Of a stretch of DNA of 64,000 nt, positions 1 through 64,000 are shown in pieces (position 1 is the stretch's first letter; each line of letters opens with the position of its first letter). Below the pieces are notes generated by a model. The model saw nothing but the letters and a program-made list of their open reading frames with translations. It did not search any database and was not told where the DNA came from. The position numbers were made by a program, and so were the translations under genes. The stretch is from NCBI RefSeq assembly GCF_001695835.1, contig NZ_MBSO01000012.1, forward strand, positions 186,001 to 250,000, written 5' to 3'. This DNA comes from Ensifer sp. LC11 (GTDB lineage: Bacteria; Pseudomonadota; Alphaproteobacteria; Rhizobiales; Rhizobiaceae).

Positions 1-44
1 GAATATCTCTTCGATCGAGGTGATTGTCAACCGGTTGGTTGAAT

Positions 45-860
45 TTAGTAGTAGCGCGAGAAGGAGTGGTCACGCGGCCCGTCGTCGTGGATGTGCCTTC
101 CCTTCCAGGCGGCGAGCGTATCGGAGAGGTCGTCCGTCGGTACCATCTGGGCGAACTGTTCGCTTTCGACGAGCAGCCCCTCCGCTATCGACATGTTGAG
201 GCCGCGGGTGACCGCGGTGATGATCGAGCGGACGGCGAGCGGCGAATAGCCCATGATGCGTGTGGCGAGGGCGCGGGCGGCGGGCATCAGTTCCTCATGG
301 GCGACGACGTGGTTGACGAGGCCCATCTCCCGCGCGCGATCCGGCGAGAAATCCTCTCCCGTCAACAGCAGTTCGAGCGCGCGCTTGCGGCCGGCGAGGC
401 GCGGCAGGCGCTGGGTGCCGCCGAAGGTCGGCGGCATGCAGAGCTTGATCTCCGGCTTGGCGAAGCATGCCCGCTCACTGGCGATCGCCAGGTGCACCGC
501 TTCGGTGATCTCGCAGCCGCCGCCGTAGGCAATCCCGTTGACGGCGGCGATGAGCGGCTTCGGGAAGGCTTCGAGCCGCGCCGTCAGCCCTTGGCCGCGG
601 CGGACGAAATCGCGCACCGCCGGGTTTACGCCCTTCGCCACGCTTTCCGAGAATTCGTGGATGTCGCCGCCGGCGGAAAAGGCGCGCTCGCCCGCGCCGG
701 TGATGATCACGGCGCCGACCTTGTCGTTCACCTCGATCGCATCGAGAAGGGCGAGAAGCCGATCGATCAGCTCGTAGTTGAGTGCATTGAGCTTCTCTGG
801 GCGGTTGAGGGTGAGGAGGGCGATGCCCTCGGAAATCTGCATCAGCACGGTGTTGGACAT
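45..860 (-). CDS. Enoyl-CoA hydratase/isomerase (crotonase family)
   Basis: Cytoplasmic crotonase-fold enzyme of 271 aa, the usual family length. It should hydrate or isomerise an enoyl-CoA thioester. The two oxyanion-hole segments are visible: SAGGDI at residues 62-67 and AYGGGCE at 111-117, with a family-type glutamate at 117. ATG 860 follows a GGAGAG ribosome site. It diverges from the TetR gene at 944 across 83 bp that hold a palindrome (913-938), so TetR control is likely. The carnitine operon has its own hydratase at 50926-51708, so this one probably serves another acyl-CoA. The substrate cannot be read from sequence. Confidence 0.93.
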   Translation of the reverse strand: MSNTVLMQISEGIALLTLNRPEKLNALNYELIDRLLALLDAIEVNDKVGAVIITGAGERAFSAGGDIHEFSESVAKGVNPAVRDFVRRGQGLTARLEAFPKPLIAAVNGIAYGGGCEITEAVHLAIASERACFAKPEIKLCMPPTFGGTQRLPRLAGRKRALELLLTGEDFSPDRAREMGLVNHVVAHEELMPAARALATRIMGYSPLAVRSIITAVTRGLNMSIAEGLLVESEQFAQMVPTDDLSDTLAAWKGRHIHDDGPRDHSFSRYY

Positions 861-912
861 GGTTGCTCTCCGGCTTGGGTTGACAGGAAGAAGCTAGGTG
901 AGGGAAGATGCG

Positions 913-938
913 AAGTATATTCACTAGTCGGTATACTT
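913..938. promoter_or_regulatory. Palindromic TetR operator in divergent promoter
   Basis: A 26 bp dyad lies between the crotonase and tetR starts. Outer arms AAGTATA (913-919) and TATACTT (932-938) match perfectly, and the core ACTAGT (923-928) shares the same centre at 925.5; only three base pairs between arm and core mismatch. The right arm ends 5 bp before the tetR ATG, so binding would block its own start. This geometry is typical of autorepressing TetR proteins; the assignment is inferred from position. Confidence 0.7.
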
Positions 939-943
939 GAGCG

Positions 944-1567
944 ATGGCGAAACCTGAGAAATCGACCCGCGACACGATCGTCGGCGCTGCGGCAAAACTC
1001 TTCTATGCCGAGGGCATACGTGCCGTCAGCGTCGACGCGGTGGCCGAGGAAGCGGGCGTGACGAAGCGCACGCTCTACTATCATTTCGACAGCAAGGACG
1101 AACTGATTGCCGCCTATCTCGAAGGCCGCGACCAGCCGAACCTCGAGCTCTTCCGGAATTGGTTCGACATGGCGGAGGGCGATCTGGCGGCCAAGGTCGA
1201 GGCGATCTTCGCCAACCTGGCGCGGGCGGCACGCCACCCGAAGTGGAAGGGCTGCGGTTTCCTGCGCACCGCGGCGGAGCTTGCCAACATGCCCGGCCAC
1301 CCGGCGATCCGCATTGGTGCTGCGCACAAGAAGAAGTTCGAGGCCTGGATGGCTGAGACCTTTGCTGAAGCCGGCACCGGCGAGCCGTCTGTGCTGGCGA
1401 AGCAGATCCTGCTGCTGCTCGATGGCAGCTTTGCCGTGGTGCTGCTGCATCGGGATGCAAGCTACATGGAAACGGCGGGCATGGCGGCGGCGACGCTTGT
1501 GCGCGTGGCGCTTGCCAGTGCGAACCCGAAGGCGTCAGCGGAGCGCGGCGGCCACGTCCTGACGTGA
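944..1567 (+). CDS. TetR family transcriptional regulator
   Basis: TetR-type repressor of 207 aa. The N-terminal helix-turn-helix is clear (residues about 28-48: VSVDAVAEEAGVTKRTLYYHF region), followed by a divergent all-helical ligand domain. It diverges from the crotonase gene and starts only 5 bp after a strong palindrome, with no convincing Shine-Dalgarno sequence, so the message may have a very short leader. The likely role is autoregulation and control of the crotonase gene, perhaps with an acyl-CoA or related small molecule as ligand. The ligand is unknown. Confidence 0.92.
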   Translation: MAKPEKSTRDTIVGAAAKLFYAEGIRAVSVDAVAEEAGVTKRTLYYHFDSKDELIAAYLEGRDQPNLELFRNWFDMAEGDLAAKVEAIFANLARAARHPKWKGCGFLRTAAELANMPGHPAIRIGAAHKKKFEAWMAETFAEAGTGEPSVLAKQILLLLDGSFAVVLLHRDASYMETAGMAAATLVRVALASANPKASAERGGHVLT

Positions 1568-1688
1568 GATGTGGTTTCCGCTTCAATCGGACGCGAATGG
1601 CGGGCAGTATAGGCTGCATCGCTATAAGCCGAACACCTGTGAGGGCCGGATGCGGCCGCGTTGCGGCTCGCCGGAGCTGGAGGAATCT

Positions 1689-2039
1689 ATGACCGTCAAA
1701 CGTATTGTCTCCAACCTCTACGCCCCGGACCCGGAGATGGCGCGCGCCTTCTACGGCGACCTGCTGGAGCTGGAAGTGGTCATGGATCACGGCTGGATCC
1801 TGACATTCGCCGAGAAGGGGGCCTCCGCGATGCCGCAACTGAGCGTCGCCAGCGAGGGCGGCAACAATACGCCCGTGCCGGTGCTCTCCATCGAAGTGGA
1901 CGACGTCGATCGGACCTATGGGCGGGCCAAGGCCGCGGGTGTCGAGATTGTCTACGACATCACCAACGAGCCCTGGGGCGTGCGCCGCTTCTTCATGCGC
2001 GACCCCTTCGGCAACGTCGTCAACATTCTCTCGCATTAA
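1689..2039 (+). CDS. VOC (glyoxalase/bleomycin resistance) superfamily protein
   Basis: Small protein of 116 aa with one beta-alpha-beta-beta-beta pair typical of the vicinal oxygen chelate fold. The opening VKRIVSNLYAPDP, the central VLSIEVDDVD strand and the C-terminal FMRDPFGNVVNILSH are family hallmarks. The ATG at 1689 is chosen over an in-frame upstream start at 1569 because GGAGG (1679-1683) sits just ahead and the fold begins here. It probably acts as a dimer with a metal or small ligand. The substrate is not identifiable. Confidence 0.85.
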   Translation: MTVKRIVSNLYAPDPEMARAFYGDLLELEVVMDHGWILTFAEKGASAMPQLSVASEGGNNTPVPVLSIEVDDVDRTYGRAKAAGVEIVYDITNEPWGVRRFFMRDPFGNVVNILSH

Positions 2040-2084
2040 CGGGCAGCCGTCGGCCGGACCGGCGGCTGTCGTGTCTGGTTGCAA

Positions 2085-3368
2085 TCAGGACAGCGTCAGC
2101 GCGTTGGCAAGGTCCGCCACCAGATCTTCGGGATGCTCGATGCCGATCGACAGGCGGATGGTCGAATCGAGCACGCCGATGCGGCGGCGCACCTCGACCG
2201 GCACGCCGGAGTGGGTCATCGCCGCGGGGTGGCTGGCAAGCGATTCCGTGCCGCCGAGGCTGACGGCGAGCTTGAAGATCTGCAGCGCATTGAGGAAGCG
2301 GAAGGCCGCTTCCTGGCCGCCCGCGATATCGAAGGAGAAGGTCGAGCCAGCGCCGGTGCACTGTGCCTTGAAGGTACGGCCGACGGGCGAAGCCTCGTCA
2401 TGGAAGGGCAGGTAGTGGATGCGCTCGACCTTCGGGTGATCGCGCAGGAACTCGGCGACGATGCGGGCATTGTCGTCGGCCTTCTGCATGCGCACTGACA
2501 GTGTTTCGAGCGAGCGGCCGAGCATCCAGCAGGAATGCGGATCAAGCTGCGTGCCGATCGCGCCGCGCAAGGCCTTGACCTGCTTCATGACAGCCTTCGA
2601 GCCGAGGGCGGCGCCTGCGATCAGGTCGGAATGGCCGCCGACATATTTGGTCAGCGAATAAAGCGAGATGTCGGCGCCGTGTTCGATCGGCCGCTGGAAG
2701 ACGGGCCCGAGCAGCGTGTTGTCGCAAGCGATAACGGGTGTGTGGCCCTGTTTCCGGCCGATCTGATCGGCGACGCGGCGGATCATGGCGACGTCGACGA
2801 GGCTGTTGGTCGGGTTCGCCGGCGTTTCGATGAGGATCACCGAGATCCGGCCCTTGGCCATTGCCTCTTCGGCAGCGGCGCTGACCGCTTCGTCACTCAC
2901 GCCATCGGCAAAGCCGACGGCCGCAACGCCGAGATTGAGGAAGGTTCGGGCAAGCAGCGTCTCGGTGCCGCCATAGAGCGGCTGGCTGTGCAGCACGGCA
3001 TCGCCCGGTTTCACAAAGGCGAGCAGCGTGGTGGCGATCGCCGACATGCCGGAGGAAAACAGCGCGCAGCTCTCGGTGCGCTCGTAGACGGCGAGGCGGT
3101 CCTCGACGATCTCGCTGTTTGGATGGTTGAAGCGCGAATAGACGAGGCCGGCGCCCACGCCCGCCGGCGGCTCGCGGCGGCCGGAGACGAAGTCGAAGAA
3201 GTCGCGGCCCTCTTCGGCGGAGCGGAAGACGAAGGTCGAGGTCAGGAACACCGGTGGCTTGACTGCGCCCTCCGACAGTTCCGGATCGTAGCCATAATTC
3301 AGCATCAGGGTTTCGGGATGCAGCTTGTGGTTTCCGATATGGGTCTTGGAGGGATGCGGTGCGGTCAT
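2085..3368 (-). CDS. Cystathionine gamma-synthase/gamma-lyase family PLP enzyme
   Basis: Cys/Met-metabolism PLP enzyme of 427 aa. The internal-aldimine lysine is K241 in [11 protein letters not shown]; the pyridine-nitrogen aspartate is D216 in ACDNTLLGP; the phosphate-binding SSGMSA segment is at about 105-110. Family members make or cleave cystathionine, or eliminate methanethiol from methionine. Sequence alone does not choose between synthase and gamma-lyase. A divergent Lrp/AsnC regulator (3495-3953) next door is the arrangement expected of an amino-acid-responsive catabolic enzyme, which favours a lyase role. Confidence 0.92.
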
Positions 3369-3494
3369 GACTTGTCTCCTGAAGGGAAGCGGACTCGACT
3401 GACTGGCAAATTATATCAGATGCCTGGGCCGATCCTTGCTATTTCCGGCCGGATCGCCTTGAGTTGCGCAAAGATTTGGCTGAATGGAAAAGAT

Positions 3495-3953
3495 ATGGCG
3501 CAGAAAATTGCCGACGAGACGGATCGCAGAATTTTGAAGGAACTCGTTGCCGATGCCCGCCTCACCAATAACGAGCTCGCCGAGCGGGTCGGGCTTTCGG
3601 CCTCGCCCTGCCTGCGCCGGCTGAGGCGGCTCGAAGAAACCGGCGTCATTCGCGGTTATACGGCGCTGATCGATCCCGCCGTCGACGGCTGGACGATGAC
3701 GGCGATCGCGACCGTCCGGCTCAGCCGCCAGCACGAGGACGAGATCGTGATGTTCGAGGAGGCGGTGCGCGGCTGGGACGAAGTGCTCGAATGCCATCTG
3801 GTGACCGGCTCGCGCGACTACGTGCTGAAGGTCATGAGTTCCGGGCTTGAACACTACGAGCGCTTCATCAAGGAAAAGATCGCCAGGCTTAAATGCGTCG
3901 CCTCGATCGAAACGAGCTTCGTCATGAACACGATCAAGGAGCGCCGGATCTAG
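3495..3953 (+). CDS. Lrp/AsnC family transcriptional regulator
   Basis: Lrp-type regulator of 152 aa. An N-terminal HTH (DETDRRILKELVADARLTNNELAERVG region, residues 6-32) leads into SPCLRRLRRLEETGVI, then a C-terminal RAM ligand domain ending in SFVMNTIKERRI. ATG 3495 is chosen because it gives the normal family length; the open frame continues far upstream without homology. It is divergent from the PLP enzyme by 126 bp and probably senses that enzyme's amino acid substrate. Confidence 0.92.
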   Translation: MAQKIADETDRRILKELVADARLTNNELAERVGLSASPCLRRLRRLEETGVIRGYTALIDPAVDGWTMTAIATVRLSRQHEDEIVMFEEAVRGWDEVLECHLVTGSRDYVLKVMSSGLEHYERFIKEKIARLKCVASIETSFVMNTIKERRI

Positions 3954-4071
3954 GCTCACTCCGGATGCCGGTACAACGGTCGTAACTCTTTGAAGACGTT
4001 TGATATCCTCCGGCCGATGGCATGATCGAGACACACAGGCTCCGGCCGACGGCTTTGAAAGTGCCGGGGGT

Positions 4072-4095
4072 GCCCTAGATTCAAAGAATTAGGGC
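4072..4095. repeat. Small stem-loop upstream of mscS-like gene
   Basis: GCCCTA (4072-4077) and TAGGGC (4090-4095) pair, and ATTC/GAAT extend the stem with one bulged G around an AAA loop. It lies between the lrp gene and the MscS gene. It may act as a weak terminator after lrp, but no T-run follows. Confidence 0.4.
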
Positions 4096-4140
4096 GTCCC
4101 AAACGCTCGGCCGGACGCCTGGTTCTCTCGGAGAGAGACG

Positions 4141-5430
4141 ATGGATTTCGCAGAAGCGTTCTACCCCGTCGCTTCCTGGTTGCGGGCGGTCCTACTGAAT
4201 GAGTGGACGTATTATCAACTCGCCCTCATCGTCGCCGGCTACCTGACCTGCGGCGCGCTTGCCAGGCGGATAGAGCCGTTGGTCGAGGCCCGCGCCCGCA
4301 CGATCAAGGGCAATCCGGATTTGCTGCGCGTGATCATCGCCTTCATGCGGCGGCTGCGGTGGCTCTTTCTGATCGTTTGGCTCTGGATCGCCGACGGAAT
4401 GATATTGCGCTTCGGGTGGCCGTCCTATCGATGGCTGGTGGCGACCGCGCTGACGCTGACGGCGGCGTGGTTTGTCATCTCGGTGCTCACGCGCATCATC
4501 CGCAACCAGATGCTGGCACGCGTGACTGCCGTCGTGGGCTGGATCTACTTTGCGCTTTATGCAATCGGGCTTGATCGCGTGATCCTGACGACACTCGATG
4601 GTGTCGCCGTCAATCTCGGTGCGGTTCGTCTGTCGCTGTTGCTCGTGCTGAAAGCCGTCGTGCTTTCTTCCGCGCTGATCTGGCTTGCCGTGCTGATGGG
4701 CAATGTCTCGTCGCACTGGATACAGAGGTCTGCGGATCTCACGCCCTCCTTCAAGGTGCTGATCAGCAAGCTGGTCAAGATCGTCCTGATCGGCTTTGCC
4801 GGCGCCATCGCGCTCTCGGCGACCGGCATCGACTTGACGGCGCTGACTGTCTTTTCCGGGGCGGTCGGCGTCGGTATCGGTTTCGGCCTGCAGAAGGTGG
4901 TTTCCAACTTCATCTCCGGCATCATCATCCTGCTCGACAAATCCATCAAACCGGGGGACACGATCACGCTTGGCGATACCTTCGGCTCCGTGCGCGACCT
5001 GCGCTCCCGTTTCGTCTCGGTCATCACCAGAGACGGCAAGGAGTATCTCATTCCGAACGAGGATTTCATTTCGCAGCAGGTGGTGAACTGGTCGTTTTCC
5101 AGCGACTTCGTCCGCATCGAGGTCAGTTTCGGCACCTCCTATGACAGCGATCCGCACGAGGTGGCACGCATTGCCATTGAGACCGTCACATCGCTTCCGC
5201 GGGTTGCAAGCAGTTACGCGCAGCCTGTCTGCTGGATGACGGGCTTCGGCGCGTCGTCGCTCGATTTCAAGCTGAGGTTCTGGATTTCCGATCCGGGCAA
5301 CGGGCTGACGAACATTCGCGGCCAAGTGCTCATGGCGCTCTGGGATGCGTTCAAGGCGGCCGGAATTTCGATCCCGTTCCCGCACCGTGAAATCATCATG
5401 AAGACACCGGTCGCGGTAACCCGCGTGTGA
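4141..5430 (+). CDS. MscS-family mechanosensitive ion channel
   Basis: Inner-membrane protein of 429 aa. Several hydrophobic helices occupy roughly residues 15-245; the pore-lining helix carries the glycine- and alanine-rich VFSGAVGVGIGFGLQKVVSNF pattern. Next come the MscS beta domain (LDKSIKPGDTI, then LIPNEDFISQQVVNWS) and the C-terminal alpha/beta domain. MscS channels release solutes on hypo-osmotic shock, which suits a neighbourhood rich in betaine catabolism. A GGAGAGAG ribosome site precedes the ATG. It is followed 156 bp later by the membrane hydrolase gene; co-transcription is possible but not shown. Confidence 0.93.
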   Translation: MDFAEAFYPVASWLRAVLLNEWTYYQLALIVAGYLTCGALARRIEPLVEARARTIKGNPDLLRVIIAFMRRLRWLFLIVWLWIADGMILRFGWPSYRWLVATALTLTAAWFVISVLTRIIRNQMLARVTAVVGWIYFALYAIGLDRVILTTLDGVAVNLGAVRLSLLLVLKAVVLSSALIWLAVLMGNVSSHWIQRSADLTPSFKVLISKLVKIVLIGFAGAIALSATGIDLTALTVFSGAVGVGIGFGLQKVVSNFISGIIILLDKSIKPGDTITLGDTFGSVRDLRSRFVSVITRDGKEYLIPNEDFISQQVVNWSFSSDFVRIEVSFGTSYDSDPHEVARIAIETVTSLPRVASSYAQPVCWMTGFGASSLDFKLRFWISDPGNGLTNIRGQVLMALWDAFKAAGISIPFPHREIIMKTPVAVTRV

Positions 5431-5586
5431 AGGCCGCGGTGCCGAAGAAAAGCCAACGCCCGCACGCCTTCCGGTTGCGGCGATTGACTGGACACGAGGG
5501 GGAGGCGACATTGCCGCCGGCGCCTCGGTTGCCCCCGGATGGCCGTAGGTTGTTCGGTGACCATCTCCGCATAAGTGGGACCCAGC

Positions 5587-7272
5587 ATGGAACATCTTCA
5601 AGAGACGCGCCTGTCGCGGTTGCCGGTGCCGCGTTTTGTCGCGACGCTTCTGGCATCGTTTTCGACCACCGGCCTGATCGTCGGCGTCTTCTTCTTTGCG
5701 ATGTCGCTGACGCCGAGCCTGATCCCGCGCCCCTATGTGGTGCAGGCGGTGATCTCGGGCCTGTCGCTTGGTGCCGGCTATGCGATCGGCGTGCTCCTGC
5801 GCTTTATCTGGTCGTTGCTCGACCTGCCGGAGATCCGCGGGCGTATCGGGGTGATCGTGAAGGCTCTTGCGGCGCTCGGCTGCACTGCCGTCGCGCTCGC
5901 CTTCCTCTGGCGCACTGCCTACTGGCAGAACACGGTGCGCGAGATCATGGGGCTGGATCCGGTCGAAAGCGCCGAGCCGTTCAAGCTCGGGCTGATCGCA
6001 GCGCTCGTCTTCGTCGCCGTCGTGCTCTTGGCACGCCTGTTCCGGCTGACCTTCCGGTTTCTCACCCGGCGTTTCGAATACGTGCTGACGCGGCCGCTCG
6101 CCAAGGTCGCCGGCGTGGTTGCGGCGCTGGCGCTGTTCTGGTCGGCGGCCGATGGCGTCATCTTCCGCTTTGCGCTGCATGCGGCCGACAGCTCGTTCCA
6201 GCGGCTCGACGCGCTGATCGACCCCGACATCGCGCCGCCGACAGACGCGATGAAAACCGGAAGCAGCGCATCACTGATGACCTGGGACGAGCTTGGCCGG
6301 CAGGGGCGCCAGTTCATCGCCTCCGGCCCGGCTGCCAGAGACATCGGCGCCTTCTTCGGGGCTGAAGCCAAGGAACCCTTGCGCGTCTATGCCGGCCTCA
6401 ACTCGGCCGAGACGGCGAAGGAGCGGGCGAAGCTGGCGCTGGAGGAGCTGAAGCGTGTCGGCGGCTTCGAGCGGTCGAACCTTTTGATCGTGGTGCCGAC
6501 CGGCACCGGCTGGATCGACCCGCCCGGCCTCGACTCGCTCGAATATCTGCTGAAGGGCGACGTCGCGAGCGTCGCCGTGCAATATTCCTACCTCACGAGC
6601 TGGCTGTCGCTGCTGGTCGAGCCTGAGTACGGCGCCGAGACGGCTGATGCGCTCTTCGATGCCGTCTATGGCTACTGGACGACCTTGCCCAAGGACAAAC
6701 GGCCGAAGCTCTATCTCTATGGCCTCAGCCTCGGCTCGATGAACTCGCAGGGCTCGGTCGATCCCTTCGACATCATCAGTGATCCCTTCCAGGGGGCGCT
6801 TTGGGTGGGCTCGCCGTTTCCGACGAAGACCTGGCTGCAGATCACCGGCAACCGCAATCCGGGTTCGCCCGAATGGCGGCCGCTGTATCGCGACGGCTCG
6901 GTGATCCGCTTCACCAACCAGGAGAACGCGCTGAATCTCCCGGGCGCAACGTGGGGCAATGTCCGCATCGTCTACCTGCAATATGCCAGCGACCCGATCA
7001 CCTTCTTCGATCCCTATTCCTTCTACCGCGAGCCGGACTGGATGAAGGCACCCCGTGGGGCGGACGTTTCACCGGCGCTCCGGTGGTTCCCGGTCGTCAC
7101 CATGTTCCAGCTGCTCGCCGACATGGCGCTCGCCACAACGTCACCGATCGGCTACGGCCACGTCTATGCGCCGGGACACTATATCGACGCCTGGATGCAG
7201 GTGGTGGCACCGCCAGGTGTGACCGAGGCGGATGCCGAGCGGCTGAAGGGGCTGCTCAAGGGCCGCTATTGA
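5587..7272 (+). CDS. Membrane-anchored alpha/beta-hydrolase family protein
   Basis: Protein of 561 aa with an N-terminal membrane domain (about four hydrophobic segments within residues 15-190, including FFFAMSLTPSLIPRP) and a C-terminal alpha/beta-hydrolase domain. A nucleophile elbow GLSLG lies in the LYLYGLSLGSMN segment. The N- and C-terminal pairing matches the two-part alpha/beta-hydrolase family common in actinobacteria and alphaproteobacteria, whose substrate is not established. ATG 5587 is preferred to a GTG at 5575. The 3' end overlaps the convergent LysR gene by 17 bp (7256-7272). Confidence 0.88.
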   Translation: MEHLQETRLSRLPVPRFVATLLASFSTTGLIVGVFFFAMSLTPSLIPRPYVVQAVISGLSLGAGYAIGVLLRFIWSLLDLPEIRGRIGVIVKALAALGCTAVALAFLWRTAYWQNTVREIMGLDPVESAEPFKLGLIAALVFVAVVLLARLFRLTFRFLTRRFEYVLTRPLAKVAGVVAALALFWSAADGVIFRFALHAADSSFQRLDALIDPDIAPPTDAMKTGSSASLMTWDELGRQGRQFIASGPAARDIGAFFGAEAKEPLRVYAGLNSAETAKERAKLALEELKRVGGFERSNLLIVVPTGTGWIDPPGLDSLEYLLKGDVASVAVQYSYLTSWLSLLVEPEYGAETADALFDAVYGYWTTLPKDKRPKLYLYGLSLGSMNSQGSVDPFDIISDPFQGALWVGSPFPTKTWLQITGNRNPGSPEWRPLYRDGSVIRFTNQENALNLPGATWGNVRIVYLQYASDPITFFDPYSFYREPDWMKAPRGADVSPALRWFPVVTMFQLLADMALATTSPIGYGHVYAPGHYIDAWMQVVAPPGVTEADAERLKGLLKGRY

Positions 7273-8182
7273 CAGCCTGCTTGTCGCCGGATCGTTCGCC
7301 GCGCAGGTGCGCGGCGATCTGGTTGGCGAAGGCCTGGATCAGCGGCTCTTCGGCCTTCTCCGTCGGGCAGAGCAGATAGTAACCGGCCGACGCCGGTATC
7401 GCGGTCGGGAAAGGCTGGATCAACCGGCCTTCGTGTAGATAGGAGCGGGTCAGCACGTCGGAGACAAGCGCGATGCCCTGGCCCTGCAGCGCTGAGGCGA
7501 CGGCGATCGCGACCGAAGGCACCCGGACGCTGCGGCTGCCTTCGAGCGAGATGCGCGAGGCGGCCGACCAGCGCGTCCATTCCCGGCCATCATCCTCATG
7601 CAGCAGGGTGACGTCGCGCAGCTTCTTCTCGCGAAGCGGCCCTTCCAGACGCGGAAACAGCAGCGGCGAACAGACGGTCCTGAGCTTGACGTCGCTGACC
7701 GCCTGCCACCACAGGCCGTCGAAGGGCGGATTGTCGTAGACGACGGCAAGATCGAGGTCGTCCCAAACGACGTCGCTGGCGCGGATGCAATTGCGCATCG
7801 AAAGATCGGTCACGCCGCGCGTGCCGGCGAACTGCACGAGGAGACCCGCCATCCAGGCGATGGCGAGCGCCGGGGGCAGGGCGACGGTCAGCTTGCTCTT
7901 ATGGCTTTCAAGCCGGCGGTCGGTTCCGTCCTCGACCGCGGCGGCGAGGTTGCCGATCGCGTGGGATACCGTCTGTGCGAAGTCGCGGCCGGCTGCGGTG
8001 AGCTTGATGTTGCGCCCGGACTTTTCGAGAAGCGTCAGCCCGGTCGTCTCTGAAAGCCGGCGCAGCTGCAGCGACACGGCGCCGGGGCTGAGACCCAGTT
8101 CGTCCGCCGCCTGGCGCACGGATCCGATCCGCGCCACCGCTTCGAACGCCCGAATATAGGGGAGGAAATGCAGTGCCTTCAC
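7256..8182 (-). CDS. LysR family transcriptional regulator
   Basis: LysR-type regulator of about 308 aa. The N-terminal winged HTH (FEAVARIGSVRQAADELGLSPGAVSLQLRRL) is followed by an effector-binding domain of periplasmic-binding-protein fold. I place the start at GTG 8182, which gives the ordinary LysR length and begins KALHFLPYIRAFEAV; a TTG at 8239 would add 19 unlikely residues. It is divergent from the isochorismatase-type hydrolase at 8309, with an AT-rich inverted repeat between them, and probably regulates that operon. Confidence 0.88.
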   Translation of the reverse strand: MKALHFLPYIRAFEAVARIGSVRQAADELGLSPGAVSLQLRRLSETTGLTLLEKSGRNIKLTAAGRDFAQTVSHAIGNLAAAVEDGTDRRLESHKSKLTVALPPALAIAWMAGLLVQFAGTRGVTDLSMRNCIRASDVVWDDLDLAVVYDNPPFDGLWWQAVSDVKLRTVCSPLLFPRLEGPLREKKLRDVTLLHEDDGREWTRWSAASRISLEGSRSVRVPSVAIAVASALQGQGIALVSDVLTRSYLHEGRLIQPFPTAIPASAGYYLLCPTEKAEEPLIQAFANQIAAHLRGERSGDKQAVNSGP

Positions 8183-8244
8183 TTGGATCGTTCCCGTCGT
8201 CAAGCCCGCCAACCGTTTAGCCAGACTACACAATATCAAGCATA

Positions 8245-8271
8245 AAAAATCGCTATTCCCAATCGATTTTT
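8245..8271. promoter_or_regulatory. Inverted repeat, probable LysR operator
   Basis: AAAAATCG (8245-8252) and CGATTTTT (8264-8271) form a perfect 8 bp inverted repeat with an 11 bp spacer. The site lies between the divergent lysR (start 8182) and hydrolase (start 8309) genes. Position and symmetry suggest it is the regulator's recognition site. Confidence 0.55.
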
Positions 8272-8308
8272 GCTCCTATGAATCGGGTCGGAGAGAGGGA
8301 GGAACACC

Positions 8309-8974
8309 ATGATTGCGGCACAACCATTTGATTTTCCTTATGATGGAAAGCTGGTCCCGTCACAGACGGCGCTGATGGTGATCGATCTGCAAATCGACTT
8401 CTGCTCGCCCAACGGTTACTTCGCCTCGATGGGCTATGATCCGGCCCCGCTTGCGGCGATCGTGCCGGCGGTCAACCGGGTGATTGCCGCCGCCCGTAAG
8501 GCCGGCTGCCTGATCATCCATACACGCCAGGGCTACCGTGCGGATCTCGCCGACATGACCCCTTACGAGAAATGGCGGCGCAAGCAGTCGGGGCTTGAGA
8601 ATACGCAAGTGCTCTTGCGCTCGAGCCCCGGCTTCCAGCTTTTGCCGGAACTCGATGTCGCTGACACGGACGTCATCGTCGACAAGACCTGCAACAGTTC
8701 CTTCACCTATACGGATCTCGAACATGTGCTTCGGGCGCAGGGCGTCACCCATATGCTCTTTACCGGCTGCACCACGGATGTCTGCGTGCACACGACGCTG
8801 CGCGAAGCCTGCGACCGCAATTTCCAGTGCCTGACCATTTCGGATTGCTGCGCCAGCGGCGAGCAATGGGCGCACGAGGCGGCGATCAACATGATCTCGA
8901 TCGAGAACGGCGTCTTCGGCACGGTCTCGACCAGCGACGCCGTCATTGCGGGCCTTGCGAGAGCCAGCCGCTAA
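8309..8974 (+). CDS. Isochorismatase-fold cysteine hydrolase
   Basis: Cysteine hydrolase of 221 aa, in the superfamily that includes ureidoacrylate hydrolase (RutB), biuret hydrolase and N-carbamoylsarcosine amidase. The catalytic triad is visible: D26 in VIDLQID, K126 in VDKTCNS, C159 in TTDVCVHTT. It probably hydrolyses an amide or carbamoyl compound in the cytoplasm. A strong GGGAGGA site precedes ATG 8309. It heads a plus-strand series (GYD protein, binding protein, permease), so the substrate may be what that transporter imports. The exact substrate is not deducible. Confidence 0.9.
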   Translation: MIAAQPFDFPYDGKLVPSQTALMVIDLQIDFCSPNGYFASMGYDPAPLAAIVPAVNRVIAAARKAGCLIIHTRQGYRADLADMTPYEKWRRKQSGLENTQVLLRSSPGFQLLPELDVADTDVIVDKTCNSSFTYTDLEHVLRAQGVTHMLFTGCTTDVCVHTTLREACDRNFQCLTISDCCASGEQWAHEAAINMISIENGVFGTVSTSDAVIAGLARASR

Positions 8975-9037
8975 ACGCGGCGCCAACTTCACATCGTCAA
9001 AACGTTTTTGCCAACCGTTTCAACGGAACGATGCCCC

Positions 9038-9340
9038 ATGCAAAGATATATCTCGCTGATGCGACTGACCGCCAAGGGACTGGCCGAGCTCTCCGACAGC
9101 GGCGCCCGGCGCAAGGTGAGCGAGGACCGCGTCGCCGCGCTCGGCGGCCGCTCGGTCGCCTTCTACGCCACGCTCGGGACCTACGATTTCGTCCAGGTTT
9201 TCGAGATGCCGGACAATGCGTCGATGATGCAATACGTGCTGACGGCGCGGCGCGACGGCTTCGTGGATCCGCTCATCCTTCCTGCCTTCGACAGCCAGAC
9301 CTATGGCGACATCGTCGGCCGCGTTTCACCAGCGCATTGA
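9038..9340 (+). CDS. GYD domain protein
   Basis: Small cytoplasmic protein of 100 aa related to the GYD family: YISLMRLTAKGLAEL at the start, then GGRSVAFYATLGTYDFVQVFE, where the GTYD signature gives the name. ATG 9038 begins MQRYISL; an in-frame TTG at 9008 is less likely. It lies between the isochorismatase-type hydrolase and the binding protein, with about 60 bp before it and 11 bp after it, so it is probably in the same transcript. The molecular role of GYD proteins is unknown; the fold suggests a dimeric ferredoxin-like domain. Confidence 0.85.
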   Translation: MQRYISLMRLTAKGLAELSDSGARRKVSEDRVAALGGRSVAFYATLGTYDFVQVFEMPDNASMMQYVLTARRDGFVDPLILPAFDSQTYGDIVGRVSPAH

Positions 9341-9351
9341 GGGGAATGAAG

Positions 9352-10167
9352 ATGATCAGACTGGCATCCTGCGCAACCCTTCTTGCAACCACGCTGCTTT
9401 CGGCCGGTGTCGCGCAAGCGGAACCGCCTGCCTTTGCCGCCGACGGCGAGCTCGGCGTCTGCACCACGGCCGCCTTCCCGCCGCTGTCGTTCAAGGAACA
9501 CCCGGCCGATACGGCCCCGACCGGCATCGACATCGAGATCGCCGAGGCGCTGGCCGGCCTCTGGAACGCCAAGGTGAGCTACACCGTCACCGAATTCGCT
9601 GGCCTCTTGCCGACGCTCGGGGCAGGGCGCTGCGACGTCATCGTCAGCGGCATCTACATCAACGCCAAGCGGCGCGAGACCTATGATGGCGTGCCCTACA
9701 TGAAATCGGCGACCGCGATGGTGACCAAGGCGGGCAGCGACACGATCAAGGTGCCGGAGGACCTGAGCGGCAAGGTGATCGCGCTCGAAGCCGGCGCCTA
9801 CTACAAGGAGGAGCGGATCGGGCCGCTGAACGAGGCGCTTGCCGCCAAGGGCCTGCCGCCGGTCGAGGTGCAGGAATACCCGACCCAGCAGGCGGCCTAT
9901 CAGCAGGTGCTTGTCGGCCGCGTCGATGCGACGGTGACGGAAGAGGCCGAGGGCGCCTATCGCGCCTCCCGCTCCGAAGGCGCGCTTAAGCTTCCCTACA
10001 TCTGGACCTCGGATTTCAAGTACGGCATCTACAGCCGGCGCGACGGCGCCGATGCGGTGGCCGTCAAGGCGGGGCTCAAGACGCTGAAAGAAAAGGGCTT
10101 CTTCGGCGAGCTCGCCAAAAAGTACGGCCTCGATCCGTCGCTCTTCGACGTCGACTACGACTCCTAA
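9352..10167 (+). CDS. Amino-acid-type ABC transporter substrate-binding protein
   Basis: Periplasmic binding protein of about 271 aa in the family 3 (polar amino acid) group. A Sec signal peptide (residues 1-22, cut near AQA-EPP) is followed by GELGVCTTAAFPPLSF and PTGIDIEIAEALA, the usual ligand-domain start. ATG 9352 is preferred to ATG 9346 because the GAGGGG site (9339-9344) is then at normal spacing. The permease follows 22 bp downstream. The ligand is unknown; genomic context points to an amide- or carbamoyl-containing amino acid analogue. Confidence 0.9.
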   Translation: MIRLASCATLLATTLLSAGVAQAEPPAFAADGELGVCTTAAFPPLSFKEHPADTAPTGIDIEIAEALAGLWNAKVSYTVTEFAGLLPTLGAGRCDVIVSGIYINAKRRETYDGVPYMKSATAMVTKAGSDTIKVPEDLSGKVIALEAGAYYKEERIGPLNEALAAKGLPPVEVQEYPTQQAAYQQVLVGRVDATVTEEAEGAYRASRSEGALKLPYIWTSDFKYGIYSRRDGADAVAVKAGLKTLKEKGFFGELAKKYGLDPSLFDVDYDS

Positions 10168-10189
10168 ACCGCCGAGATAGGGGCAGGGC

Positions 10190-10864
10190 ATGAATTTCGA
10201 CACGACACTGTTTCTGGATGCCCTGACCATGCCCGTCATGCTGCAGGGGGCGGGCATCGCCATCCTGCTCTCGGTCCTGGTGCAGGCGGCATCGTTCCTG
10301 CTCTGCCTGCCGCTCGCCGTGGCGCTCAATTCGATGGCGAAGGTGCGGCGCACTGCGGCACAGCTCTATGTCTGGCTGTTCCGCTCGTCGCCCTTGATCC
10401 TCGTGCTTCTGATCGTCTGGAACGGCGCGCCGCAGCTCTTTCCGGGGCTGACGCGGGCGCCCTGGTACACGCCCTTCGTCGCCGCCTTCATCGCCTTCAC
10501 GCTGGTGACGGCCGCCTATATGGCCGAAGCGATGCGCGGGGCGCTTTCCGCGATCGGTCAGGGGCAGACGGATGCCGCCCGCGCGCTCGGGCTCAACCGC
10601 TGGCAGACCTTCTTTCTGGTGGTCCTGCCGCAGGCGCTGCGGATCGTCATGCCGGTGCTCGTCAACGAGTTCATCAACCTGATCAAGCTGACCTCGCTTG
10701 CCTATGTGATCTCGATGCGCGAGATCATGGCGGTCGTCAACGACGCGATCGCGTCGAGCTTCCGTTTCGTCGAGTGGTATTCGGCTGCACTGATCTATTA
10801 TCTCGCGATCGTCTCCATCCTGATGGTCCTGCAGCGGCTGATCCAGCGCCGCAGGCCTAAGTGA
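10190..10864 (+). CDS. Amino-acid-type ABC transporter permease
   Basis: Inner-membrane permease of 224 aa, HisM/GlnP family length, with about five transmembrane helices. The cytoplasmic EAA loop that contacts the ATPase is seen in EAMRGALSAIGQGQTDAARALGL. It belongs with the binding protein just upstream. No ATPase gene follows; the next gene is a convergent LysR that overlaps the permease end by 8 bp (10857-10864). The transporter must borrow an ATPase encoded elsewhere. Confidence 0.92.
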   Translation: MNFDTTLFLDALTMPVMLQGAGIAILLSVLVQAASFLLCLPLAVALNSMAKVRRTAAQLYVWLFRSSPLILVLLIVWNGAPQLFPGLTRAPWYTPFVAAFIAFTLVTAAYMAEAMRGALSAIGQGQTDAARALGLNRWQTFFLVVLPQALRIVMPVLVNEFINLIKLTSLAYVISMREIMAVVNDAIASSFRFVEWYSAALIYYLAIVSILMVLQRLIQRRRPK

Positions 10865-11732
10865 TTTCCGTTCCTGGGACCGGCAGGGTCGATAGCAGCG
10901 CGCCCATGGCGCCGATGATCTTGCGGTGCTGGTGGGCGTGGCGGGTGCGAAGGCTGGTCGCGGCATAGACGGTCTGCGGGATCACCGGCGCATCCTGAAC
11001 GCGAAACGCAAATCCATCAGCAGAAAGCCACTCGGCCGTTGCCGCCGTCACATAGGCCGCGCCACCAAGCGCTGCGAGCAGCCGGGTGATCGCCATGTTC
11101 TGCCCGGCCGAAAGCAGCGCCGCGGAGAGATGCGGCAAGGCCAGCCGGTGGGCGCGGTCGAAGGTCGGCGAGTAGCTTGACCGGATATAGCTTTCGGAGC
11201 GGACTTCGGCCAGTTCACGCGCTTGCGTACTGACCAGCACGTAATGCAGATCGCCGATCCGTTCATAGTAGAGGTCGGGCAGGTAGTGGGGCGTATAAAG
11301 GATCGCCAGGTCGAGGTCGCCGGCGCCGAGGTCGCGGTTCATCTGGTTGGAATAATCGGCCTCCATATAGACCTCGGTTGCGGGCAGGTCCTGCCTGATG
11401 GCGGCCATCCATTCACCGGCAAAAGCTTCGGCCAGATCATGCTGGATGCCAAGCCGCATGGAGCGTTCCAGTGCACCGGCACTGGTGACCGCGCGGGTCG
11501 CCTCATGCCATTGATTCTGCAAGGCTTTTGCGTAATCGAGGAAGCGCAGGCCAGCGGCCGTCGGCACCGTGCCGCCCTTGTTGCGGGTGAAGAGCTTGCG
11601 GTTGAACTGGGCTTCCAGCGCCTTTACCCGGTGCGACACGGTCGATTGGGTGATGTTCAGCCGCTCGGCGGTGCGGTTGAAGGAACGGCTCTCCATCAGG
11701 TCGAGGAAGGTTTCGATCAGCTCAACCTGCAT
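10857..11732 (-). CDS. LysR family transcriptional regulator
   Basis: LysR-type regulator of 291 aa. The N-terminal HTH reads LIETFLDLMESRSFNRTAER then LNITQSTVSHRVKALE; the effector-binding domain follows. It is divergent from the flavoprotein gene at 11856 with 123 bp between them containing a T-N11-A dyad (11766-11780). It is therefore the best candidate regulator of the dimethylglycine-dehydrogenase-like operon. The inducer is probably a methylated amine, by inference from its target genes. Confidence 0.9.
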   Translation of the reverse strand: MQVELIETFLDLMESRSFNRTAERLNITQSTVSHRVKALEAQFNRKLFTRNKGGTVPTAAGLRFLDYAKALQNQWHEATRAVTSAGALERSMRLGIQHDLAEAFAGEWMAAIRQDLPATEVYMEADYSNQMNRDLGAGDLDLAILYTPHYLPDLYYERIGDLHYVLVSTQARELAEVRSESYIRSSYSPTFDRAHRLALPHLSAALLSAGQNMAITRLLAALGGAAYVTAATAEWLSADGFAFRVQDAPVIPQTVYAATSLRTRHAHQHRKIIGAMGALLSTLPVPGTEIT

Positions 11733-11765
11733 GCCATAAGCTCCTGTTGCGGTCGCTCCAATCTA

Positions 11766-11780
11766 ATCGAATTCATCGAT
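11766..11780. promoter_or_regulatory. LysR-type T-N11-A dyad
   Basis: ATCGA (11766-11770) and TCGAT (11776-11780) form a dyad around ATTCA, with T at 11767 and A at 11779 giving the LysR T-N11-A pattern. It lies between the divergent lysR (start 11732) and flavoprotein (start 11856) genes. Confidence 0.5.
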
Positions 11781-11855
11781 CAATAAAGCCTGTTTCCTTC
11801 GCTTGATGGCGCCTCGCTTCACCGGCAAGAATTCCGCCAAACGAGGGAACAGTTG

Positions 11856-14303
11856 ATGTCGAAATTGCCGTCTCACGCACGGGTCGTGATCATCGGTGGG
11901 GGAGCGATCGGCGCCTCCTCGCTCTACCATCTCGCCAGGGCCGGCTGGACCGATTGCGTGCTTCTGGAAAAGAACGAGCTGACGGCGGGCTCGACCTGGC
12001 ATGCGGCCGGCAATGTGCCGACATTTTCGTCTTCCTGGTCGATCATGAACATGCAGCGCTATTCGGCGTCGCTCTACCGCGACCTCGGCGCGCTGGTCGA
12101 CTACCCGATGAACTATCACGTCACCGGCTCGATCCGGCTCGGCCATTCCAAGGAAAGGCTGCAGGAGTTCAAGCGCGTCGTCGGCATGGGGCGCTATCAG
12201 GGCATGGACCTTGATATCCTCTCGCCCGACGAGATGCGCGCCCGCTACCCCTTCCTCGAAACCCACGAGCTGACCGGCGCGCTCTACGACCCCTATGACG
12301 GCGACATCGACCCGGCGCAGCTGACGCAGGCGCTTGCCAAGGGCGCGCGCGACATGGGTGCCAAGATCATCCGCTTCTGTCCGGTCACGGCGGCCCGCCG
12401 TGAAAACGACGAATGGGTGATCTCGACGCCGCAGGGCGAGATCCGCTGCGAATATGTCGTCAACGCTGCCGGCTACTATGCCCGCGAGGTCGGCAAGATG
12501 TTCGGCCGCGACGTGCCGATGATGGTGATGAGCCATCAGTACATCCTGTTCGACGAGATCCCGGAGCTTGCCGCCTGGTCGAAGGAGGCCGGCCACAAGC
12601 TGCCGCTGCTTCGCGACGTCGACAGTTCCTACTATCTCCGCCAGGAGAAGAACGGCATGAACCTTGGCCCCTACGAGCGTAACTGCAGGGCCCATTGGGT
12701 CACGTCTGACGATCCGATGCCGGAGGACTTCTCCTTCCAGCTCTTCCCCGACGATCTCGACCGGCTGGAATGGTATCTGAACGATGCCGTCGAGCGCGTG
12801 CCGATCCTCGGAACCGCCGGGCTGTCGCGGATCATCAACGGCCCGATCCCCTATGCGCCCGACGGCAACCCGCTGATCGGCCCGATGCCGGGCGTGCCCA
12901 ACGCGTTTGAGGCCTGCGTCTTCACCTTCGGCATCTGCCAGGCCGGCGGCGCCGGCAAGGTGCTGGCCGAATGGATCACCGAGGGCCAGACCGAATGGGA
13001 CATGTGGTCCTGCGACCCGCGCCGCTACACCGATTATACCGACCAGGACTATTGCATCGCCAAGGGCATGGAGATCTACGGCCACGAATATGCGATGCAT
13101 TTTCCCAAGCATTACTGGCCGGCAGGGCGGGACAAGAAGCTGTCGCCGATCCATGACCGCATCGCCGCCCTCGGCGCGCAGTTCAAGCCCTATAACGGCT
13201 GGGAGCGGGCGATGTGGTACGCCAAGCCGGGCGACGATACATCCGAGGAGGCAACGCAGACCTGGGGCCGCGAGGGGCCGTGGGCGAAGCGTATCGAGGA
13301 GGAGTGCCTGGCCGTGCGCGATGCCGCCGGCATCCTCGACCTGCCGGGCTTCTCACGCTTCCGGGTGAAGGGCGAGGGGGCAACCGCGTGGCTCTCCGGC
13401 CTGATCACAGGCCGCGTGCCGAAGCCGGGCCGCATCGGCCTTGCCTATTTCGCCGACGACAAGGGCCGCATCGTCACCGAAATGTCGGTCATGATGCTCG
13501 ACGAGGACTTTTTCTTCCTGATCACAGCGGCAACGGCGCAGTGGCACGATTTCGAATGGCTGACGAAGCACCGTCCCGCCAATGCGGCGTTCACCATCGA
13601 CGACGTGACGAAATCCTTCTCCTGCCAGATCCTCACCGGGCCGAAGTCGCGCGCCATCCTCGCCGAGGTCAGCGACGCCGATCTCACCAAGGGTTGGCTC
13701 ACGCATCAGACGGCTGAGATCGCCGGACGCTATTGCCAGCTCGTGCGCGTCTCCTTCGCCGGCGAACTCGGCTGGGAGGTCCACACCAAGGTTGAGGACA
13801 CGGCTGCCATCTTCGACGCCGTCTGGGCGGCCGGTCAGAAGCACGGCCTCAAACCCTTCGGTATGGAAGCGCTCGACAGCCTGCGGATCGAGAAGGGCTA
13901 TCGCGCCTGGAAGGGCGATCTTTCGACCGACTACACCATCCTGCAGGGCGGGCTCGAACGCTTCGTCGACTGGGGCAAGCCCGGCTTCAAGGGCAAGGCG
14001 GCGCTGGAGCGCGAAAAGCAGCAGGGCGTTTCCAAGCGCTTCGTGACGCTGACGGTCGCCGCCGACGGCTGCGACGCGCCCTATATGTCGACGCTCTGGT
14101 CGGGCGGGCAGGTGGTTGGTGAAACGACCTCGGGCAACTGGGGCCACCGCGTCGGCAAGTCGATTGCGCTCGGCATGCTCAGGGCCGACCTTGCCGTGCC
14201 CGGCAAGGAGATCGAGGTCGAGATCTTCGGCGACCGCGTCAAGGCGACGGTCGAGGCGGACCAGCCGCTCTGGGATCCCTCCAATGAAAGACTGCGCGCA
14301 TGA
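11856..14303 (+). CDS. Dimethylglycine/sarcosine dehydrogenase-like flavoprotein (first of tandem pair)
   Basis: Protein of 815 aa with an N-terminal FAD-dependent DAO domain (GGGAIGASS at 14-22; residues up to about 400) and a C-terminal GcvT-like folate-binding domain pair. Family members oxidatively demethylate N-methylated glycines and pass the one-carbon unit to tetrahydrofolate. The covalent-FAD site of dimethylglycine dehydrogenases, TWHAAG, is intact with H49. ATG 11856 follows GAGGGA; a TTG at 11853 is unlikely. Its stop overlaps the ATG of the next paralogue (ATGA), so the two are translationally coupled. The substrate is probably dimethylglycine, sarcosine or another N-methyl amino acid. 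Confidence 0.92.
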   Translation: MSKLPSHARVVIIGGGAIGASSLYHLARAGWTDCVLLEKNELTAGSTWHAAGNVPTFSSSWSIMNMQRYSASLYRDLGALVDYPMNYHVTGSIRLGHSKERLQEFKRVVGMGRYQGMDLDILSPDEMRARYPFLETHELTGALYDPYDGDIDPAQLTQALAKGARDMGAKIIRFCPVTAARRENDEWVISTPQGEIRCEYVVNAAGYYAREVGKMFGRDVPMMVMSHQYILFDEIPELAAWSKEAGHKLPLLRDVDSSYYLRQEKNGMNLGPYERNCRAHWVTSDDPMPEDFSFQLFPDDLDRLEWYLNDAVERVPILGTAGLSRIINGPIPYAPDGNPLIGPMPGVPNAFEACVFTFGICQAGGAGKVLAEWITEGQTEWDMWSCDPRRYTDYTDQDYCIAKGMEIYGHEYAMHFPKHYWPAGRDKKLSPIHDRIAALGAQFKPYNGWERAMWYAKPGDDTSEEATQTWGREGPWAKRIEEECLAVRDAAGILDLPGFSRFRVKGEGATAWLSGLITGRVPKPGRIGLAYFADDKGRIVTEMSVMMLDEDFFFLITAATAQWHDFEWLTKHRPANAAFTIDDVTKSFSCQILTGPKSRAILAEVSDADLTKGWLTHQTAEIAGRYCQLVRVSFAGELGWEVHTKVEDTAAIFDAVWAAGQKHGLKPFGMEALDSLRIEKGYRAWKGDLSTDYTILQGGLERFVDWGKPGFKGKAALEREKQQGVSKRFVTLTVAADGCDAPYMSTLWSGGQVVGETTSGNWGHRVGKSIALGMLRADLAVPGKEIEVEIFGDRVKATVEADQPLWDPSNERLRA

Positions 14304-16747
14304 CGAAGCCCATTCCCTCGAAAGCCCGTGCGGTCATCATCGGCGGCGGCGTGTCCGGCTGCTCGGTCGCCTATCATCTCGCCAAGCTCGGCTGGACCGA
14401 TGTGGTGCTGCTCGAGCGCAAGCAGCTGACCTCGGGTACCACCTGGAATGCGGCCGGGCTCATCGGCCAGTTGCGCGCTTCGCAGAACATGACGCGGCTC
14501 GCGAAATACTCCGCCGACCTCTACGTCAAGCTCGAAGCCGAGACCGGCATTTCCACCGGCATGCGCCAGAACGGCTCGATCACGGTCGCGCTGACGGAGG
14601 AGCGCAAGGAGGAAATCTATCGCCAGGCGTCGCTGGCGCGTGCCTTCAATGTCGACGTGCGCGAGATCACGCCTGATGAAGTGAAGGCGATGTATCCGCA
14701 CCTCAACACTTCTGATGTGAAGGCGGCGGTGCATCTGCCGCTCGACGGCCAGTGCGACCCGGCCAACATCGCCATGGCGCTTGCCAAGGGCGCGCGCCAG
14801 AACGGCGCCACGATCATCGAGGGCGTCAAGGTGACGTCGGTTCTGAAGAAGGACGGCCGGGTGACGGGCGTCACCTGCGAGCAGAACGGCGAGACCCATA
14901 CGATCGAGACCGACCATGTCGTCAACTGCGCCGGCATGTGGGGCAGGGAGTTCGCGCGGCAATCGGGCGTCACCGTACCGCTGCATGCCTGCGAGCATTT
15001 CTACATCGTCACCGAGGCGATCCCGGAGCTCAAGCGCCTGCCGGTGCTGCGCGTGCCGGATGAATGCACCTATTACAAGGAGGATGCCGGCAAGATGCTG
15101 ATCGGCGCCTTCGAATTGAAGGCCAAACCCTGGGGCATGGACGGCATCCGCGAGGATTTCTGCTTCGACCAGCTGCCCGACGATTTCGATCATTTCGCGC
15201 CGATCCTGGAGATGGCGGTCAACCGCATGCCGATGCTGGAGACCGCCGGCATCCACACCTTCTTCAACGGCCCGGAAAGCTTCACGCCCGACGACCGCTA
15301 CTATCTCGGTGAAGCGCCCGAGGTGAAGGGCTACTGGGTCGCGGCCGGTTACAACTCGATCGGCATCGTTTCCTCCGGCGGCGCCGGCATGGCGCTGGCT
15401 CAGTGGATGAACGACGGCGAGCCGCCCTTCGATCTCTGGGAAGTGGATATCCGCCGGGCGCAACCGTTCCAGAAGAACCGCGCCTACCTTAAGGATCGTG
15501 TCTCGGAAACACTCGGCCTGCTCTATGCCGACCACTTTCCCTATCGCCAGATGGCGACGGCGCGCGGCGTGCGCCGTTCGCCGCTGCACGAGCACCTGAA
15601 GGCCCGCGGCGCCGTCTTCGGCGAGGTCGCCGGCTGGGAACGAGCCAACTGGTTTGCGAGGGACGGCCAGGAGCGCGAGTACCGCTATTCCTGGAAACGG
15701 CAGAACTGGTTCGAGAACCAGAGGGACGAGCACCTGGCGGTCAGGAATGGCGTCGGCCTGTTCGACATGACCTCCTTCGGTAAGATCCGGGTGGAGGGGC
15801 GCGATGCGCTTTCCTTCCTGCAAAGGCTCTGCGCCAACGACATGAACGTCGAGCCCGGTCGCATCGTCTATACCCAGATGCTGAACGCCCGCGGCGGCAT
15901 AGAGAGCGACCTGACGGTGACGCGGCTTTCGGAGACCGCGTTTCTGCTGGTCGTGCCCGGCGCTACCTTGCAACGCGACCTTGCCTGGTTGCGCAAGCAT
16001 CTCGCCGACGAATTCGTCGTCATCACCGATGTCGGTGCCGGCGAAAGCGTGCTCTGCGTCATGGGACCGAAGGCACGGGACCTCATGCAGAAGGTCAGCC
16101 CCAACGATTTCTCGAATACCGCCCATCCCTTCGGCACGGCGCGCGAGATCGAGGTCGGCATGGGCCTCGCCCGTGCCCACCGGGTCACCTATGTCGGCGA
16201 GCTCGGCTGGGAGCTCTATGTCCCGACCGATCAGGCGGCACATGTCTTCGAGGCGCTGGAAGAGGCGGGCGAGGGGCTAGGCTTGAAGCTCTGCGGCATC
16301 CATACGCTCGACAGCTGCCGCATCGAAAAGGCGTTCCGCCATTTCGGCCACGACATCACCGACGAGGATCACGTGCTGGAAGCCGGGCTCGGCTTTGCGG
16401 TAAAGCCCGACAAGGGCGATTTCATCGGCCGCGAGGCGGTGCTCGCCAAGCACAATCGCGGGCTCTCGCGCCGGCTGGTGCAGTTCCGGCTCTCAGATCC
16501 CGAGCCGCTGCTTTTTCACAACGAGGCGATCGTCCGCGACGGCAAGATCGTCGGCACGATCACATCGGGCAATTACGGCCACCACCTCGGCGGCGCCATC
16601 GGCCTCGGCTACGTGCCGTCGGAAGGCGAGAGCGACAAGGACGTGCTTGGCTCGCGCTTCGAGATCGAGATCGCCGGAACGCGGGTGAGAGCCGAGGCTT
16701 CCTTGAAGCCGATGTACGATCCGCGAGCCGAGCGGGTGCGGATGTAG
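14300..16747 (+). CDS. Dimethylglycine/sarcosine dehydrogenase-like flavoprotein (second of tandem pair)
   Basis: Protein of 815 aa, same domain order as its upstream partner: DAO flavin domain (GGGVSGCS near residue 16), then GcvT-type aminomethyl/folate domain (SFGKIRVEGRDAL, IEKAFRHFGHDITDEDH). It overlaps the preceding stop by 4 bp. The site that carries the flavin-linking histidine in the first protein reads TWNAAG here, with N50 instead of histidine, so FAD is probably bound non-covalently. The two genes likely act on successive or different N-methyl substrates; a two-subunit enzyme is also possible. Confidence 0.92.
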   Translation: MTKPIPSKARAVIIGGGVSGCSVAYHLAKLGWTDVVLLERKQLTSGTTWNAAGLIGQLRASQNMTRLAKYSADLYVKLEAETGISTGMRQNGSITVALTEERKEEIYRQASLARAFNVDVREITPDEVKAMYPHLNTSDVKAAVHLPLDGQCDPANIAMALAKGARQNGATIIEGVKVTSVLKKDGRVTGVTCEQNGETHTIETDHVVNCAGMWGREFARQSGVTVPLHACEHFYIVTEAIPELKRLPVLRVPDECTYYKEDAGKMLIGAFELKAKPWGMDGIREDFCFDQLPDDFDHFAPILEMAVNRMPMLETAGIHTFFNGPESFTPDDRYYLGEAPEVKGYWVAAGYNSIGIVSSGGAGMALAQWMNDGEPPFDLWEVDIRRAQPFQKNRAYLKDRVSETLGLLYADHFPYRQMATARGVRRSPLHEHLKARGAVFGEVAGWERANWFARDGQEREYRYSWKRQNWFENQRDEHLAVRNGVGLFDMTSFGKIRVEGRDALSFLQRLCANDMNVEPGRIVYTQMLNARGGIESDLTVTRLSETAFLLVVPGATLQRDLAWLRKHLADEFVVITDVGAGESVLCVMGPKARDLMQKVSPNDFSNTAHPFGTAREIEVGMGLARAHRVTYVGELGWELYVPTDQAAHVFEALEEAGEGLGLKLCGIHTLDSCRIEKAFRHFGHDITDEDHVLEAGLGFAVKPDKGDFIGREAVLAKHNRGLSRRLVQFRLSDPEPLLFHNEAIVRDGKIVGTITSGNYGHHLGGAIGLGYVPSEGESDKDVLGSRFEIEIAGTRVRAEASLKPMYDPRAERVRM

Positions 16748-16794
16748 GTGTTCGGCAGCGTCGGGCATCGGGTTCGGTGTTCGAGTTGTGAACT

Positions 16795-16842
16795 GCCCCT
16801 CATCCGCCTGCCGGCACCTTCTCCCCGCAGGCGGGGAGAAGG
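16795..16842. repeat. Hairpin repeat, copy a
   Basis: It begins GCCCCTCATCCGCCTGCCGG and ends in a perfect 12 bp stem: CCTTCTCCCCGC pairs with GCGGGGAGAAGG around an AG loop (16817-16842). The same head and stem occur in inverted form at 16987-17036, and relatives occur at 18876, 19013, 29546 and 29630. It resembles the mosaic intergenic elements of rhizobia. Confidence 0.75.
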
Positions 16843-16986
16843 GACACGCGGCGCCGGGCTCGTTCCCCCATTTGCTGGCGGGCAGAGAGGCCGGGTGAAT
16901 GGCAGGCGACAGACGATGCGGCGCCGGAAGACCGATACCTCTCTCTGATGAACGGTGGAGAGAGGAACGAGCGGAAGCAGCAAGTC

Positions 16987-17036
16987 CCTTCTCCCCGTCA
17001 AAACGGGGAGAAGGTGCCGGCAGGCGGATGAGGGGC
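16987..17036. repeat. Hairpin repeat, copy b (inverted to copy a)
   Basis: Stem CCTTCTCCCCGT / ACGGGGAGAAGG with a CAAA loop (16987-17014), followed by the tail TGCCGGCAGGCGGATGAGGG, which is the reverse complement of the head of copy a. The pair brackets about 145 bp of unique DNA. Confidence 0.75.
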
Positions 17037-17086
17037 ATCGCCCCCACCGCACGGATGAGGGGCACCTGCCCCATTGGGAGATGATG

Positions 17087-18631
17087 ATGGCTGACGATTG
17101 CGCAGTTGCGGCTTCGAGACGGTCCGGGGGACGGGCAGCGCGGGTGGCGCTGCGCGCTGCACCGCTTGCCGAAAATATCCGGCCGGTCCGTCCCGGTCTT
17201 TCCGGCGGGCAATACAAGCCGCTGACGGACGCTGGCGTGAGGCGCATCCATGAGGCGGCGCTCGATGCGCTGGAACAAATCGGCCTTGCCAATGCACCGA
17301 AGTCCGGCGTCGAGATCTTGACCGGGGCCGGCGCCATTCTCGGCGATGACGGACGCATTCGTTTTCCCCGCGCGCTGGTCGAGGACATGCTTTCGATCGC
17401 CGCGCGCGACATCACGCTCTACGCCCGCGACCCGAAGCAGGATCTCGAACTCAGCGGCACGCGCGTCTATTACGGCACGGCGGGTGCTGCGGTGCATATC
17501 GTCGATGTCGAGAAGCGCGAGTACCGCGAATCCACCGCCAAGGATCTCTTGAACGCCGCCCAGCTCGTCCACCATCTCGACAACGTGCACTTCTTCCAGC
17601 GCGCCATGGTCTGCCGCGATGTCGCCGACAACTTCCTGATGGACGTCAACACGCTCTACGCCTGCTGCGCCGGCACGACGAAACATGTCGGCACCAGCTT
17701 TTCCGATCCATCCCATGTCGACGGCTGCTTCGATCTCATCCACATGATCGCCGGCGGTGAGGACAAGTGGCGGGCGCGACCTTTCGTTTCCAACTCGAAC
17801 TGCTTCGTCGTGCCGCCGATGAAGTTTGCCGAGGAAAGCTGCATCACCATGGAGAAGTGCATCCGCGCCGGTATGCCGATCTTGCTTCTGTCGGCGGGGC
17901 AGGCTGGTGCAACGGCTCCTGCGCCGCTCGCAACCGCGATCGTGCAGGCGGTCGCCGAGTGCCTGGCGGGCGTCGTCTATGTCAATGCCATGTCGCCCGG
18001 GCACCCGGCGGTCTTCGGCACCTGGCCCTTCGTGTCGGATCTCAGAACCGGGGCAATGTCCGGCGGCTCCGGCGAACAGGCGCTGCTGACGGCCGGTTGC
18101 GCGCAGATGCATCAGTTCTACCGGCTTCCGGGTGGCGCTGCCGCCGGCATCGCCGACGCCAAGCTGCCGGATATGCAGGCCGGCTGGGAGCAGGCGATCT
18201 CCAACGTCATGGCAGGGCTTTCGGGCCTCAACATGGTCTATGAAGCCGTCGGCATGCATGCCTCGCTGCTTGGCTTCTGCCTGGAGTCGCTGGTGCTCGG
18301 CGACGATCTTTTAGGCCAAGTGCAGCGCTGCATCCGCGGCATCGACGTGACGGAGGATTCGGTTTCGCTCGAGACCATGCGTTCGGTTTGCCTCGACGGT
18401 CCGGGCCACTATCTCGGCCATCCGCAGACGCTGGGGCTGATGCAGACGGAATACATCTATCCGGCCGTCGCCGACCGCACGAGCCCGAAGGAGTGGGTGG
18501 AAATCGGTAGACCGGACCTGGTCGCAAAGGCGATCGAAAGGAAGAACCGCATTCTCGCCGAAGCGGCCCCGTCGGTGATCGCGCCTGAGATCGACCGAAT
18601 GATCCGGGAGAAATTCCAGATCTTTTGCTGA
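17087..18631 (+). CDS. MttB-family methyltransferase homologue, no pyrrolysine
   Basis: Protein of 514 aa of the trimethylamine methyltransferase (MttB) superfamily, recognisable from RVYYGTAGAAVHIVD, LSAGQAGATAPAPLATA and the C-terminal LPDMQAGWEQA and PGHYLGHPQTL segments. The reading frame has no in-frame amber codon, so it belongs with the non-pyrrolysine branch that includes glycine betaine methyltransferases of anaerobes. Three ATGs are in frame at 17081, 17084 and 17087; GGGAG at 17076-17080 fits 17087 best. It lies between the flavoprotein pair and the Rieske oxygenase, which suggests a betaine or proline-betaine role. No corrinoid protein or reactivase is nearby, so the methyl acceptor is unclear. 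Confidence 0.88.
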   Translation: MADDCAVAASRRSGGRAARVALRAAPLAENIRPVRPGLSGGQYKPLTDAGVRRIHEAALDALEQIGLANAPKSGVEILTGAGAILGDDGRIRFPRALVEDMLSIAARDITLYARDPKQDLELSGTRVYYGTAGAAVHIVDVEKREYRESTAKDLLNAAQLVHHLDNVHFFQRAMVCRDVADNFLMDVNTLYACCAGTTKHVGTSFSDPSHVDGCFDLIHMIAGGEDKWRARPFVSNSNCFVVPPMKFAEESCITMEKCIRAGMPILLLSAGQAGATAPAPLATAIVQAVAECLAGVVYVNAMSPGHPAVFGTWPFVSDLRTGAMSGGSGEQALLTAGCAQMHQFYRLPGGAAAGIADAKLPDMQAGWEQAISNVMAGLSGLNMVYEAVGMHASLLGFCLESLVLGDDLLGQVQRCIRGIDVTEDSVSLETMRSVCLDGPGHYLGHPQTLGLMQTEYIYPAVADRTSPKEWVEIGRPDLVAKAIERKNRILAEAAPSVIAPEIDRMIREKFQIFC

Positions 18632-18768
18632 GTTTCGCGCTCCGTCCCGGTTGCGGGGCGGGGCAACGGGTGGCCGGATCCGGCTCGCTCGTCTTTCCAG
18701 ATTTGAGCCGTTCAGGCGTCGGCATTGTCGGCGGGTGACGGCGCTTGTCCGGACGGCGTTAGGGAGCG

Positions 18769-18860
18769 CCCCTCATCCCCCGGTGAAGGAAGCCCCCTCA
18801 TCCCCCGGTGAGGGAAGCCCCTCATCCCCCGGTGAGGGAAGCCCCTCATCCCCCGGTGAT
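18769..18860. repeat. Tandem 24 bp direct repeat, 3.8 copies
   Basis: Unit CCCCTCATCCCCCGGTGAGG plus GAAG. Units begin at 18769, 18793 (one extra C), 18818 and 18842 (partial). The unit resembles the head of the neighbouring hairpin repeat, so it probably arose by local slippage of that element. There are no unique spacers, so it is not CRISPR. Confidence 0.85.
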
Positions 18861-18875
18861 CCGGCCTGCCGGCCA

Positions 18876-18903
18876 CCTTCTCCCCGTTTTGACGGGGAGA
18901 AGG
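18876..18903. repeat. Hairpin repeat, copy c
   Basis: Stem CCTTCTCCCCGT / ACGGGGAGAAGG with a TTTG loop, directly after the tandem repeat. Same family as copies a and b. Confidence 0.75.
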
Positions 18904-19012
18904 AAACCCGCGGTGACCGCCGTGCCTCAAAGACGAGGCAGGGAGAAGGGGCGGTGCGGCGAAACTGGTGCCGTTCGCTGGGGGCAGCTGTCCAGGCACA
19001 ACGGCACCTTTT

Positions 19013-19052
19013 CCCTCTCCCCGCCTGCGGGGAGAGGGTCAGGGTGAGGGGC
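19013..19052. repeat. Hairpin repeat, copy d (inverted to copy c)
   Basis: Stem CCCTCTCCCCGC / GCGGGGAGAGGG with a CT loop (19013-19038), followed by TCAGGGTGAGGGGC, which is the reverse-oriented head sequence. It pairs with copy c in the same inverted arrangement seen at 16.8-17.0 kb. Confidence 0.7.
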
Positions 19053-19166
19053 GGTTCTCGCTCCAACGACAGATTTGAGAGCCATCTGGCGCCCAATGAA
19101 AATTGAGTACGCGCACGCCGGAACGCGGTCCTTCCGGTCTTGTTATTGGAATTGGAGTTCAGGCCC

Positions 19167-20399
19167 ATGCTCGTTTCGGAGCTCAAGAATACGACTGTGA
19201 CGGGCGACCGCATCGATCAGCTGGTCGCCGCCCATCGGCCCGGCCATGGGCTCGCGCGCGCCTTCTATCTCGACCCGGGGATCTATGAACGCGATCTGGA
19301 GCGGGTGTTTCGCCGTCACTGGCACTGCGTCGCCCATGAGAGCGCGATCCCGAACGCCAACGACTTCGAGGTCTTTCGCATGGCCTCCGAGCAGGTGATC
19401 GTCACGCGTACGGCAAGTGGCGAGATCCATGCGATGCTCAATGTCTGCCGTCATCGCGGCGCCGAGGTCTGCACCAAGGACAAGGGCAACGCCCGGGCCT
19501 TCGTCTGCCCCTATCATGCCTGGACCTACGGCAATGACGGGGCGCTGAAGGCGGCGCGGCTGATGCCCAAGGATTTCAGGCGTGAGGACCACGGGCTGAA
19601 GAAGCTGCATGTGCGCGTCGCCGAAGGGCTGATCTTCATCTCGTTTGCCGACGAGCCGCTCGATTTCTCCGAAGTCGAGCACCTGTTGCATGCGACCTGT
19701 GGCCAATATGGCTGGGGATCGGCAAAGATCGCCCATCGGCAGACGTATCCGGTTGACGCCAACTGGAAGCTGGCCGTCGAGAACTATGTCGAGTGCTATC
19801 ATTGCGGCCCGGCGCATCCGGAGTATTCTGAGACGCACGCGCTGGAACAGCCGCTGCACATGATCGAGGAACTGAACGCGCGGATGGAGGCGCGCACCTG
19901 CGAACTCGGCATCGAGGTCGGCTCCGGCAACCATTGGCAGACATCCGTTGGCGGCAAGGAGGCGGTGCATGCTTTCCGTTACCCGCTCTATGACGGCGCC
20001 AAGACCGGCAGCAAGGACGGGCAGGCACTGAGCACGCTGATGGGCCGCTTCAGCGATTTCGACGGTGGTGTGACCTCCATCCACTTGGGCGGCACCACCT
20101 TTCTCGTCTGCTATCCCGATCACGGCATGATCTACCGCTTCATTCCGAAGACCGCAGAAACATCGGAGATGGAGCTGATCTGGCTGGTGGACGGCAGCGC
20201 CGAAGAGGGCCGGGATTACGATCTCGACCGGCTGACCTGGCTGTGGAAAGTGACGACCGAGGAGGACAAGGCGATCATCGAGCACACGTCGCGCGGCGTG
20301 CGCTCGCACTATTTCGTGCCGGGGCCGATCGCGCCGATGGAGCACAACGAGTTGCGCTACATCAACTGGTATCTCGACGAGATCAGCCGGCCTGTCTGA
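19167..20399 (+). CDS. Rieske non-heme iron oxygenase, quaternary-amine type
   Basis: Oxygenase alpha subunit of 410 aa. The Rieske 2Fe-2S ligands are C94, H96, C114 and H117 (CRHRG and CPYHAW). The mononuclear iron site lies in ENYVECYHCGPAH with H212 and H217. Residue 209, which bridges the two centres, is Glu rather than the Asp of aromatic-ring dioxygenases, as reported for carnitine oxygenase CntA. Relatives demethylate glycine betaine, stachydrine or carnitine. ATG 19167 follows GGAG at 19153. No ferredoxin reductase partner is adjacent. Glycine betaine monooxygenase is the most likely role, given the flavoproteins upstream. Confidence 0.9.
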   Translation: MLVSELKNTTVTGDRIDQLVAAHRPGHGLARAFYLDPGIYERDLERVFRRHWHCVAHESAIPNANDFEVFRMASEQVIVTRTASGEIHAMLNVCRHRGAEVCTKDKGNARAFVCPYHAWTYGNDGALKAARLMPKDFRREDHGLKKLHVRVAEGLIFISFADEPLDFSEVEHLLHATCGQYGWGSAKIAHRQTYPVDANWKLAVENYVECYHCGPAHPEYSETHALEQPLHMIEELNARMEARTCELGIEVGSGNHWQTSVGGKEAVHAFRYPLYDGAKTGSKDGQALSTLMGRFSDFDGGVTSIHLGGTTFLVCYPDHGMIYRFIPKTAETSEMELIWLVDGSAEEGRDYDLDRLTWLWKVTTEEDKAIIEHTSRGVRSHYFVPGPIAPMEHNELRYINWYLDEISRPV

Positions 20400-20452
20400 G
20401 GAACGTCCTCGTGTGGGCGATGCGGCCGGAAAGTCGCGCCGCTCGCTTAATC

Positions 20453-20896
20453 CTAATCCCGCCTGTCGAAATGGGTGCGGAGCGCCACATGCGTCTGCAC
20501 CGTGGCGACGCCGGGGATGATCGAAATCTGGCGGCGGATGGTGTCGAGATCGCCGTTGGAGGCACATTCGACCAGCACCATCAGGTCGGTGGAACCGGCG
20601 AGCGACCAACAGGTAACGATCGGCGGCATGGCGGAGAGATGCGGCACGATGTGGTCGCAGTTCTTGCCGGGCTGGAAGCTGATGGCGATCAGCGATTTGA
20701 CCGTCGGGCTCTGGTCCTCGACGCCAAGGCGGATGGTGTAGCCGGCAATCACGCCTTTTGCTTCCAGCCGCCGCAGGCGGTCATGCGCCGCACTGCGTGA
20801 AAGCCCGCTGTGGCGGGCGAGCGCCACCAGGCTCTGGCGCGAATCCTGCCGGAGTGCCGCCAGCAGCAGGCGATCCTTTTCATCGATTTCCGTCAA
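20453..20896 (-). CDS. Lrp/AsnC family transcriptional regulator
   Basis: Lrp-type regulator of about 147 aa: HTH with DEKDRLLLAALRQDSRQSLVAL and SRSAAHDRLRRLEAKGVIAGY, then a RAM domain. I place the start at TTG 20896 because GGAGG lies 7 to 8 bp upstream and the protein then has the usual family length; longer in-frame starts extend to 21019. It is convergent with the Rieske gene and divergent from the isochorismatase-type hydrolase at 21010, which is its likely target. Confidence 0.85.
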   Translation of the reverse strand: MTEIDEKDRLLLAALRQDSRQSLVALARHSGLSRSAAHDRLRRLEAKGVIAGYTIRLGVEDQSPTVKSLIAISFQPGKNCDHIVPHLSAMPPIVTCWSLAGSTDLMVLVECASNGDLDTIRRQISIIPGVATVQTHVALRTHFDRRD

Positions 20897-21009
20897 AATG
20901 CGTCCTCCATCACGCCGTTTCCGGACGTTCGTCCGGCTTGGCGCCATCTTGTCCAGTGAAACCGGACGATAGGGCAGATAGCGTCCTCCTGCAACGAAGG
21001 AGCCTTGCC

Positions 21010-21594
21010 ATGACAACACCTGCCATACCCGCCAACGCCGTGCTGCTGCCGATCGACATGCAGCGGGCCTTCGACAGCGCGCCGTGGCCGCGGCGCTGGA
21101 ACGACGCTGTCGACCGGAACGGCCTTGCCCTCATTGCCGCCTGGCGCGCCAGTGGCCGGCCGATCATCCATGTGCGCCACGACAGCGTGACCGATGGCTC
21201 GACGCTTGCGCTTGGGTCGCCCGGCAATGCGTTCCGGCCGGGCTTCGGGCCTGAGGGCGGCGAGCCGCTCGTCACCAAGGGCGTCCACGCCGCCTTCATC
21301 GGCACAGATCTCGATCTGCGGCTCCGGCGTCTCGGCATCGACACGGTCGTTGCCTTTGGCATCTCGACGGACATGTGCGTTTCGACCTCGGTCAGGGTCG
21401 GGGCCAATCTCGGCTACCGAATGATCCTGGTCGAAGACGCCTGCGACTGCTTCGACCAGCCGGACGGAGAGGGCGGGGTGATCGCAGCGCGTGAGATCCA
21501 CCGCGCCCATGTGGCGACGCTGCGTGCCGAATTCGCAGAGGTGACGACGACGGCAGGGATCGTCGAGGCGCTGCGGCGTCCGGCTGCAGCTTGA
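21010..21594 (+). CDS. Isochorismatase-fold cysteine hydrolase (second)
   Basis: Protein of 194 aa. Triad candidates are D16 in PIDMQRAF, K90 in LVTKGVHAAF and C123 in STDMCVSTS. It is shorter and quite different from the hydrolase at 8309, so not a recent duplicate. It is probably a nicotinamidase-like or N-carbamoyl amidohydrolase. A strong AAGGAG site precedes the ATG. The divergent Lrp regulator suggests an amino acid-derived inducer. The substrate is unknown. Confidence 0.88.
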   Translation: MTTPAIPANAVLLPIDMQRAFDSAPWPRRWNDAVDRNGLALIAAWRASGRPIIHVRHDSVTDGSTLALGSPGNAFRPGFGPEGGEPLVTKGVHAAFIGTDLDLRLRRLGIDTVVAFGISTDMCVSTSVRVGANLGYRMILVEDACDCFDQPDGEGGVIAAREIHRAHVATLRAEFAEVTTTAGIVEALRRPAAA

Positions 21595-21648
21595 TGTCTG
21601 GCGCGGATGCGGGCAGCCGCTCAGCTCTTCCCGTTTCCGCGCCGCCTG

Positions 21649-22173
21649 CTACCGGTTGCCGCCACGGACCTCCAGCACTTCGGTTGTCCATTTGGGGGCG
21701 GTCAGGGCTTCGCCCTCGCGGTTCGGGAAGGTGAGGAAGGTCTCGAAGGCGCGGTTCTGGCCGGCCGGCACGCGGGCAAGGATCAGCGCCGTGTCGTCGC
21801 CGATCTTTTCACAGGCCCCTGCGGGGCAGTTTTCCAGCGTTACGGAAAGACGGAAATACTCAAGCAGGGTCTGGCCCTTGTTCGTGACCGTGCCCCGCAG
21901 GCGGAAGCTTCGTTCGGGCTGGCTCTGTTCGAACGTCAGGCCCTCAAGCGCGATGTCTGCGGCCGTGAGGCCAGTTGGCTGCGACGTTTGCACCGGTTCT
22001 GGGGCTGCGGGCGTGCTGCCGTCGCGATCGCTGAACCAGATGATGAAGGCGACGAGCAGGCCGAGTGCCACGGCGACGGAGAGGATCGGTTCCGCCCATT
22101 GGCGAAAACGGCTGAAGCGTGCCGCCAGGTACACGACCACAAGGCCCAACGGTAACGCAATCAACCACAGCAT
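21649..22173 (-). CDS. Hypothetical membrane protein
   Basis: Protein of 174 aa with two N-terminal hydrophobic helices (about residues 2-20 and 30-50) and a C-terminal extracytoplasmic domain containing ENCPAGACEKIGDD and FPNREGEAL. The two cysteines of CPAGAC may form a disulfide. ATG 22173 is chosen for its GGAGGATC ribosome site; ATG 22197 is an alternative that would add 8 residues. I do not recognise a function. It is isolated, between the hydrolase and the iron genes. Confidence 0.75.
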   Translation of the reverse strand: MLWLIALPLGLVVVYLAARFSRFRQWAEPILSVAVALGLLVAFIIWFSDRDGSTPAAPEPVQTSQPTGLTAADIALEGLTFEQSQPERSFRLRGTVTNKGQTLLEYFRLSVTLENCPAGACEKIGDDTALILARVPAGQNRAFETFLTFPNREGEALTAPKWTTEVLEVRGGNR

Positions 22174-22455
22174 CCAGATCCTCCTCACCCGCATCATTCC
22201 TTGAATCGGAATCGACGCAAGGGGGAAATCATGCAGCCGATCAAAGCGTTACCGCGCCGTTGATCTCGCGGGAACGGCGCGCTGCACCGCCTCGACTTTT
22301 ATATAGGGTGGGCGGCGACTGGCAACATGTCGGGGGACCGCCCTGACGAATTGCTGAGCGCGCGTGAGGATCGAGCGCCGCACACAATGTGGGCGCTGGC
22401 ATGCCGGGCGCTCGTATGGAGGCATGGCCAGCGTTTCCAGCTGAAGCGGCGCGCG

Positions 22456-23595
22456 CTATTTGGCAGGTTTCAGGTCCACCCAATAGGTGCCCTCGAACGG
22501 TACCGCGGCGAAGCGTGCGTTGATTTCGGCAAGGCTCTTTTTCGGGTCGAGATCGGAAAAGAGGTCCGGCCGGATCCAGGTGGCGAAGGTCTCGGCGGCG
22601 ACGATGTTGAGGGGGACGGCGTTGAAGAAGTTCCAAAGCCCGTGGACGCGCTTTTCTTCGACTGCGCGGAGGCTGGCAAGAGCCGGAGCCTTGACGGTTT
22701 CAGCGAGCGTTTGCCGAGCCCGCTCCTCATCGACGCCGGGACCGATCGAGAGGGTGCCGTATTTGCCGCCGGGTGAAGACGTGGCGATATAGACGTCGGG
22801 ATTGGCGGCCATCACGGCCTCGGCATTGACCTTGCCGCCGAGCGGCGGCAGCCCGCCCTCGGCCATGTTGCGGGCGCCGGCGACGGTCAGGAATTCGCCG
22901 AGACCGGATACGCCATAGGCCCAGCAGCACCGGTCTGCCTGGGGGAAGGCATCCATCAGCACCAGCGGCCGCGGGTCCGGTCTGGCGGCAATGCGCGCGC
23001 GGATCAGCTTGAGTTTGTCCTCGTAGAAACGGGCGAAGGCTTCCGCCTGTTCGTCCCGGTCGAGGATCTTGCCGAGGAGGCGCATCATGCGCGGCGTGTT
23101 CACCAGCGCGTCGTTGTTGAAGTCGACGACGACGACTGGCACGCCAATGCCGGTCAGGTACTCGATGGCGCGCTTGCCCTGTTCCGTATCCGCCTGCCAG
23201 TTGGCAAGGATCGCAAGGTCGGCGTTGAGCGACAGCAGCGCCTCAAACGAGAGACCCGCGCCGGTACCGTCATCGATCAGTGGTACGTCGGCGAGTGCGG
23301 GGAATTTGCGCTCGAAGCTCTCGTAGAGCTCCGGGTTGTCGCCCTTCATGTCGCCGGACCAGCCGGCAAGCAGGCTGACCGGGTCGGGATGGATCAGCGA
23401 CAGGGCGACGAGGTTGAAACCGCTGCCAAGCAGGATCGCCTTGGGCTTTGCCGGTATCGTCACCTCACGGCCAACCGCATCGCTAACCGCCATCGGCCAC
23501 GTGCCTTCGGCCCGGGCAGCAGTGCCGAACATGAAGGCGAGAGCAAAAACAAGAACGAGCCGCAGGGCGGCCGGGAAGATGCAGCGATGAAACAA
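22456..23595 (-). CDS. fhuP: Siderophore ABC transporter periplasmic binding protein
   Basis: Class III periplasmic binding protein of about 379 aa. A signal sequence (ALRLVLVFALAFMFGTAARA) leads to the ligand domain: VSDAVGREVTIPAKPKAILL, then NPDVYIATS. Such proteins deliver ferric siderophores to FhuB/FhuC-type transporters. In Sinorhizobium meliloti an fhuF-fhuP pair serves hydroxamate siderophores, and the same order is seen here, 19 bp downstream of the fhuF-like gene. A TTG start at 23595 with AAGGAA upstream gives a proper signal peptide. No permease or ATPase is adjacent. Confidence 0.82.
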   Translation of the reverse strand: MFHRCIFPAALRLVLVFALAFMFGTAARAEGTWPMAVSDAVGREVTIPAKPKAILLGSGFNLVALSLIHPDPVSLLAGWSGDMKGDNPELYESFERKFPALADVPLIDDGTGAGLSFEALLSLNADLAILANWQADTEQGKRAIEYLTGIGVPVVVVDFNNDALVNTPRMMRLLGKILDRDEQAEAFARFYEDKLKLIRARIAARPDPRPLVLMDAFPQADRCCWAYGVSGLGEFLTVAGARNMAEGGLPPLGGKVNAEAVMAANPDVYIATSSPGGKYGTLSIGPGVDEERARQTLAETVKAPALASLRAVEEKRVHGLWNFFNAVPLNIVAAETFATWIRPDLFSDLDPKKSLAEINARFAAVPFEGTYWVDLKPAK

Positions 23596-23614
23596 ACCTG
23601 TTGGTTCCTTTGGC

Positions 23615-24370
23615 CTATTGGTTCCGTTGGCTTGGAAGGGCGCAGAGGCTGCCGCAGCTCGGAACCCCGGGCAGCAGATAGCGCAGGCAGCAGATCTTGC
23701 GGCGGCAGACGCGGGCGCCATCTTCCTCCTCGTGCCGCAGGCAATCGAAGAAGGGATTGGGAGATCCGTCCGGCATCGCCTTGCTACCGATCAGCGCGTC
23801 GGCCTGGGCATTCAGAGGTTCGATGCCGGAGGCGCGCAGCGCGTAGTCGATATAAACCAGCGCATTGTTCCAGGCGAGCTTCGGCGCGATGCCGCCGACC
23901 GATTTCAAGTGGCCGACGACTTCGCGCAGATGTCCGCCCATCAGTGGCGCCAGTGTCGCGAAGACATCGGCGTCGTCGACGTCCTTCCAGGCGCCAGCAT
24001 TGGCAACACCGAAGGTCCGGGGCAGGCCGTCTTCGGCGAGCGCCACCGTCATCTCCTCGAAGCCGATCGGCAGCACCTGATGGTCGAGCACGCGGGCAAC
24101 GAGATAGGGGATGGTGAGGCTCGAGAAATAATAGAGCGACCACATGGAGGCAACGGCGCGCCGGTCGCTGGCACCGGATTTTTCCGTGTAGAAGTCGAGC
24201 GCCCGGTCGAAGGCGCCGGAGGCAAAGAAATCCGGCAGCGGCATGCCGTCAGAAAGGCTGTCGGAGAGAACCATCTTTTCGTTGCACCAGGCATGGGTAC
24301 CGGCGAAGGCGGCTGACAGCGCCTTGGGGCCGCCGGTCTCGATGACGGCTTCGGAAACGGCAGCCGTCAT
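23615..24370 (-). CDS. fhuF: FhuF-like siderophore-iron reductase
   Basis: Protein of 251 aa ending in the cysteine-rich FhuF 2Fe-2S motif: CC at the start of CCLRYLLPGVPSCGSLC, spaced C-C-x10-C-x3-C. E. coli FhuF has x2 in the last gap, so this site is one residue longer. FhuF reduces ferric hydroxamate siderophores in the cytoplasm to release iron. It is the first gene of a two-gene operon with fhuP. Iron control is expected, but I could not identify a convincing RirA or Fur site in the 350 bp upstream. Confidence 0.85.
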   Translation of the reverse strand: MTAAVSEAVIETGGPKALSAAFAGTHAWCNEKMVLSDSLSDGMPLPDFFASGAFDRALDFYTEKSGASDRRAVASMWSLYYFSSLTIPYLVARVLDHQVLPIGFEEMTVALAEDGLPRTFGVANAGAWKDVDDADVFATLAPLMGGHLREVVGHLKSVGGIAPKLAWNNALVYIDYALRASGIEPLNAQADALIGSKAMPDGSPNPFFDCLRHEEEDGARVCRRKICCLRYLLPGVPSCGSLCALPSQRNQ

Positions 24371-24717
24371 CGCGTCACCCGCACGGCAGCGCGCCCGATC
24401 GGAAAAACAGCCGTGAAAGAACGCCGTCCTGCAAGCATGCGATACACCTTCTGAGCAACTCAGAAATTCATAAGGTGATCGTGTTACTCAAGATTTTTGC
24501 GCGCGCAAGAGATTTATGAGTTTTGCGGTCATGATTTGATGCGCGAACGACCGAGGACGAAAGCCGCAGGCGGGGCCTGCGGCTCTCTCCGCGCTGAAAC
24601 CTGCTGCGTGCTTCTTAAATCCAATCTGATTTGAGGACAAAACATGCAGCCGTTCAAGGTGGTGCAGCGACCTTTGCGCGTCTGATCAGTCGCGCGGCGC
24701 TGCAGGCATAGCGCCGC
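24371..24717. other. Intergenic region with GC hairpin
   Basis: These 347 bp hold no supported gene. They carry the promoter side of fhuF and the 3' side of the NTF2-like gene. A perfect 9 bp hairpin, GCCGCAGGC / GCCTGCGGC with a GGG loop, sits at 24563-24583. No long T-run follows on either strand, so termination is uncertain. Confidence 0.5.
24563..24583. terminator. GC-rich hairpin, possible terminator
   Basis: Perfect 9 bp stem with a 3 nt loop, downstream of the minus-strand NTF2-like gene (stop at 24718). On the minus strand it is followed by TTTCGTCC, a weak U-tract. Confidence 0.4.
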
Positions 24718-25212
24718 TTATTGCATCAAGCCGAGCTGCTTGTAGAAGCCGAGCGCGTCGTAATAATCGTTCTGAGCCGCGATCTTGCCGTCCTTGAGCG
24801 TAAAGACCGAGGCCCCGGTGAACTTGAAGCTTTTGTTGGTCGCCGCCGTGCCATCGGCCCAGGCACCCGAATTGGTGCCGGAGAATTCCCATTCGAACGA
24901 GACCTTGTCGCCGGCGGCGATCGGGTCGCCCTTCATGGTCCAGACCGCATCGGGAACCGCATTCAGGAAGTTGTCGATGACGCCGGTCTTGGCAGCATCC
25001 TTGCCGGTCACCGGCGTGCCGACGGACGCGTCGTAATAGGTCACGTCATCGGCGAAGTAGGATGCCGCCTTGGCCGAGTCATGGGCATTCCAGGCCGCGA
25101 CATAGGCCGCGACCACGTCAGGTGCCGCGTCGGCGGCAAAGGCCGCCGGCGTCAGCACGAGGGCGCTGAGGCCCAAGGCGCCTGCAGCAACAAGCAGTTG
25201 ACGACGGTACAT
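24718..25212 (-). CDS. Exported NTF2/SnoaL-like protein
   Basis: Protein of 164 aa with an N-terminal export signal (YRRQLLVAAGALGLSALVL, cut near AFA-ADA); the RR gives it a Tat-like look. The mature part is one NTF2-like domain: VVAAYVAAWNAHDSAKAASY and FADDVTYYD, then FTLKDGKIAAQNDYYD. SnoaL-type domains are often polyketide or steroid cyclases or simple ligand binders. It is 57 bp downstream of the patD-like gene on the same strand and may be co-transcribed. The role in polyamine use is not evident. Confidence 0.85.
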   Translation of the reverse strand: MYRRQLLVAAGALGLSALVLTPAAFAADAAPDVVAAYVAAWNAHDSAKAASYFADDVTYYDASVGTPVTGKDAAKTGVIDNFLNAVPDAVWTMKGDPIAAGDKVSFEWEFSGTNSGAWADGTAATNKSFKFTGASVFTLKDGKIAAQNDYYDALGFYKQLGLMQ

Positions 25213-25269
25213 GACAAACTCCTCCCTTTTGTTTTTGTTGTCCGGGCGAGATGCGCGTTCGGCGCAACC

Positions 25270-26697
25270 TCAGCCGTGGTTGATCATGATGTGGCGGACG
25301 GCGGTGTAATCCTCGAGCGCATAGACCGACATGTCCTTGCCGTAGCCTGACTGCTTGACGCCGCCATGCGGCATCTCGTTGGTCAGCATGAAGTGGGTGT
25401 TGATCCAGGTGCAGCCATATTGCAGGCGCGAAGCCGCCTTCATCGCCCTGGAGATATCCTTGGTCCAGACCGAGGAGGCGAGGCCGTAGTCACTGTCGTT
25501 GGCCCAGGCGATGGCATCGTCCTTGCCGGTGAAGCGGGTGACGGAGACCACCGGCCCAAAGACCTCGCGGCGGACGATCTCGTCTTCCTGGGTGGCGCCC
25601 GCGACCACGGTCGGCTGGAAGAAGAAGCCGTCCGAGCTGCCGGCGCTGCCGCCGGTGGTGATCTCGATGTGCTTCTGGTCGGCGGCGCGCTCGACGAAGC
25701 TTGCGACGCGGTCGCGCTGGCGGCGGGAGATCAGCGGGCCGATCTCGTTTTCGGTGTCGTCGGCGAGATTATAGCGGATCGTCGAGACGGCGGAGGTCAG
25801 GTCGGCGACCAGCTTCTCGTAGATGCCGGCCTCGGCGTAGATGCGGCAGGCGGCGGTGCAGTCCTGGCCGGCATTGTAATAGCCGAAGGTGCGGATGCCA
25901 TTGACCACCGCTTCGAGGTCGGCGTCGTCATAAACGATGACCGGGGCCTTGCCGCCAAGTTCCAGATGGGTGCGCTTCACGGTCTTGGCCGCCGCCGCCA
26001 GCACCTTCTTGCCGGTGGCGATGTCGCCGGTGATCGAGACCATCGAGATCTTCGGGTGGTTGATCAGCGCATTGCCGACGGTTTCGCCGCGGCCGGAAAT
26101 GACGTTGACGACGCCTTCCGGCAGGATGTCGGCGAGCACGCGGGCAAGCTTCAGCGCCGTCAGCGGCGTCTGCTCGGAGGGCTTGAAGACGACGGTGTTG
26201 CCGCCGGCAAGCGCCGGGGCCAGCTTCCAGGCCATCATCATCAGCGGGTAGTTCCAGGGCGCGATCGAGCCGACGATACCGATCGGATCGCGGCGGATCA
26301 TCGAGGTATGGCCGGGCAGATATTCGCCCGCAGTCGGGGCATGCAGGTTGCGCACGGCGCCGGCAAAGAAGCGCCAGCAGTCGATAATTGCCGGCAGTTC
26401 GTCATTCTTCACCGCGTTGATCGGCTTGCCGCAGTTGAGCGCTTCGAGGGCGGCGAAACCATCGGCTTCCTTCTCGATCGCGTCGGCGATCTTCAGCAGA
26501 TAGTTCGAGCGCTCGGCCGGCGTCGTCTGCGACCAGGTGGTGAAGGCGTGGCCGGCGGCGTCGACGGCCGCCTCGACCTGGGTATGCGAGGCTTCCGGCA
26601 GGTCGACGATCTTGCCGCCCGTCCGCGGGTTCAGGATGTGTTCGTCAGCCTCGGTGCCGGCCTCGAAGCGCGATCCGATCAGCAGTTGGGTGTCCAT
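25270..26697 (-). CDS. patD: Gamma-aminobutyraldehyde dehydrogenase
   Basis: NAD-dependent aldehyde dehydrogenase of 475 aa. The catalytic cysteine is C280 in [10 protein letters not shown] and the general-base glutamate is E246 in LELGGKAP. Length and sequence ([25 protein letters not shown]) match E. coli PatD, which oxidises 4-aminobutanal to GABA in putrescine breakdown. It ends an operon of binding protein, ATPase and two permeases in the same order as ydcS-T-U-V-patD of E. coli. Other omega-aminoaldehydes, including betaine aldehyde, are possible secondary substrates. Confidence 0.88.
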
Positions 26698-26721
26698 GTC
26701 TGTTCTCCCTTGAAAGTCGAG

Positions 26722-27537
26722 TTACTTGCCGGCGCCGGCGATCTGGTCGCCGTCGCGGGTGAGGTAGTAGGCGCCGAGGATCGGCAGGAAGGTGACGAGC
26801 ACCACGACCATGGCGACGACATTGGTCACCGGCCGCTGGCGCGGGCGGATCAGCTCTTCAAGCATCCAGATCGGCAGCGTCGACTGCTGGCCGGCGGTAA
26901 AGGTGGTGACGATCACCTCGTCGAAGGACAGCGCGAAGGCGAGCATGCCGCCGGCCAAGAGTGCAGTGCCGATGTTCGGCAGGATGATGTAGCGGAAGGT
27001 CTGGAAACCGTCGGCGCCGAGGTCCATCGAGGCCTCGATCAGCGAGCCGGAAACCCGCCGGAAGCGGGCGACCGCATTGTTATAGACGACGACGATGCAG
27101 AAGGTCGCGTGGCCGAGCACGATGGTCCAGAAGGAGAAGGGGATATCGGCCATCGAGAAGGCGGAGCGCAGCGCAATGCCGGTGATGATGCCGGGCAGCG
27201 CAATCGGCAGGATGACGAGCAGCGAGATCGTCTCGCGGCCGAAAAAGCGCGTCTGGCTGACGGCAGCTGCACAGAGCGTTCCGAGCACCAGCGCCACGGT
27301 CGTGGCGATCGAGGCCACCTTGACCGACAGCGTCAGCGCCGCCCAGACGTCGGGCCGGTTCCAGGCAACGGCGAACCATTGCGTCGTCAGCCCCGGCGGA
27401 GGGAACTGGTAGCTCTTTTCCTCCGTCGTAAAGGCGTAGAGGAAGATCAGCAGGATCGGCAGGTGCAGGAAGGCGAGGCCGGCGGCGGCCGCGATCTTCA
27501 AGCCCATCGGGGAGCGGTTGAGGCGATCAGAGCGCAT
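26722..27537 (-). CDS. Putrescine/spermidine-type ABC permease (second)
   Basis: Inner-membrane permease of 271 aa, PotC/YdcV type with about six helices. The EAA loop is visible in [23 protein letters not shown] 27537 overlaps the end of the preceding permease by 11 bp; a downstream ATG in [10 protein letters not shown] is an alternative start. It pairs with the permease at 27527-28477 and the ATPase at 28474-29472 to import a polyamine. Confidence 0.92.
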
Positions 27538-28477
27538 CGAAGGCCCCCATGCGTTTGGCCATGAACAGATAGGCGCCCATGATGACGATCGGCACGACGG
27601 TGAAGGCGGCGGCAAGCGGGATGTTGCCGGCCGTGCCCTGCTGGGCATAGACCGCCTGGCCGATGAAGAGGCGCGACGAGCCGACGATCTGCGGGATGAT
27701 GTAGTCGCCGAGCGTCAGCGAAAAGGTGAAGATCGAGCCGGCAACGATACCGGGCAGCGCCAGGGGAAAGAGCACGTGGCGGAAGGTCTGGGCCGGCGTG
27801 CCGCCGAGATCGGAGGAAGCCTCGATCAGGTTGCCGGGCACGCGCTCAAGGGCCGCCTGGATCGGCAGGATCATGAAGGGCAGCCAGACGTAGACGAAGA
27901 CGATGAAGGTGCCGGTGTAGCTGACCGAGAGCGAGTTGCCGCCGACGACGGGCAGCGCCAGCCAGGCGTCGAGCAGCCACAGCAGGTGCAGCTTTTCGAA
28001 GATCCAGGTGAGAATGCCTTCCTTGGCGAGGATCAGCTTCCAGGCGTAGATCTTGACCAGATAGCTCGACCAGAGCGGCAGCATGACGCCGAGATAGAAG
28101 AGCACCTTCCACTTCCCTTGCGCATAACGCGCCGCGTAATAGGCGATCGGGAAAGCGATGACGGCGGAGGCGACGGTCACGGTCGCGGCCATCAGCACGG
28201 TGCGCAGGATGATGTCGAGGTTGGCTTCGCTGAGCAGCTGGCGGTAGGTCGCCAGCGTGAACTCGTAATTGATCAGGCCTGAGAAATCGTCGATCGAGAA
28301 GAAGCTCTGGAGCAGGAGCGCAAAGAGCGCGCCGAGATAGACGACGCCGAGCCAGAGGAGTGGCGGCGCCAGCAGCACCGTCAGGAGCAGGTGCGGGTGC
28401 TTCCAGAAGAAGTCCGACAGGCGGCCGGCGGGTCCGCGGCGCTCAGGCAACACGAGGGGTTCGGCAAAGGCGGTCAT
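27527..28477 (-). CDS. Putrescine/spermidine-type ABC permease (first)
   Basis: Inner-membrane permease of 316 aa, PotB/YdcU type. The EAA loop is seen in [20 protein letters not shown], with six predicted helices. Its start overlaps the ATPase stop by 4 bp (ATGA). It forms the transmembrane pore with the second permease. Confidence 0.93.
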
Positions 28478-29472
28478 GCGTCCTCCATCGGGTGCAGCTC
28501 GTCGGCGGCGAAGCTGATGGTGACGGGGCTGCCGAGTGCCGGCACGGTAAGGGCTGCAGGGCTTGCGACCGCGACGCGGGCGCCGTCGACATCGACGACG
28601 ACGCGGTTGACGGCGCCGAGGAAACTATGGGCCGAGACCGTGCCCGAGAGGCTGAGCGCGCCGTCCCACGGCGTGGAGATGGAGATCGCCTCCGGCCGCA
28701 GGCTGGCGGACGGCGACTTCAGCCCGAGCCGCTGGCAGAGCTTTTGCGGCAGCACGTTCGACGAGCCGACGAAATCGGCAACGAACCGTGTCTTCGGCTG
28801 CTTGTAGACGTCTTCCGGGCGGCCGAGCTGCTGGATGCGGCCATCGTTGAACACGGCGATGCGATCTGCCATCGACAGGGCTTCACCCTGATCGTGGGTG
28901 ACGAAGACGAAGGTGATGCCGAGCGACTTCTGCAGGCTCTTCAGTTCCTCCTGCATCTGCTCGCGCAGCTTCAGGTCAAGCGCGCCGAGCGGCTCGTCGA
29001 GCAGCAGCACCTTGGGCTTGTTGACGAGCGCACGGGCCAGCGCCACGCGCTGGCGCTGGCCGCCGGAGAGCTGGCCGGGGCGGCGGGTGCCGTAACCCGG
29101 CAGCTTGACCATGGCGAGCGCGTCCTCGGCGGCTTTCCGGCGTTCCTCGCGGCCGACGCCCTTGACCATCAGGCCATAGGCGACATTGTCGAGGATCGAG
29201 AGATGCGGGAAGAGAGCATAGTCCTGAAAGACCGTGTTGACGCTGCGCCGATAGGGCGGAACGCCCTCGGCGGTTTCGCCGAAGATCTCGATATGGCCGC
29301 CGGTCGGCTGCTCGAATCCTGCCATCAGGCGCAGGCAGGTGGTCTTGCCGGAGCCCGAAGGGCCGAGCATGGCGAAGAATTCGCCCTCGGCAATTTCGAG
29401 GTTCACGCCATCGACGGCGCGCACGGCGCCGAAGTGGCGGGAAACATTGTCGAAGAGAACGGCGGTGGTCAT
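28474..29472 (-). CDS. Putrescine/spermidine-type ABC ATPase
   Basis: ATP-binding subunit of 332 aa, PotA/YdcT type. Walker A is GPSGSGKTT (37-45), the signature is LSGGQRQR, Walker B is VLLLDEPLGALD, and the switch histidine is in FVTHDQ. A C-terminal TOBE domain follows. ATG 29472 begins MTTAVLFDNVS with GGAG upstream; an in-frame ATG at 29502 lies inside the repeat-bearing spacer and is unlikely. It is separated from the binding-protein gene by 224 bp holding two hairpin repeats. Confidence 0.94.
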   Translation of the reverse strand: MTTAVLFDNVSRHFGAVRAVDGVNLEIAEGEFFAMLGPSGSGKTTCLRLMAGFEQPTGGHIEIFGETAEGVPPYRRSVNTVFQDYALFPHLSILDNVAYGLMVKGVGREERRKAAEDALAMVKLPGYGTRRPGQLSGGQRQRVALARALVNKPKVLLLDEPLGALDLKLREQMQEELKSLQKSLGITFVFVTHDQGEALSMADRIAVFNDGRIQQLGRPEDVYKQPKTRFVADFVGSSNVLPQKLCQRLGLKSPSASLRPEAISISTPWDGALSLSGTVSAHSFLGAVNRVVVDVDGARVAVASPAALTVPALGSPVTISFAADELHPMEDA

Positions 29473-29545
29473 TGAAATGCTCCGGAAAGTTTGGCCCCTC
29501 ATCCCCGCGGTGAGGGGCAGCGCCCCTCATCCGCCCTGCCGGGCA

Positions 29546-29571
29546 CCTTCTCCCCGCAGGCGGGGCGAAGG
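29546..29571. repeat. Hairpin repeat, copy e
   Basis: Stem CCTTCTCCCCGC / GCGGGGCGAAGG around AG, one mismatch, preceded by the usual CCCCTCATCCG-type head (from 29523). It lies between the polyamine binding protein and ATPase genes. Confidence 0.7.
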
Positions 29572-29629
29572 AGACGTGCGGCGGGCGTTTTGCCTCAACT
29601 TTACGACCGGCGGATTTGCCGAGGTCGTT

Positions 29630-29670
29630 CCCTCTCCCCGCGTGCGGGGAGAGGGCCCAAGGTGAGGGGC
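29630..29670. repeat. Hairpin repeat, copy f (inverted to copy e)
   Basis: Stem CCCTCTCCCCGC / GCGGGGAGAGGG around GT (29630-29655), followed by GGTGAGGGGC. With copy e it forms the same inverted pair seen at 16.8 and 18.9 kb. In an operon spacer such hairpins often stabilise the upstream mRNA, here the binding-protein message, or lower downstream expression. Confidence 0.7.
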
Positions 29671-29696
29671 AAATGCTTGCGTTAGTTCGCGACGGC

Positions 29697-30857
29697 TCAG
29701 CGGCCGCCGATCACGCCGATATAGTCGGAGACCCAGCGGTGATAGGGCACGCATTCGCCCTGGCTTTCGCACTTCGTCACTGGCGTCTTCCAGAACTTGA
29801 CCTTGTCGAAGTCCTCGTAGCCGTTGGTCTTGCAGCCGGCGTCGGTCAGAAGTTCGTTGCCCTTGCAGGCGGCACCGACCGATGGGTTGGCGCCGAACCA
29901 GGCGGAAACGTCACCCTGCACCTTCGGCGACAGCGAATGCTCCATCCACATATAGGCGCAGTTCGGATGCGCGCTTTCGGCATGCAGCATGGTGGTATCC
30001 GCCCACCCGGTCACGCCTTCTTCCGGAATGGTCGAGGCGATCGGCAGCTTTTCGGCTTCCATCAGGTTGACCTGGAAGGGCCAGGAGCCGGAGGCGACGA
30101 CACCTTCGTTCTTGAAGTCGTCGATCTGGATCATCGCGTCGTGCCAGTAGCGGCCGACCAGCTTGCGCTGGCCGCGAAGCAGTTCGAGGGCCGCCTTGTA
30201 CTGGTCCTCGTTGAGCTCGTAGGGATTCTTGATGCCGAGCTCGGGCTTGTGGGCCATCAGATAGTTGGCGGCGTCGGCGACATGGATCGGACCGTCATAG
30301 GCCTGAACGCGGCCCTTGTTGGACTTGCCGTCGGGCAGGTTCATTTCCTCGAAGACGACGTTCCAGCTCTTCGGCGCTTCGTCCTTGAAGGCGTCCTTGT
30401 TGTACATCAGCACGTTCGGGCCCCAGACGTAAGGGACGCCGTAGTGGACGCCGTTGACCGTGTGCCAGGGCGCGTTCTGCATGCGCTCGTCGATCGTCTT
30501 CCAGCTCGGGATGAGGTCGGTGTTAACAGGCTGGACGCGCTTGCCGGCGACAAGGCGCAGCGAGGCGTCGCCCGAGGCGGTGACGAGGTCGAAGCCGCCT
30601 TCGTTCATCAGCGCCACCATTTCATCCGAGGTGGCGGCCGTCTTGACCGAGACCTTGCAGCCGGTCTGCTTTTCGAAATCGGTGACCCAGTCATAGGCCT
30701 TGTCGGTCTCGCCGCGCTCGATGTAGCCGGCCCAGGCGACGATGGAGAGTTCGCCTTCGCCCTTGCCGACTTCCTTCAGCGGCTCCTGCGCGAATGCCGG
30801 GGCGACAAGGCCGAGCGACAGGGTCAATGCCGTGCAGGATTTGAGCATCTGCTTCAT
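29697..30857 (-). CDS. Putrescine/spermidine-type periplasmic binding protein
   Basis: Binding protein of 386 aa with a Sec signal peptide (residues 1-23, cut near AFA-QEP) and the PotD/YdcS-type ligand fold: IVAWAGYIERGETDKAYDWV, SDEMVALMNEGGFDLV, YVWGPNVLMYNKDAF. It resembles YdcS in length and layout. It begins the operon that continues with ATPase, permeases and patD. The likely ligand is putrescine or another polyamine. Confidence 0.92.
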   Translation of the reverse strand: MKQMLKSCTALTLSLGLVAPAFAQEPLKEVGKGEGELSIVAWAGYIERGETDKAYDWVTDFEKQTGCKVSVKTAATSDEMVALMNEGGFDLVTASGDASLRLVAGKRVQPVNTDLIPSWKTIDERMQNAPWHTVNGVHYGVPYVWGPNVLMYNKDAFKDEAPKSWNVVFEEMNLPDGKSNKGRVQAYDGPIHVADAANYLMAHKPELGIKNPYELNEDQYKAALELLRGQRKLVGRYWHDAMIQIDDFKNEGVVASGSWPFQVNLMEAEKLPIASTIPEEGVTGWADTTMLHAESAHPNCAYMWMEHSLSPKVQGDVSAWFGANPSVGAACKGNELLTDAGCKTNGYEDFDKVKFWKTPVTKCESQGECVPYHRWVSDYIGVIGGR

Positions 30858-30966
30858 CTGAATTCTCCCAGTTTTGAGCCGCGTTTTGCGGCTTCGTTCC
30901 CAGGATGAAGCGTGCCTTCATTTCACCGTATTCGCAAATTCATTAAACAGAATGTCGCTTTCGGTT

Positions 30967-30979
30967 TTTCCGATATCGG
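30967..30979. promoter_or_regulatory. Operator-like dyad upstream of polyamine operon
   Basis: Read on the minus strand this is TACCGATATCGGA, a T-N11-A dyad centred on CCGATATCGG. It lies about 110 bp upstream of the binding-protein start. A near copy, TACCGATGTCGGT, sits at 32001-32013 on the other side of the lysR gene. The two sites probably bind that LysR protein. Confidence 0.5.
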
Positions 30980-31017
30980 TACGCCGAAGCCCAATTAAAG
31001 CAAGCAAATACAGTGTG

Positions 31018-31926
31018 TTAACGCGGTCTGGCGCTACGGAGCGCCTCGGCGATGCCGACGAAATCGCGCGCCGATTGCGGCAGGCCGGAGCCCTTGCGCC
31101 AGACCATGCCGACCTGCACGACGGGAAGCGCGCCGGAGACGTCGCGGCTTTCGATGCGGTCGCCTTCAAGCGACCAGGGGCGGTAGACGAGGTCGGGCAA
31201 AAGTGCGATGCCGGCGCCGGTTGCAACCAGGCTGCGCACCGCCTCGACCGAGCGGGTGCGGAAGGCCACATGCGGGCGGGCGCCGAGTGCGGTCAAAAGC
31301 TTGCCGGTGTTCTCCTCGATTTCGTCGACCGTCAGCATGATCAGCGGCTCCTTGGCGATATCGCTGACGGAGATGATGTCGGCGCTGACGAGCGGATGGC
31401 CGATCGGCAGCCACAGGCGATAGGGCGAGGTCTCCAGGATTTCCGCCTGCAGCGCCATGCGGTCGCGCAGGTTGGAGATAACCATGACGGCGACGTCGAG
31501 TTCGCCGCCGATCAGCAGATGTTCGAGATAGGAGCCGTTGTCCTCAATCGCGCTGACCTCGACGCCGGGGCAGGCGCGGCGATAGCGGGCAAGCAGATCG
31601 GAAAGCACGTAACCTGCGACCAGCGAGGTAACGCCGAGATTGAGCTTGCCGCCGGTCTCCTCGCGGCTGTCGGAAAAGCTTCGTCTGGCGTCCGAGACAT
31701 TGGACAGGATCTTGGTGGCGTGGCGCAGGAACTGGTGGCCGTTATGGGTGATCGACAGGCCGCGCGGATGCCGGTCGAAGAGCTCGACGCCGAGATCGCC
31801 TTCGAGTTCCTTGATCGCCTCGGTGATCGAGGATTGCGAGATCGAGAGGTTCTGCGCCGCGCGGGTGATCGAACCCTGTTCGGCGACGGCGACGAAATAC
31901 TGCAACTGTCGAAATGTGAAGGCCAT
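31018..31926 (-). CDS. LysR family transcriptional regulator
   Basis: LysR regulator of 302 aa. HTH: FRQLQYFVAVAEQGSITRAA and SQSSITEAIKELE; then an effector domain with HPRGLSITHNGH and LGVTSLVAGYVLSDLLARYR. ATG 31926 is used; the frame stays open upstream but without homology. It lies directly upstream of, and on the same strand as, the polyamine operon, and divergent from the hydrolase at 32080. The paired T-N11-A sites on both sides of the gene suggest it controls itself and the operon. Confidence 0.9.
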   Translation of the reverse strand: MAFTFRQLQYFVAVAEQGSITRAAQNLSISQSSITEAIKELEGDLGVELFDRHPRGLSITHNGHQFLRHATKILSNVSDARRSFSDSREETGGKLNLGVTSLVAGYVLSDLLARYRRACPGVEVSAIEDNGSYLEHLLIGGELDVAVMVISNLRDRMALQAEILETSPYRLWLPIGHPLVSADIISVSDIAKEPLIMLTVDEIEENTGKLLTALGARPHVAFRTRSVEAVRSLVATGAGIALLPDLVYRPWSLEGDRIESRDVSGALPVVQVGMVWRKGSGLPQSARDFVGIAEALRSARPR

Positions 31927-32000
31927 GGCGCGAGTTAATAGGTGCGGGGCGTGGCTGGCAAGCGGGCTGAGACCGGGCAGGATCGGCTGTCGATATTTTC

Positions 32001-32013
32001 TACCGATGTCGGT
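32001..32013. promoter_or_regulatory. Operator-like dyad between lysR and hydrolase gene
   Basis: TACCGATGTCGGT on the plus strand; ACCGA and TCGGT pair around TG. Eleven of 13 bases match the minus-strand site at 30967-30979. Probable LysR autoregulatory site that may also act on the hydrolase gene. Confidence 0.5.
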
Positions 32014-32079
32014 TTTCGAACAGGGCACGGCAACGCCGATGATAAGCTGGCACCAAAGCGGGATGAGAGGGAGGACGAC

Positions 32080-33003
32080 GTGGATCAGGCAACGAAGCGG
32101 CCGATGCCGACGGAGGAGGGGATCCTCGCCTTTCATCGCCGCTGCGAGGAGTTCTATCCGGCCGACGCGGTCGATGCGTCGATCGATGAGCAACGCAAGT
32201 GGTATGACGCGCTCTGCGCCGAGTTCGATGCGCCGAGCCCGGTAGGCCTTACCCGCGAGGACGCTTTGGTCGGTGGCCACATCCCGATCCGGCACTGCCG
32301 GCCTCAGACGGTTTCGACCAGGACGCGCATCTATTACATCCATGGCGGCGGCTTCGTCGTCGGCTCGCTGAACAGCCATGATGCGATCTGCGCCGAGCTT
32401 GCGGACTTTGCTCAAGCCGAACTGGTTTCGGTCGATTATCGTTTGGCGCCGGAGCATGTCTGGCCGGCGGCTTTCGACGATTGTTATGCGGTGCTTCAGG
32501 CATTGCTGTCCGACGGTCGTCCGGTCGTCGTTGCCGGCGACAGCGGCGGGGGCAACCTTACGGCAGGCATTATCTTGAAAGCCCGGGCGGAAGGCCTTGC
32601 GGGAATCGTCGGCCAGGTGCTGATCTATCCGGGTCTCGGCGGCAATCTCGTCTCCGGCTCCTATGTCGACATGGCCGAGGCGCCGGGACTGACGACGGCC
32701 GACGTGAGCTACTATCGCGATATCCTGAAGGCGCCGGCCGAGAATCCATTCGCCGCACCCTTGGCGGAAACGGATCTTTCGGGCCTGCCGCCGAGCTATA
32801 TCACCGGTGCCTTCTTCGATCCCTTGCGCGATGACGCCCGCATCTATGCGGCGCGGCTTGCAGCCGCTGGCGTCAACGTCACCTTCCGCGAGGAGCCGCA
32901 GATGATCCATGCCTGGCTCAGGGCGCGGCACATGAGCGAGGGCGCGCGGGAAGGATTTCGGCGCCTGGCCGAGGCGGTCGCGGTTCTCGTCGGAACCCGC
33001 TGA
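32080..33003 (+). CDS. Alpha/beta hydrolase, hormone-sensitive-lipase-like
   Basis: Cytoplasmic esterase-type protein of 307 aa. The HGGG oxyanion motif is at 88-91 and the nucleophile S155 is in GDSGGG; the acid and histidine are probably in FDPLRDDARIY and MIHAWLR. GTG 32080 follows GGAGG and gives the normal family length. It diverges from the polyamine lysR gene. It hydrolyses a short-chain ester or related compound; a link to polyamine use is possible only by position. Confidence 0.88.
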   Translation: MDQATKRPMPTEEGILAFHRRCEEFYPADAVDASIDEQRKWYDALCAEFDAPSPVGLTREDALVGGHIPIRHCRPQTVSTRTRIYYIHGGGFVVGSLNSHDAICAELADFAQAELVSVDYRLAPEHVWPAAFDDCYAVLQALLSDGRPVVVAGDSGGGNLTAGIILKARAEGLAGIVGQVLIYPGLGGNLVSGSYVDMAEAPGLTTADVSYYRDILKAPAENPFAAPLAETDLSGLPPSYITGAFFDPLRDDARIYAARLAAAGVNVTFREEPQMIHAWLRARHMSEGAREGFRRLAEAVAVLVGTR

Positions 33004-33057
33004 CGTCCGGGTTTGGACGACGCAAATCCGCGCGGAAAACCGCTGCGAACGAATTGT

Positions 33058-33101
33058 CTAGAGCGCCGTGCGTTCAATTGAACGCACAAGGGACGCTCTA
33101 G
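33058..33101. repeat. Rhizobial intergenic palindrome, first unit
   Basis: Outer arms CTAGAGCG (33058-33065) and CGCTCTAG (33094-33101) enclose a perfect 20 bp palindrome (33068-33087). It follows the hydrolase stop and probably forms a cruciform or an RNA hairpin. Confidence 0.75.
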
Positions 33102-33111
33102 CACTTTGATT

Positions 33112-33165
33112 CTAGAGCATCTTTCCGCCCTCCAAGTGATTCCACTTGAAAGCGGGATGCTCTAG
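33112..33165. repeat. Rhizobial intergenic palindrome, second unit
   Basis: Outer arms CTAGAGCATC (33112-33121) and GATGCTCTAG (33156-33165); inner arms CAAGTG (33133-33138) and CACTTG (33143-33148). The right edge overlaps the msrA stop codon at 33162, so the unit may act as the terminator between convergent genes. Confidence 0.75.
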
Positions 33166-33884
33166 CTCTTCGCCTTGAACACCAGCACCGGATTTGCCCG
33201 GAAGGCCTGCGGGAAAAGTGCACGCAGGTTCTCGATCTTCGGCAGGTCGTTATAGACGATATAGGGATGGGTCGGGTTCCGCGTCAGGAAATCCTGATGG
33301 TAGTCCTCGGCGGCGTAGAAGCCCTCGAATGGCGAGACCTGCGTGACGATCGTGGCTGGGTAGGCGCCTGATTTGCCGAGTTCGGCGATATAGGCGTCGG
33401 CGATGTGCTTCTGCTCATCCGTGACGGCAAAGATCGCCGAGCGGTACTGGGTGCCATGGTCCGGCCCCTGATAGTTGAGCTGTGTCGGGTTGTGGGCGAC
33501 GGAGAAGAACACCTGCAGCAATTGCCCGTAGGTGACCTCGCGCGGATCGTAGGTCACTTCCACCGATTCCGCGTGGCCGGTCTTGCCGCCGCTCACCGTT
33601 TCGTAATCGGCGGTTGCCGCAGTGCCGCCGGAATAGCCGGAAACGGCCTTTCTGACGCCTTTGACATGCTGGAAGACGCCCTGCACGCCCCAGAAGCAGC
33701 CGCCGGCAAAGACGGCGATCTCCGTGGTGCCCGCTACTTTTTCATCGAGCGAAGGCGGTGGGATGACCACGGCGGATTCCTGGGCGGCGGCAAGTGGCGC
33801 CGTTGCCAGCATGGCGGCGATGGCTGCAGCCAGGATGAGCGGGGACCTGCTCAAGGGATATGCCTGCTTGCTGCTGCACGCCAT
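33162..33884 (-). CDS. msrA: Exported peptide methionine sulfoxide reductase A
   Basis: MsrA of 240 aa with an N-terminal signal sequence ([18 protein letters not shown]), so it is exported to the periplasm rather than cytoplasmic. The catalytic cysteine is C63 in GGCFWGVQ, followed by [20 protein letters not shown] and the [20 protein letters not shown] region, all conserved. It reduces methionine-S-sulfoxide in proteins. GGAGGAAATC precedes the ATG. No MsrB is adjacent. The stop codon lies within a palindromic repeat. Confidence 0.94.
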
Positions 33885-34033
33885 GATTTCCTCCTGCCAC
33901 CGGCTTCCCAGCTGTTCGATGACCTCATGTTTTCACGGGAAAGACAATGGTCAAATCGCGATCGCGTGCTTCACGCCAACGTGACGATCCGCTACCACTT
34001 GAGCCGAACAGGCGTGCAAAGAGGGAAGAGGTC

Positions 34034-34435
34034 ATGGCCGGAGAAACGGATCTCGCAAAACTGCTGGCGACGATGAGCGCGGTGCTGTTTCCGCAGACCT
34101 ATGTCTATTGCACCGTCGCTCACCGGGATGCGGCGCGTTACCAACAGCTGGAGCCGCTTGCCACCTATCGCGAGGATGAGGGGTTGACGCTTGTTCTTTC
34201 CCGCAGCGCCGCTGACGAAGCGGGGCTCGACTATGGCCCTCTGCTTCGGCGGATCACCCTCAACGTGCATTCGGCGCTTGAGGCCGTCGGGCTGACAGCG
34301 GCCGTTTCGGCGGCGCTGACGCGCGAGGGCATCAGCGCCAATGTGATCGCTGCCTATTACCACGACCATATTTTCGTGCCGGAAGCGGATGCCGAGCGGG
34401 CGCTGGCAGCACTACGGGCGCTGACGATCGCCTGA
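34034..34435 (+). CDS. ACT-domain-like protein (DUF2241-type)
   Basis: Small protein of 133 aa: ETDLAKLLATMSAVLFPQTY at the start, then SAALTREGISANVIAAYYHD and HIFVPEADAERALAALRAL, which has the beta-alpha-beta look of an ACT domain. ATG 34034 follows GAAGAGG. ACT folds usually bind amino acids. It stands alone between msrA and the GFA gene, and its function is unknown. Confidence 0.8.
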   Translation: MAGETDLAKLLATMSAVLFPQTYVYCTVAHRDAARYQQLEPLATYREDEGLTLVLSRSAADEAGLDYGPLLRRITLNVHSALEAVGLTAAVSAALTREGISANVIAAYYHDHIFVPEADAERALAALRALTIA

Positions 34436-34457
34436 CTATCCTGGGCCTGCGGGGCCA

Positions 34458-34877
34458 CTACATGAAGCGCGTGTCTTCAGGCGGGTTGAAATGGTCGTCG
34501 GCGCGGCCGTTCTCGTAGATGATAGGCGCTTCGGCGAGTTCCGCGTCGCTGACGCCGTCGAGGCAGGCGACGTTGACGGCGTAGAAATGGCCGAGGAAAT
34601 CCTTGTGGTAACCGCGCGAGAACGGGCGGACGCCGCAGCGGCTGCAGAAATAGTGATCGACGTCGCCCACGATCCAGCTCGAGTTGTCGGCGCGGTAGCT
34701 GGTGAGCCTGTCCTTGCCTGATGTGATCTCGAATTCTTCCCGAAGCGCGAAAGACTTCTGCATGCGCGTCTTGGCGCAGAAGGAACAGTTGCAGCGGCGG
34801 ATGCCCTCGGCCAGATCGAGCTGGCATTCGAAGGTGACGGCACCGCAATGGCAGCTGCCGCGATAGAGCTTCTTCAT
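34458..34877 (-). CDS. GFA-family (glutathione-dependent formaldehyde-activating-like) protein
   Basis: Zinc-binding protein of 139 aa. The metal-ligand cysteines are visible as SCHCGAV, CNCSFC and YFCSRCGVRPF. Family members were named for glutathione-dependent formaldehyde activation, although most have unknown roles. Formaldehyde is a by-product of betaine and methyl-amine demethylation, so the fit to this window is good but indirect. ATG 34877 follows GGAGG. Confidence 0.88.
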   Translation of the reverse strand: MKKLYRGSCHCGAVTFECQLDLAEGIRRCNCSFCAKTRMQKSFALREEFEITSGKDRLTSYRADNSSWIVGDVDHYFCSRCGVRPFSRGYHKDFLGHFYAVNVACLDGVSDAELAEAPIIYENGRADDHFNPPEDTRFM

Positions 34878-34987
34878 CGGTTTCCTCCCTGGGGACTGGG
34901 CGCATGCCGTCGCTCGCCGACCGGATGGCCGGCGCCGCATGTGGCGCTGTTTGCGTTGTCTTGCCGCGGCGGCTCGCGCCGCGGGTC

Positions 34988-36589
34988 CTATCCGACGTTT
35001 GCCGAATGTACCGGTTCGTTCGCAATCGTCTTGCCGTCACCGTCATCGCTCGCCTTGCGCAAGAGCAGGAAGGCAATGAGGGCCGTCAGCAGTGAAAGCA
35101 GGACGCAGATCGAGGCGGTGAAGGTGAAGGACTGGGTGAAGACGTCGCGCGCCGCGGTCAGCAGCCGTTCAGCCTCCGCCGGGGGCAGGTCGGCGGCGAT
35201 CGCAACCGCACCGCCGAGCGTCTGGCGTGCTGCCGCAACCGTTTCCTCCGGCAGGCCGGTGACCACCAGCTGGTCCATGCGGCCGCGATAGGCTGCCGTC
35301 AGCAGGCTGCCAAGCACGGCGATGCCGAGCGCGCCGCCGAACTCGAAGCTCGTTTCGGAGATTGCCGAGGCTGCGCCGGCGCGTTCCGGCGGGGCCGAGC
35401 CGACGATCATGTCGGTTGTCAGCGTGCCGACCGGAGCAAAACCCAGGCAAAGCACGACGAGGCCGGTGGTGACAAGCAGCGGACTGCTCGACGTGCCGAC
35501 CTGCGTGCAGATCGCAAAGCCGATCGCCGTCAGCACGAAGCCGGCGGCAATCAGGTTGGAGGCGGCAAAACGCGTGGCCAGCATCGGCACCGTCATCGAG
35601 GCTGCGACCATCGCGACACCCGTCGGCACCGACCAGAGCCCGGCGACGAAGGGCGAGAGGCCGAGAACCAGCTGCAGATATTGCGCCACGAACAGGAAGG
35701 CGCCGAAGCCGACGAACAGGCCGAGAATATTGACGCCGAGTGCGGCGCTGAAGGCCGGCGTCTTGAACAGCGAAAGGTCGATCAGCGGATCGGCGAGACG
35801 GAGCTGACGTCTGGCAAAGAGGATGGCGACGATGATGCCGAAGAGGACGAAGGATATCGCAGTCGCGTCCAGCCCATCCTCGGCGATCCGCTTCATGCCG
35901 TAAATCACCGAAAGTACTGATATCAGCGACTGGGCGGCGCTGATCAGGTCCAGCCGGCCGGCATTGGGATCGCGGAACTCGGGCAGCAGGATTGGTCCGA
36001 GGACGAGGATCAGCACCATGACCGGTACCGCAAGCAGGAAGACCGAACCCCACCAGAACTGCGACAGCATCAGCCCGCCGACAACCGGACCGATGGCGCC
36101 GCCGGCCGAAAAGCTCGCGATCCAGACGCCGATCGCAAAGGTGCGCTGCCTGTCGTCGAGGAACATGTTGCGGATGAGCGAGAGCGTGGAAGGCGCAAGC
36201 GTTGCCGCGGCCACGCCAAGTACGGCGCGTGCGATGATCAGGGTTTCGGCGTTCCAGGCAAAGGCCGCGAAGATCGAGGCGAGGCCGAAGGCGATCGAGC
36301 CGATCATCAAGAGGCGCCGGCGGCCGATGCGGTCTCCGAGCGTGCCCATGGTAATCAGGGAGCCTGCGACCATGAAGCCGTAGACGTCGATGATCCAGAG
36401 AAGCTGGGAAGCGGACGGTTTCAATTCCTCGGCGAGCTGCGGAACCGCAAGGTTCAGCACCGTCAGGTCCATGGAATAGAGCATGCAGGGCAGCGCGAGC
36501 ACGGCAAGCCCGATCCATTCGCGCCGGGTCGCCTTCGGGCCTGGCGCACTCGCATTTTCAACGTTCGAAATCTCAGACATGGTCGACAT
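34988..36589 (-). CDS. MFS drug/solute exporter, DHA2 (14-TM) family
   Basis: Inner-membrane transporter of 533 aa, with about 14 predicted helices. Motif A is seen in GTLGDRIGRRRLLMIG and motif C-like sequence in SFSAGGAIGPVVGGLM. Its start overlaps the stop of the SRPBCC gene, so the two are coupled. ATG 36589 and ATG 36580 are both possible; neither has a clear ribosome site. Substrates of such pumps are usually hydrophobic drugs or dyes. Confidence 0.92.
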   Translation of the reverse strand: MSTMSEISNVENASAPGPKATRREWIGLAVLALPCMLYSMDLTVLNLAVPQLAEELKPSASQLLWIIDVYGFMVAGSLITMGTLGDRIGRRRLLMIGSIAFGLASIFAAFAWNAETLIIARAVLGVAAATLAPSTLSLIRNMFLDDRQRTFAIGVWIASFSAGGAIGPVVGGLMLSQFWWGSVFLLAVPVMVLILVLGPILLPEFRDPNAGRLDLISAAQSLISVLSVIYGMKRIAEDGLDATAISFVLFGIIVAILFARRQLRLADPLIDLSLFKTPAFSAALGVNILGLFVGFGAFLFVAQYLQLVLGLSPFVAGLWSVPTGVAMVAASMTVPMLATRFAASNLIAAGFVLTAIGFAICTQVGTSSSPLLVTTGLVVLCLGFAPVGTLTTDMIVGSAPPERAGAASAISETSFEFGGALGIAVLGSLLTAAYRGRMDQLVVTGLPEETVAAARQTLGGAVAIAADLPPAEAERLLTAARDVFTQSFTFTASICVLLSLLTALIAFLLLRKASDDGDGKTIANEPVHSANVG

Positions 36590-37037
36590 AATCCCTGAGC
36601 CGGTCGAGGCACTCGCCCCAGCCTTCCTGGTGCGAGTCGCGCTCTTCGACGGTCTCGAATGGTGTCTGATGGAAGGTCAGCCGTGTCCTGCCGCCGATAT
36701 CGGCAAAGGAAACGGTGATCAGCGTATCGGGACCGGGTTCGCCCTCTTCGTCCCAGGCGAAGGTGAAGACGAGCTTTTCGGGCTCCTTCACCTCGCGATA
36801 GACGCCACCCATCCAATAGTCGCGCCCTTCGGGCGAGCGGATGCAGGCGCGCCAGGCGCCGCCGGACCGGAAGTCCATGCTCAGCGAATGGGGCGTGAAA
36901 TCACGCGGCCCCCACCAGCGCAGCGCATGCTCCGGCGTCGACCAGACCTTGAAGACAAGGCTCACGGGCGCGTCGAAGTCGCGGACGATTTCCAGGCTGA
37001 TATCCTTGCGCGTTACGTTTGCGGTCGCCGCTATCAT
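36573..37037 (-). CDS. SRPBCC/AHSA1-family protein
   Basis: START-like fold protein of 154 aa: LEIVRDFDAPVSLVFKVWST, HALRWWGPRDFTPHSLSMDF, and WGECLDRLRDYVDHV at the end. Members are commonly found beside ArsR repressors; none is present here. ATG 37037 follows GGAGGAGG. It heads a two-gene unit with the MFS pump and lies behind a nested palindrome at 37077-37108. The ligand is unknown. Confidence 0.87.
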   Translation of the reverse strand: MIAATANVTRKDISLEIVRDFDAPVSLVFKVWSTPEHALRWWGPRDFTPHSLSMDFRSGGAWRACIRSPEGRDYWMGGVYREVKEPEKLVFTFAWDEEGEPGPDTLITVSFADIGGRTRLTFHQTPFETVEERDSHQEGWGECLDRLRDYVDHV

Positions 37038-37076
37038 CAATGCCTCCTCCTCCGGGCGCCCCAATGCGCCCAGTCT

Positions 37077-37108
37077 TTAACCTCAGAGTTATTTAACTTG
37101 TCGGTTAA
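37077..37108. promoter_or_regulatory. Nested palindromic operator upstream of SRPBCC-MFS unit
   Basis: Outer arms TTAACC (37077-37082) and GGTTAA (37103-37108) and inner arms AGTTA (37087-37091) and TAACT (37094-37098) share one centre at 37092.5. The whole dyad is 32 bp, 40 bp upstream of the SRPBCC start. This is a strong repressor site, but no matching regulator sits directly beside the operon except the TetR gene at 37199. Confidence 0.6.
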
Positions 37109-37198
37109 TATCCGGCCGCAAGGGAAATTGTCAAGGCGCGCCTGGGCGGCAACCTGATTTTTGTCAGTTTCGGAGGGAGAGGAGGGGCCGCTGCCTGC

Positions 37199-37768
37199 CT
37201 ATTGGGCTGAAGCCATCAGGCTGCGCGCCTGGAGGCGGGAAAGCACTCGGCCGAAGGCGCCGGGATCGTCGAGGCTGCGGGCGAGGATCAGCGCGCCCTG
37301 AATGCCGCCGACGATTTCCTCGGCAAGGGCGCTGCATTCCGCCTCTGGCGTGCCGGCGCGTTCAAGCGTTGCGGCGAGATCGGCGCGCCAGTCGGAGAAA
37401 TAGCCGTTGAGTTCGCGGGCGAAACGGTCATGGGCGCCACTTGCGGCGATCACCCCCATCAGGCAGAGCCTGCGGCCCTGGCGGAAATAGGTGTCGACGC
37501 CGGTAAACATGGCCTCCAGCGCTTCCGCCGGGTCTTCGGCGTTGCGCAACGCGTCAAAAATATGGGTTCGAAACCAGGCAGCGATGTCTCCGAGCACCGC
37601 CTCGGCCATCTCCTCCTTCCCGCCGGGGAAAAAGTGATAGAGGCTGCCTTTGCCAAGCCCGGTCTTTTCGGTGATCAGGCTGAGGCTCGTGCCGTCATAG
37701 CCGTGTTCGCGGAAGGTCTCTGCAAGCGTGGCAATGACGTCTTGGCGTTCGGCAACGACGCGGCTCAT
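37199..37768 (-). CDS. TetR family transcriptional regulator
   Basis: TetR-type repressor of 189 aa. The HTH region reads FREHGYDGTSLSLITEKTGLG and KGSLYHFFPGGKEEM. Its ATG overlaps the HPP stop by 4 bp, so it is coupled to the HPP gene. A perfect 13 bp inverted repeat lies upstream of HPP (38263-38297) and is the likely operator for autoregulation. The nearby 32 bp dyad at 37077-37108 has a different sequence. Confidence 0.9.
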   Translation of the reverse strand: MSRVVAERQDVIATLAETFREHGYDGTSLSLITEKTGLGKGSLYHFFPGGKEEMAEAVLGDIAAWFRTHIFDALRNAEDPAEALEAMFTGVDTYFRQGRRLCLMGVIAASGAHDRFARELNGYFSDWRADLAATLERAGTPEAECSALAEEIVGGIQGALILARSLDDPGAFGRVLSRLQARSLMASAQ

Positions 37769-38259
37769 GCGGGCTTCCTCACCAGCGGATACTCCACCTT
37801 GGCGAAGCGGTGGAAGAGGGCGCCGACGGCAACGAGGATCAGCGAGCCGGTCAGGACCGGGAAGAGCAGGAATTCGAAGCCGGGATCGGCCGCAAACACG
37901 ACGAGCGGATTGGCGCCGGCCGGCGGGTGGGTGATGCGCAGTGCTGCCATCAGCGCGATCGCCGCACCGACGGCGATCGCCACGGCCCACCATTCGTTGG
38001 GAAAGACCGTCCGGAGGATCAGGCCGACGAGGGTGGCGATGACATGGCCGCCGACGACATTGGCCGGCTGCGACAGCGGGCTTGATGCGACCGAGAAGAT
38101 CAGCACGCAGCTTGCCCCGAAGGGCGCCATCAACATGGGATGGCCGACGAGGTTGGTGAGCGCGCCGACGGCGGCAATGGCGACAAGGCCACCGATACCG
38201 GCGATGAGGCCGCGGTTGATGTGGACAGGAGGCTGGTGGCGTGAGAAGAAATGGCGCAT
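37765..38259 (-). CDS. HPP-family membrane protein
   Basis: Integral membrane protein of 164 aa with four to five hydrophobic helices. The family HPP signature lies in RITHPPAGANPL, and SQPANVVGGHVIA is also conserved. HPP proteins have been implicated in nitrite transport in cyanobacteria and chloroplasts, but most bacterial members are unassigned. It is translationally coupled to the TetR gene that presumably represses it. Confidence 0.88.
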   Translation of the reverse strand: MRHFFSRHQPPVHINRGLIAGIGGLVAIAAVGALTNLVGHPMLMAPFGASCVLIFSVASSPLSQPANVVGGHVIATLVGLILRTVFPNEWWAVAIAVGAAIALMAALRITHPPAGANPLVVFAADPGFEFLLFPVLTGSLILVAVGALFHRFAKVEYPLVRKPA

Positions 38260-38262
38260 TTG

Positions 38263-38297
38263 TGTACCAATCGGTCAAGTGTTTACCGATTGGTACA
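38263..38297. promoter_or_regulatory. Perfect inverted-repeat operator of HPP-tetR operon
   Basis: TGTACCAATCGGT (38263-38275) and ACCGATTGGTACA (38285-38297) match perfectly over 13 bp with a 9 bp spacer. The site starts 4 bp upstream of the HPP ATG. It is almost certainly the operator for the TetR protein of this operon. Confidence 0.75.
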
Positions 38298-38379
38298 ATG
38301 ACATGCGGATGAAGTCAAGAGAGTTGCGTTTGGCCGGGAAGGGCAGCGGTCAGCTGCCCGCCCGTTCCCCGCGCATGGC

Positions 38380-40374
38380 CTACATGAAGTCGCGCGGGAC
38401 GCGTTTCCTGAAGTGCTTCTCGAAGATCAGCGCCTCGCCCTCATAGGCGGCGACCTCGGCTTCGGTGATCCATTCGTTTTCGGTGCAATGCAGCGTCGCG
38501 GTCGAGACCGTGCGCACCGACCAGCCTTCGCGCCTGGCGATGCAGGTCCAGGTCGAGGTGCCGATCATCGACAGCGGATCATCGGGCGCGATCGACCAGG
38601 TCTCGTCGCGGATGTCCTGGGTCGCAAGTCCGGTCTGCGGATGTTCAGAGAGCCCGGTATCCTCGTAGATCCGGTAGTGCGTCATGCCGTGCGTCATGTC
38701 GCGCTCGACCGTGCGGCTGGTGCTGCCGCGTGTCAGTTCGCGGTATTTCGGCAGCGGATCGGGGTTCTGAGGCTCGGGCACGACGATCTCCCGGTGGGCG
38801 CCGAGCAGCGGAAGCGCCAGCGCCAGGCTTGATGTGTCGATCGTCACGCCCGGATCGGTCGGCGAGGGCAGGATCAATGGCCAGTAGGAGGTCGACAGCG
38901 ACACGCGGATGCGGTTGCCGGCGCGGAAACGGTAGCCGCAGGCGTCAAGCACAAGCGTGATGCGCGTCTTGCGGCCGCGCTCCATGGCCTTCGGGCTGGC
39001 GTTGCCGTCGCGATGCGCCAGATTGAGCACGCCGAAGGCGACGCGGGTGGCGGTGCCATCGGGATGCACGTCGACGAGGCGGACGGCGAGGTTGGCGGTT
39101 GGCGCATGACAGGTGACGTCGACCGTCAGTGTCGGCTGGCCGAGATAGTCGGCGGCGGCCAGCAGCGGCGCGGTCTCGAAGACGAGCGAGCCGGCGTCGT
39201 CGATCCGCTGGTCGCCCGCCATTTCGGCATCGGGCTTCAGCGTGAAATATTCGCCCGCCGCCGTGCCGGTATCGAGCGGCGACTTCAGGTAGACCTCGCC
39301 GATGCCGGTGCCGCCGGCCGAAGGCGTCAGCCGGCCGTCATGGGAAACGCCGAAAAGCTGCATTTCCGGCGATGTCCAGGCGTCCTTTGCCACCCAGCGG
39401 CCGGGATCGCTGTCGCGCCTGAGTGACGGGCGCGGGCCGTCGAGAATGTAGGCGCGCACCTGCGGACCGTTTTCGGCGCCGTTTTCCTCGTCGCGCAGCC
39501 AGCGGTTCCACCAGCGGATCGCCTCGCCATGAAAATCGGCGCGCGGCTTCGGGAAGGCGAAATGCGGATATTTGTGCACCCAGGGGCCGATCAGTGCCTT
39601 TGCCTTGTCGCCAAGCCCCTCGACCGCTTTCAAGGGTGTGTTGCGGTAACCGTCCGCCCAACCGGCAATGACCAGCGCCGGCACGTCGAAGCCCGCGAAA
39701 TCTTCCGCGATCGATCCGTGCTGCCAGAATTCGTCGCGACGCTGGTGCTCCAGCCATTCCTCCATGAAGAAGGGCTCGTTCTCCAGCCGCTCCATCCACA
39801 TCGCCTTCCAGCGGTCACCGACGATATCCGGGTCCGGCGAGCGCGACTGGTAGGCAAGCATCGTCGCCGCCCAGGAAAGCTGGGCGGAGAGATGGCAGCC
39901 ATTCTTGTAATGGATGTCGTCGTTGTAGCGGTCGACCGTCGAGGCGATGGAGATGACGGCTTTGAGCGCCGGCGGCTTCAAGGCCGCGACCTGAAGGCAG
40001 TTGAAGCCGCCCCAGGAGATCCCCATCATCCCGACCTTGCCGTTCGACCAGGGCTGGGCCGCAATCCACTCGATGATCTCGCATCCATCAGAGAGTTCGC
40101 GCGGCGTATATTCGCCGTCGATGACACCGTCGCTCTCGCCTGAGCCTCTGATGTCTACGCGCACGCCGGCGATGCCGGCGGCCGCAAACACCGGATAGGT
40201 GGATTCGTCACGCAGGCTGGTGCCGCCCTGCTTGCGGTAGGGCAGGTATTCGAGCACGGCGGGAACCGGATCGGCCTCCGCCCCCGCGGGCATCCAGATG
40301 CGGGCGGCAAGGCGGGTGCCGTCCTTCAGCCGGATCCATTCGTTTTCGACTACAGTGAAGTCACGTTCGGACAT
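38380..40374 (-). CDS. CocE/NonD family alpha/beta hydrolase
   Basis: Hydrolase of 664 aa. The N-terminal alpha/beta domain has the nucleophile S120 in GISWGGFN and the VRVDIRGSGESDG segment; the C-terminal jelly-roll domain (X-Pro peptidase C-terminal type) begins about residue 400. Family members cleave esters and amides, including cocaine esterase and X-Pro dipeptidases. No signal peptide is evident. It lies 68 bp downstream of, and probably in operon with, a dipeptide-type binding protein, so the substrate is likely what that protein imports. An acylated amine is a reasonable guess. Confidence 0.9.
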   Translation of the reverse strand: MSERDFTVVENEWIRLKDGTRLAARIWMPAGAEADPVPAVLEYLPYRKQGGTSLRDESTYPVFAAAGIAGVRVDIRGSGESDGVIDGEYTPRELSDGCEIIEWIAAQPWSNGKVGMMGISWGGFNCLQVAALKPPALKAVISIASTVDRYNDDIHYKNGCHLSAQLSWAATMLAYQSRSPDPDIVGDRWKAMWMERLENEPFFMEEWLEHQRRDEFWQHGSIAEDFAGFDVPALVIAGWADGYRNTPLKAVEGLGDKAKALIGPWVHKYPHFAFPKPRADFHGEAIRWWNRWLRDEENGAENGPQVRAYILDGPRPSLRRDSDPGRWVAKDAWTSPEMQLFGVSHDGRLTPSAGGTGIGEVYLKSPLDTGTAAGEYFTLKPDAEMAGDQRIDDAGSLVFETAPLLAAADYLGQPTLTVDVTCHAPTANLAVRLVDVHPDGTATRVAFGVLNLAHRDGNASPKAMERGRKTRITLVLDACGYRFRAGNRIRVSLSTSYWPLILPSPTDPGVTIDTSSLALALPLLGAHREIVVPEPQNPDPLPKYRELTRGSTSRTVERDMTHGMTHYRIYEDTGLSEHPQTGLATQDIRDETWSIAPDDPLSMIGTSTWTCIARREGWSVRTVSTATLHCTENEWITEAEVAAYEGEALIFEKHFRKRVPRDFM

Positions 40375-40442
40375 ATCGTTCCAACTATTTCGTTGTTCTT
40401 GTTGGCAGTTCGGGACGCGAAATCGCGTTGCACTGGAATTGC

Positions 40443-42047
40443 TTAGCTGTCGAACCAGACGCGGCTTCCGACATAGCCATTGGAAAGGTCGTTGCCGATG
40501 TCGTCAACGAAGCCCTTGAGCGAGGCCGAGGCCGCGTTCACATAGTCGTTGAAAACAGGCAGGATCAGGCCGCCTTCGTCGCGCACCGTCATCGCCATGG
40601 TGTGGTACATCTCCTTGCGCTTGGTCTCGTCGAGTTCGGAGCGGGCCTGAAGCAGAAGCTTGTCGAAATCCTCGCGCTTGAAGCGCGTGTCGTTCCATTC
40701 GGCGGTCGAGAGATAGGAGGTCGAGTAGCGCGAATCCTGGGTCGGTCGCCCGCCCCAATAGGAGGCGCAGAAGGGCTGCACGTTCCAGACATTGGTCCAG
40801 TAGCCATCCTCCGGCTCGCGCCGCACTTCAAGCTCGATGCCGGCCTTCCTGGCGCTTTCCTGGAAGAGCACGGCCGCGTCGGCTGCACCCGGGAAGGCGG
40901 CGTCGGAGGTGCGCAACAGGATCGGCCGGTCGTGGCCGGACTTCTTGAAGTGGAAGGCGGCCTTGTCAGGGTCATAGGCCCGCTGCTCGATGCCTTCGGG
41001 CGCCAGCGCATAGTTGCCGTTGACCGGAAAATCGTTGCCGAGCGTGCCGTAGCCGCCGAGCACCCGGTCGAGGATCGCCTGGCGGTCGATGGCGTATTTC
41101 AGTGCCAGCCTCAGATCATTGTTGTCGAAGGGCGCGGTGTCGCAATGCATCAGGAAGCTGTAAAAGCCCTTGCCGGCGGTCCTCAGGATCTCGACGCGCG
41201 GCGCTCGCTTCAAAAGTGGCACGGTCTTCGGGTCGATGTTGTTGATGAAGTGGACCTGGCCGGAGGAAAGCGCTGCGATGCGCGCCGTCGTGTCGTTCAT
41301 CACGATGATCTCGACCGATTCGACGAAGCCGCGGTCGGACCGCCAGTCCTCGGCGTTCTTCTCGAAGGTGGCGCGCAGGCCCGCCTCGTAGCTTGACAGC
41401 TTGTAGGGGCCGGTGCCGATCGGGGAGGCCGGATTGTCGACGCCGCCCTTCGGCTGGATGATCAGGTGATAGTCGGTCAGAAGCAACGGCAGGTCGGCAT
41501 TGCCCTCGGTCAAGGTCAGCACCAGCGCGCCGGCCTTTTCCTCGATCGTCTTGATCGAGCGCATCAGCCCTAGCGCACCGGACTTCGAGCCTTCGTCGGC
41601 ATGGCGCTTCAGCGTGGCAACCACGTCGGCGGCCGTCAGCTTGCTGCCATCATGGAAGCTGACGTCGCTGCGGATATTGAAGGTCCACTGTGACGCATCC
41701 GCCGAAGGCTCCCAGGATTCGGCAAGCGCCGGCAGCGGCGCGCCGGTCTTCGGGTCGGATTCGACCAGCGTGTCGCCCCAGAGATGGCCGATGACGAAGG
41801 AGACGGAGCCGCTATAGGCGGCGGGATCGAGCGAATCGGTGGTGGCGCCGCCTTTCAGACCGAGCTTCAGATGGCCGCCGCGCTTCGGCTCCTGAGCGCG
41901 AGCGTCGCCTGCTGTGAGCGTCGCGCCGAGGCCAGCCGCGAGACCGAGCGCTGCGCTACCCGCCAGAAAGCCGCGCCGGCTGATGCCGGTCGAAGCCATG
42001 CTCGCGGGGACGAGAAGGCCGTCGGGTCGCTTCGTGAATTCGGTCAT
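40443..42047 (-). CDS. Dipeptide-type ABC substrate-binding protein (paralogue)
   Basis: Family 5 periplasmic binding protein of 534 aa with a twin-arginine type signal (SRRGFLAGSAALG). The mature protein starts QEPKRGGHLKLGLKGG. It shares long identical stretches with the binding protein at 48952-50541 (AQEPKRGGHLKLGL, LPLLL-DYHLIIQP, NDTTARIAALSSGQVHFIN), so the two arose by duplication. No permease or ATPase genes follow; it may use the ABC transporter of the carnitine operon. The probable ligand is a quaternary ammonium or acylated amine, by context only. Confidence 0.92.
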   Translation of the reverse strand: MTEFTKRPDGLLVPASMASTGISRRGFLAGSAALGLAAGLGATLTAGDARAQEPKRGGHLKLGLKGGATTDSLDPAAYSGSVSFVIGHLWGDTLVESDPKTGAPLPALAESWEPSADASQWTFNIRSDVSFHDGSKLTAADVVATLKRHADEGSKSGALGLMRSIKTIEEKAGALVLTLTEGNADLPLLLTDYHLIIQPKGGVDNPASPIGTGPYKLSSYEAGLRATFEKNAEDWRSDRGFVESVEIIVMNDTTARIAALSSGQVHFINNIDPKTVPLLKRAPRVEILRTAGKGFYSFLMHCDTAPFDNNDLRLALKYAIDRQAILDRVLGGYGTLGNDFPVNGNYALAPEGIEQRAYDPDKAAFHFKKSGHDRPILLRTSDAAFPGAADAAVLFQESARKAGIELEVRREPEDGYWTNVWNVQPFCASYWGGRPTQDSRYSTSYLSTAEWNDTRFKREDFDKLLLQARSELDETKRKEMYHTMAMTVRDEGGLILPVFNDYVNAASASLKGFVDDIGNDLSNGYVGSRVWFDS

Positions 42048-42120
42048 GTCAGGGTTCCCTTTGGTGTGATGCTTGTAGGGGAAAACCTAGCGGTTGGCAG
42101 ACGACACACAATTTCGCGAC

Positions 42121-42147
42121 TTGACGCTTCTTTACGCGCTTTTACGC
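42121..42147. promoter_or_regulatory. Three phased direct repeats in divergent promoter
   Basis: TTGACGC (42121), TTTACGC (42131) and TTTACGC (42141) repeat at exactly 10 bp spacing, one helical turn. They lie between the divergent binding-protein gene (start 42047) and the HTH regulator gene (start 42207). This is a likely binding array for that regulator. Confidence 0.6.
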
Positions 42148-42206
42148 TACCTTGGTTTATAATCGGATCGCGCGCAGAGCTACGCGGTCGCGGCTTGGGG
42201 AGCGCC

Positions 42207-43001
42207 ATGCAGGACATCGAAATCTTCGCAGCCAATCTCAGGTTTGCCTGTGCGACCCGGCGCTCAATCTCGCAGATCTGTCGCGAGATCGGCATCAACC
42301 GGCAGCAGTTCAACCGCTATATCGGCGGCGAGGCGCGACCGTCGCCGCATAACGTGGCACGCATTGCCCGCTTCTTCGGGCTGGCGGCCGAGGATTTTGG
42401 GCTGCCGGCCAAACAATTTGAGGCACGCATGACGCGGCCCGACCGCGACCGCTCCGACGCGAGCCTGCTGCTCGAAGGCTTTCCGGGCGACATCGCGGGC
42501 CTGAGGCGTCACATCGGCTACTACCAGACCTATCACGTGTCGCTCTCCTGGCCGGGGCTTGTCGTCTGCTCCTGCGCAAGGATTTACGAGGAGGCAGGCT
42601 CGATCCGGGTGAAATCGATCGAGCGCATCCGTGATCCCGCAAACGAGATCCAGCAGTTCTCGAAGTATGTCGGCCTCGTCACCTTCTGGCGAAACCGCAT
42701 CTTCATCGCCGAGCGCAGCATCGGGCGGGAGCCGATGCTGGCGCAGACGATCCTCCTGCCTTTCGAAGTGCACCAGCGCGTCTACCTGCGCGGTACGACC
42801 ATGGGGGTTTCCTGGCGCAAGGAGAACCTGCCCTATGCGTCGCGGATGATCTGGCGATCGCTTGGGGTCCAGCCGGATCTGCGCCAGATGCTCTCGCGCT
42901 GTGGCGTGCTTGCCTTCGGCGCGCGACAGTTGCCGCAGACTGTGCGCAGCTTTCTCGAAACGCCCGGTGCAGAACCCTTGACGCTGCCGACCGAATATTG
43001 A
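42207..43001 (+). CDS. HTH (XRE-like) transcriptional regulator
   Basis: Protein of 264 aa with an N-terminal Cro/CI-like HTH: RSISQICREIGINRQQFNRY and SPHNVARIARFFG, followed by a roughly 190-residue domain of unknown type (YYQTYHVSLSWPGLVVCS, GVSWRKENLPYASRMIW). GGGGAG precedes ATG 42207. It diverges from the binding-protein plus hydrolase unit and is its likely regulator. The C-terminal domain may sense the ligand directly; I do not recognise it. Confidence 0.85.
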   Translation: MQDIEIFAANLRFACATRRSISQICREIGINRQQFNRYIGGEARPSPHNVARIARFFGLAAEDFGLPAKQFEARMTRPDRDRSDASLLLEGFPGDIAGLRRHIGYYQTYHVSLSWPGLVVCSCARIYEEAGSIRVKSIERIRDPANEIQQFSKYVGLVTFWRNRIFIAERSIGREPMLAQTILLPFEVHQRVYLRGTTMGVSWRKENLPYASRMIWRSLGVQPDLRQMLSRCGVLAFGARQLPQTVRSFLETPGAEPLTLPTEY

Positions 43002-43052
43002 GCGGAGAGGGCCGTGTGATAGCATCGGCCGGAACACGCGGAGGAGGGGATC

Positions 43053-43394
43053 ATGAAATCTGCAGTGGCTGCCATCGCCAGCCTTTGGCTCGCTTTGCCG
43101 ATGTTTCCGGCCATGGCCGAGGAGGCGCCGGCGCCGATCCCGTCCTGCGCGCTTTCGGGCGCCTCCAGCGTGATGATCGGCGGACAGCCGGCGCTTAGGC
43201 TGTCCGACGTCGCCAATTGCCCGCCGGAGCTTTACGAGGTGGTGCCGAGCATCATGATCGAAGGACAGCCGGTGGTGCATTTCCGCGCCGGCAGCGGCGC
43301 CAAGGGCGATTGCGCGGCCAAGGGCGAGGCGACGGTGAGCTTCGAAGGGCAAGCCGCGCAGCGGGTGGGCGACGTCGATTGCCGGCAGAACTAA
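43053..43394 (+). CDS. Exported PAAR-like protein
   Basis: Protein of 113 aa with a Sec signal peptide (residues 1-22, cut near AMA-EEA). The mature part contains three PAAR-like strands: SVMIGGQPALRLSD (39-52), SIMIEGQPVVHFRA (66-79) and TVSFEGQAAQRVGD (94-107). PAAR proteins normally sharpen the type VI secretion spike and lack signal peptides; this one is exported by Sec and has four cysteines (C32, C56, C87, C110). No type VI genes are nearby. GGAGGGGA precedes the ATG. The function is unknown. Confidence 0.8.
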   Translation: MKSAVAAIASLWLALPMFPAMAEEAPAPIPSCALSGASSVMIGGQPALRLSDVANCPPELYEVVPSIMIEGQPVVHFRAGSGAKGDCAAKGEATVSFEGQAAQRVGDVDCRQN

Positions 43395-43404
43395 GCCAGG
43401 GCGG

Positions 43405-44853
43405 TCAGTCGAGCATCGCCAGCCGCGCACCTTGCCGGACGACCTCAAGGGCGGAGGGATTGGAGATAGGGTAGCCGGCAATGAAGCCCTCGACCGTGAA
43501 CGACGGGAACTCGGTTTTAAGCCGCGACGCGACCTCTGCCGCCTCTTTCGTCTCGCCAAGGCATGCATGCGCCATCGCCTGGAACATCAGCGTATTCGGC
43601 GATTCCTGTGAGCTCCTCTCGAGCGCCGACAGGCATTCGCGATAGCGCCCGACGACGAAGAGGACGCGCGCAAGCATGCCGTAATACCACGGCGGCCCGA
43701 GCGGGTTCAGGGAGAGGGCGCGTTCGATGAGGGGGATCCCGTCGGCGGGGTCGCCAACGATCAGCGCCTTGGCGCCTGCGAGCAGCGCGAGGGTGTCGGC
43801 ATTGTTCTTGCCGAATTCGAAGGCGCGGGCATGCGCCTCGGCAGCACCCGCGAGGTCGCCGAGGCAAGCCCGGAGATCGCCGAGGCAGGTCTGGCCGGCA
43901 GGATCGGTAGGATCCAGCCGTAAGGCTTCGTCAACCGCACGCCGCCAGTTGCGGAAGGCCTCGTTCAAATCGTCGCCGAAGCCATTGGCTGCCTGGATGG
44001 AATAGACATAGGCAAGTTCCGTCCAGGCGCGTGCCCGACCCGGATCGAGTTCGAGCGAGCGCGTGAGCAATTGTTTGGCGGCGGCGTTGCCGTCGGGGCT
44101 GAAGCGGTTGTGCTGTTCGACGCCAAGCAGGAAGCAGTCATAGGCCTGCAGGCTGCCGGGCGGCTTCAGCCGGCTCGCCTTGCGGCCGATGGCGGCAAGC
44201 GTGCCGAAGCAGCCGGCAAGCACGTTGATGACACTTTCGGTGAGACTGTCCTGCAGCGTCAGCACATCTTCCATCTCGCGTTCATACCGTTCGCTCCAGA
44301 GCGTCATGCCGGTACGCGTGTCGGAGAGCTGGATCGTCAGGCGAACCCGCCGGTCGTCGGCCCGCAACTGGCCGGTGACGGCATAGGTGGCGCCAACCGC
44401 CTGGACGTGGTCGCTGAAGCTTTCGGGGCGGTTGCCGAGCAGCTTCATCGTATGGAAAGCGATGACGGGAAGATCGGCAAAGCGTGCAAGGTCGACGCAG
44501 ATGTCGGATGACAGACCGTCGGCGAAACGGTGCCAGCGCTCCTCGGGATTGAGGCATTCGATCGGGAAAACGGCAAGCGCCGGGGAGGCCGGCTCGTTCA
44601 CGCGCGATGGCGCGGCCGTCTCCGGGGCGATCCGGCCGGCCGCGGTTTGCGCGACCCAGGAGGCAAGCTCGATCTTGTTGCGGACGCCGAGCTTGCCGTA
44701 GATCGTGGCGAGATGGGTTCGCACGGTCGAGGGCGCAATGAAGAGCGCCTCGCCGATTTCGCGATAGGTAAGACCGGCGGCAAAGCGCTCCGCGACCGCG
44801 CGCTCGCGATCTGACAAGGCCTCGGTAAGGGGTGGCGTCTGGATGCGGTTCAT
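43405..44853 (-). CDS. LuxR-HTH regulator with TolB-like and TPR domains
   Basis: Protein of 482 aa. The N-terminal LuxR-type HTH (LSDRERAVAERFAAGLTYRE, IAPSTVRTHLATIYGKLGV; residues 12-65) leads into a TolB-like beta domain (ALAVFPIECLNPEERWHRFA, IAFHTMKLLG; about 90-200) and a TPR array (ALEQHNRFSPDG-type helices, LELDPGRARAWTELAYVYS onward). The layout matches adenylate-cyclase-like TolB/TPR proteins in rhizobia, with the catalytic part replaced by a LuxR HTH. ATG 44853 follows AGGAAG. Its target is unknown. Confidence 0.87.
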   Translation of the reverse strand: MNRIQTPPLTEALSDRERAVAERFAAGLTYREIGEALFIAPSTVRTHLATIYGKLGVRNKIELASWVAQTAAGRIAPETAAPSRVNEPASPALAVFPIECLNPEERWHRFADGLSSDICVDLARFADLPVIAFHTMKLLGNRPESFSDHVQAVGATYAVTGQLRADDRRVRLTIQLSDTRTGMTLWSERYEREMEDVLTLQDSLTESVINVLAGCFGTLAAIGRKASRLKPPGSLQAYDCFLLGVEQHNRFSPDGNAAAKQLLTRSLELDPGRARAWTELAYVYSIQAANGFGDDLNEAFRNWRRAVDEALRLDPTDPAGQTCLGDLRACLGDLAGAAEAHARAFEFGKNNADTLALLAGAKALIVGDPADGIPLIERALSLNPLGPPWYYGMLARVLFVVGRYRECLSALERSSQESPNTLMFQAMAHACLGETKEAAEVASRLKTEFPSFTVEGFIAGYPISNPSALEVVRQGARLAMLD

Positions 44854-45073
44854 GGCTGCTTCCTGCCATCTGACCGGGCCGTTTTCAATGGTGACATACG
44901 GCAAGGTGCCACAGCGCCCTTTGCGCGTCTAACGGGACGTGCGGTGCTCCCGGCAAAATACTACAAATGCAGGAGAGGAAACACAGCAGCTGCGCGATGT
45001 GGGGCGCGTGTGACGCGCCTAGAGTTCCACCAGTGTTTCAACGCCCGAAGGGCCAGCGACGGTGGGAACGACG

Positions 45074-45328
45074 ATGAGCAGCCTGCTTTCCGGCATGTCC
45101 GAATTCTATCACTCCATCCGGCTGGATCTGCGCCAGCCGGCCAAACATCTCGCCGACAGCCTCAGCCGTCACGATCCTTTCCGGCTGTTTGTCATCTGGG
45201 ACGACCGCGTTCGCGTCCGCGAGCAACTTCAGCGGATGGCCGATCACCATCCGGAGCTGTTGAAGGATATCGGGCTAAGCAGGACACAGGTGCGCGCGGA
45301 AACAGAGAAGGCCTTCTGGCAGCGCTGA
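45074..45328 (+). CDS. DUF1127 (YjiS-like) small protein
   Basis: Protein of 84 aa ending in the DUF1127 signature HPELLKDIGLSRTQVRAE. The N-terminal half is polar and specific to this protein. DUF1127 proteins in alphaproteobacteria affect phosphate and carbon metabolism and some bind RNA. ATG 45074 is chosen over a GTG at 45062. It is convergent with the ABC ATPase gene of the carnitine operon, 55 bp away. Confidence 0.8.
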   Translation: MSSLLSGMSEFYHSIRLDLRQPAKHLADSLSRHDPFRLFVIWDDRVRVREQLQRMADHHPELLKDIGLSRTQVRAETEKAFWQR

Positions 45329-45382
45329 TCTTGCCGAGGGAAGACGAGACGGCGGCGCGCACTCGTGCCGCCGTCTCGCATT

Positions 45383-47014
45383 TCAGTTGCCCGCACTTTC
45401 CATGCGCCGTGTTTTCAGCACGCGTTCCAGCCAGCCGATCTCCATTTCCGGAACCGACTTCAGGAGCAGGTCGGTATAGTCGTCGAAGGGCGGTGAGAGC
45501 ACCTTCGATTTCGGCCCGAAGCGCACGAGGCGGCCGCGGTGCATGACCGCGACGCTGTCGGCGATCGCGCGCACGATGGCGATGTCGTGGGTGATAAAGA
45601 CATAGGAAACAGCGGTTTCCTCCTGAAGCTTCAAAAGCAGATTCAGGATGCCTTCGGCCACCAGCGGGTCGAGTGCGGAGGTCGGTTCGTCGCAGAGGAT
45701 CAGCTCCGGCTTGGCCGCCAAGGCGCGTGCGATCGCCACGCGCTGCTTCTGCCCGCCGGAAAGCTCGGCCGGATAGCGATCGAGGAAGCGGGTGCCCATC
45801 TCGATCTGGTCGAGCAGTTCCTTGACCCGCTCCGTCTTCTTCTGGCCGTGCATGCCGAAGTAGAAGGAGAGCGGCCGGCCGATGATGTCGCGCACCGTCT
45901 GGCGCGGGTTCATCGCTGTATCGGCCATCTGATAGATCATCTGGATGCGCCGCAGCTCGTCATTGCTGCGGCCTTTCAGCGCCCGCGGCAGTTCCTTGCC
46001 CTCGAAGGTGATGCGGCCCTCGGTCGGCGGCAAGAGCCCGGTGATGACGCGGGCAAGGGTGGACTTGCCCGAGCCGCTCTCGCCGACGATCGCCAGCGTC
46101 TGGCCCTTCGGCAGGTGCATCGAGACATCGTGCAGCACCTTGAAGCCATTGGCATAGCCGGCGCTGATGTTCTCGATCTTCAGCTGCGCGCCGGTCTGGT
46201 CGGCCGCCTCGTCGCGTTTGGTCTGGCGGACGCTGACGAGCGCCCGGGTGTAATCCTCCCGTGGCGCTTCGATGATCTGCTTGGTGCTGCCGTATTCCAC
46301 GGTCTTGCCGTGACGCAGCACCATGATGTCGTCGGAGATCTGGGCGACGACGGCGAGATCGTGGGTGATGTAGAGCGCGGCCGTATGCGTCTCCTCGATC
46401 GCGTGCTTGATGGCGGCAAGCACGTCGATCTGGGTCGTCACATCGAGTGCTGTCGTCGGCTCGTCAAAGACGATCAGCTCCGGATTGGGGCAGAGCGCCA
46501 TGGCGGTCATGGCACGCTGGAGCTGGCCGCCGGAGACCTGATGCGGATAGCGGTCGCCGAAGGTTTCCGGATTGGGCAGCCCCAACACCCGGAAAAGATA
46601 GAGCGCCCGCTTCTTCGCGTCTTCACGGCTCATGATGCCGTGGCGCAGCGACGCCTCGATCACCTGGTCGCCGAGCCGGTGCGCCGGATTGAAGGCGGCA
46701 GCCGCCGACTGCGCGACGTAGCAGACGCGGGCACCGCGGATCGAGCGGATGCCGTTCCTGTCGAGGGTCAGGATGTCCTTGCCGTCGAGCAGGACCTCGC
46801 CGCCGGTGATGCGCACACCGCCGCGGCCATAGGCGAGCGCCGAAAGGCCGATGGTCGACTTGCCGGCGCCGGACTCGCCGATGAGGCCGAGCACCTTGCC
46901 CTTCTCGACGATGAAGGAGACGCCTTCGACGAGGGTGACGACCTTCGGCGGTTCGCCTGGCGGGTAGCTGGTCGCTTCGATCTTGAGGTTCTTGACGGAA
47001 AGCATATCAGGCAT
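45383..47014 (-). CDS. Dipeptide-type ABC ATPase, fused DppD-DppF
   Basis: Protein of 543 aa with two ATPase halves in one chain. First Walker A is GESGAGKST with signature VSGGQLQRAM; the second is GESGSGKST with LSGGQKQRVA. Walker B motifs are LIVFDEPTTALDV and LILCDEPTSALDP. The fusion replaces the separate DppD and DppF subunits. It ends the minus-strand transporter and overlaps the permease stop (47007) by 8 bp. It probably powers uptake by the binding protein at 48952, and perhaps its paralogue. Confidence 0.94.
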   Translation of the reverse strand: MPDMLSVKNLKIEATSYPPGEPPKVVTLVEGVSFIVEKGKVLGLIGESGAGKSTIGLSALAYGRGGVRITGGEVLLDGKDILTLDRNGIRSIRGARVCYVAQSAAAAFNPAHRLGDQVIEASLRHGIMSREDAKKRALYLFRVLGLPNPETFGDRYPHQVSGGQLQRAMTAMALCPNPELIVFDEPTTALDVTTQIDVLAAIKHAIEETHTAALYITHDLAVVAQISDDIMVLRHGKTVEYGSTKQIIEAPREDYTRALVSVRQTKRDEAADQTGAQLKIENISAGYANGFKVLHDVSMHLPKGQTLAIVGESGSGKSTLARVITGLLPPTEGRITFEGKELPRALKGRSNDELRRIQMIYQMADTAMNPRQTVRDIIGRPLSFYFGMHGQKKTERVKELLDQIEMGTRFLDRYPAELSGGQKQRVAIARALAAKPELILCDEPTSALDPLVAEGILNLLLKLQEETAVSYVFITHDIAIVRAIADSVAVMHRGRLVRFGPKSKVLSPPFDDYTDLLLKSVPEMEIGWLERVLKTRRMESAGN

Positions 47015-47834
47015 CGCCGCGTCCTCCCTTGAGGCTGGAGGTTCGTTTCATCAGCCAGTCGACCACGAGGTTGACGCAGATCGCCAGGGTGGCGATCGCC
47101 GCCCCCGGGATCAGCGCTGCCGAAATGCCGAAGATGATGCCGTCCTTGTTGTCCTTGACCATGCCGCCCCAGTCGGCAGCCGGCGGCTGGATGCCGAGGC
47201 CGAGGAAGGAGAGGGTCGAAAGGAACAGGATCGAGAACGCGAAGCGCAGGCCGCATTCGGCCAGGAGCGGCGACAGCGTGTTCGGCAGGATCTCGCGAAA
47301 GATGATCCAGAGCGAACCTTCGCCGCGCAGCCTTGCGGCTTCTACGAATTCCATCACTGCGACATCGAGCGCCACGGCACGGCCGATGCGGAACACGCGC
47401 GTCGAGTCGAGCACCGCCATCACGAGGATCAGGATCCACAGATGCTGCGGCAGCACCGCAAGCACGACGAGGGCGAAGATCAGCGTCGGGATCGCCATCA
47501 TCAGGTCGTTGAAGCGGGAGAAGAGCTGGTCGGTGAAGCCGCCGACGACGGCGGCCGTGAAGCTCAGGAGCATGCCCAGCGAGAAGGAGAGTACGGTTGC
47601 CGCCAGCGCCACCATGATGGTGGTGCGGGCGCCGTAGATCAGACGCGAGAGCAGGTCGCGGCCGAGATTGTCGGTGCCGAGCAGGAAGTCGCCGCCGGCC
47701 GGAAGCCAGATGTCGCCGACGACGTCGCGTTCGCCGAAGGGGGCGATAACAGGCGCGAACACGGCGCAGAAGATCGCAATCGCAATGCCGGCGATGCCGA
47801 TCCAGGCGCTGAAGGGGATGGATCTCAGGTTCAT
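47007..47834 (-). CDS. Dipeptide-type ABC permease (DppC family)
   Basis: Inner-membrane permease of 275 aa with about six helices. The EAA loop is in EFVEAARLRGEGSLWIIFRE, and LPAGGDFLLGTDNLGRDLLS at the N-terminal side is typical of DppC/OppC. It overlaps the DppB-type gene by 4 bp (ATGA). Confidence 0.94.
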   Translation of the reverse strand: MNLRSIPFSAWIGIAGIAIAIFCAVFAPVIAPFGERDVVGDIWLPAGGDFLLGTDNLGRDLLSRLIYGARTTIMVALAATVLSFSLGMLLSFTAAVVGGFTDQLFSRFNDLMMAIPTLIFALVVLAVLPQHLWILILVMAVLDSTRVFRIGRAVALDVAVMEFVEAARLRGEGSLWIIFREILPNTLSPLLAECGLRFAFSILFLSTLSFLGLGIQPPAADWGGMVKDNKDGIIFGISAALIPGAAIATLAICVNLVVDWLMKRTSSLKGGRGDA

Positions 47835-48955
47835 CGCGGGTGCCTCAGTCTCGGGTTGGCGATGATCGCCAGAATGTCGGCCGCCATGTTGAGGAAGATA
47901 TAGAAGGCGGCAAAGATCAGGCCGCAGGCCTGAACGACCGGCATGTCGCGCACGGTCACCGCATCCACCATGTATTGCCCCATGCCGGGATAGACGAAGA
48001 CCACTTCGACGACGACGACGCCGACGACGAGATAGGCGAGGTTCAGCGCGATGACGTTGATAACAGGCGCCACGGCGTTGGGAGCCGCATGGCGCGCGAT
48101 GATGCGGAACATACTGAGACCCTTAAGCTCCGCCGTCTCGACATAGGCTGACGACATGACGTTGAGGATCGCGGCGCGGGTCATGCGCATCATATGGGCA
48201 AGAACGACCAACACGAGGGTTGCGACGGGAAGAGCGATCGCCGAGAGACGCTCGGTGACGCTCATGCTGTCATAGACGGTCGCCGGGAAGGTCGCGATGC
48301 CGTATTGGACGGCGAAGAACATGATCAGGAGATAACCGACGAAGAACTCCGGCAGCGATATGGCCGCGAGCGAGACGACGTTGATGATCTTGTCGGGCAG
48401 CCGATTGCGGAACTGAACCGCCAGCATGCCGAGACCGACGGCGAGCGGGACGGAAACGAGGGCTGCGAAGAAGGCGAGGAACAGCGAGTTGCCGAGGCGC
48501 CTGCTGATCTGTTCGCCAACCGAATTCTTGCTGGCCCAGGAGGTGCCGAAATCGCCTTGAACGGCGCCGCCGAGCCAGGAGAGGTAGCGTTCGGTCCAGG
48601 GCTTGTCGAGGCCGAGATCCTTGCGGATGTTTTCGACCGCCTGCGGCGTTGCCGACTGGCCGAGATAGGTGGTGGCAAAATCACCCGGAAGCGCTTCGAT
48701 GCCGCCGAAGATCATCAGCGACACGGCAAAGAGAAGTCCGACGCTTAAGCCGAGGCGCTGCAGGATCAGCGCCGCGAGAGGACGGCGGAAGGTGAAGCGC
48801 CGCCAGAGGGTGCCGCCGATTTCGCTGTTTGCGGGGTTGGCGGCAGGGTTGGGTTTTGCTGGTACTCCGGAAAGTTCGGCAGACCGCGGATGCGTTGCAT
48901 CCGCGGTCCCATCCGTCGGAACCGGACCAGTGAGCGGTCCGCTTTCCATCATCAT
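47831..48955 (-). CDS. Dipeptide-type ABC permease (DppB family)
   Basis: Inner-membrane permease of 374 aa. After a polar 60-residue N-terminal extension (PTDGTADATHPRSAELSG region) comes the DppB core: ILQRLGLSVGLLFAVSLMIF, then PGDFATTYLG and the EAA loop in SSAYVETAELKGLSMFRI. The ATG overlaps the stop of the binding-protein gene; ATGs at 48955, 48952 and 48949 are all in frame. The long N-terminal extension is unusual for the family. Confidence 0.92.
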   Translation of the reverse strand: MMMESGPLTGPVPTDGTADATHPRSAELSGVPAKPNPAANPANSEIGGTLWRRFTFRRPLAALILQRLGLSVGLLFAVSLMIFGGIEALPGDFATTYLGQSATPQAVENIRKDLGLDKPWTERYLSWLGGAVQGDFGTSWASKNSVGEQISRRLGNSLFLAFFAALVSVPLAVGLGMLAVQFRNRLPDKIINVVSLAAISLPEFFVGYLLIMFFAVQYGIATFPATVYDSMSVTERLSAIALPVATLVLVVLAHMMRMTRAAILNVMSSAYVETAELKGLSMFRIIARHAAPNAVAPVINVIALNLAYLVVGVVVVEVVFVYPGMGQYMVDAVTVRDMPVVQACGLIFAAFYIFLNMAADILAIIANPRLRHPR

Positions 48956-50541
48956 GCGTCCAGCCAGACCCGGGTTGCGACATAGCCGTTCGACATGTCG
49001 TTGCCGATGTCGTGCACGTAGCCCTTCACCTGCTTGGTGGAGGCGTTCACGAAATCGTTGAACATCGGCAGGATCAGGCCGCCTTCGTCACGCACCATCA
49101 TCGCCATGGTGCGGTACATGTCCTTGCGCTTGGCCTCGTCGAGTTCCGAGCGGGCCTCGAGCAGGATCTTGTCGAAGTCGGCACGCTGGAAGCGGGTGTC
49201 GTTCCAGTCGGCGCCGGAGTGGTAGGCCGTCGAGTACATCTGGTCCTGGGTCGGGCGGCCGCCCCAGTAGGAGGTGGAGAAGGGCTGCACGTTCCAGACG
49301 TTGGTCCAGTAGCCGTCACCCGGTTCGCGCTTGACCTCGATCTCGATGCCCGCCTTCTTGGCGCTTTCCTGGTAGAGCACAGCCGCGTCGACAGCACCCG
49401 GGAAGGCGACGTCGGAGGTGCGCAGGAGCACCGGACCGCTGTGGCCGGACTTCTTGTAGTGGAAGGCCGCCTTGTCCGGATCATAGGCGCGCTGCTCGAT
49501 GCCTTCGGGGAAGAGGGCATAGGTGTCGTTGATCGGGAAGTCGTTGCCGACCTTGCCGTAGCCGCCGAGGATGCGCTCAACCATGGTCTCGCGGTCCATC
49601 GAATATTTCAACGCCATGCGCAGGTCGTTGTTGTCGAAGGGCGCGGTGTTGCAATGCATGATGAACACGTAGTGGCCGCGGCCCGATGTGTTCAGGATTT
49701 CGACTGTCGGTGCCCGCTTCAAAAGGTTCACCGTCTTCGGGTCGACGCGGTTGATGAAGTGCACCTGGCCGGAGGAGAGCGCCGCGATGCGGGCCGTCGC
49801 ATCGTTCATGGCGATGAGTTCCACCGAATCCACATAGCCGCGGTCCGTCCGCCAATCGTCGGTGTTACGTTCGAAGGTGGCGCGAACGCCGGGCTCGAAA
49901 CTCGTCACCTTGAAGGGGCCGGTGCCGATCATCGCGTCGGGTGCGTCGATGCCGCCGTTCGGCTGGATGATCAGGTGGTAGTCGGAGAGAAGCAGCGGCA
50001 GGTCGGCGTTGCCTTCCGTAAGCGTGAGCACCAGCTTGCCGCCGTCAGCCTTGATTTCCTTGATCGACTTCATCACGCCGAGTGCGCCGGATTCTGACTT
50101 GTCATCGGTGTGGCGCTGGAGCGTCTTGATGACGTCGTCGAGCGTCAGTTCCTTGCCGTCGTGGAATTTCACGCCCTTGCGGATGGCAAAGGTCCAGGTC
50201 GAGGCATCGGCCGACGGCTCCCAGGATTCGGCAAGGGCCGGTACCGGCGCGCCTGTGGTTGGATGGCTTTCGACCAGCATGTCGCCCCAGTTGCGGCCAA
50301 CGACGAACATGAACTGCGACAGAGCCTTGGCCGGGTCCTTCGAGTCGGTTGCGGCCGCACCTTCGAGCCCGAGTTTCAGGTGTCCGCCGCGCTTCGGCTC
50401 CTGCGCCTGAGCGCTGCTGGCAAACAGCGTGCCTGCGGTCGAGGCAAGAATGCCGGCTGCAGCCGCCCGCCCGAGAAACTCGCGGCGGTTCATCTTGCCG
50501 AGCATGACCTGTCGTGTGAGGTAATCCTTGTAATCGCTCAT
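48952..50541 (-). CDS. Dipeptide-type ABC substrate-binding protein in carnitine operon
   Basis: Family 5 binding protein of 529 aa with a twin-arginine signal (NRREFLGRAAAAG). It lies downstream of the CaiD-like gene on the same strand, with 384 bp between, and is coupled to DppB-, DppC- and DppDF-type genes. The paralogue at 40443-42047 is very similar. ATG 50541 begins MSDYKDYL. Family 5 proteins usually bind oligopeptides, but several bind other solutes. The context suggests carnitine, gamma-butyrobetaine or acyl-carnitine. Confidence 0.93.
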   Translation of the reverse strand: MSDYKDYLTRQVMLGKMNRREFLGRAAAAGILASTAGTLFASSAQAQEPKRGGHLKLGLEGAAATDSKDPAKALSQFMFVVGRNWGDMLVESHPTTGAPVPALAESWEPSADASTWTFAIRKGVKFHDGKELTLDDVIKTLQRHTDDKSESGALGVMKSIKEIKADGGKLVLTLTEGNADLPLLLSDYHLIIQPNGGIDAPDAMIGTGPFKVTSFEPGVRATFERNTDDWRTDRGYVDSVELIAMNDATARIAALSSGQVHFINRVDPKTVNLLKRAPTVEILNTSGRGHYVFIMHCNTAPFDNNDLRMALKYSMDRETMVERILGGYGKVGNDFPINDTYALFPEGIEQRAYDPDKAAFHYKKSGHSGPVLLRTSDVAFPGAVDAAVLYQESAKKAGIEIEVKREPGDGYWTNVWNVQPFSTSYWGGRPTQDQMYSTAYHSGADWNDTRFQRADFDKILLEARSELDEAKRKDMYRTMAMMVRDEGGLILPMFNDFVNASTKQVKGYVHDIGNDMSNGYVATRVWLDA

Positions 50542-50925
50542 TCCCCTGTTCCCTTCTGTCGGCATTCGCCGTTCGTTGTGGTTGGTAGAGATTGCTGCGT
50601 ACAGCCATTGTATCGATGGCTTTTCGGATGGCCCGGACGGCCGCTTGTTGCTGGTTCGGGTGCCTCTTCTCCTTCCTTCGACCGGGGCGCGTCTCGTTCA
50701 GATCGATAAGCGTAATCGCTGGAACTCTTCTTGTAACGCCCTAAATTACAATTTATTTCCATAAGCTTGGCTTATGGATACGCCATTCAATGGCGCGCGA
50801 TTTTGCCCGCGCGTCTCGTCACGTCCCGATGCCGGTCGTCCGGCTCTGTTGCCTCAGCCGCCAAGGGTTGGCGGGATCTATTGAGAGCGGGATGCCGGCG
50901 GAATTCCGCGCGCACTTTTCACGCT
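50542..50925. other. Intergenic region with promoter-like palindromes
   Basis: These 384 bp upstream of the transporter operon hold no supported gene. They include TAAATT/AATTTA (50742-50755) and CCATAAGC/GCTTATGG around TTG (50759-50777), two adjacent dyads in an AT-rich stretch. A separate promoter for the transporter genes probably lies here. Confidence 0.55.
50742..50777. promoter_or_regulatory. Two adjacent palindromes upstream of transporter operon
   Basis: TAAATT/AATTTA with a 2 bp spacer (50742-50755) and CCATAAGC/GCTTATGG with a TTG loop (50759-50777). They lie about 200 bp upstream of the binding-protein start, in a local AT-rich patch that contrasts with the GC-rich surroundings. 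The factor is unknown. Confidence 0.45.
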
Positions 50926-51708
50926 CTAGCGACCCTTCCACACCGGGTCGCGCTTTTCCGCGAAGGCACGTGCGCCCTCCAGCTGGTCTTCGCTCGAATA
51001 GAGAATGTCGACGGTCTTGAACTGCCGTTGGGTGATCTTGTTCATGGTCGTCTGGAAGGCCTCGCCCTCGGCGGCGCGCACCACTTCCTTGATCGCGGCA
51101 TAGACCAGCGGCGGTCCGCTTTCGAGCAGGCGGGCGAGCTCCCAGGCCCGGTCCATCAGCTTGCTCGCCGGCAGGACCTCGTTGACGAAGCCCCAGCGAT
51201 GGGCCTCCGCCACGTCGAGCCAGCGGCCGGTCAACAGCATGTCCATGGCGATGTGATAGGGGATGCGCTTCGGCAGCTTGATCGAGGCGGCATCGGCGAC
51301 GGTGCCAGAGCGGATCTCCGGCAGCGCGAAGGTCGCGTGTTCGGCCGCCAGGATCAGGTCAGTCGAAAGCGCGATTTCGAGGCCGCCGCCGCAGCAGATG
51401 CCATTGACCGCCGCAATGATTGGCTTGTTGAGGTCGCGCAGCTCCTGCATGCCGCCGAAGCCGCCGACGCCATAGTCGCCATCGACCGCGTCGCCATCGG
51501 CGGCCGCCTTCAGGTCCCATCCCGGACAGAAGAATTTTTCACCGGCACCGGTGATGATCGCGACCCGCAGCGTGTCGTCGTCGCGAAAGTCGCGGAAGAT
51601 CTCGCCCATGACCCGGCTGGTTTTCAGGTCGATGGCGTTGGCCTTCGGCCGGTCGATCGTGACTTCGAGAATGCCGCCTTCGCGGCGCGTGAGGATCGGT
51701 CCGGTCAT
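50926..51708 (-). CDS. caiD: Crotonobetainyl-CoA hydratase (CaiD-like)
   Basis: Crotonase-fold protein of 260 aa, matching CaiD length. The oxyanion region FCPGWDLKAAADGDA and the ICCGGGLEIALSTDL segment are followed by ATFALPEIRSGTVAD and TGRWLDVAEAHRWGFVNEV, close to E. coli CaiD. Both catalytic-type glutamates appear present. It hydrates crotonobetainyl-CoA to carnitinyl-CoA. ATG 51708 overlaps the CoA-ligase gene end, with GGAGG upstream; a TTG at 51717 is less likely. It sits in the carnitine operon after the CoA ligase. Confidence 0.85.
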   Translation of the reverse strand: MTGPILTRREGGILEVTIDRPKANAIDLKTSRVMGEIFRDFRDDDTLRVAIITGAGEKFFCPGWDLKAAADGDAVDGDYGVGGFGGMQELRDLNKPIIAAVNGICCGGGLEIALSTDLILAAEHATFALPEIRSGTVADAASIKLPKRIPYHIAMDMLLTGRWLDVAEAHRWGFVNEVLPASKLMDRAWELARLLESGPPLVYAAIKEVVRAAEGEAFQTTMNKITQRQFKTVDILYSSEDQLEGARAFAEKRDPVWKGR

Positions 51709-51713
51709 CAGGG

Positions 51714-53771
51714 TCAATTCCTCCGGCGAATGAGGGCGTCAGCGGCAACGGCTCCCTGGCCATCGGGCAACACCATCAAAGGATTGATATCGAGTTCTTC
51801 GAGTTTCGAAGCGTTTGCAACGACATAGGATGCCGCTGCCGCGACAGCCTCGATCAATGCTGCGTCATCGGCGGCAGGCGCGCCGCGATAGCCGTCGAGC
51901 AGCTTGCGGATCTTCAAGCCGCCGATGGTCTCGCGGATCGCGTCCGGCGTCGTCGGCAGCGTCAGGATAGCGGAATCATCGAGCAGTTCCACCAGGATGC
52001 CGCCGGCACCGATCGTCAGCACCGGACCGGCCACGGGGTCGCGCATGGCGCCGATGATCAGCTCGGCGACGGGTTTTGCCACCATCTTCTCGACCAGAAA
52101 ACCCGAGGCGACCGCGGTCATGGCCTTCGCTGCGGCAAAGACCTCCTGGGTATTTGCGAGGTTGAGCTTCACCGCGCCCGCTTCAGTCTTGTGGGCAACG
52201 CCAAGACCCTTGAGCACGACCGGGAACCCGAGTGCCTCGGCGGCGGCTGCGGCCTCCTCGGCGGTCGCAGCGGTCCTGCCTTCAGGCACGTTGAGGCCGG
52301 CGGCGGCAAGCTCCATCTTCGCCTCGTGTTCGCTGAGCGTGATGGCTTCGCCGGTACCGGCGCCAAGGCCATCGAGCAGGCGGGGCGGGGCGGGCTTGGC
52401 CCAGGCAGCACCAATGCCGGCGGCCGTCTCGATCGCCGCCAATGCCTCTTCTATGCCGAAGAAGGGCACGACGCCGGCCTTCATCAGGAAGAGCGCGGTT
52501 GCCTCCGGCATGTTCTCGCCGAGGCTGGCAACGATGCCGGCGCGGGCGCCGGTCGCCCTCGCGGCGTCGATCACCGCGTGGCAGGTGGTTTCCCAGTCGG
52601 TGGCGTCGCAGCGGTCGAGCCGCGGGAAATCGAGCACGAGCAGATTGATCGCATAGCCGCCCTTCATCATGGCGGTAAAGGCGGTGGTCTGCTTCTCGCG
52701 GTTGCCCCAGACAAAGGTGTGGTAGTCGAGCGGGTTGGCGATCGTCACCATCTCGCCGAGCGCGTCCTTGAGCGGCTTCTTCTGTTCGTCGCGCAGCGCC
52801 CGGTAGTTCACCCGGTAACGTTCGCCGGCGTCAGCCATCAGCGAAGCTTCGCCGCCGGAGCAGCTCATCGACGAGATCTCGTTGCTGTCAAGCGGGCCTG
52901 CGACATGCAGGAGCTTCAGCGTTTCCAAGAGCGCCGGCAGCGTGTCGACGCGGCCGATGCCGAGGCGGGCAAGAAGGGCGGAGGAGACGCGGTCGTTGCC
53001 GGCAAGCGAGGCGGTGTGCGAAACGGTCGCAAGCTGCGCGGCTTCGGATTTTCCGACCTTGAGCGTCACGACAGGCTTGCCGAGTTCGCGGGCGCGGGTT
53101 GCCAGCCGCTCGAGCGCGGCAATGCTGTCGAAGCCTTCGATATGCAGGCCGACGGCGGTGACGCGTGGATCTTCGAGCACGGCGCAGGCGATGTCGGAAA
53201 GCCCCGTCTGCGCCTGGTTGCCGGCGGTCATGACATAGGCGAGCGGCAGGCCGCGCGTCTGCATCGAGATGTTGCAGGCGATGTTGGAGGATTGTGTCAG
53301 GACGGCGACGCCCTTTTCGACGCGTTGCATGCCGTGCTGGTCTGGCCAGAGCAGGGCACCGTCGAGCATATTGATGAAGCCGTAGCAGTTGGGCCCGACG
53401 ATCGGCATGTCGCCGGCGGCCGCAACCAGTGCCTCCTGCATGTCGTTGCCGTCGTCAAGCTCGCTTGCCGCCTCGCGGAAGCCCGAGGCATAGCAGACGG
53501 CGCCGCCGGCACCGCGGCTCGCGAGATCGCGGATGATGTCGATGGTCAGCTGTCGGTTGACGCCGACGAAGGAGGCATCCGGCGCCGCGGGCAGTTCCGC
53601 CACCGAGCGGTAACATTTGCGGCCAAGAATCTCGGCCTCGCGCGGGTGCACCGGCCAGATCTCGCCGGAAAACCCCATCTTGTCGCATTGTTCGATGACA
53701 CGCCGGGCTTCCTTGCCGCCGAAGACGGCGATGGTGCGCGGGCGGATCAGGCGGTCGAGGGAGCGGGTCAT
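51714..53771 (-). CDS. ADP-forming acyl-CoA synthetase (fused alpha-beta)
   Basis: Protein of 685 aa. An N-terminal CoA-binding domain (FGGKEARRVIEQ) leads to succinyl-CoA-ligase-like domains with the phosphohistidine H252 in SHTASLAGND, and a C-terminal ATP-grasp domain (LSEHEAKMELAAAGLNVPEG onward). Such enzymes make acyl-CoA from acid, CoA and ATP with ADP plus phosphate as products. Here it is likely to activate gamma-butyrobetaine, crotonobetaine or carnitine, replacing the AMP-forming CaiC of enterobacteria. ATG 53771 follows GGGAGG. Confidence 0.88.
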   Translation of the reverse strand: MTRSLDRLIRPRTIAVFGGKEARRVIEQCDKMGFSGEIWPVHPREAEILGRKCYRSVAELPAAPDASFVGVNRQLTIDIIRDLASRGAGGAVCYASGFREAASELDDGNDMQEALVAAAGDMPIVGPNCYGFINMLDGALLWPDQHGMQRVEKGVAVLTQSSNIACNISMQTRGLPLAYVMTAGNQAQTGLSDIACAVLEDPRVTAVGLHIEGFDSIAALERLATRARELGKPVVTLKVGKSEAAQLATVSHTASLAGNDRVSSALLARLGIGRVDTLPALLETLKLLHVAGPLDSNEISSMSCSGGEASLMADAGERYRVNYRALRDEQKKPLKDALGEMVTIANPLDYHTFVWGNREKQTTAFTAMMKGGYAINLLVLDFPRLDRCDATDWETTCHAVIDAARATGARAGIVASLGENMPEATALFLMKAGVVPFFGIEEALAAIETAAGIGAAWAKPAPPRLLDGLGAGTGEAITLSEHEAKMELAAAGLNVPEGRTAATAEEAAAAAEALGFPVVLKGLGVAHKTEAGAVKLNLANTQEVFAAAKAMTAVASGFLVEKMVAKPVAELIIGAMRDPVAGPVLTIGAGGILVELLDDSAILTLPTTPDAIRETIGGLKIRKLLDGYRGAPAADDAALIEAVAAAASYVVANASKLEELDINPLMVLPDGQGAVAADALIRRRN

Positions 53772-54080
53772 GCGGCGCCTCCCGCGACGGCGCGCGTCGA
53801 GGCTACGGGGGATACCCCCCTCTGCCCTGCCGGGCATCTCCCCCACAAGGGGGGAGATTGGATGGGGCGCAGTGGTCGCCAAGCATCGGCCGTCGAATGA
53901 CGTTGGGCCATCTGCGAGCGGAAGCGGCGCGTCGCGACAAGCCGATCTATGGGCCGATCAATGGAAAGCTGAATGGTCGGGAGGGGCAGGGCGGGTAATC
54001 CTGGCCGATCTCCCCCCTTGTGGGGGAGATGCCCGGCAGGGCAGAGGGGGGTAAGCACCGGAACTTCGACCTTCATCCCG
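53772..54080. other. Spacer made of an inverted-repeat element
   Basis: These 309 bp between the CoA ligase and acyl-CoA dehydrogenase genes hold no supported gene. Most of the space is a pair of 46-47 bp inverted repeats (53812-53858 and 54007-54053) with a 148 bp interior. Confidence 0.6.
53812..54053. repeat. Paired inverted repeat (about 242 bp element)
   Basis: Left arm 53812-53858 contains CCCCCCTCTGCCCTGCCGGG then CATCTCCCCCACAAGGGGGG; right arm 54007-54053 is its reverse complement almost without change. Each arm is itself a small hairpin (CTCCCCC-ACAA-GGGGGAG type). The interior has no reading frame of note. It resembles a rhizobial mosaic element or MITE inserted within the operon. 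Confidence 0.75.
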
Positions 54081-55241
54081 TCACGCTCCCAGCGGCCTGA
54101 GCAGGTCGCGGCTGATGATGTGGCGCTGGATTTCCGACGTGCCGTCCCAGATGCGTTCGACGCGGGCGTCGCGCCAGAAGCGGGCGAGCGGCAGGTCGTC
54201 CATCAGGCCCATGCCGCCGAAGATCTGGATTGCCTCGTCGGTGACGCGGGCGAGCATTTCGGTGGCAAAGACCTTGGCCGAGGCGATTTCGCGGTTTGAC
54301 GGCAGGCCGTTGTCGAGCCGCCAAGCGGCTGACAGCGTCAGGAGGTCGGCGGCGTCGATCTCGGTGATCATGTCGGCGAGCTTGAAGGAAACGCCCTGGT
54401 TGGCGCCGATCGGCTTGCCGAACTGTTTGCGGTCGGCCGCATAGTTCAGCGCGTAGTCGAAGGCGCGGCGGGCCCGGCCGACGGAGGTGGCGGCCACAGT
54501 CAGCCTTGTGGCGAACAGCCAGTCATTGGCGACATCAAAACCCTTGTGCACTTCGCCGAGGATTTGGGACGAAGGCAGGCGGCAGTCGTCGAAGGTCAGG
54601 ATGCAGTTGTTGTAGCCGCGGTGCGAAACGGAGTTGTAGCCCTTGCGGATCTCGAAGCCGGGCGTGCCGCGGTCGACGAGGAAACAGGTGATCTTCTTCT
54701 TCGGCCCGCGCGGCGTGTCCTCTTCACCGGTTGCGATGAAGACGATGACGAAATCGGCGATGTCGGCATGGCTGATGAAATGCTTGGTGCCGTTGACGAT
54801 CCAGTCGTCGCCGTCCTTGCGGGCAAAACACTTCATGCCGCGCACGTCGGAGCCGGCGTCCGGCTCGGTCATGGCGAGGGCGTCGAACTTGTCGCCCTTG
54901 ACCGCGGGCAGCAGGTACTTCTCGCGCTGCTCGGCATTGCAGGCCATCAGGATGCCCGAGGGGCGGCCGAAGAAGACCGTCAGGCCCATCGAGCCGCGGC
55001 CAAGCTCGCGCTCGACCAGCGTGAACGAGGTGTGGTCGAGGCCGGCGCCGCCGACTTCTTCCGGAAAATTGCAGCCGAAGAAACCGATCTCCTTGCACTT
55101 GCGGGCGATTTCCTGGCCAAGCTCGCGCGGCACCACGCCGGTGCGCTCGACCTCGTCCTCATGCGGATAGATTTCCGTTTCGACGAAGCTCCTGACCGTA
55201 TCGACGATCATCTGCTGTTCTTCGGTCAGTGCGAAATTCAT
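54081..55241 (-). CDS. Acyl-CoA dehydrogenase (CaiA-like; crotonobetainyl/gamma-butyrobetainyl-CoA)
   Basis: FAD enzyme of 386 aa: LTEEQQMIVDTVRSFVETEI at the start, MTEPDAGSDVRG and IVNGTKHFISHADIADF in the middle, IFGGMGLMDDLPLARFWRD and GTSEIQRHIISRDLLRPLG at the end. It resembles CaiA and glutaryl-type dehydrogenases. In this operon it probably oxidises gamma-butyrobetainyl-CoA to crotonobetainyl-CoA. ATG 55241 follows GAGGGG. A strong hairpin (55326-55351) lies between it and the dehydrogenase-thioesterase gene. Confidence 0.9.
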   Translation of the reverse strand: MNFALTEEQQMIVDTVRSFVETEIYPHEDEVERTGVVPRELGQEIARKCKEIGFFGCNFPEEVGGAGLDHTSFTLVERELGRGSMGLTVFFGRPSGILMACNAEQREKYLLPAVKGDKFDALAMTEPDAGSDVRGMKCFARKDGDDWIVNGTKHFISHADIADFVIVFIATGEEDTPRGPKKKITCFLVDRGTPGFEIRKGYNSVSHRGYNNCILTFDDCRLPSSQILGEVHKGFDVANDWLFATRLTVAATSVGRARRAFDYALNYAADRKQFGKPIGANQGVSFKLADMITEIDAADLLTLSAAWRLDNGLPSNREIASAKVFATEMLARVTDEAIQIFGGMGLMDDLPLARFWRDARVERIWDGTSEIQRHIISRDLLRPLGA

Positions 55242-55325
55242 TGTGTTGTTCCCCTCGTTTTCGCGCCGCTGACGTCGGTTCCGCAAACGAAGGCCGCCTC
55301 CTCAAGCGTCCCTCGGCTGCGGTTT

Positions 55326-55351
55326 GCAGCTTCGCCGGTGGGCGAAGCTGC
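55326..55351. terminator. Perfect 11 bp hairpin in operon spacer
   Basis: GCAGCTTCGCC (55326-55336) pairs with GGCGAAGCTGC (55341-55351) around GGTG. It lies between the lcdH stop (55377) and the acyl-CoA dehydrogenase start (55241). No U-tract follows on the minus strand, so it may attenuate or stabilise rather than terminate. Confidence 0.45.
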
Positions 55352-55376
55352 CTATCGATGGCCTGCCGCTTTGCGG

Positions 55377-56870
55377 TCAGGCGCGCTTCTGGCCGACGAA
55401 GCGTCCGACGCCTTCCGGCGTCGGCAGCTGCGCATGCGCTTCGGCAATGGCGGCAAGCTTACTCAGCACGTGTGCCGGGGCGGCGACGGCCTTGCCGGCC
55501 TTGCTGTCCACGTGCAGTGCCATCTGTTCGGCGGTCGCCACCGCCTCGTTGGTCGCGGCGTTGTAGATCGTCGAGAAGATGTGCAGGCGCTTCTCGTCGG
55601 AGGAGAGCACCTGGCAGGTCGAATAGAGCGCGTCGCCGAGCTTGGCCTCGCCGAGGTTCCGGATGTGGGTCTCGACGGTATAGTAGCTGTGGCCGTCGCG
55701 CACATAATCGAGATCGACGCCGATCAGGCGAAGCAAGCCGTCGGTGGTGTCGCCGAAGACCTGGAGATAGCGGTGCTCGGTCATGTGGCCGTTGTAGTCG
55801 ACCCAGGCAGCACTCACCTTGGTGTCGACAATGCGCAGCGGCTTTACGTCGCCGAGGTCGGCCTCCGGCTTCTTGGCGTTGGCCCAGAGCTTGGCTTCGA
55901 AATCGGCTAGCAGCTTGCCGGCACCCCAGCCTTCGCCGCCATTGCCTGATTTCAGCGCATGCATGATGCCGACGAGGTTTTCGTCGCGGATGCGTTCGAG
56001 TTCGCGGATCGAGCGGCCGGCGGCCTGGGCGTCCGACTGGGCGCCGATCTTTTCGACGAGCGCATCGTCGAGATCAACGACATCGGTGAACTTCGTCCAG
56101 GGCCATTTGAGGCAGGGGCCGAACTGGGCGAGGAAGTGGCGCATGCCGGCTTCACCGCCGGCGATGCGATAGGTCTCGAACAGGCCCATCTGCGCCCAGC
56201 GCATGCCGAAGGAATAGCGCATGACATTGTCGAGTGTCTCGGTATCGCAGATGTCGTCCTGGATCAGCCAGAGCGCCTCGCGCCACAGCGCTTCGAGCAG
56301 GCGGTCGCCGACGAAAGCCTCGATCTCCTTGGCGATGACGACGCCCTTCATGCCGATCTGCTCGACGCCCAACATGGCGCGCTCGATCGTCGCCTTCGTC
56401 GTCTTCTTGCCGCCGACCAGTTCGACGAGCGGCAGCAGGTAGACGGGGTTGTAAGGATGCGCCACGAACATGCGCTCGGGGTGGTGCATTTCGGACTGCA
56501 GATCGGAGGGCAGCAGGCCCGAAGTGGACGAGCCGATCAGCGCATCCGGCCGCGAAGCCGCATCGATCTTGGTGATGACGCCGCGCTTCAGCTCCAGCCG
56601 CTCCGGCACGCTTTCCTGAATCCAATCAGCGTCTTTGACCGCTTCCTCGATGCTCTTGCAGAAGGTGAGTTTTCCCTTCGGCGGCAGCGGCGCCATCGTC
56701 AGCATCGCATAGGCGCGCTCGGCATTGGCCATGACCTCGCCGATGATGCGCTCGGCTTCCGGATGCGGGTCGAAGATCTTTACGTCGATGCCGGCGAGCG
56801 CGAAGCGCGCCACCCAGGCGCCGCCAATGACGCCGCCGCCGACACAGGCTGCTTTGGTGATAAAGCTCAT
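55377..56870 (-). CDS. lcdH: L-carnitine 3-dehydrogenase fused to betainyl-CoA thioesterase
   Basis: Protein of 497 aa, two domains. The N-terminal 3-hydroxyacyl-CoA-dehydrogenase-like half has the Rossmann CVGGGVIGGAW motif and a catalytic-type H138 in AHPYNPVYLLPLVE; it oxidises L-carnitine to 3-dehydrocarnitine with NAD. The C-terminal hot-dog thioesterase (about 350-470) carries VDYNGHMTEHRYLQVFGD. In S. meliloti the fused protein combines carnitine dehydrogenase with cleavage of betainyl-CoA to glycine betaine and CoA. It lies immediately downstream of the BKACE gene. Confidence 0.93.
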   Translation of the reverse strand: MSFITKAACVGGGVIGGAWVARFALAGIDVKIFDPHPEAERIIGEVMANAERAYAMLTMAPLPPKGKLTFCKSIEEAVKDADWIQESVPERLELKRGVITKIDAASRPDALIGSSTSGLLPSDLQSEMHHPERMFVAHPYNPVYLLPLVELVGGKKTTKATIERAMLGVEQIGMKGVVIAKEIEAFVGDRLLEALWREALWLIQDDICDTETLDNVMRYSFGMRWAQMGLFETYRIAGGEAGMRHFLAQFGPCLKWPWTKFTDVVDLDDALVEKIGAQSDAQAAGRSIRELERIRDENLVGIMHALKSGNGGEGWGAGKLLADFEAKLWANAKKPEADLGDVKPLRIVDTKVSAAWVDYNGHMTEHRYLQVFGDTTDGLLRLIGVDLDYVRDGHSYYTVETHIRNLGEAKLGDALYSTCQVLSSDEKRLHIFSTIYNAATNEAVATAEQMALHVDSKAGKAVAAPAHVLSKLAAIAEAHAQLPTPEGVGRFVGQKRA

Positions 56871-56886
56871 GGTGTCCTGTCCTTGA

Positions 56887-57789
56887 TCAGCGTTTCGTCA
56901 GCTTCAGTTTCTCGCGGACCTCTTTCGGCCCGATGATCTTGGCGCCCATGCCCTCGATGACACCGACAGCCTTTTCGACGAGCTGGCCGTTGGTGGCGAG
57001 CTGGCCCTTGCCGATGTAGAGGTTGTCTTCGAGGCCGACGCGGACGTTGCCGCCGGCAAGGATCGCCGCTGCCGGATAGGCAAGCGCGTTGCGGCCGATG
57101 GAGAAGGCCGAGAAGGTCCAGTTGGCGGGAACGTTGTTGACCATCGCCATGAAGGTGTTGAGGTCGTCGGGCGCGCCCCATGGGATTCCCATGCAGAGCT
57201 GGATCAGTACCGGATCCTCGATCAGGCCTTCCTCGACCAGTTGCTTGGCAAACCAGAGGTGGCCGGTATCGAAGGCTTCGATCTCGGGGCGCACGCCGAG
57301 TGCTGTCATCTGGCGGGCCATCTCGCGCAGCATCGACGGCGTGTTGGTCATGACATAGTCGCCGAGCGAGAAGTTCATGGTGCCGCAGTCGAGCGTGCAG
57401 ATCTCCGGCAGGCACTCGGCCACATGCGCGACGCGCTCGGTGGCGCCGGCCATGTCGGTGCCTTTCTCGCTGAGCGGGAGCGGACTTTCGACATTGCCGA
57501 AGATAAGGTCGCCGCCCATGCCGGCGGTCAGGTTCAGCACCATGTCGACATCGGCGGAGCGAATGCGGTCCGTGACTTCCCGGTAAAGATCGAGCCTGCG
57601 CGAAGGTGCGCCGGTCTCCGGATCGCGGACGTGGCAGTGGACCACAGCGGCACCAGCCTTGGCCGCCTCGACCGCCGCTGCGGCGATCTGTTTCGGGGTG
57701 ATCGGAACATGGCTGGACTTCGAAACGGTGTCTCCCGAGCCGGTGACGGCACAGGTGATGAATACCTCGCGGTTCATGCTGAGCGGCAT
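56887..57789 (-). CDS. BKACE-family enzyme, 3-dehydrocarnitine cleavage
   Basis: Beta-keto acid cleavage enzyme of 300 aa. The metal-binding HCHVRDPETG motif has H51 and H53; the TIM-barrel pattern continues with VLNLTAGMGGD, GTMNFSLGDYVMTN and IEAFDTGHLW. BKACE proteins condense a beta-keto acid with acetyl-CoA, giving acetoacetate and a new acyl-CoA. Beside a carnitine dehydrogenase the substrate is 3-dehydrocarnitine, giving betainyl-CoA for the fused thioesterase. ATG 57789 follows GGGAG. It is the first gene of the operon, divergent from cdhR. Confidence 0.93.
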   Translation of the reverse strand: MPLSMNREVFITCAVTGSGDTVSKSSHVPITPKQIAAAAVEAAKAGAAVVHCHVRDPETGAPSRRLDLYREVTDRIRSADVDMVLNLTAGMGGDLIFGNVESPLPLSEKGTDMAGATERVAHVAECLPEICTLDCGTMNFSLGDYVMTNTPSMLREMARQMTALGVRPEIEAFDTGHLWFAKQLVEEGLIEDPVLIQLCMGIPWGAPDDLNTFMAMVNNVPANWTFSAFSIGRNALAYPAAAILAGGNVRVGLEDNLYIGKGQLATNGQLVEKAVGVIEGMGAKIIGPKEVREKLKLTKR

Positions 57790-57844
57790 TGCTGTCTCCC
57801 TTTTATTGACCTCATTACGAGCCAAGAAAGACCGCGCTGCTTTT

Positions 57845-57875
57845 CATTATCGGCTTCATCCTATACATTATCGGC
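57845..57875. promoter_or_regulatory. CdhR-type direct-repeat operator
   Basis: CATTATCGGC occurs at 57845-57854 and again at 57866-57875, exactly 21 bp apart, both on the plus strand; a CA two bases after each copy is also shared. The pair lies between the BKACE start (57789) and the cdhR start (57898). Two direct half-sites two helical turns apart are typical of AraC-family activators. Confidence 0.65.
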
Positions 57876-57897
57876 AACACGGCGGGGAAGTTTGGGC

Positions 57898-58869
57898 ATG
57901 GATCAGAACGTTTCGCAGGTGCAGCACGTCGATATCCTGGTGCTGCCGGAGACCAATCTGATCCTCGTTGCCTCCGTCATCGAGCCGATGCGTGCGGCCA
58001 ACCGCATCGCCGGGCGGCCGCTCTACGACTGGACGATCTACAGCCCTGACGGCGCGCCGATCGAAACGAAGAGCGGCATACCGATCCCGGTTTCAGGCGC
58101 CTTCCGGCCGCAGCGCGAGACATCGCCGCTCTTCATCCTCTCAAGCTACAACTGGCAGCGCAGCGCCACCTCGCAGCTGAAGATGTTCCTGTCGCAGACG
58201 GCGAGGCATCGTGAACTGATGGCGGGCATCGAATCCGGCTCCTGGCTGCTTGCCGAGACCAGCCTGCTCGACAACTTCAGCGCCACCACCCACTGGGAGG
58301 ATTTCGAGGATTTCACCACCAGCTATCCGCAGGTGACGATGGTGCGCGAGCGCTTCGTCATCGACGGCAAACGCATCACGACAGGCGGCTCGCTGCCGAC
58401 GCTCGACCTGATGCTGGAGCTGATCCGCCGCGCGCATGGCTATTCGCTGGCGCTCGAAGTGTCGCGCCTCTTCATCTACGAGCAGGAGCGCACCCGCGGC
58501 GATCTCCTGCAGATGCCGGCGATCGGCAACATGCGCATCCTCGATCCGCGCGTCGGCGCCGCGGTCAAGCTTATGGAGGAAACGGTGGAAGCGCCCCTGA
58601 CGCTCGTCCGGCTCGCCCGCCGCATCGGCGTCAGCACGCGGCATCTGCAGGACCTCTTTCGCGACACGATGGGGGTCGCGCCGCACGAGCATTACCTGGC
58701 GCTGCGCCTCAATGCGGCGCGGCGCAAGGTGATCGAGACGCGCCTCGAGTTTGCCGACATTGCCGCGATCTCCGGCTTCAATTCGTCGTCCTCGTTTTCG
58801 CGCAGCTACCGGGCGCATTATCGCGAAAGCCCGAGCGAGACGAGGAGGCGGCTGAAGCTGAAGAGCTGA
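57898..58869 (+). CDS. cdhR: GlxA-type AraC family activator of carnitine catabolism
   Basis: Regulator of 323 aa. The N-terminal half has the DJ-1/PfpI amidotransferase-like fold (VDILVLPETNLILVASVIEP, IESGSWLLAETSLLDNFSA); the C-terminal half is an AraC HTH pair (LTLVRLARRIGVSTRHLQDL, LEFADIAAISGFNSSSSFSR). The fold and position match CdhR of Pseudomonas and rhizobia, which activates carnitine dehydrogenase genes in response to carnitine. ATG 57898 follows GGGGAAG. It diverges from the BKACE gene over 108 bp holding the direct repeats. Confidence 0.88.
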   Translation: MDQNVSQVQHVDILVLPETNLILVASVIEPMRAANRIAGRPLYDWTIYSPDGAPIETKSGIPIPVSGAFRPQRETSPLFILSSYNWQRSATSQLKMFLSQTARHRELMAGIESGSWLLAETSLLDNFSATTHWEDFEDFTTSYPQVTMVRERFVIDGKRITTGGSLPTLDLMLELIRRAHGYSLALEVSRLFIYEQERTRGDLLQMPAIGNMRILDPRVGAAVKLMEETVEAPLTLVRLARRIGVSTRHLQDLFRDTMGVAPHEHYLALRLNAARRKVIETRLEFADIAAISGFNSSSSFSRSYRAHYRESPSETRRRLKLKS

Positions 58870-59207
58870 GCGCGCACTTCATGTTTTGATTCAAGCGAGA
58901 ATTTTCAGAGTCGTTTCAGGCGTTTGGCGGCGGATGATCACGAACTGATTCTGCGGCCGTACACGGCGGAAAGGTTCCGAGCTGGCACGTCATGTACGGA
59001 GCCTGCTTTAGTTCACGATGGCTTCTTCTCCCTCATTCCTGTGCTTGTCACAGGAATCCAGCCAGCCCAAGTCCTTGGGCTGAAAAGAGTCTTTCCGACA
59101 CGCCGACGCGCGTCGACTGGATTCCTGTGACAAGCACAGGAATGAGGGCAAGAGGTGCAGCCGAATACAAAGTCTTGGCGTCGCGTAACGCATGACACGG
59201 CAAAGCG
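58870..59207. other. Intergenic region with 31 bp inverted repeats
   Basis: These 338 bp between cdhR and the double-HTH LysR gene contain no supported gene. They hold one inverted-repeat element (59031-59147) in the middle. Both flanking genes end here (convergent), so the element may terminate both. Confidence 0.6.
59031..59147. repeat. Element with perfect 31 bp terminal inverted repeats
   Basis: The arms at 59031-59061 and 59117-59147 are perfect reverse complements; each also has an internal TCCTGTG-CTTG-TCACAGGA stem. The interior is 55 bp. It lies between two convergent genes. It looks like a rhizobial mosaic intergenic element and could act as a bidirectional terminator. Confidence 0.8.
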
Positions 59208-60386
59208 TCAGACCGGCGCGCTCCTCTTCATCATCGAAATCATCAGCTCGCCGATCTCGCCGGCGAAAGCGCCACGCGGCCAGACGAGCGTGAGGGATTG
59301 CCGGTAGGCGGGGCCAAGCCGGATCATCGCCGGGGGCCGATGCATCCTTGCGAGCGAGGATTCCGGTAGTACCGAGAGATAGCCGTGCTCGGCGACGAGG
59401 TTGATGATTACAGGAATGGAATCGACTTCGACGAGGGCGACGCGCCGCCGCTCTGCCTCATCCAGCGTGTCATCGAGGAAGCGGGCGGTCTCGCGGCGCA
59501 ATCCGCTCCTGACGCTTGGTACCGCGATCGGGCAGGCGGCGAGCAGCCTTGGCAGATCACCTGCGAAAGCGGAAAGGGCGGACGCGGGGCCTGCCAGCGC
59601 CAGCGGCATCTGCGACACCAGCCGGCCGTCGCAATCCAAGGGGATCTCGGCGACATCGAGCAGGGCGGCGTCGAACCGCCGGCTTCTAAGGCCCGCCAAA
59701 AGTTCATCCGCCGTGGTGCTGGATGTGTAGAGCGGCTGCCGCGGGCGGGTGCGTTGCCAGTTCGCCGTCAGCGCCGCCAGCATGCGGGCGATCTCGCTTT
59801 CGGGTCCAAGCGGCATGACGGCGCCGAGCCGCCAGGTGGCGGCGTCGCGGCGGAAGCGATCGGCCGAGGCGTGTGTCAGCCGCGCCCAGATATCGAGCAG
59901 GGCCTCGACCAACGGAATGATCCGCTCAGCGGTTGCCGTGGTGAGAACGCCGCCATGAGAGCGCTCGAACAGGCGGCTGCCGAGATGGCGTTCCAGGTCG
60001 GCCATTTGCCGTGTCAGCTGCGGCTGGCCGAGACCGAGCGCTTTTGCCGTGGCGCGAATGCTGCCGGAGCGGGCGATGCGCACGAAGCGATCGAGCGCGA
60101 CGAGACCGATGGGCGGAGCGGGATCGGTCGCCTCCCTGCCCACAGCTGTGAGGATGGCGGTGATCGTTGCCGTTGCCTCTCGAACGTCGGTCGCACGCGC
60201 GCGGGCTTCGAGTGTCAGCACCAGCATGGTCTCTTCCCGTCGGAAGAGTGACATGGAAATCGCCTGTTCGAAGCGTTTGACAGCGGCGCTGACGCTCGAA
60301 GGCGCGCGCCCGCAAAGGGCTGCGGCGCGGCGAATGCCGCCTTCGCCAAGCACTGCGTCCACGAGCACGATCGTCGCCAAATCCAT
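59208..60386 (-). CDS. LysR-type regulator with duplicated N-terminal HTH
   Basis: Protein of 392 aa, about 80 longer than usual LysR proteins. Residues 1-65 form one LysR-like HTH (IRRAAALCGRAPSSVSAAVK, RFEQAISMSLFRREE), and residues about 93-155 form a second (FVRIARSGSIRATAKALGLG, PQLTRQMADLERHLGSRLFE), followed by the normal effector domain ending LARMHRPPAMIRLGP. It diverges from the MIO-less lyase gene across 209 bp and is its likely regulator. The first HTH may have arisen by duplication. Confidence 0.88.
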   Translation of the reverse strand: MDLATIVLVDAVLGEGGIRRAAALCGRAPSSVSAAVKRFEQAISMSLFRREETMLVLTLEARARATDVREATATITAILTAVGREATDPAPPIGLVALDRFVRIARSGSIRATAKALGLGQPQLTRQMADLERHLGSRLFERSHGGVLTTATAERIIPLVEALLDIWARLTHASADRFRRDAATWRLGAVMPLGPESEIARMLAALTANWQRTRPRQPLYTSSTTADELLAGLRSRRFDAALLDVAEIPLDCDGRLVSQMPLALAGPASALSAFAGDLPRLLAACPIAVPSVRSGLRRETARFLDDTLDEAERRRVALVEVDSIPVIINLVAEHGYLSVLPESSLARMHRPPAMIRLGPAYRQSLTLVWPRGAFAGEIGELMISMMKRSAPV

Positions 60387-60465
60387 TCCATGATCCCCGA
60401 AGGCCGTACACGCATTTTCTGCGTTCTGAATTCGGCATCACCCGTTCCAGATTTGGGATATAGCA

Positions 60466-60497
60466 TGGATGTGCGATAAGCGCATAGCATGCATCCA
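60466..60497. promoter_or_regulatory. Dyad between double-HTH lysR and lyase gene
   Basis: TGGATG (60466-60471) and CATCCA (60492-60497) form the arms of an imperfect 32 bp dyad centred at 60481.5, with GC/GC and TA/TA pairs also conserved inside. It lies in the divergent spacer and is a candidate binding site for the regulator at 59208. Confidence 0.4.
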
Positions 60498-60595
60498 GCA
60501 CTGCAGCGTTTTCGAGCGGCGGTTGCGAGACATCAGAGCATCCGCGCACCGCCTCGAAACCGAAGCGAGCCCGGCGCGGAAAGGTATCTATCGGC

Positions 60596-62134
60596 ATGTT
60601 GCATCAGGTCAAAACCATCGTTCTCTGCGGGAAACCTCTGGACTTCGCGACACTCGAGGATATCGGGGCGGGAAGGGCACGGCCGGTGGCCGATGATGGC
60701 GGCATGGAGCGGGTGGCCGCCGCCCACAAGGTGGTTGCCGAGCGTGTGGCGATGGGGTTGCCCGTCTATGGCTCCAACACCGGCGTCGGCTCGATGAAGG
60801 ATCGGCTCTGGACGGCCGACGACCTTGCCGAATTCAACAACGCTTTGGTCAGGGCTCATCACTTCGGTACCGGCGAGTTCTTCGCGCCGGCGATCGTGCG
60901 CATGGCGATCGCCATCCGTGTCAACACCGCCATGCGCGGCCATACCGGCTGCAGCCCGGATCTGATCCGGGCGTTTTTGTCCCTGCTTGCGGCCGACATC
61001 ATTCCGGCGGTGCGCCGGCACGGTTCGATGGGCTGTGCCGATATCGGCCTGATGGGGCAGATCGCCTCGGTGCTGACCGGCGTCGGCGAGGCCTATTATC
61101 AGGGGCGTCTCGTTTCGGCGGAAACGGCGCTCAGCGAGGCCGGCCTGAAACCCTTCGTCATGCAGCCGCGCGACGCGCTGGCGGCCCTCAGCGTCAACGC
61201 TATCGCTTTCGCCGCAGCCGCCAATGTTCTGCGTGAGGCGGCATCCGCGATCCGCGTGCTGCTCGTCACCGGCGTCATGTCTTCCCTGGCGCTTGGCGCT
61301 TCGGCCGATCCGTGGCGGGTGGCGGCAACGCTCTCGACGCGCGGCGAGGCGCTGGTCGGTTCCTGGCTCTATGGCCAGTCCGGCGTCGCCGACTGGCCGG
61401 TGCCGACGGCAATCCATGATCCCTTGAGCCTGCGCATGACCGCCCAGGTCTTCGGCGCCGTCGTCGACACACTGATGGTCGCTGCCGGGCGGCTGGTAGA
61501 GGCGACCTATCTTTCCGATGACAATCCGGTCGTGATCGGCGGACAGGTGCATTCCTCCGGTGCATCGCTGCCGCTGACCACGACGCTCTATATCGAGGCG
61601 GCGCAGATCGCCTTTTCCCATGCGGCGCGCAATGTGCTGAACCGCTGCATCCTCCTGTCGAACGGAGGGCGCCGCAATCTCTCGGTCAATCTCGTGGCGC
61701 CGGGGGAAGTGGCGACCGGGCTCGGCCCGCTGATGAAACTCGCGGTCGAGCTCTACATGCGCGTTCAGTCGCTCGCTGTGCCACTCTCGGCCCAGTCGAT
61801 CGTGGTCGCCGGTGGCCTCGAAGAGGAAGCGACCTTCCTGCCGCTGATCGTCGAGCGCATGGAAACGCAGGTGCGGGATCTGCGCCAGCTTGCCGCGATC
61901 GAGGCGATGCTGTCGTCGCAGGCGATCGATCTCGTCGGCGACCAGCCGCAGGGCATCGTCAGGCGCGCCTACGACCAGACCCGCTCGGTCAGCCCTGTTT
62001 ATCTCAAGGACCGGCCGCTCTCGAAGGAGATCGAGGCGCTGCAGGATGCCTTCACTTGCCACGACCTGTTGCGATCCTTCGTCGCGACGGCGCCGATGCC
62101 GGAGTTCGACGACTTCTTTGCACTCGGCAAGTGA
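60596..62134 (+). CDS. Aromatic amino acid ammonia-lyase-fold enzyme lacking the MIO triad
   Basis: Protein of 512 aa with the histidine/phenylalanine ammonia-lyase fold. The Tyr-loop VYGSNTGVG (Y58), the FNNALVRAHHFGTG segment and N201 are family features. Where canonical enzymes have GSxGASGD and form the MIO cofactor from Ala-Ser-Gly, this protein has GSMGCAD with C147-A148-D149, so MIO cannot form in the usual way. The QDPYSLR tyrosine is also replaced (HDPLSLR, L277). It therefore probably removes a better leaving group than ammonia, for instance trimethylamine from a histidine betaine. A hydantoinase and a carbamoylase follow. The exact reaction is unknown. Confidence 0.88.
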   Translation: MLHQVKTIVLCGKPLDFATLEDIGAGRARPVADDGGMERVAAAHKVVAERVAMGLPVYGSNTGVGSMKDRLWTADDLAEFNNALVRAHHFGTGEFFAPAIVRMAIAIRVNTAMRGHTGCSPDLIRAFLSLLAADIIPAVRRHGSMGCADIGLMGQIASVLTGVGEAYYQGRLVSAETALSEAGLKPFVMQPRDALAALSVNAIAFAAAANVLREAASAIRVLLVTGVMSSLALGASADPWRVAATLSTRGEALVGSWLYGQSGVADWPVPTAIHDPLSLRMTAQVFGAVVDTLMVAAGRLVEATYLSDDNPVVIGGQVHSSGASLPLTTTLYIEAAQIAFSHAARNVLNRCILLSNGGRRNLSVNLVAPGEVATGLGPLMKLAVELYMRVQSLAVPLSAQSIVVAGGLEEEATFLPLIVERMETQVRDLRQLAAIEAMLSSQAIDLVGDQPQGIVRRAYDQTRSVSPVYLKDRPLSKEIEALQDAFTCHDLLRSFVATAPMPEFDDFFALGK

Positions 62135-62152
62135 CACAACGAGGAGAGCAGC

Positions 62153-63529
62153 ATGTCCGATTTCGATCTCGTTCTGAAAGGCACCGTTGTTCTCCCGCAC
62201 CGGATCGTCGAGGGCGGCCATGTGGCGGTTCGCGACGGCAAGGTGGTGCATGTCGGGCAGGGCGCTGCACCGGCTGCGCGTGAACGGCATGATCTCGGCA
62301 ATGCGCTGATCCTGCCCGGCGCTGTCGATGCGCAGGTGCATTCGCTGTCGCAGAAAAACCAGGAGGATTTCATCTGGTCGACGCGCTCGGCGGCCGCCGG
62401 CGGCGTCACCACCATCGTCGACATGCCCTATGACGAGGGCAATCTCGTCTGCTCGGCCGAGGCGCTGCGCCGCAAGATCGACCATGCGGGGCCGCAGGCG
62501 CGCGTCGATTTCGCGCTCTACGGCACCGTCGATCCCGAGGAGGGGCCGGCGCGCATCGGCGAGATGGTCGAGGCCGGTGTCGCCGCCTTCAAGTTCTCCA
62601 CCTTCGGCACCGATCCGAAGCGCTTTCCCCGCATTCCGGCGGCCCTTCTCGAAGACTGTTTCCGCGCGATCGCACTGAGCGGGCTTACAGCCGGCGTCCA
62701 CAATGAGGACGATGAGGCGGTGCGCGCCGCGATCGACAAGGTGAAGGCCGCAGGGATCACCGACTACCGCGCCCACGGGCTGTCGCGCCCGCCGCTGACG
62801 GAGCTGCTGGCCACCAACCAGATCTACGAGACGGGCGCTGCCACAGGCTGCCCGGCACATGTGGTGCACTGCTCGCTCGGGCGCGGTTACGAGATTGCTG
62901 CCGCCTACCGCGCCCAAGGGCACGCCGCGACCATCGAGTGCTGCATCCACTATCTGACGCTCGACGAGGAAAACGACGTCCGCCGGCTCGGCGGCAAGGC
63001 GAAGATCAACCCGCCGATCCGGCCGCGCGCCGAGGTGGAAAAGCTCTGGCGCCATGTGGCCGACGGCACGGTAACGATGGTTTCGACCGATCATGTGAGC
63101 TGGTCGGAGGACCGCAAGACCAATCCTGATATGCTGGCCAATGCCTCGGGCGTGCCGGGGCTCGAAGTCATGGTGCCGCTCTTCGTCAAGGGCGCGCTGG
63201 AGCGCGGCATCCCATTGACGCGAGCTGCCGAACTGATGACGCTGAACCCGGCCCGGCATTTCCGCCTCGACCACCAGAAGGGCGCGCTGGAAGTCGGCAA
63301 GGATGCCGACATCATCGTCATGACGCCGGAGCCCTATGTTTATGATGCGGCCGCCAGCGGTCACAACGTTGTCGGCTGGTCGCCCTATAACGGTATCAGG
63401 CTGCCCTGGCGGGTGTCCGCTACCTATTTGCGTGGCAGGCTTGCCTTTGATGGTCGCACGGTGCTGGCTGAACCGGGTGTCGGCCAGTTCGTCCGACCGC
63501 TTCCGACCCTGGCGCTGCGGGAGGCGTGA
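62153..63529 (+). CDS. Hydantoinase/dihydropyrimidinase-like amidohydrolase
   Basis: Cyclic amidohydrolase of 458 aa. The carboxylated lysine is K147 (AAFKFSTFG); metal-ligand histidines H183 (GVHNED) and H239 (HVVHCS) and the aspartate D313 (STDHVSW) are in place. The first motif, usually DxHxH, reads D59-A-Q-V-H63, with glutamine in place of the first histidine, so one metal site may be altered. It hydrolyses a hydantoin-like ring. It begins 18 bp after the lyase stop and overlaps the next gene, so the three form an operon. Confidence 0.9.
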   Translation: MSDFDLVLKGTVVLPHRIVEGGHVAVRDGKVVHVGQGAAPAARERHDLGNALILPGAVDAQVHSLSQKNQEDFIWSTRSAAAGGVTTIVDMPYDEGNLVCSAEALRRKIDHAGPQARVDFALYGTVDPEEGPARIGEMVEAGVAAFKFSTFGTDPKRFPRIPAALLEDCFRAIALSGLTAGVHNEDDEAVRAAIDKVKAAGITDYRAHGLSRPPLTELLATNQIYETGAATGCPAHVVHCSLGRGYEIAAAYRAQGHAATIECCIHYLTLDEENDVRRLGGKAKINPPIRPRAEVEKLWRHVADGTVTMVSTDHVSWSEDRKTNPDMLANASGVPGLEVMVPLFVKGALERGIPLTRAAELMTLNPARHFRLDHQKGALEVGKDADIIVMTPEPYVYDAAASGHNVVGWSPYNGIRLPWRVSATYLRGRLAFDGRTVLAEPGVGQFVRPLPTLALREA

Positions 63530-64000
63530 TGAGCAAGACCGCACACAAGGTTCCGGCCAATCTGCCCGTGAACGCCAGCCGCATCGCCGGCATCGTCAAC
63601 GGTTTGGGGGGCATTACCGAGCCCGACCGGCCTTACACGCGGCGCGCTTTCACGCCGCTCTTCCTCGAAGGGCGCGCCTTTCTCGACCGGCGCTTTCGTG
63701 CCGCAGGGCTTGAGACCCGGATCGACGCCGCCGGCAATCTGATCGGCCGTCGTAAGGGACGGAAATCGGCGCTCGGCACGATCATGCTCGGTTCCCACTC
63801 CGACACGGTGCCCGATGGCGGCCGTTTCGATGGTATCGCCGGCGTAGCGGCGGCGCTCGAAGTGGCGCGGGCGCTTTCCGACAACGGCATCGAGCTCGAC
63901 CATGATCTGGAAATCGTCGATTTCCTCGCCGAGGAAGTGTCGATCTTCGGCGTTTCCTGCGTCGGCAGCCGTGGCATGGCGGGCGTGCTGCCGGATGGCT
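63529..64000 (+). CDS. M20 family N-carbamoyl amino acid/allantoate hydrolase (partial)
   Basis: First 157 residues of a zinc hydrolase; the gene continues past the window. Metal motifs H90-x-D92 (GSHSDTVPDGGRFDG), D101 and the paired E135-E136 (DFLAEEVSIFGVS) are visible. Relatives remove the carbamoyl group from N-carbamoyl amino acids or allantoate. Its ATG overlaps the hydantoinase stop by one base (TGATG). With the lyase and hydantoinase it gives the series expected for breakdown of a histidine-type compound to an amino acid. Confidence 0.88.
   Translation, partial: MSKTAHKVPANLPVNASRIAGIVNGLGGITEPDRPYTRRAFTPLFLEGRAFLDRRFRAAGLETRIDAAGNLIGRRKGRKSALGTIMLGSHSDTVPDGGRFDGIAGVAAALEVARALSDNGIELDHDLEIVDFLAEEVSIFGVSCVGSRGMAGVLPDG

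Follow-up and report, generated by a model that had tools for sequence, protein, structure and literature searches.

The window, the whole 64,000-nucleotide stretch of Ensifer sp. LC11 DNA analysed here, ends within a five-gene operon composed of a predicted ergothionase, ErtD, ErtE, a thiohydantoin desulfurase and a thiourocanate hydratase. The lyase heads the operon and is followed by ErtD after a gap of eighteen bases. The operon extends beyond the window, and its distal part lies in the stretch of the same contig past the window end (locus L004; window coordinate = L004 coordinate + 57999). The features of the locus are as follows.

60596–62134, + strand: predicted ergothionase (ergothioneine trimethylamine-lyase) with the PF00221 fold, MIO triad lost (C147-A148 then D149), L277, K381 and E409.
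62153–63529, + strand: ErtD, hydantoin-5-propionate amidohydrolase (ring opening); NF058538, 800.7 bits, cut-off 600.
63526–64000, + strand, cut by the window end and running to 64809: ErtE, N-carbamyl-L-glutamate amidohydrolase; NF058540, 603.8 bits at full length, cut-off 520.
64811–65908, past the window: thiohydantoin desulfurase; NF058529, 605.3 bits, cut-off 440.
66624–68282, past the window: thiourocanate hydratase; NF058530, 1056.1 bits, cut-off 930.
59208–60386, − strand: divergent LysR-type regulator with two HTH_1 matches, the likely regulator of the operon.
60387–60595, no strand: divergent intergenic region with conserved blocks GATTTGGGATATA and, further on, CGCATAGCATGC; candidate operator/promoter.

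The intergenic blocks are taken from eight aligned loci, our own and seven relatives. Between the desulfurase and hydratase genes lies a 109-residue TfoX_N-like ORF (window 65922–66251, L004:7923–8252) that scores 29.9 bits against a cut-off of 30.1. By eye, such an ORF is the longest in this gap in about 32 of 55 relatives; a motif pattern written for it was too strict and matched 4 of the 55. The operon is adjoined by a carnitine-type catabolic cluster (window 50926–57825), which contains a carnitine 3-dehydrogenase (NF005716, 911.4 bits, cut-off 592), a BKACE protein (by Pfam) and a crotonobetainyl-CoA hydratase-like protein that falls below its cut-off.

The lyase ORF is intact from ATG to stop, encodes 512 residues and is assigned to PF00221 with 262.2 bits (cut-off 27.3). 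No ergothionase model matched it in an NCBIfam search (E up to 0.001). The nearest named locus in a contig scan for lyase relatives is that of Ensifer sp. Root278, at 98% identity. Ungapped comparison with ten relatives gives 464, 242 and 1815 substitutions at codon positions 1, 2 and 3, respectively, a pattern that identifies the + strand as coding. The same pattern speaks against a 1003-residue antisense ORF (60533–63544) as a true gene; it is most likely a shadow.

The residues at the former MIO site were compared with those of the HutH copy in the same genome (locus L001, GSVGASGDL). HutH GSVG-A-S-G-D aligns with GSMG-C-A---D of the lyase, leaving the MIO triad one residue short; Cys147 and Ala148 are its remnant and Asp149 corresponds to the Asp after the triad (HutH Asp145). 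At 26% identity, the two proteins share the fold and the equivalents of HutH Tyr53, His83, Arg283 and Glu414 (Tyr58, His88, Arg280 and Glu409 in the lyase), but the lyase lacks Ala-Ser-Gly, Tyr280 and Asn195. The last two mark columns that we take to be catalytic, and they hold Leu277 and Ser199 in the lyase. Lys381 occupies the position of a Val in HutH. The CAD sequence is present in 55 of 55 readable relatives out of 56, and Leu277 in all 56. The unreadable copy (L058) matches in two frames and seems to be frameshifted or misassembled.

These comparisons bear out the original prediction that the protein is a MIO-less homologue of histidine ammonia-lyase (HAL). The two motifs on which it relied, GSMGCAD and a HDPLSLR-type motif with Leu for Tyr, are present as written. 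It had placed C147-A148-D149 where the triad would be: the triad is indeed lost, but only Cys147 and Ala148 derive from it. It had also listed Tyr58, Asn201 and Arg280 as remaining, which is correct for Tyr58 and Arg280; Asn201, however, aligns with HutH Thr197 and lies off the catalytic Asn column. An Ala-Ser-Gly triad elsewhere in the active site had been named as evidence against the prediction, and the protein contains no such triad. More broadly, Ala/Thr/Cys-Ser-Gly was sought across the whole lyase without a match, which rules out a MIO enzyme with a displaced triad; the sole X-Ser-Gly is Ser-Ser-Gly at residues 320–322, far from the MIO column.

The closest match to the lyase among PDB sequences is the Treponema denticola ergothionase (6s7j, phmmer E 1.6e-54), followed by a HAL (7tqr, 4.6e-40). 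The T. denticola enzyme, reportedly the subject of a study by Maurer in 2019, is 28–31% identical to the lyase, depending on the alignment, a value little higher than the 26% shared with HutH. Its residues, as read off the phmmer/PDB alignment (6s7j/6s7q), include a shortened MIO site followed by Asp, the equivalent of Leu277 and a Ser-x-Asn-Ala motif (Ser194 and Asn196). The PF00221 fold, Lys383, Glu411 and Tyr53 (Lys381, Glu409 and Tyr58 here) and the equivalent of Asp308 are also shared. The two enzymes differ at the former MIO site, which is Glu-Gly in T. denticola and Cys-Ala here, and at His274, where the T. denticola enzyme has Gln. The choice of ergothionase as the comparison in the original prediction was apt.

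In a tree of 28 rows (seven of 35 were omitted, being either surplus HutH or closely related to rows retained), the Rhizobiaceae and Ochrobactrum operon lyases, a Burkholderiaceae-type row and the T. denticola ergothionase lie on one side of a branch with support 98/96. The same branch is recovered at 95/92 without the Burkholderiaceae-type row; the T. denticola and Burkholderiaceae-type rows have long branches, and the grouping should be read with caution. An AlphaFold model of the lyase (mean pLDDT 79.6, pTM 0.86) says little about the active site, since residues 59–70, 144–147 and 401–411, among others, fall below 50. Foldseek with this model ranks 6s7j first (5.2e-23) and a HAL next (8.5e-23), with TM 0.84/0.87 for 6s7j_C; the nearly equal E values indicate that the fold alone is undecisive. 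Within 20 aligned rows, all 8 of the ergothionase type share Lys68, Asn81, Ile150, Ser199, Asp308, Ser321 and Gly377, and none of the 12 other PF00221 rows has any of these residues. Lys381, Arg108 and Pro416 occur in every one of the 13 Lys-type MIO-less rows and in none of the 7 rows of HutH and HutH2 type. The set from which these columns were chosen contains the window lyase, so they are a description and not an independent test.

The operon partners point to the function of the lyase. ErtD, ErtE, the desulfurase and the hydratase all exceed their cut-offs, which leaves only the first step, ergothionase, to be filled, and this is the reaction to be expected of a HAL homologue that lacks MIO. 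On this sequence evidence, the window lyase is very probably that enzyme, acting first in ergothioneine catabolism. Ergothioneine is an antioxidant of mushrooms. In its known breakdown to glutamate, the four steps that follow ergothionase match the operon enzymes, and the end products are glutamate, sulfide, CO2 and ammonia. Beliaeva, Leisinger and Seebeck reportedly described a five-step bacterial pathway of this kind in 2021, with the same number of enzymes and the same activities as the operon. The original prediction had recognised ring-opening and carbamoyl-cleaving neighbours, in agreement with ErtD and ErtE. Its proposal that the lyase is the strongest candidate in the window for an undescribed reaction is not supported, since the neighbours are the four later enzymes of ergothioneine catabolism and the expected reaction is the known conversion of ergothioneine to thiourocanate and trimethylamine. 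A search for egtD in the genome of the strain found none (0 of 1); the strain may therefore acquire ready-made ergothioneine instead of producing it through EgtD.

The same partners bear on other substrates. Ergothioneine sulfonate, the oxidised form, is quite improbable as the main substrate of the lyase; its breakdown would release trimethylamine and later sulfite. A catabolic pathway for this compound has reportedly been found in a related alphaproteobacterium, Agrobacterium radiobacter, and the divergence of the lyase from the T. denticola ergothionase is consistent with another substrate. The sulfonate pathway would free sulfite and is not known to require a desulfurase. The operon encodes a thiohydantoin desulfurase well above its cut-off, relatives of which occur in all 56 loci, and a hydratase that passes the thiourocanate cut-off. 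On chemical grounds, the desulfurase may count against the sulfonate because it would be needed only if the sulfur stays a thione. S-methyl-ergothioneine, selenoneine or a similar analogue is an even less probable substrate. Separate NCBIfam models for the S-methyl hydratase and desulfurase also match (740.7 and 287.1 bits), but both scores lie below their cut-offs (880 and 450), unlike those for the thiourocanate and thiohydantoin models. Sequence does not discriminate against selenoneine.

Least probable is a MIO-free hercynine or histidine lyase. The shared fold, the retention of Tyr58, His88 and Arg280 and the presence of other MIO-less PF00221 proteins next to hut genes are compatible with such an activity. 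However, a canonical HutH is encoded at another place in the genome, the operon carries thio-pathway enzymes rather than HutU or HutI, and the lyase scores 202.7 bits with the curated hutH model, below the cut-off of 539.15. The sulfonate, the S-methyl analogue and hercynine were rejected as first-choice substrates on these grounds.

With ergothioneine as the preferred substrate, the alignment and general knowledge of the fold suggest a mechanism of MIO-independent trimethylamine loss as likely. Ergothioneine would bind in the active site of the HAL-fold protein, and the conserved Tyr58, the most likely base, would take the β proton. Trimethylamine would then depart from the α carbon to give thiourocanate. 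Lys381 and Glu409 may form an electrostatic pair that probably positions or charge-balances the substrate and transition state, and Asp308 and Ser199 probably help to select the thioimidazole. The hydratase, desulfurase, ErtD and ErtE would convert thiourocanate to the pathway end products. The MIO electrophile, which in HAL activates the amine, would not be needed because trimethylammonium is already a good leaving group, and the triad would have decayed to Cys147-Ala148. This fits the suggestion in the original prediction of another leaving group: trimethylamine, as expected for an ergothionase, is the likely reason for MIO loss.

A contig scan with the lyase as query yielded 56 distinct loci, all from Rhizobiaceae or Rhizobiales and all close kin (69–98% identity). 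By tblastn, every one of the 56 has the lyase, ErtD, ErtE, the desulfurase and the divergent upstream LysR gene, and 55 also have the hydratase; the exception (L029) lacks it because its contig ends at the desulfurase. A BKACE/AraC pair of the carnitine-type cluster lies nearby in 55 of the 56, the exception (L060) beginning shortly before the operon. At greater distance, three genomes have 54% identical lyases, with the operon present in the one examined (L085). All five genes also occur in two plasmid loci, one from Rhizobium sp. SL42 (lyase 51% identical) and one from Ochrobactrum quorumnocens (56%); the ~10-kb flanks on each side of these loci gave no match to the carnitine cluster. In Rhizobium sp. 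SL42 (L128), a LysR gene is located between the lyase and ErtD.

Among 398 Pseudomonadota genomes, the hydratase exceeds its cut-off in six and the lyase exceeds 650 bits in five, with the next best match at 299.3 bits. The five lyase genomes all fall within the six hydratase genomes (Fisher p 7.4e-11, a value that ignores relatedness, the five being of one family). In the sixth genome (G289, locus L083), an ABC transporter (SBP_bac_3) precedes the hydratase, the desulfurase and ErtD, and the adjoining sequence gave no match to ergothionase or ErtE. At E up to 1e-60, the lyase profile finds a single protein in this genome, with 224.5 bits and on another contig. Possession of the hydratase thus does not strictly imply this type of lyase, and the G289 cluster perhaps serves to import thiourocanate made by others.

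In a family that we take to be Burkholderiaceae (that of genome G255), three of 200 genomes have a lyase match at E up to 1e-85. The two of these that were retrieved (L126 and L127) encode the hydratase, desulfurase, ErtD and ErtE near the lyase (tblastn), and L126, the one run against NCBIfam, passes all four partner-enzyme cut-offs. These lyases belong to the same clade as the window lyase and are likewise adjoined by the four partner genes. They differ in their identity to it (about 30%), in having Glu-Ala at the MIO site, in a longer loop near window-lyase residue 315 and in gene arrangement, the lyase and hydratase being on the opposite strand to ErtD and ErtE. This arrangement and the LysR insertion in Rhizobium sp. 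SL42 indicate that a single operon is not universal. The N-termini in L126 and L127 look hydrophobic and signal-like by eye, which might mean export. The Burkholderiaceae-type lyases are possibly like the Burkholderia sp. HME13 ergothionase. Profile score does not separate them (293.7–295.6 bits) from other MIO-less lyases (up to 299.3).

A sister clade of MIO-less lyases has Ala-Ala-Asp at the former MIO site and retains Lys381, with Asp308 and Ser199 absent. Two of its members (L119 and L120) adjoin hut genes and betaine-type transporters. In L119 the neighbours are hutU, hutI and hutG, all over their cut-offs, a HutH2-type lyase, an OpuAC binding protein and a BCCT-type transporter below its cut-offs. 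In L120 they are a HutC repressor (278.4 bits, cut-off 220) and an OpuAC binding protein whose similarity to OsmF falls below the cut-off. The L119 and L120 lyases are possibly hercynine trimethylamine-lyases; related lyases in L116 and L121 lie among different genes, which makes this lead mixed. A literature search returned nothing on a hercynine lyase yielding trimethylamine and urocanate, and one on hutH2/hutX gave nothing relevant among the matches listed.

We put forward only tentatively, and as a rather doubtful proposal, that the MIO-less PF00221 branch constitutes a wider family made up of trimethylamine (betaine) lyases. The window clade would be specific for ergothioneine and set apart by an invariant Cys in place of the Glu found in other ergothionases at the former MIO site. 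The sister clade would have an undescribed activity, that of a hercynine trimethylamine-lyase whose urocanate enters histidine breakdown. The Ensifer genome also contains a second MIO-less HAL homologue (contig C10, L002:1366–2952) with GSVGYLTHAAAIG and QDPLSLR but neither Lys381 nor Asp308, which is presumably the hutH2 of rhizobia. Its cluster (L006 neighbourhood) includes an amidohydrolase with a HutF N-terminal domain, an OpuAC binding protein, a permease, an ATPase and HutD.

Ergothionase and its reaction are already known, and the window lyase adds a likely member. A likely function and a full operon can now be assigned to a gene whose relatives carry ammonia-lyase names; the Rhizobium sp. 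SL42 relative, for example, is annotated as an ‘aromatic amino acid ammonia-lyase’. In a 2026 article (PMC13405746), ergothionase is described as restricted to few bacteria, from a BLAST search that returned only HAL, PAL and TAL names, and its authors admit that divergent homologues may be missed. Our single query located ergothionase-operon loci in 56 Rhizobiaceae or Rhizobiales records, a hidden set of likely ergothionases. The NCBIfam models name the later pathway enzymes, and the residue set described above may serve as a trial rule for finding the remaining ergothionases.
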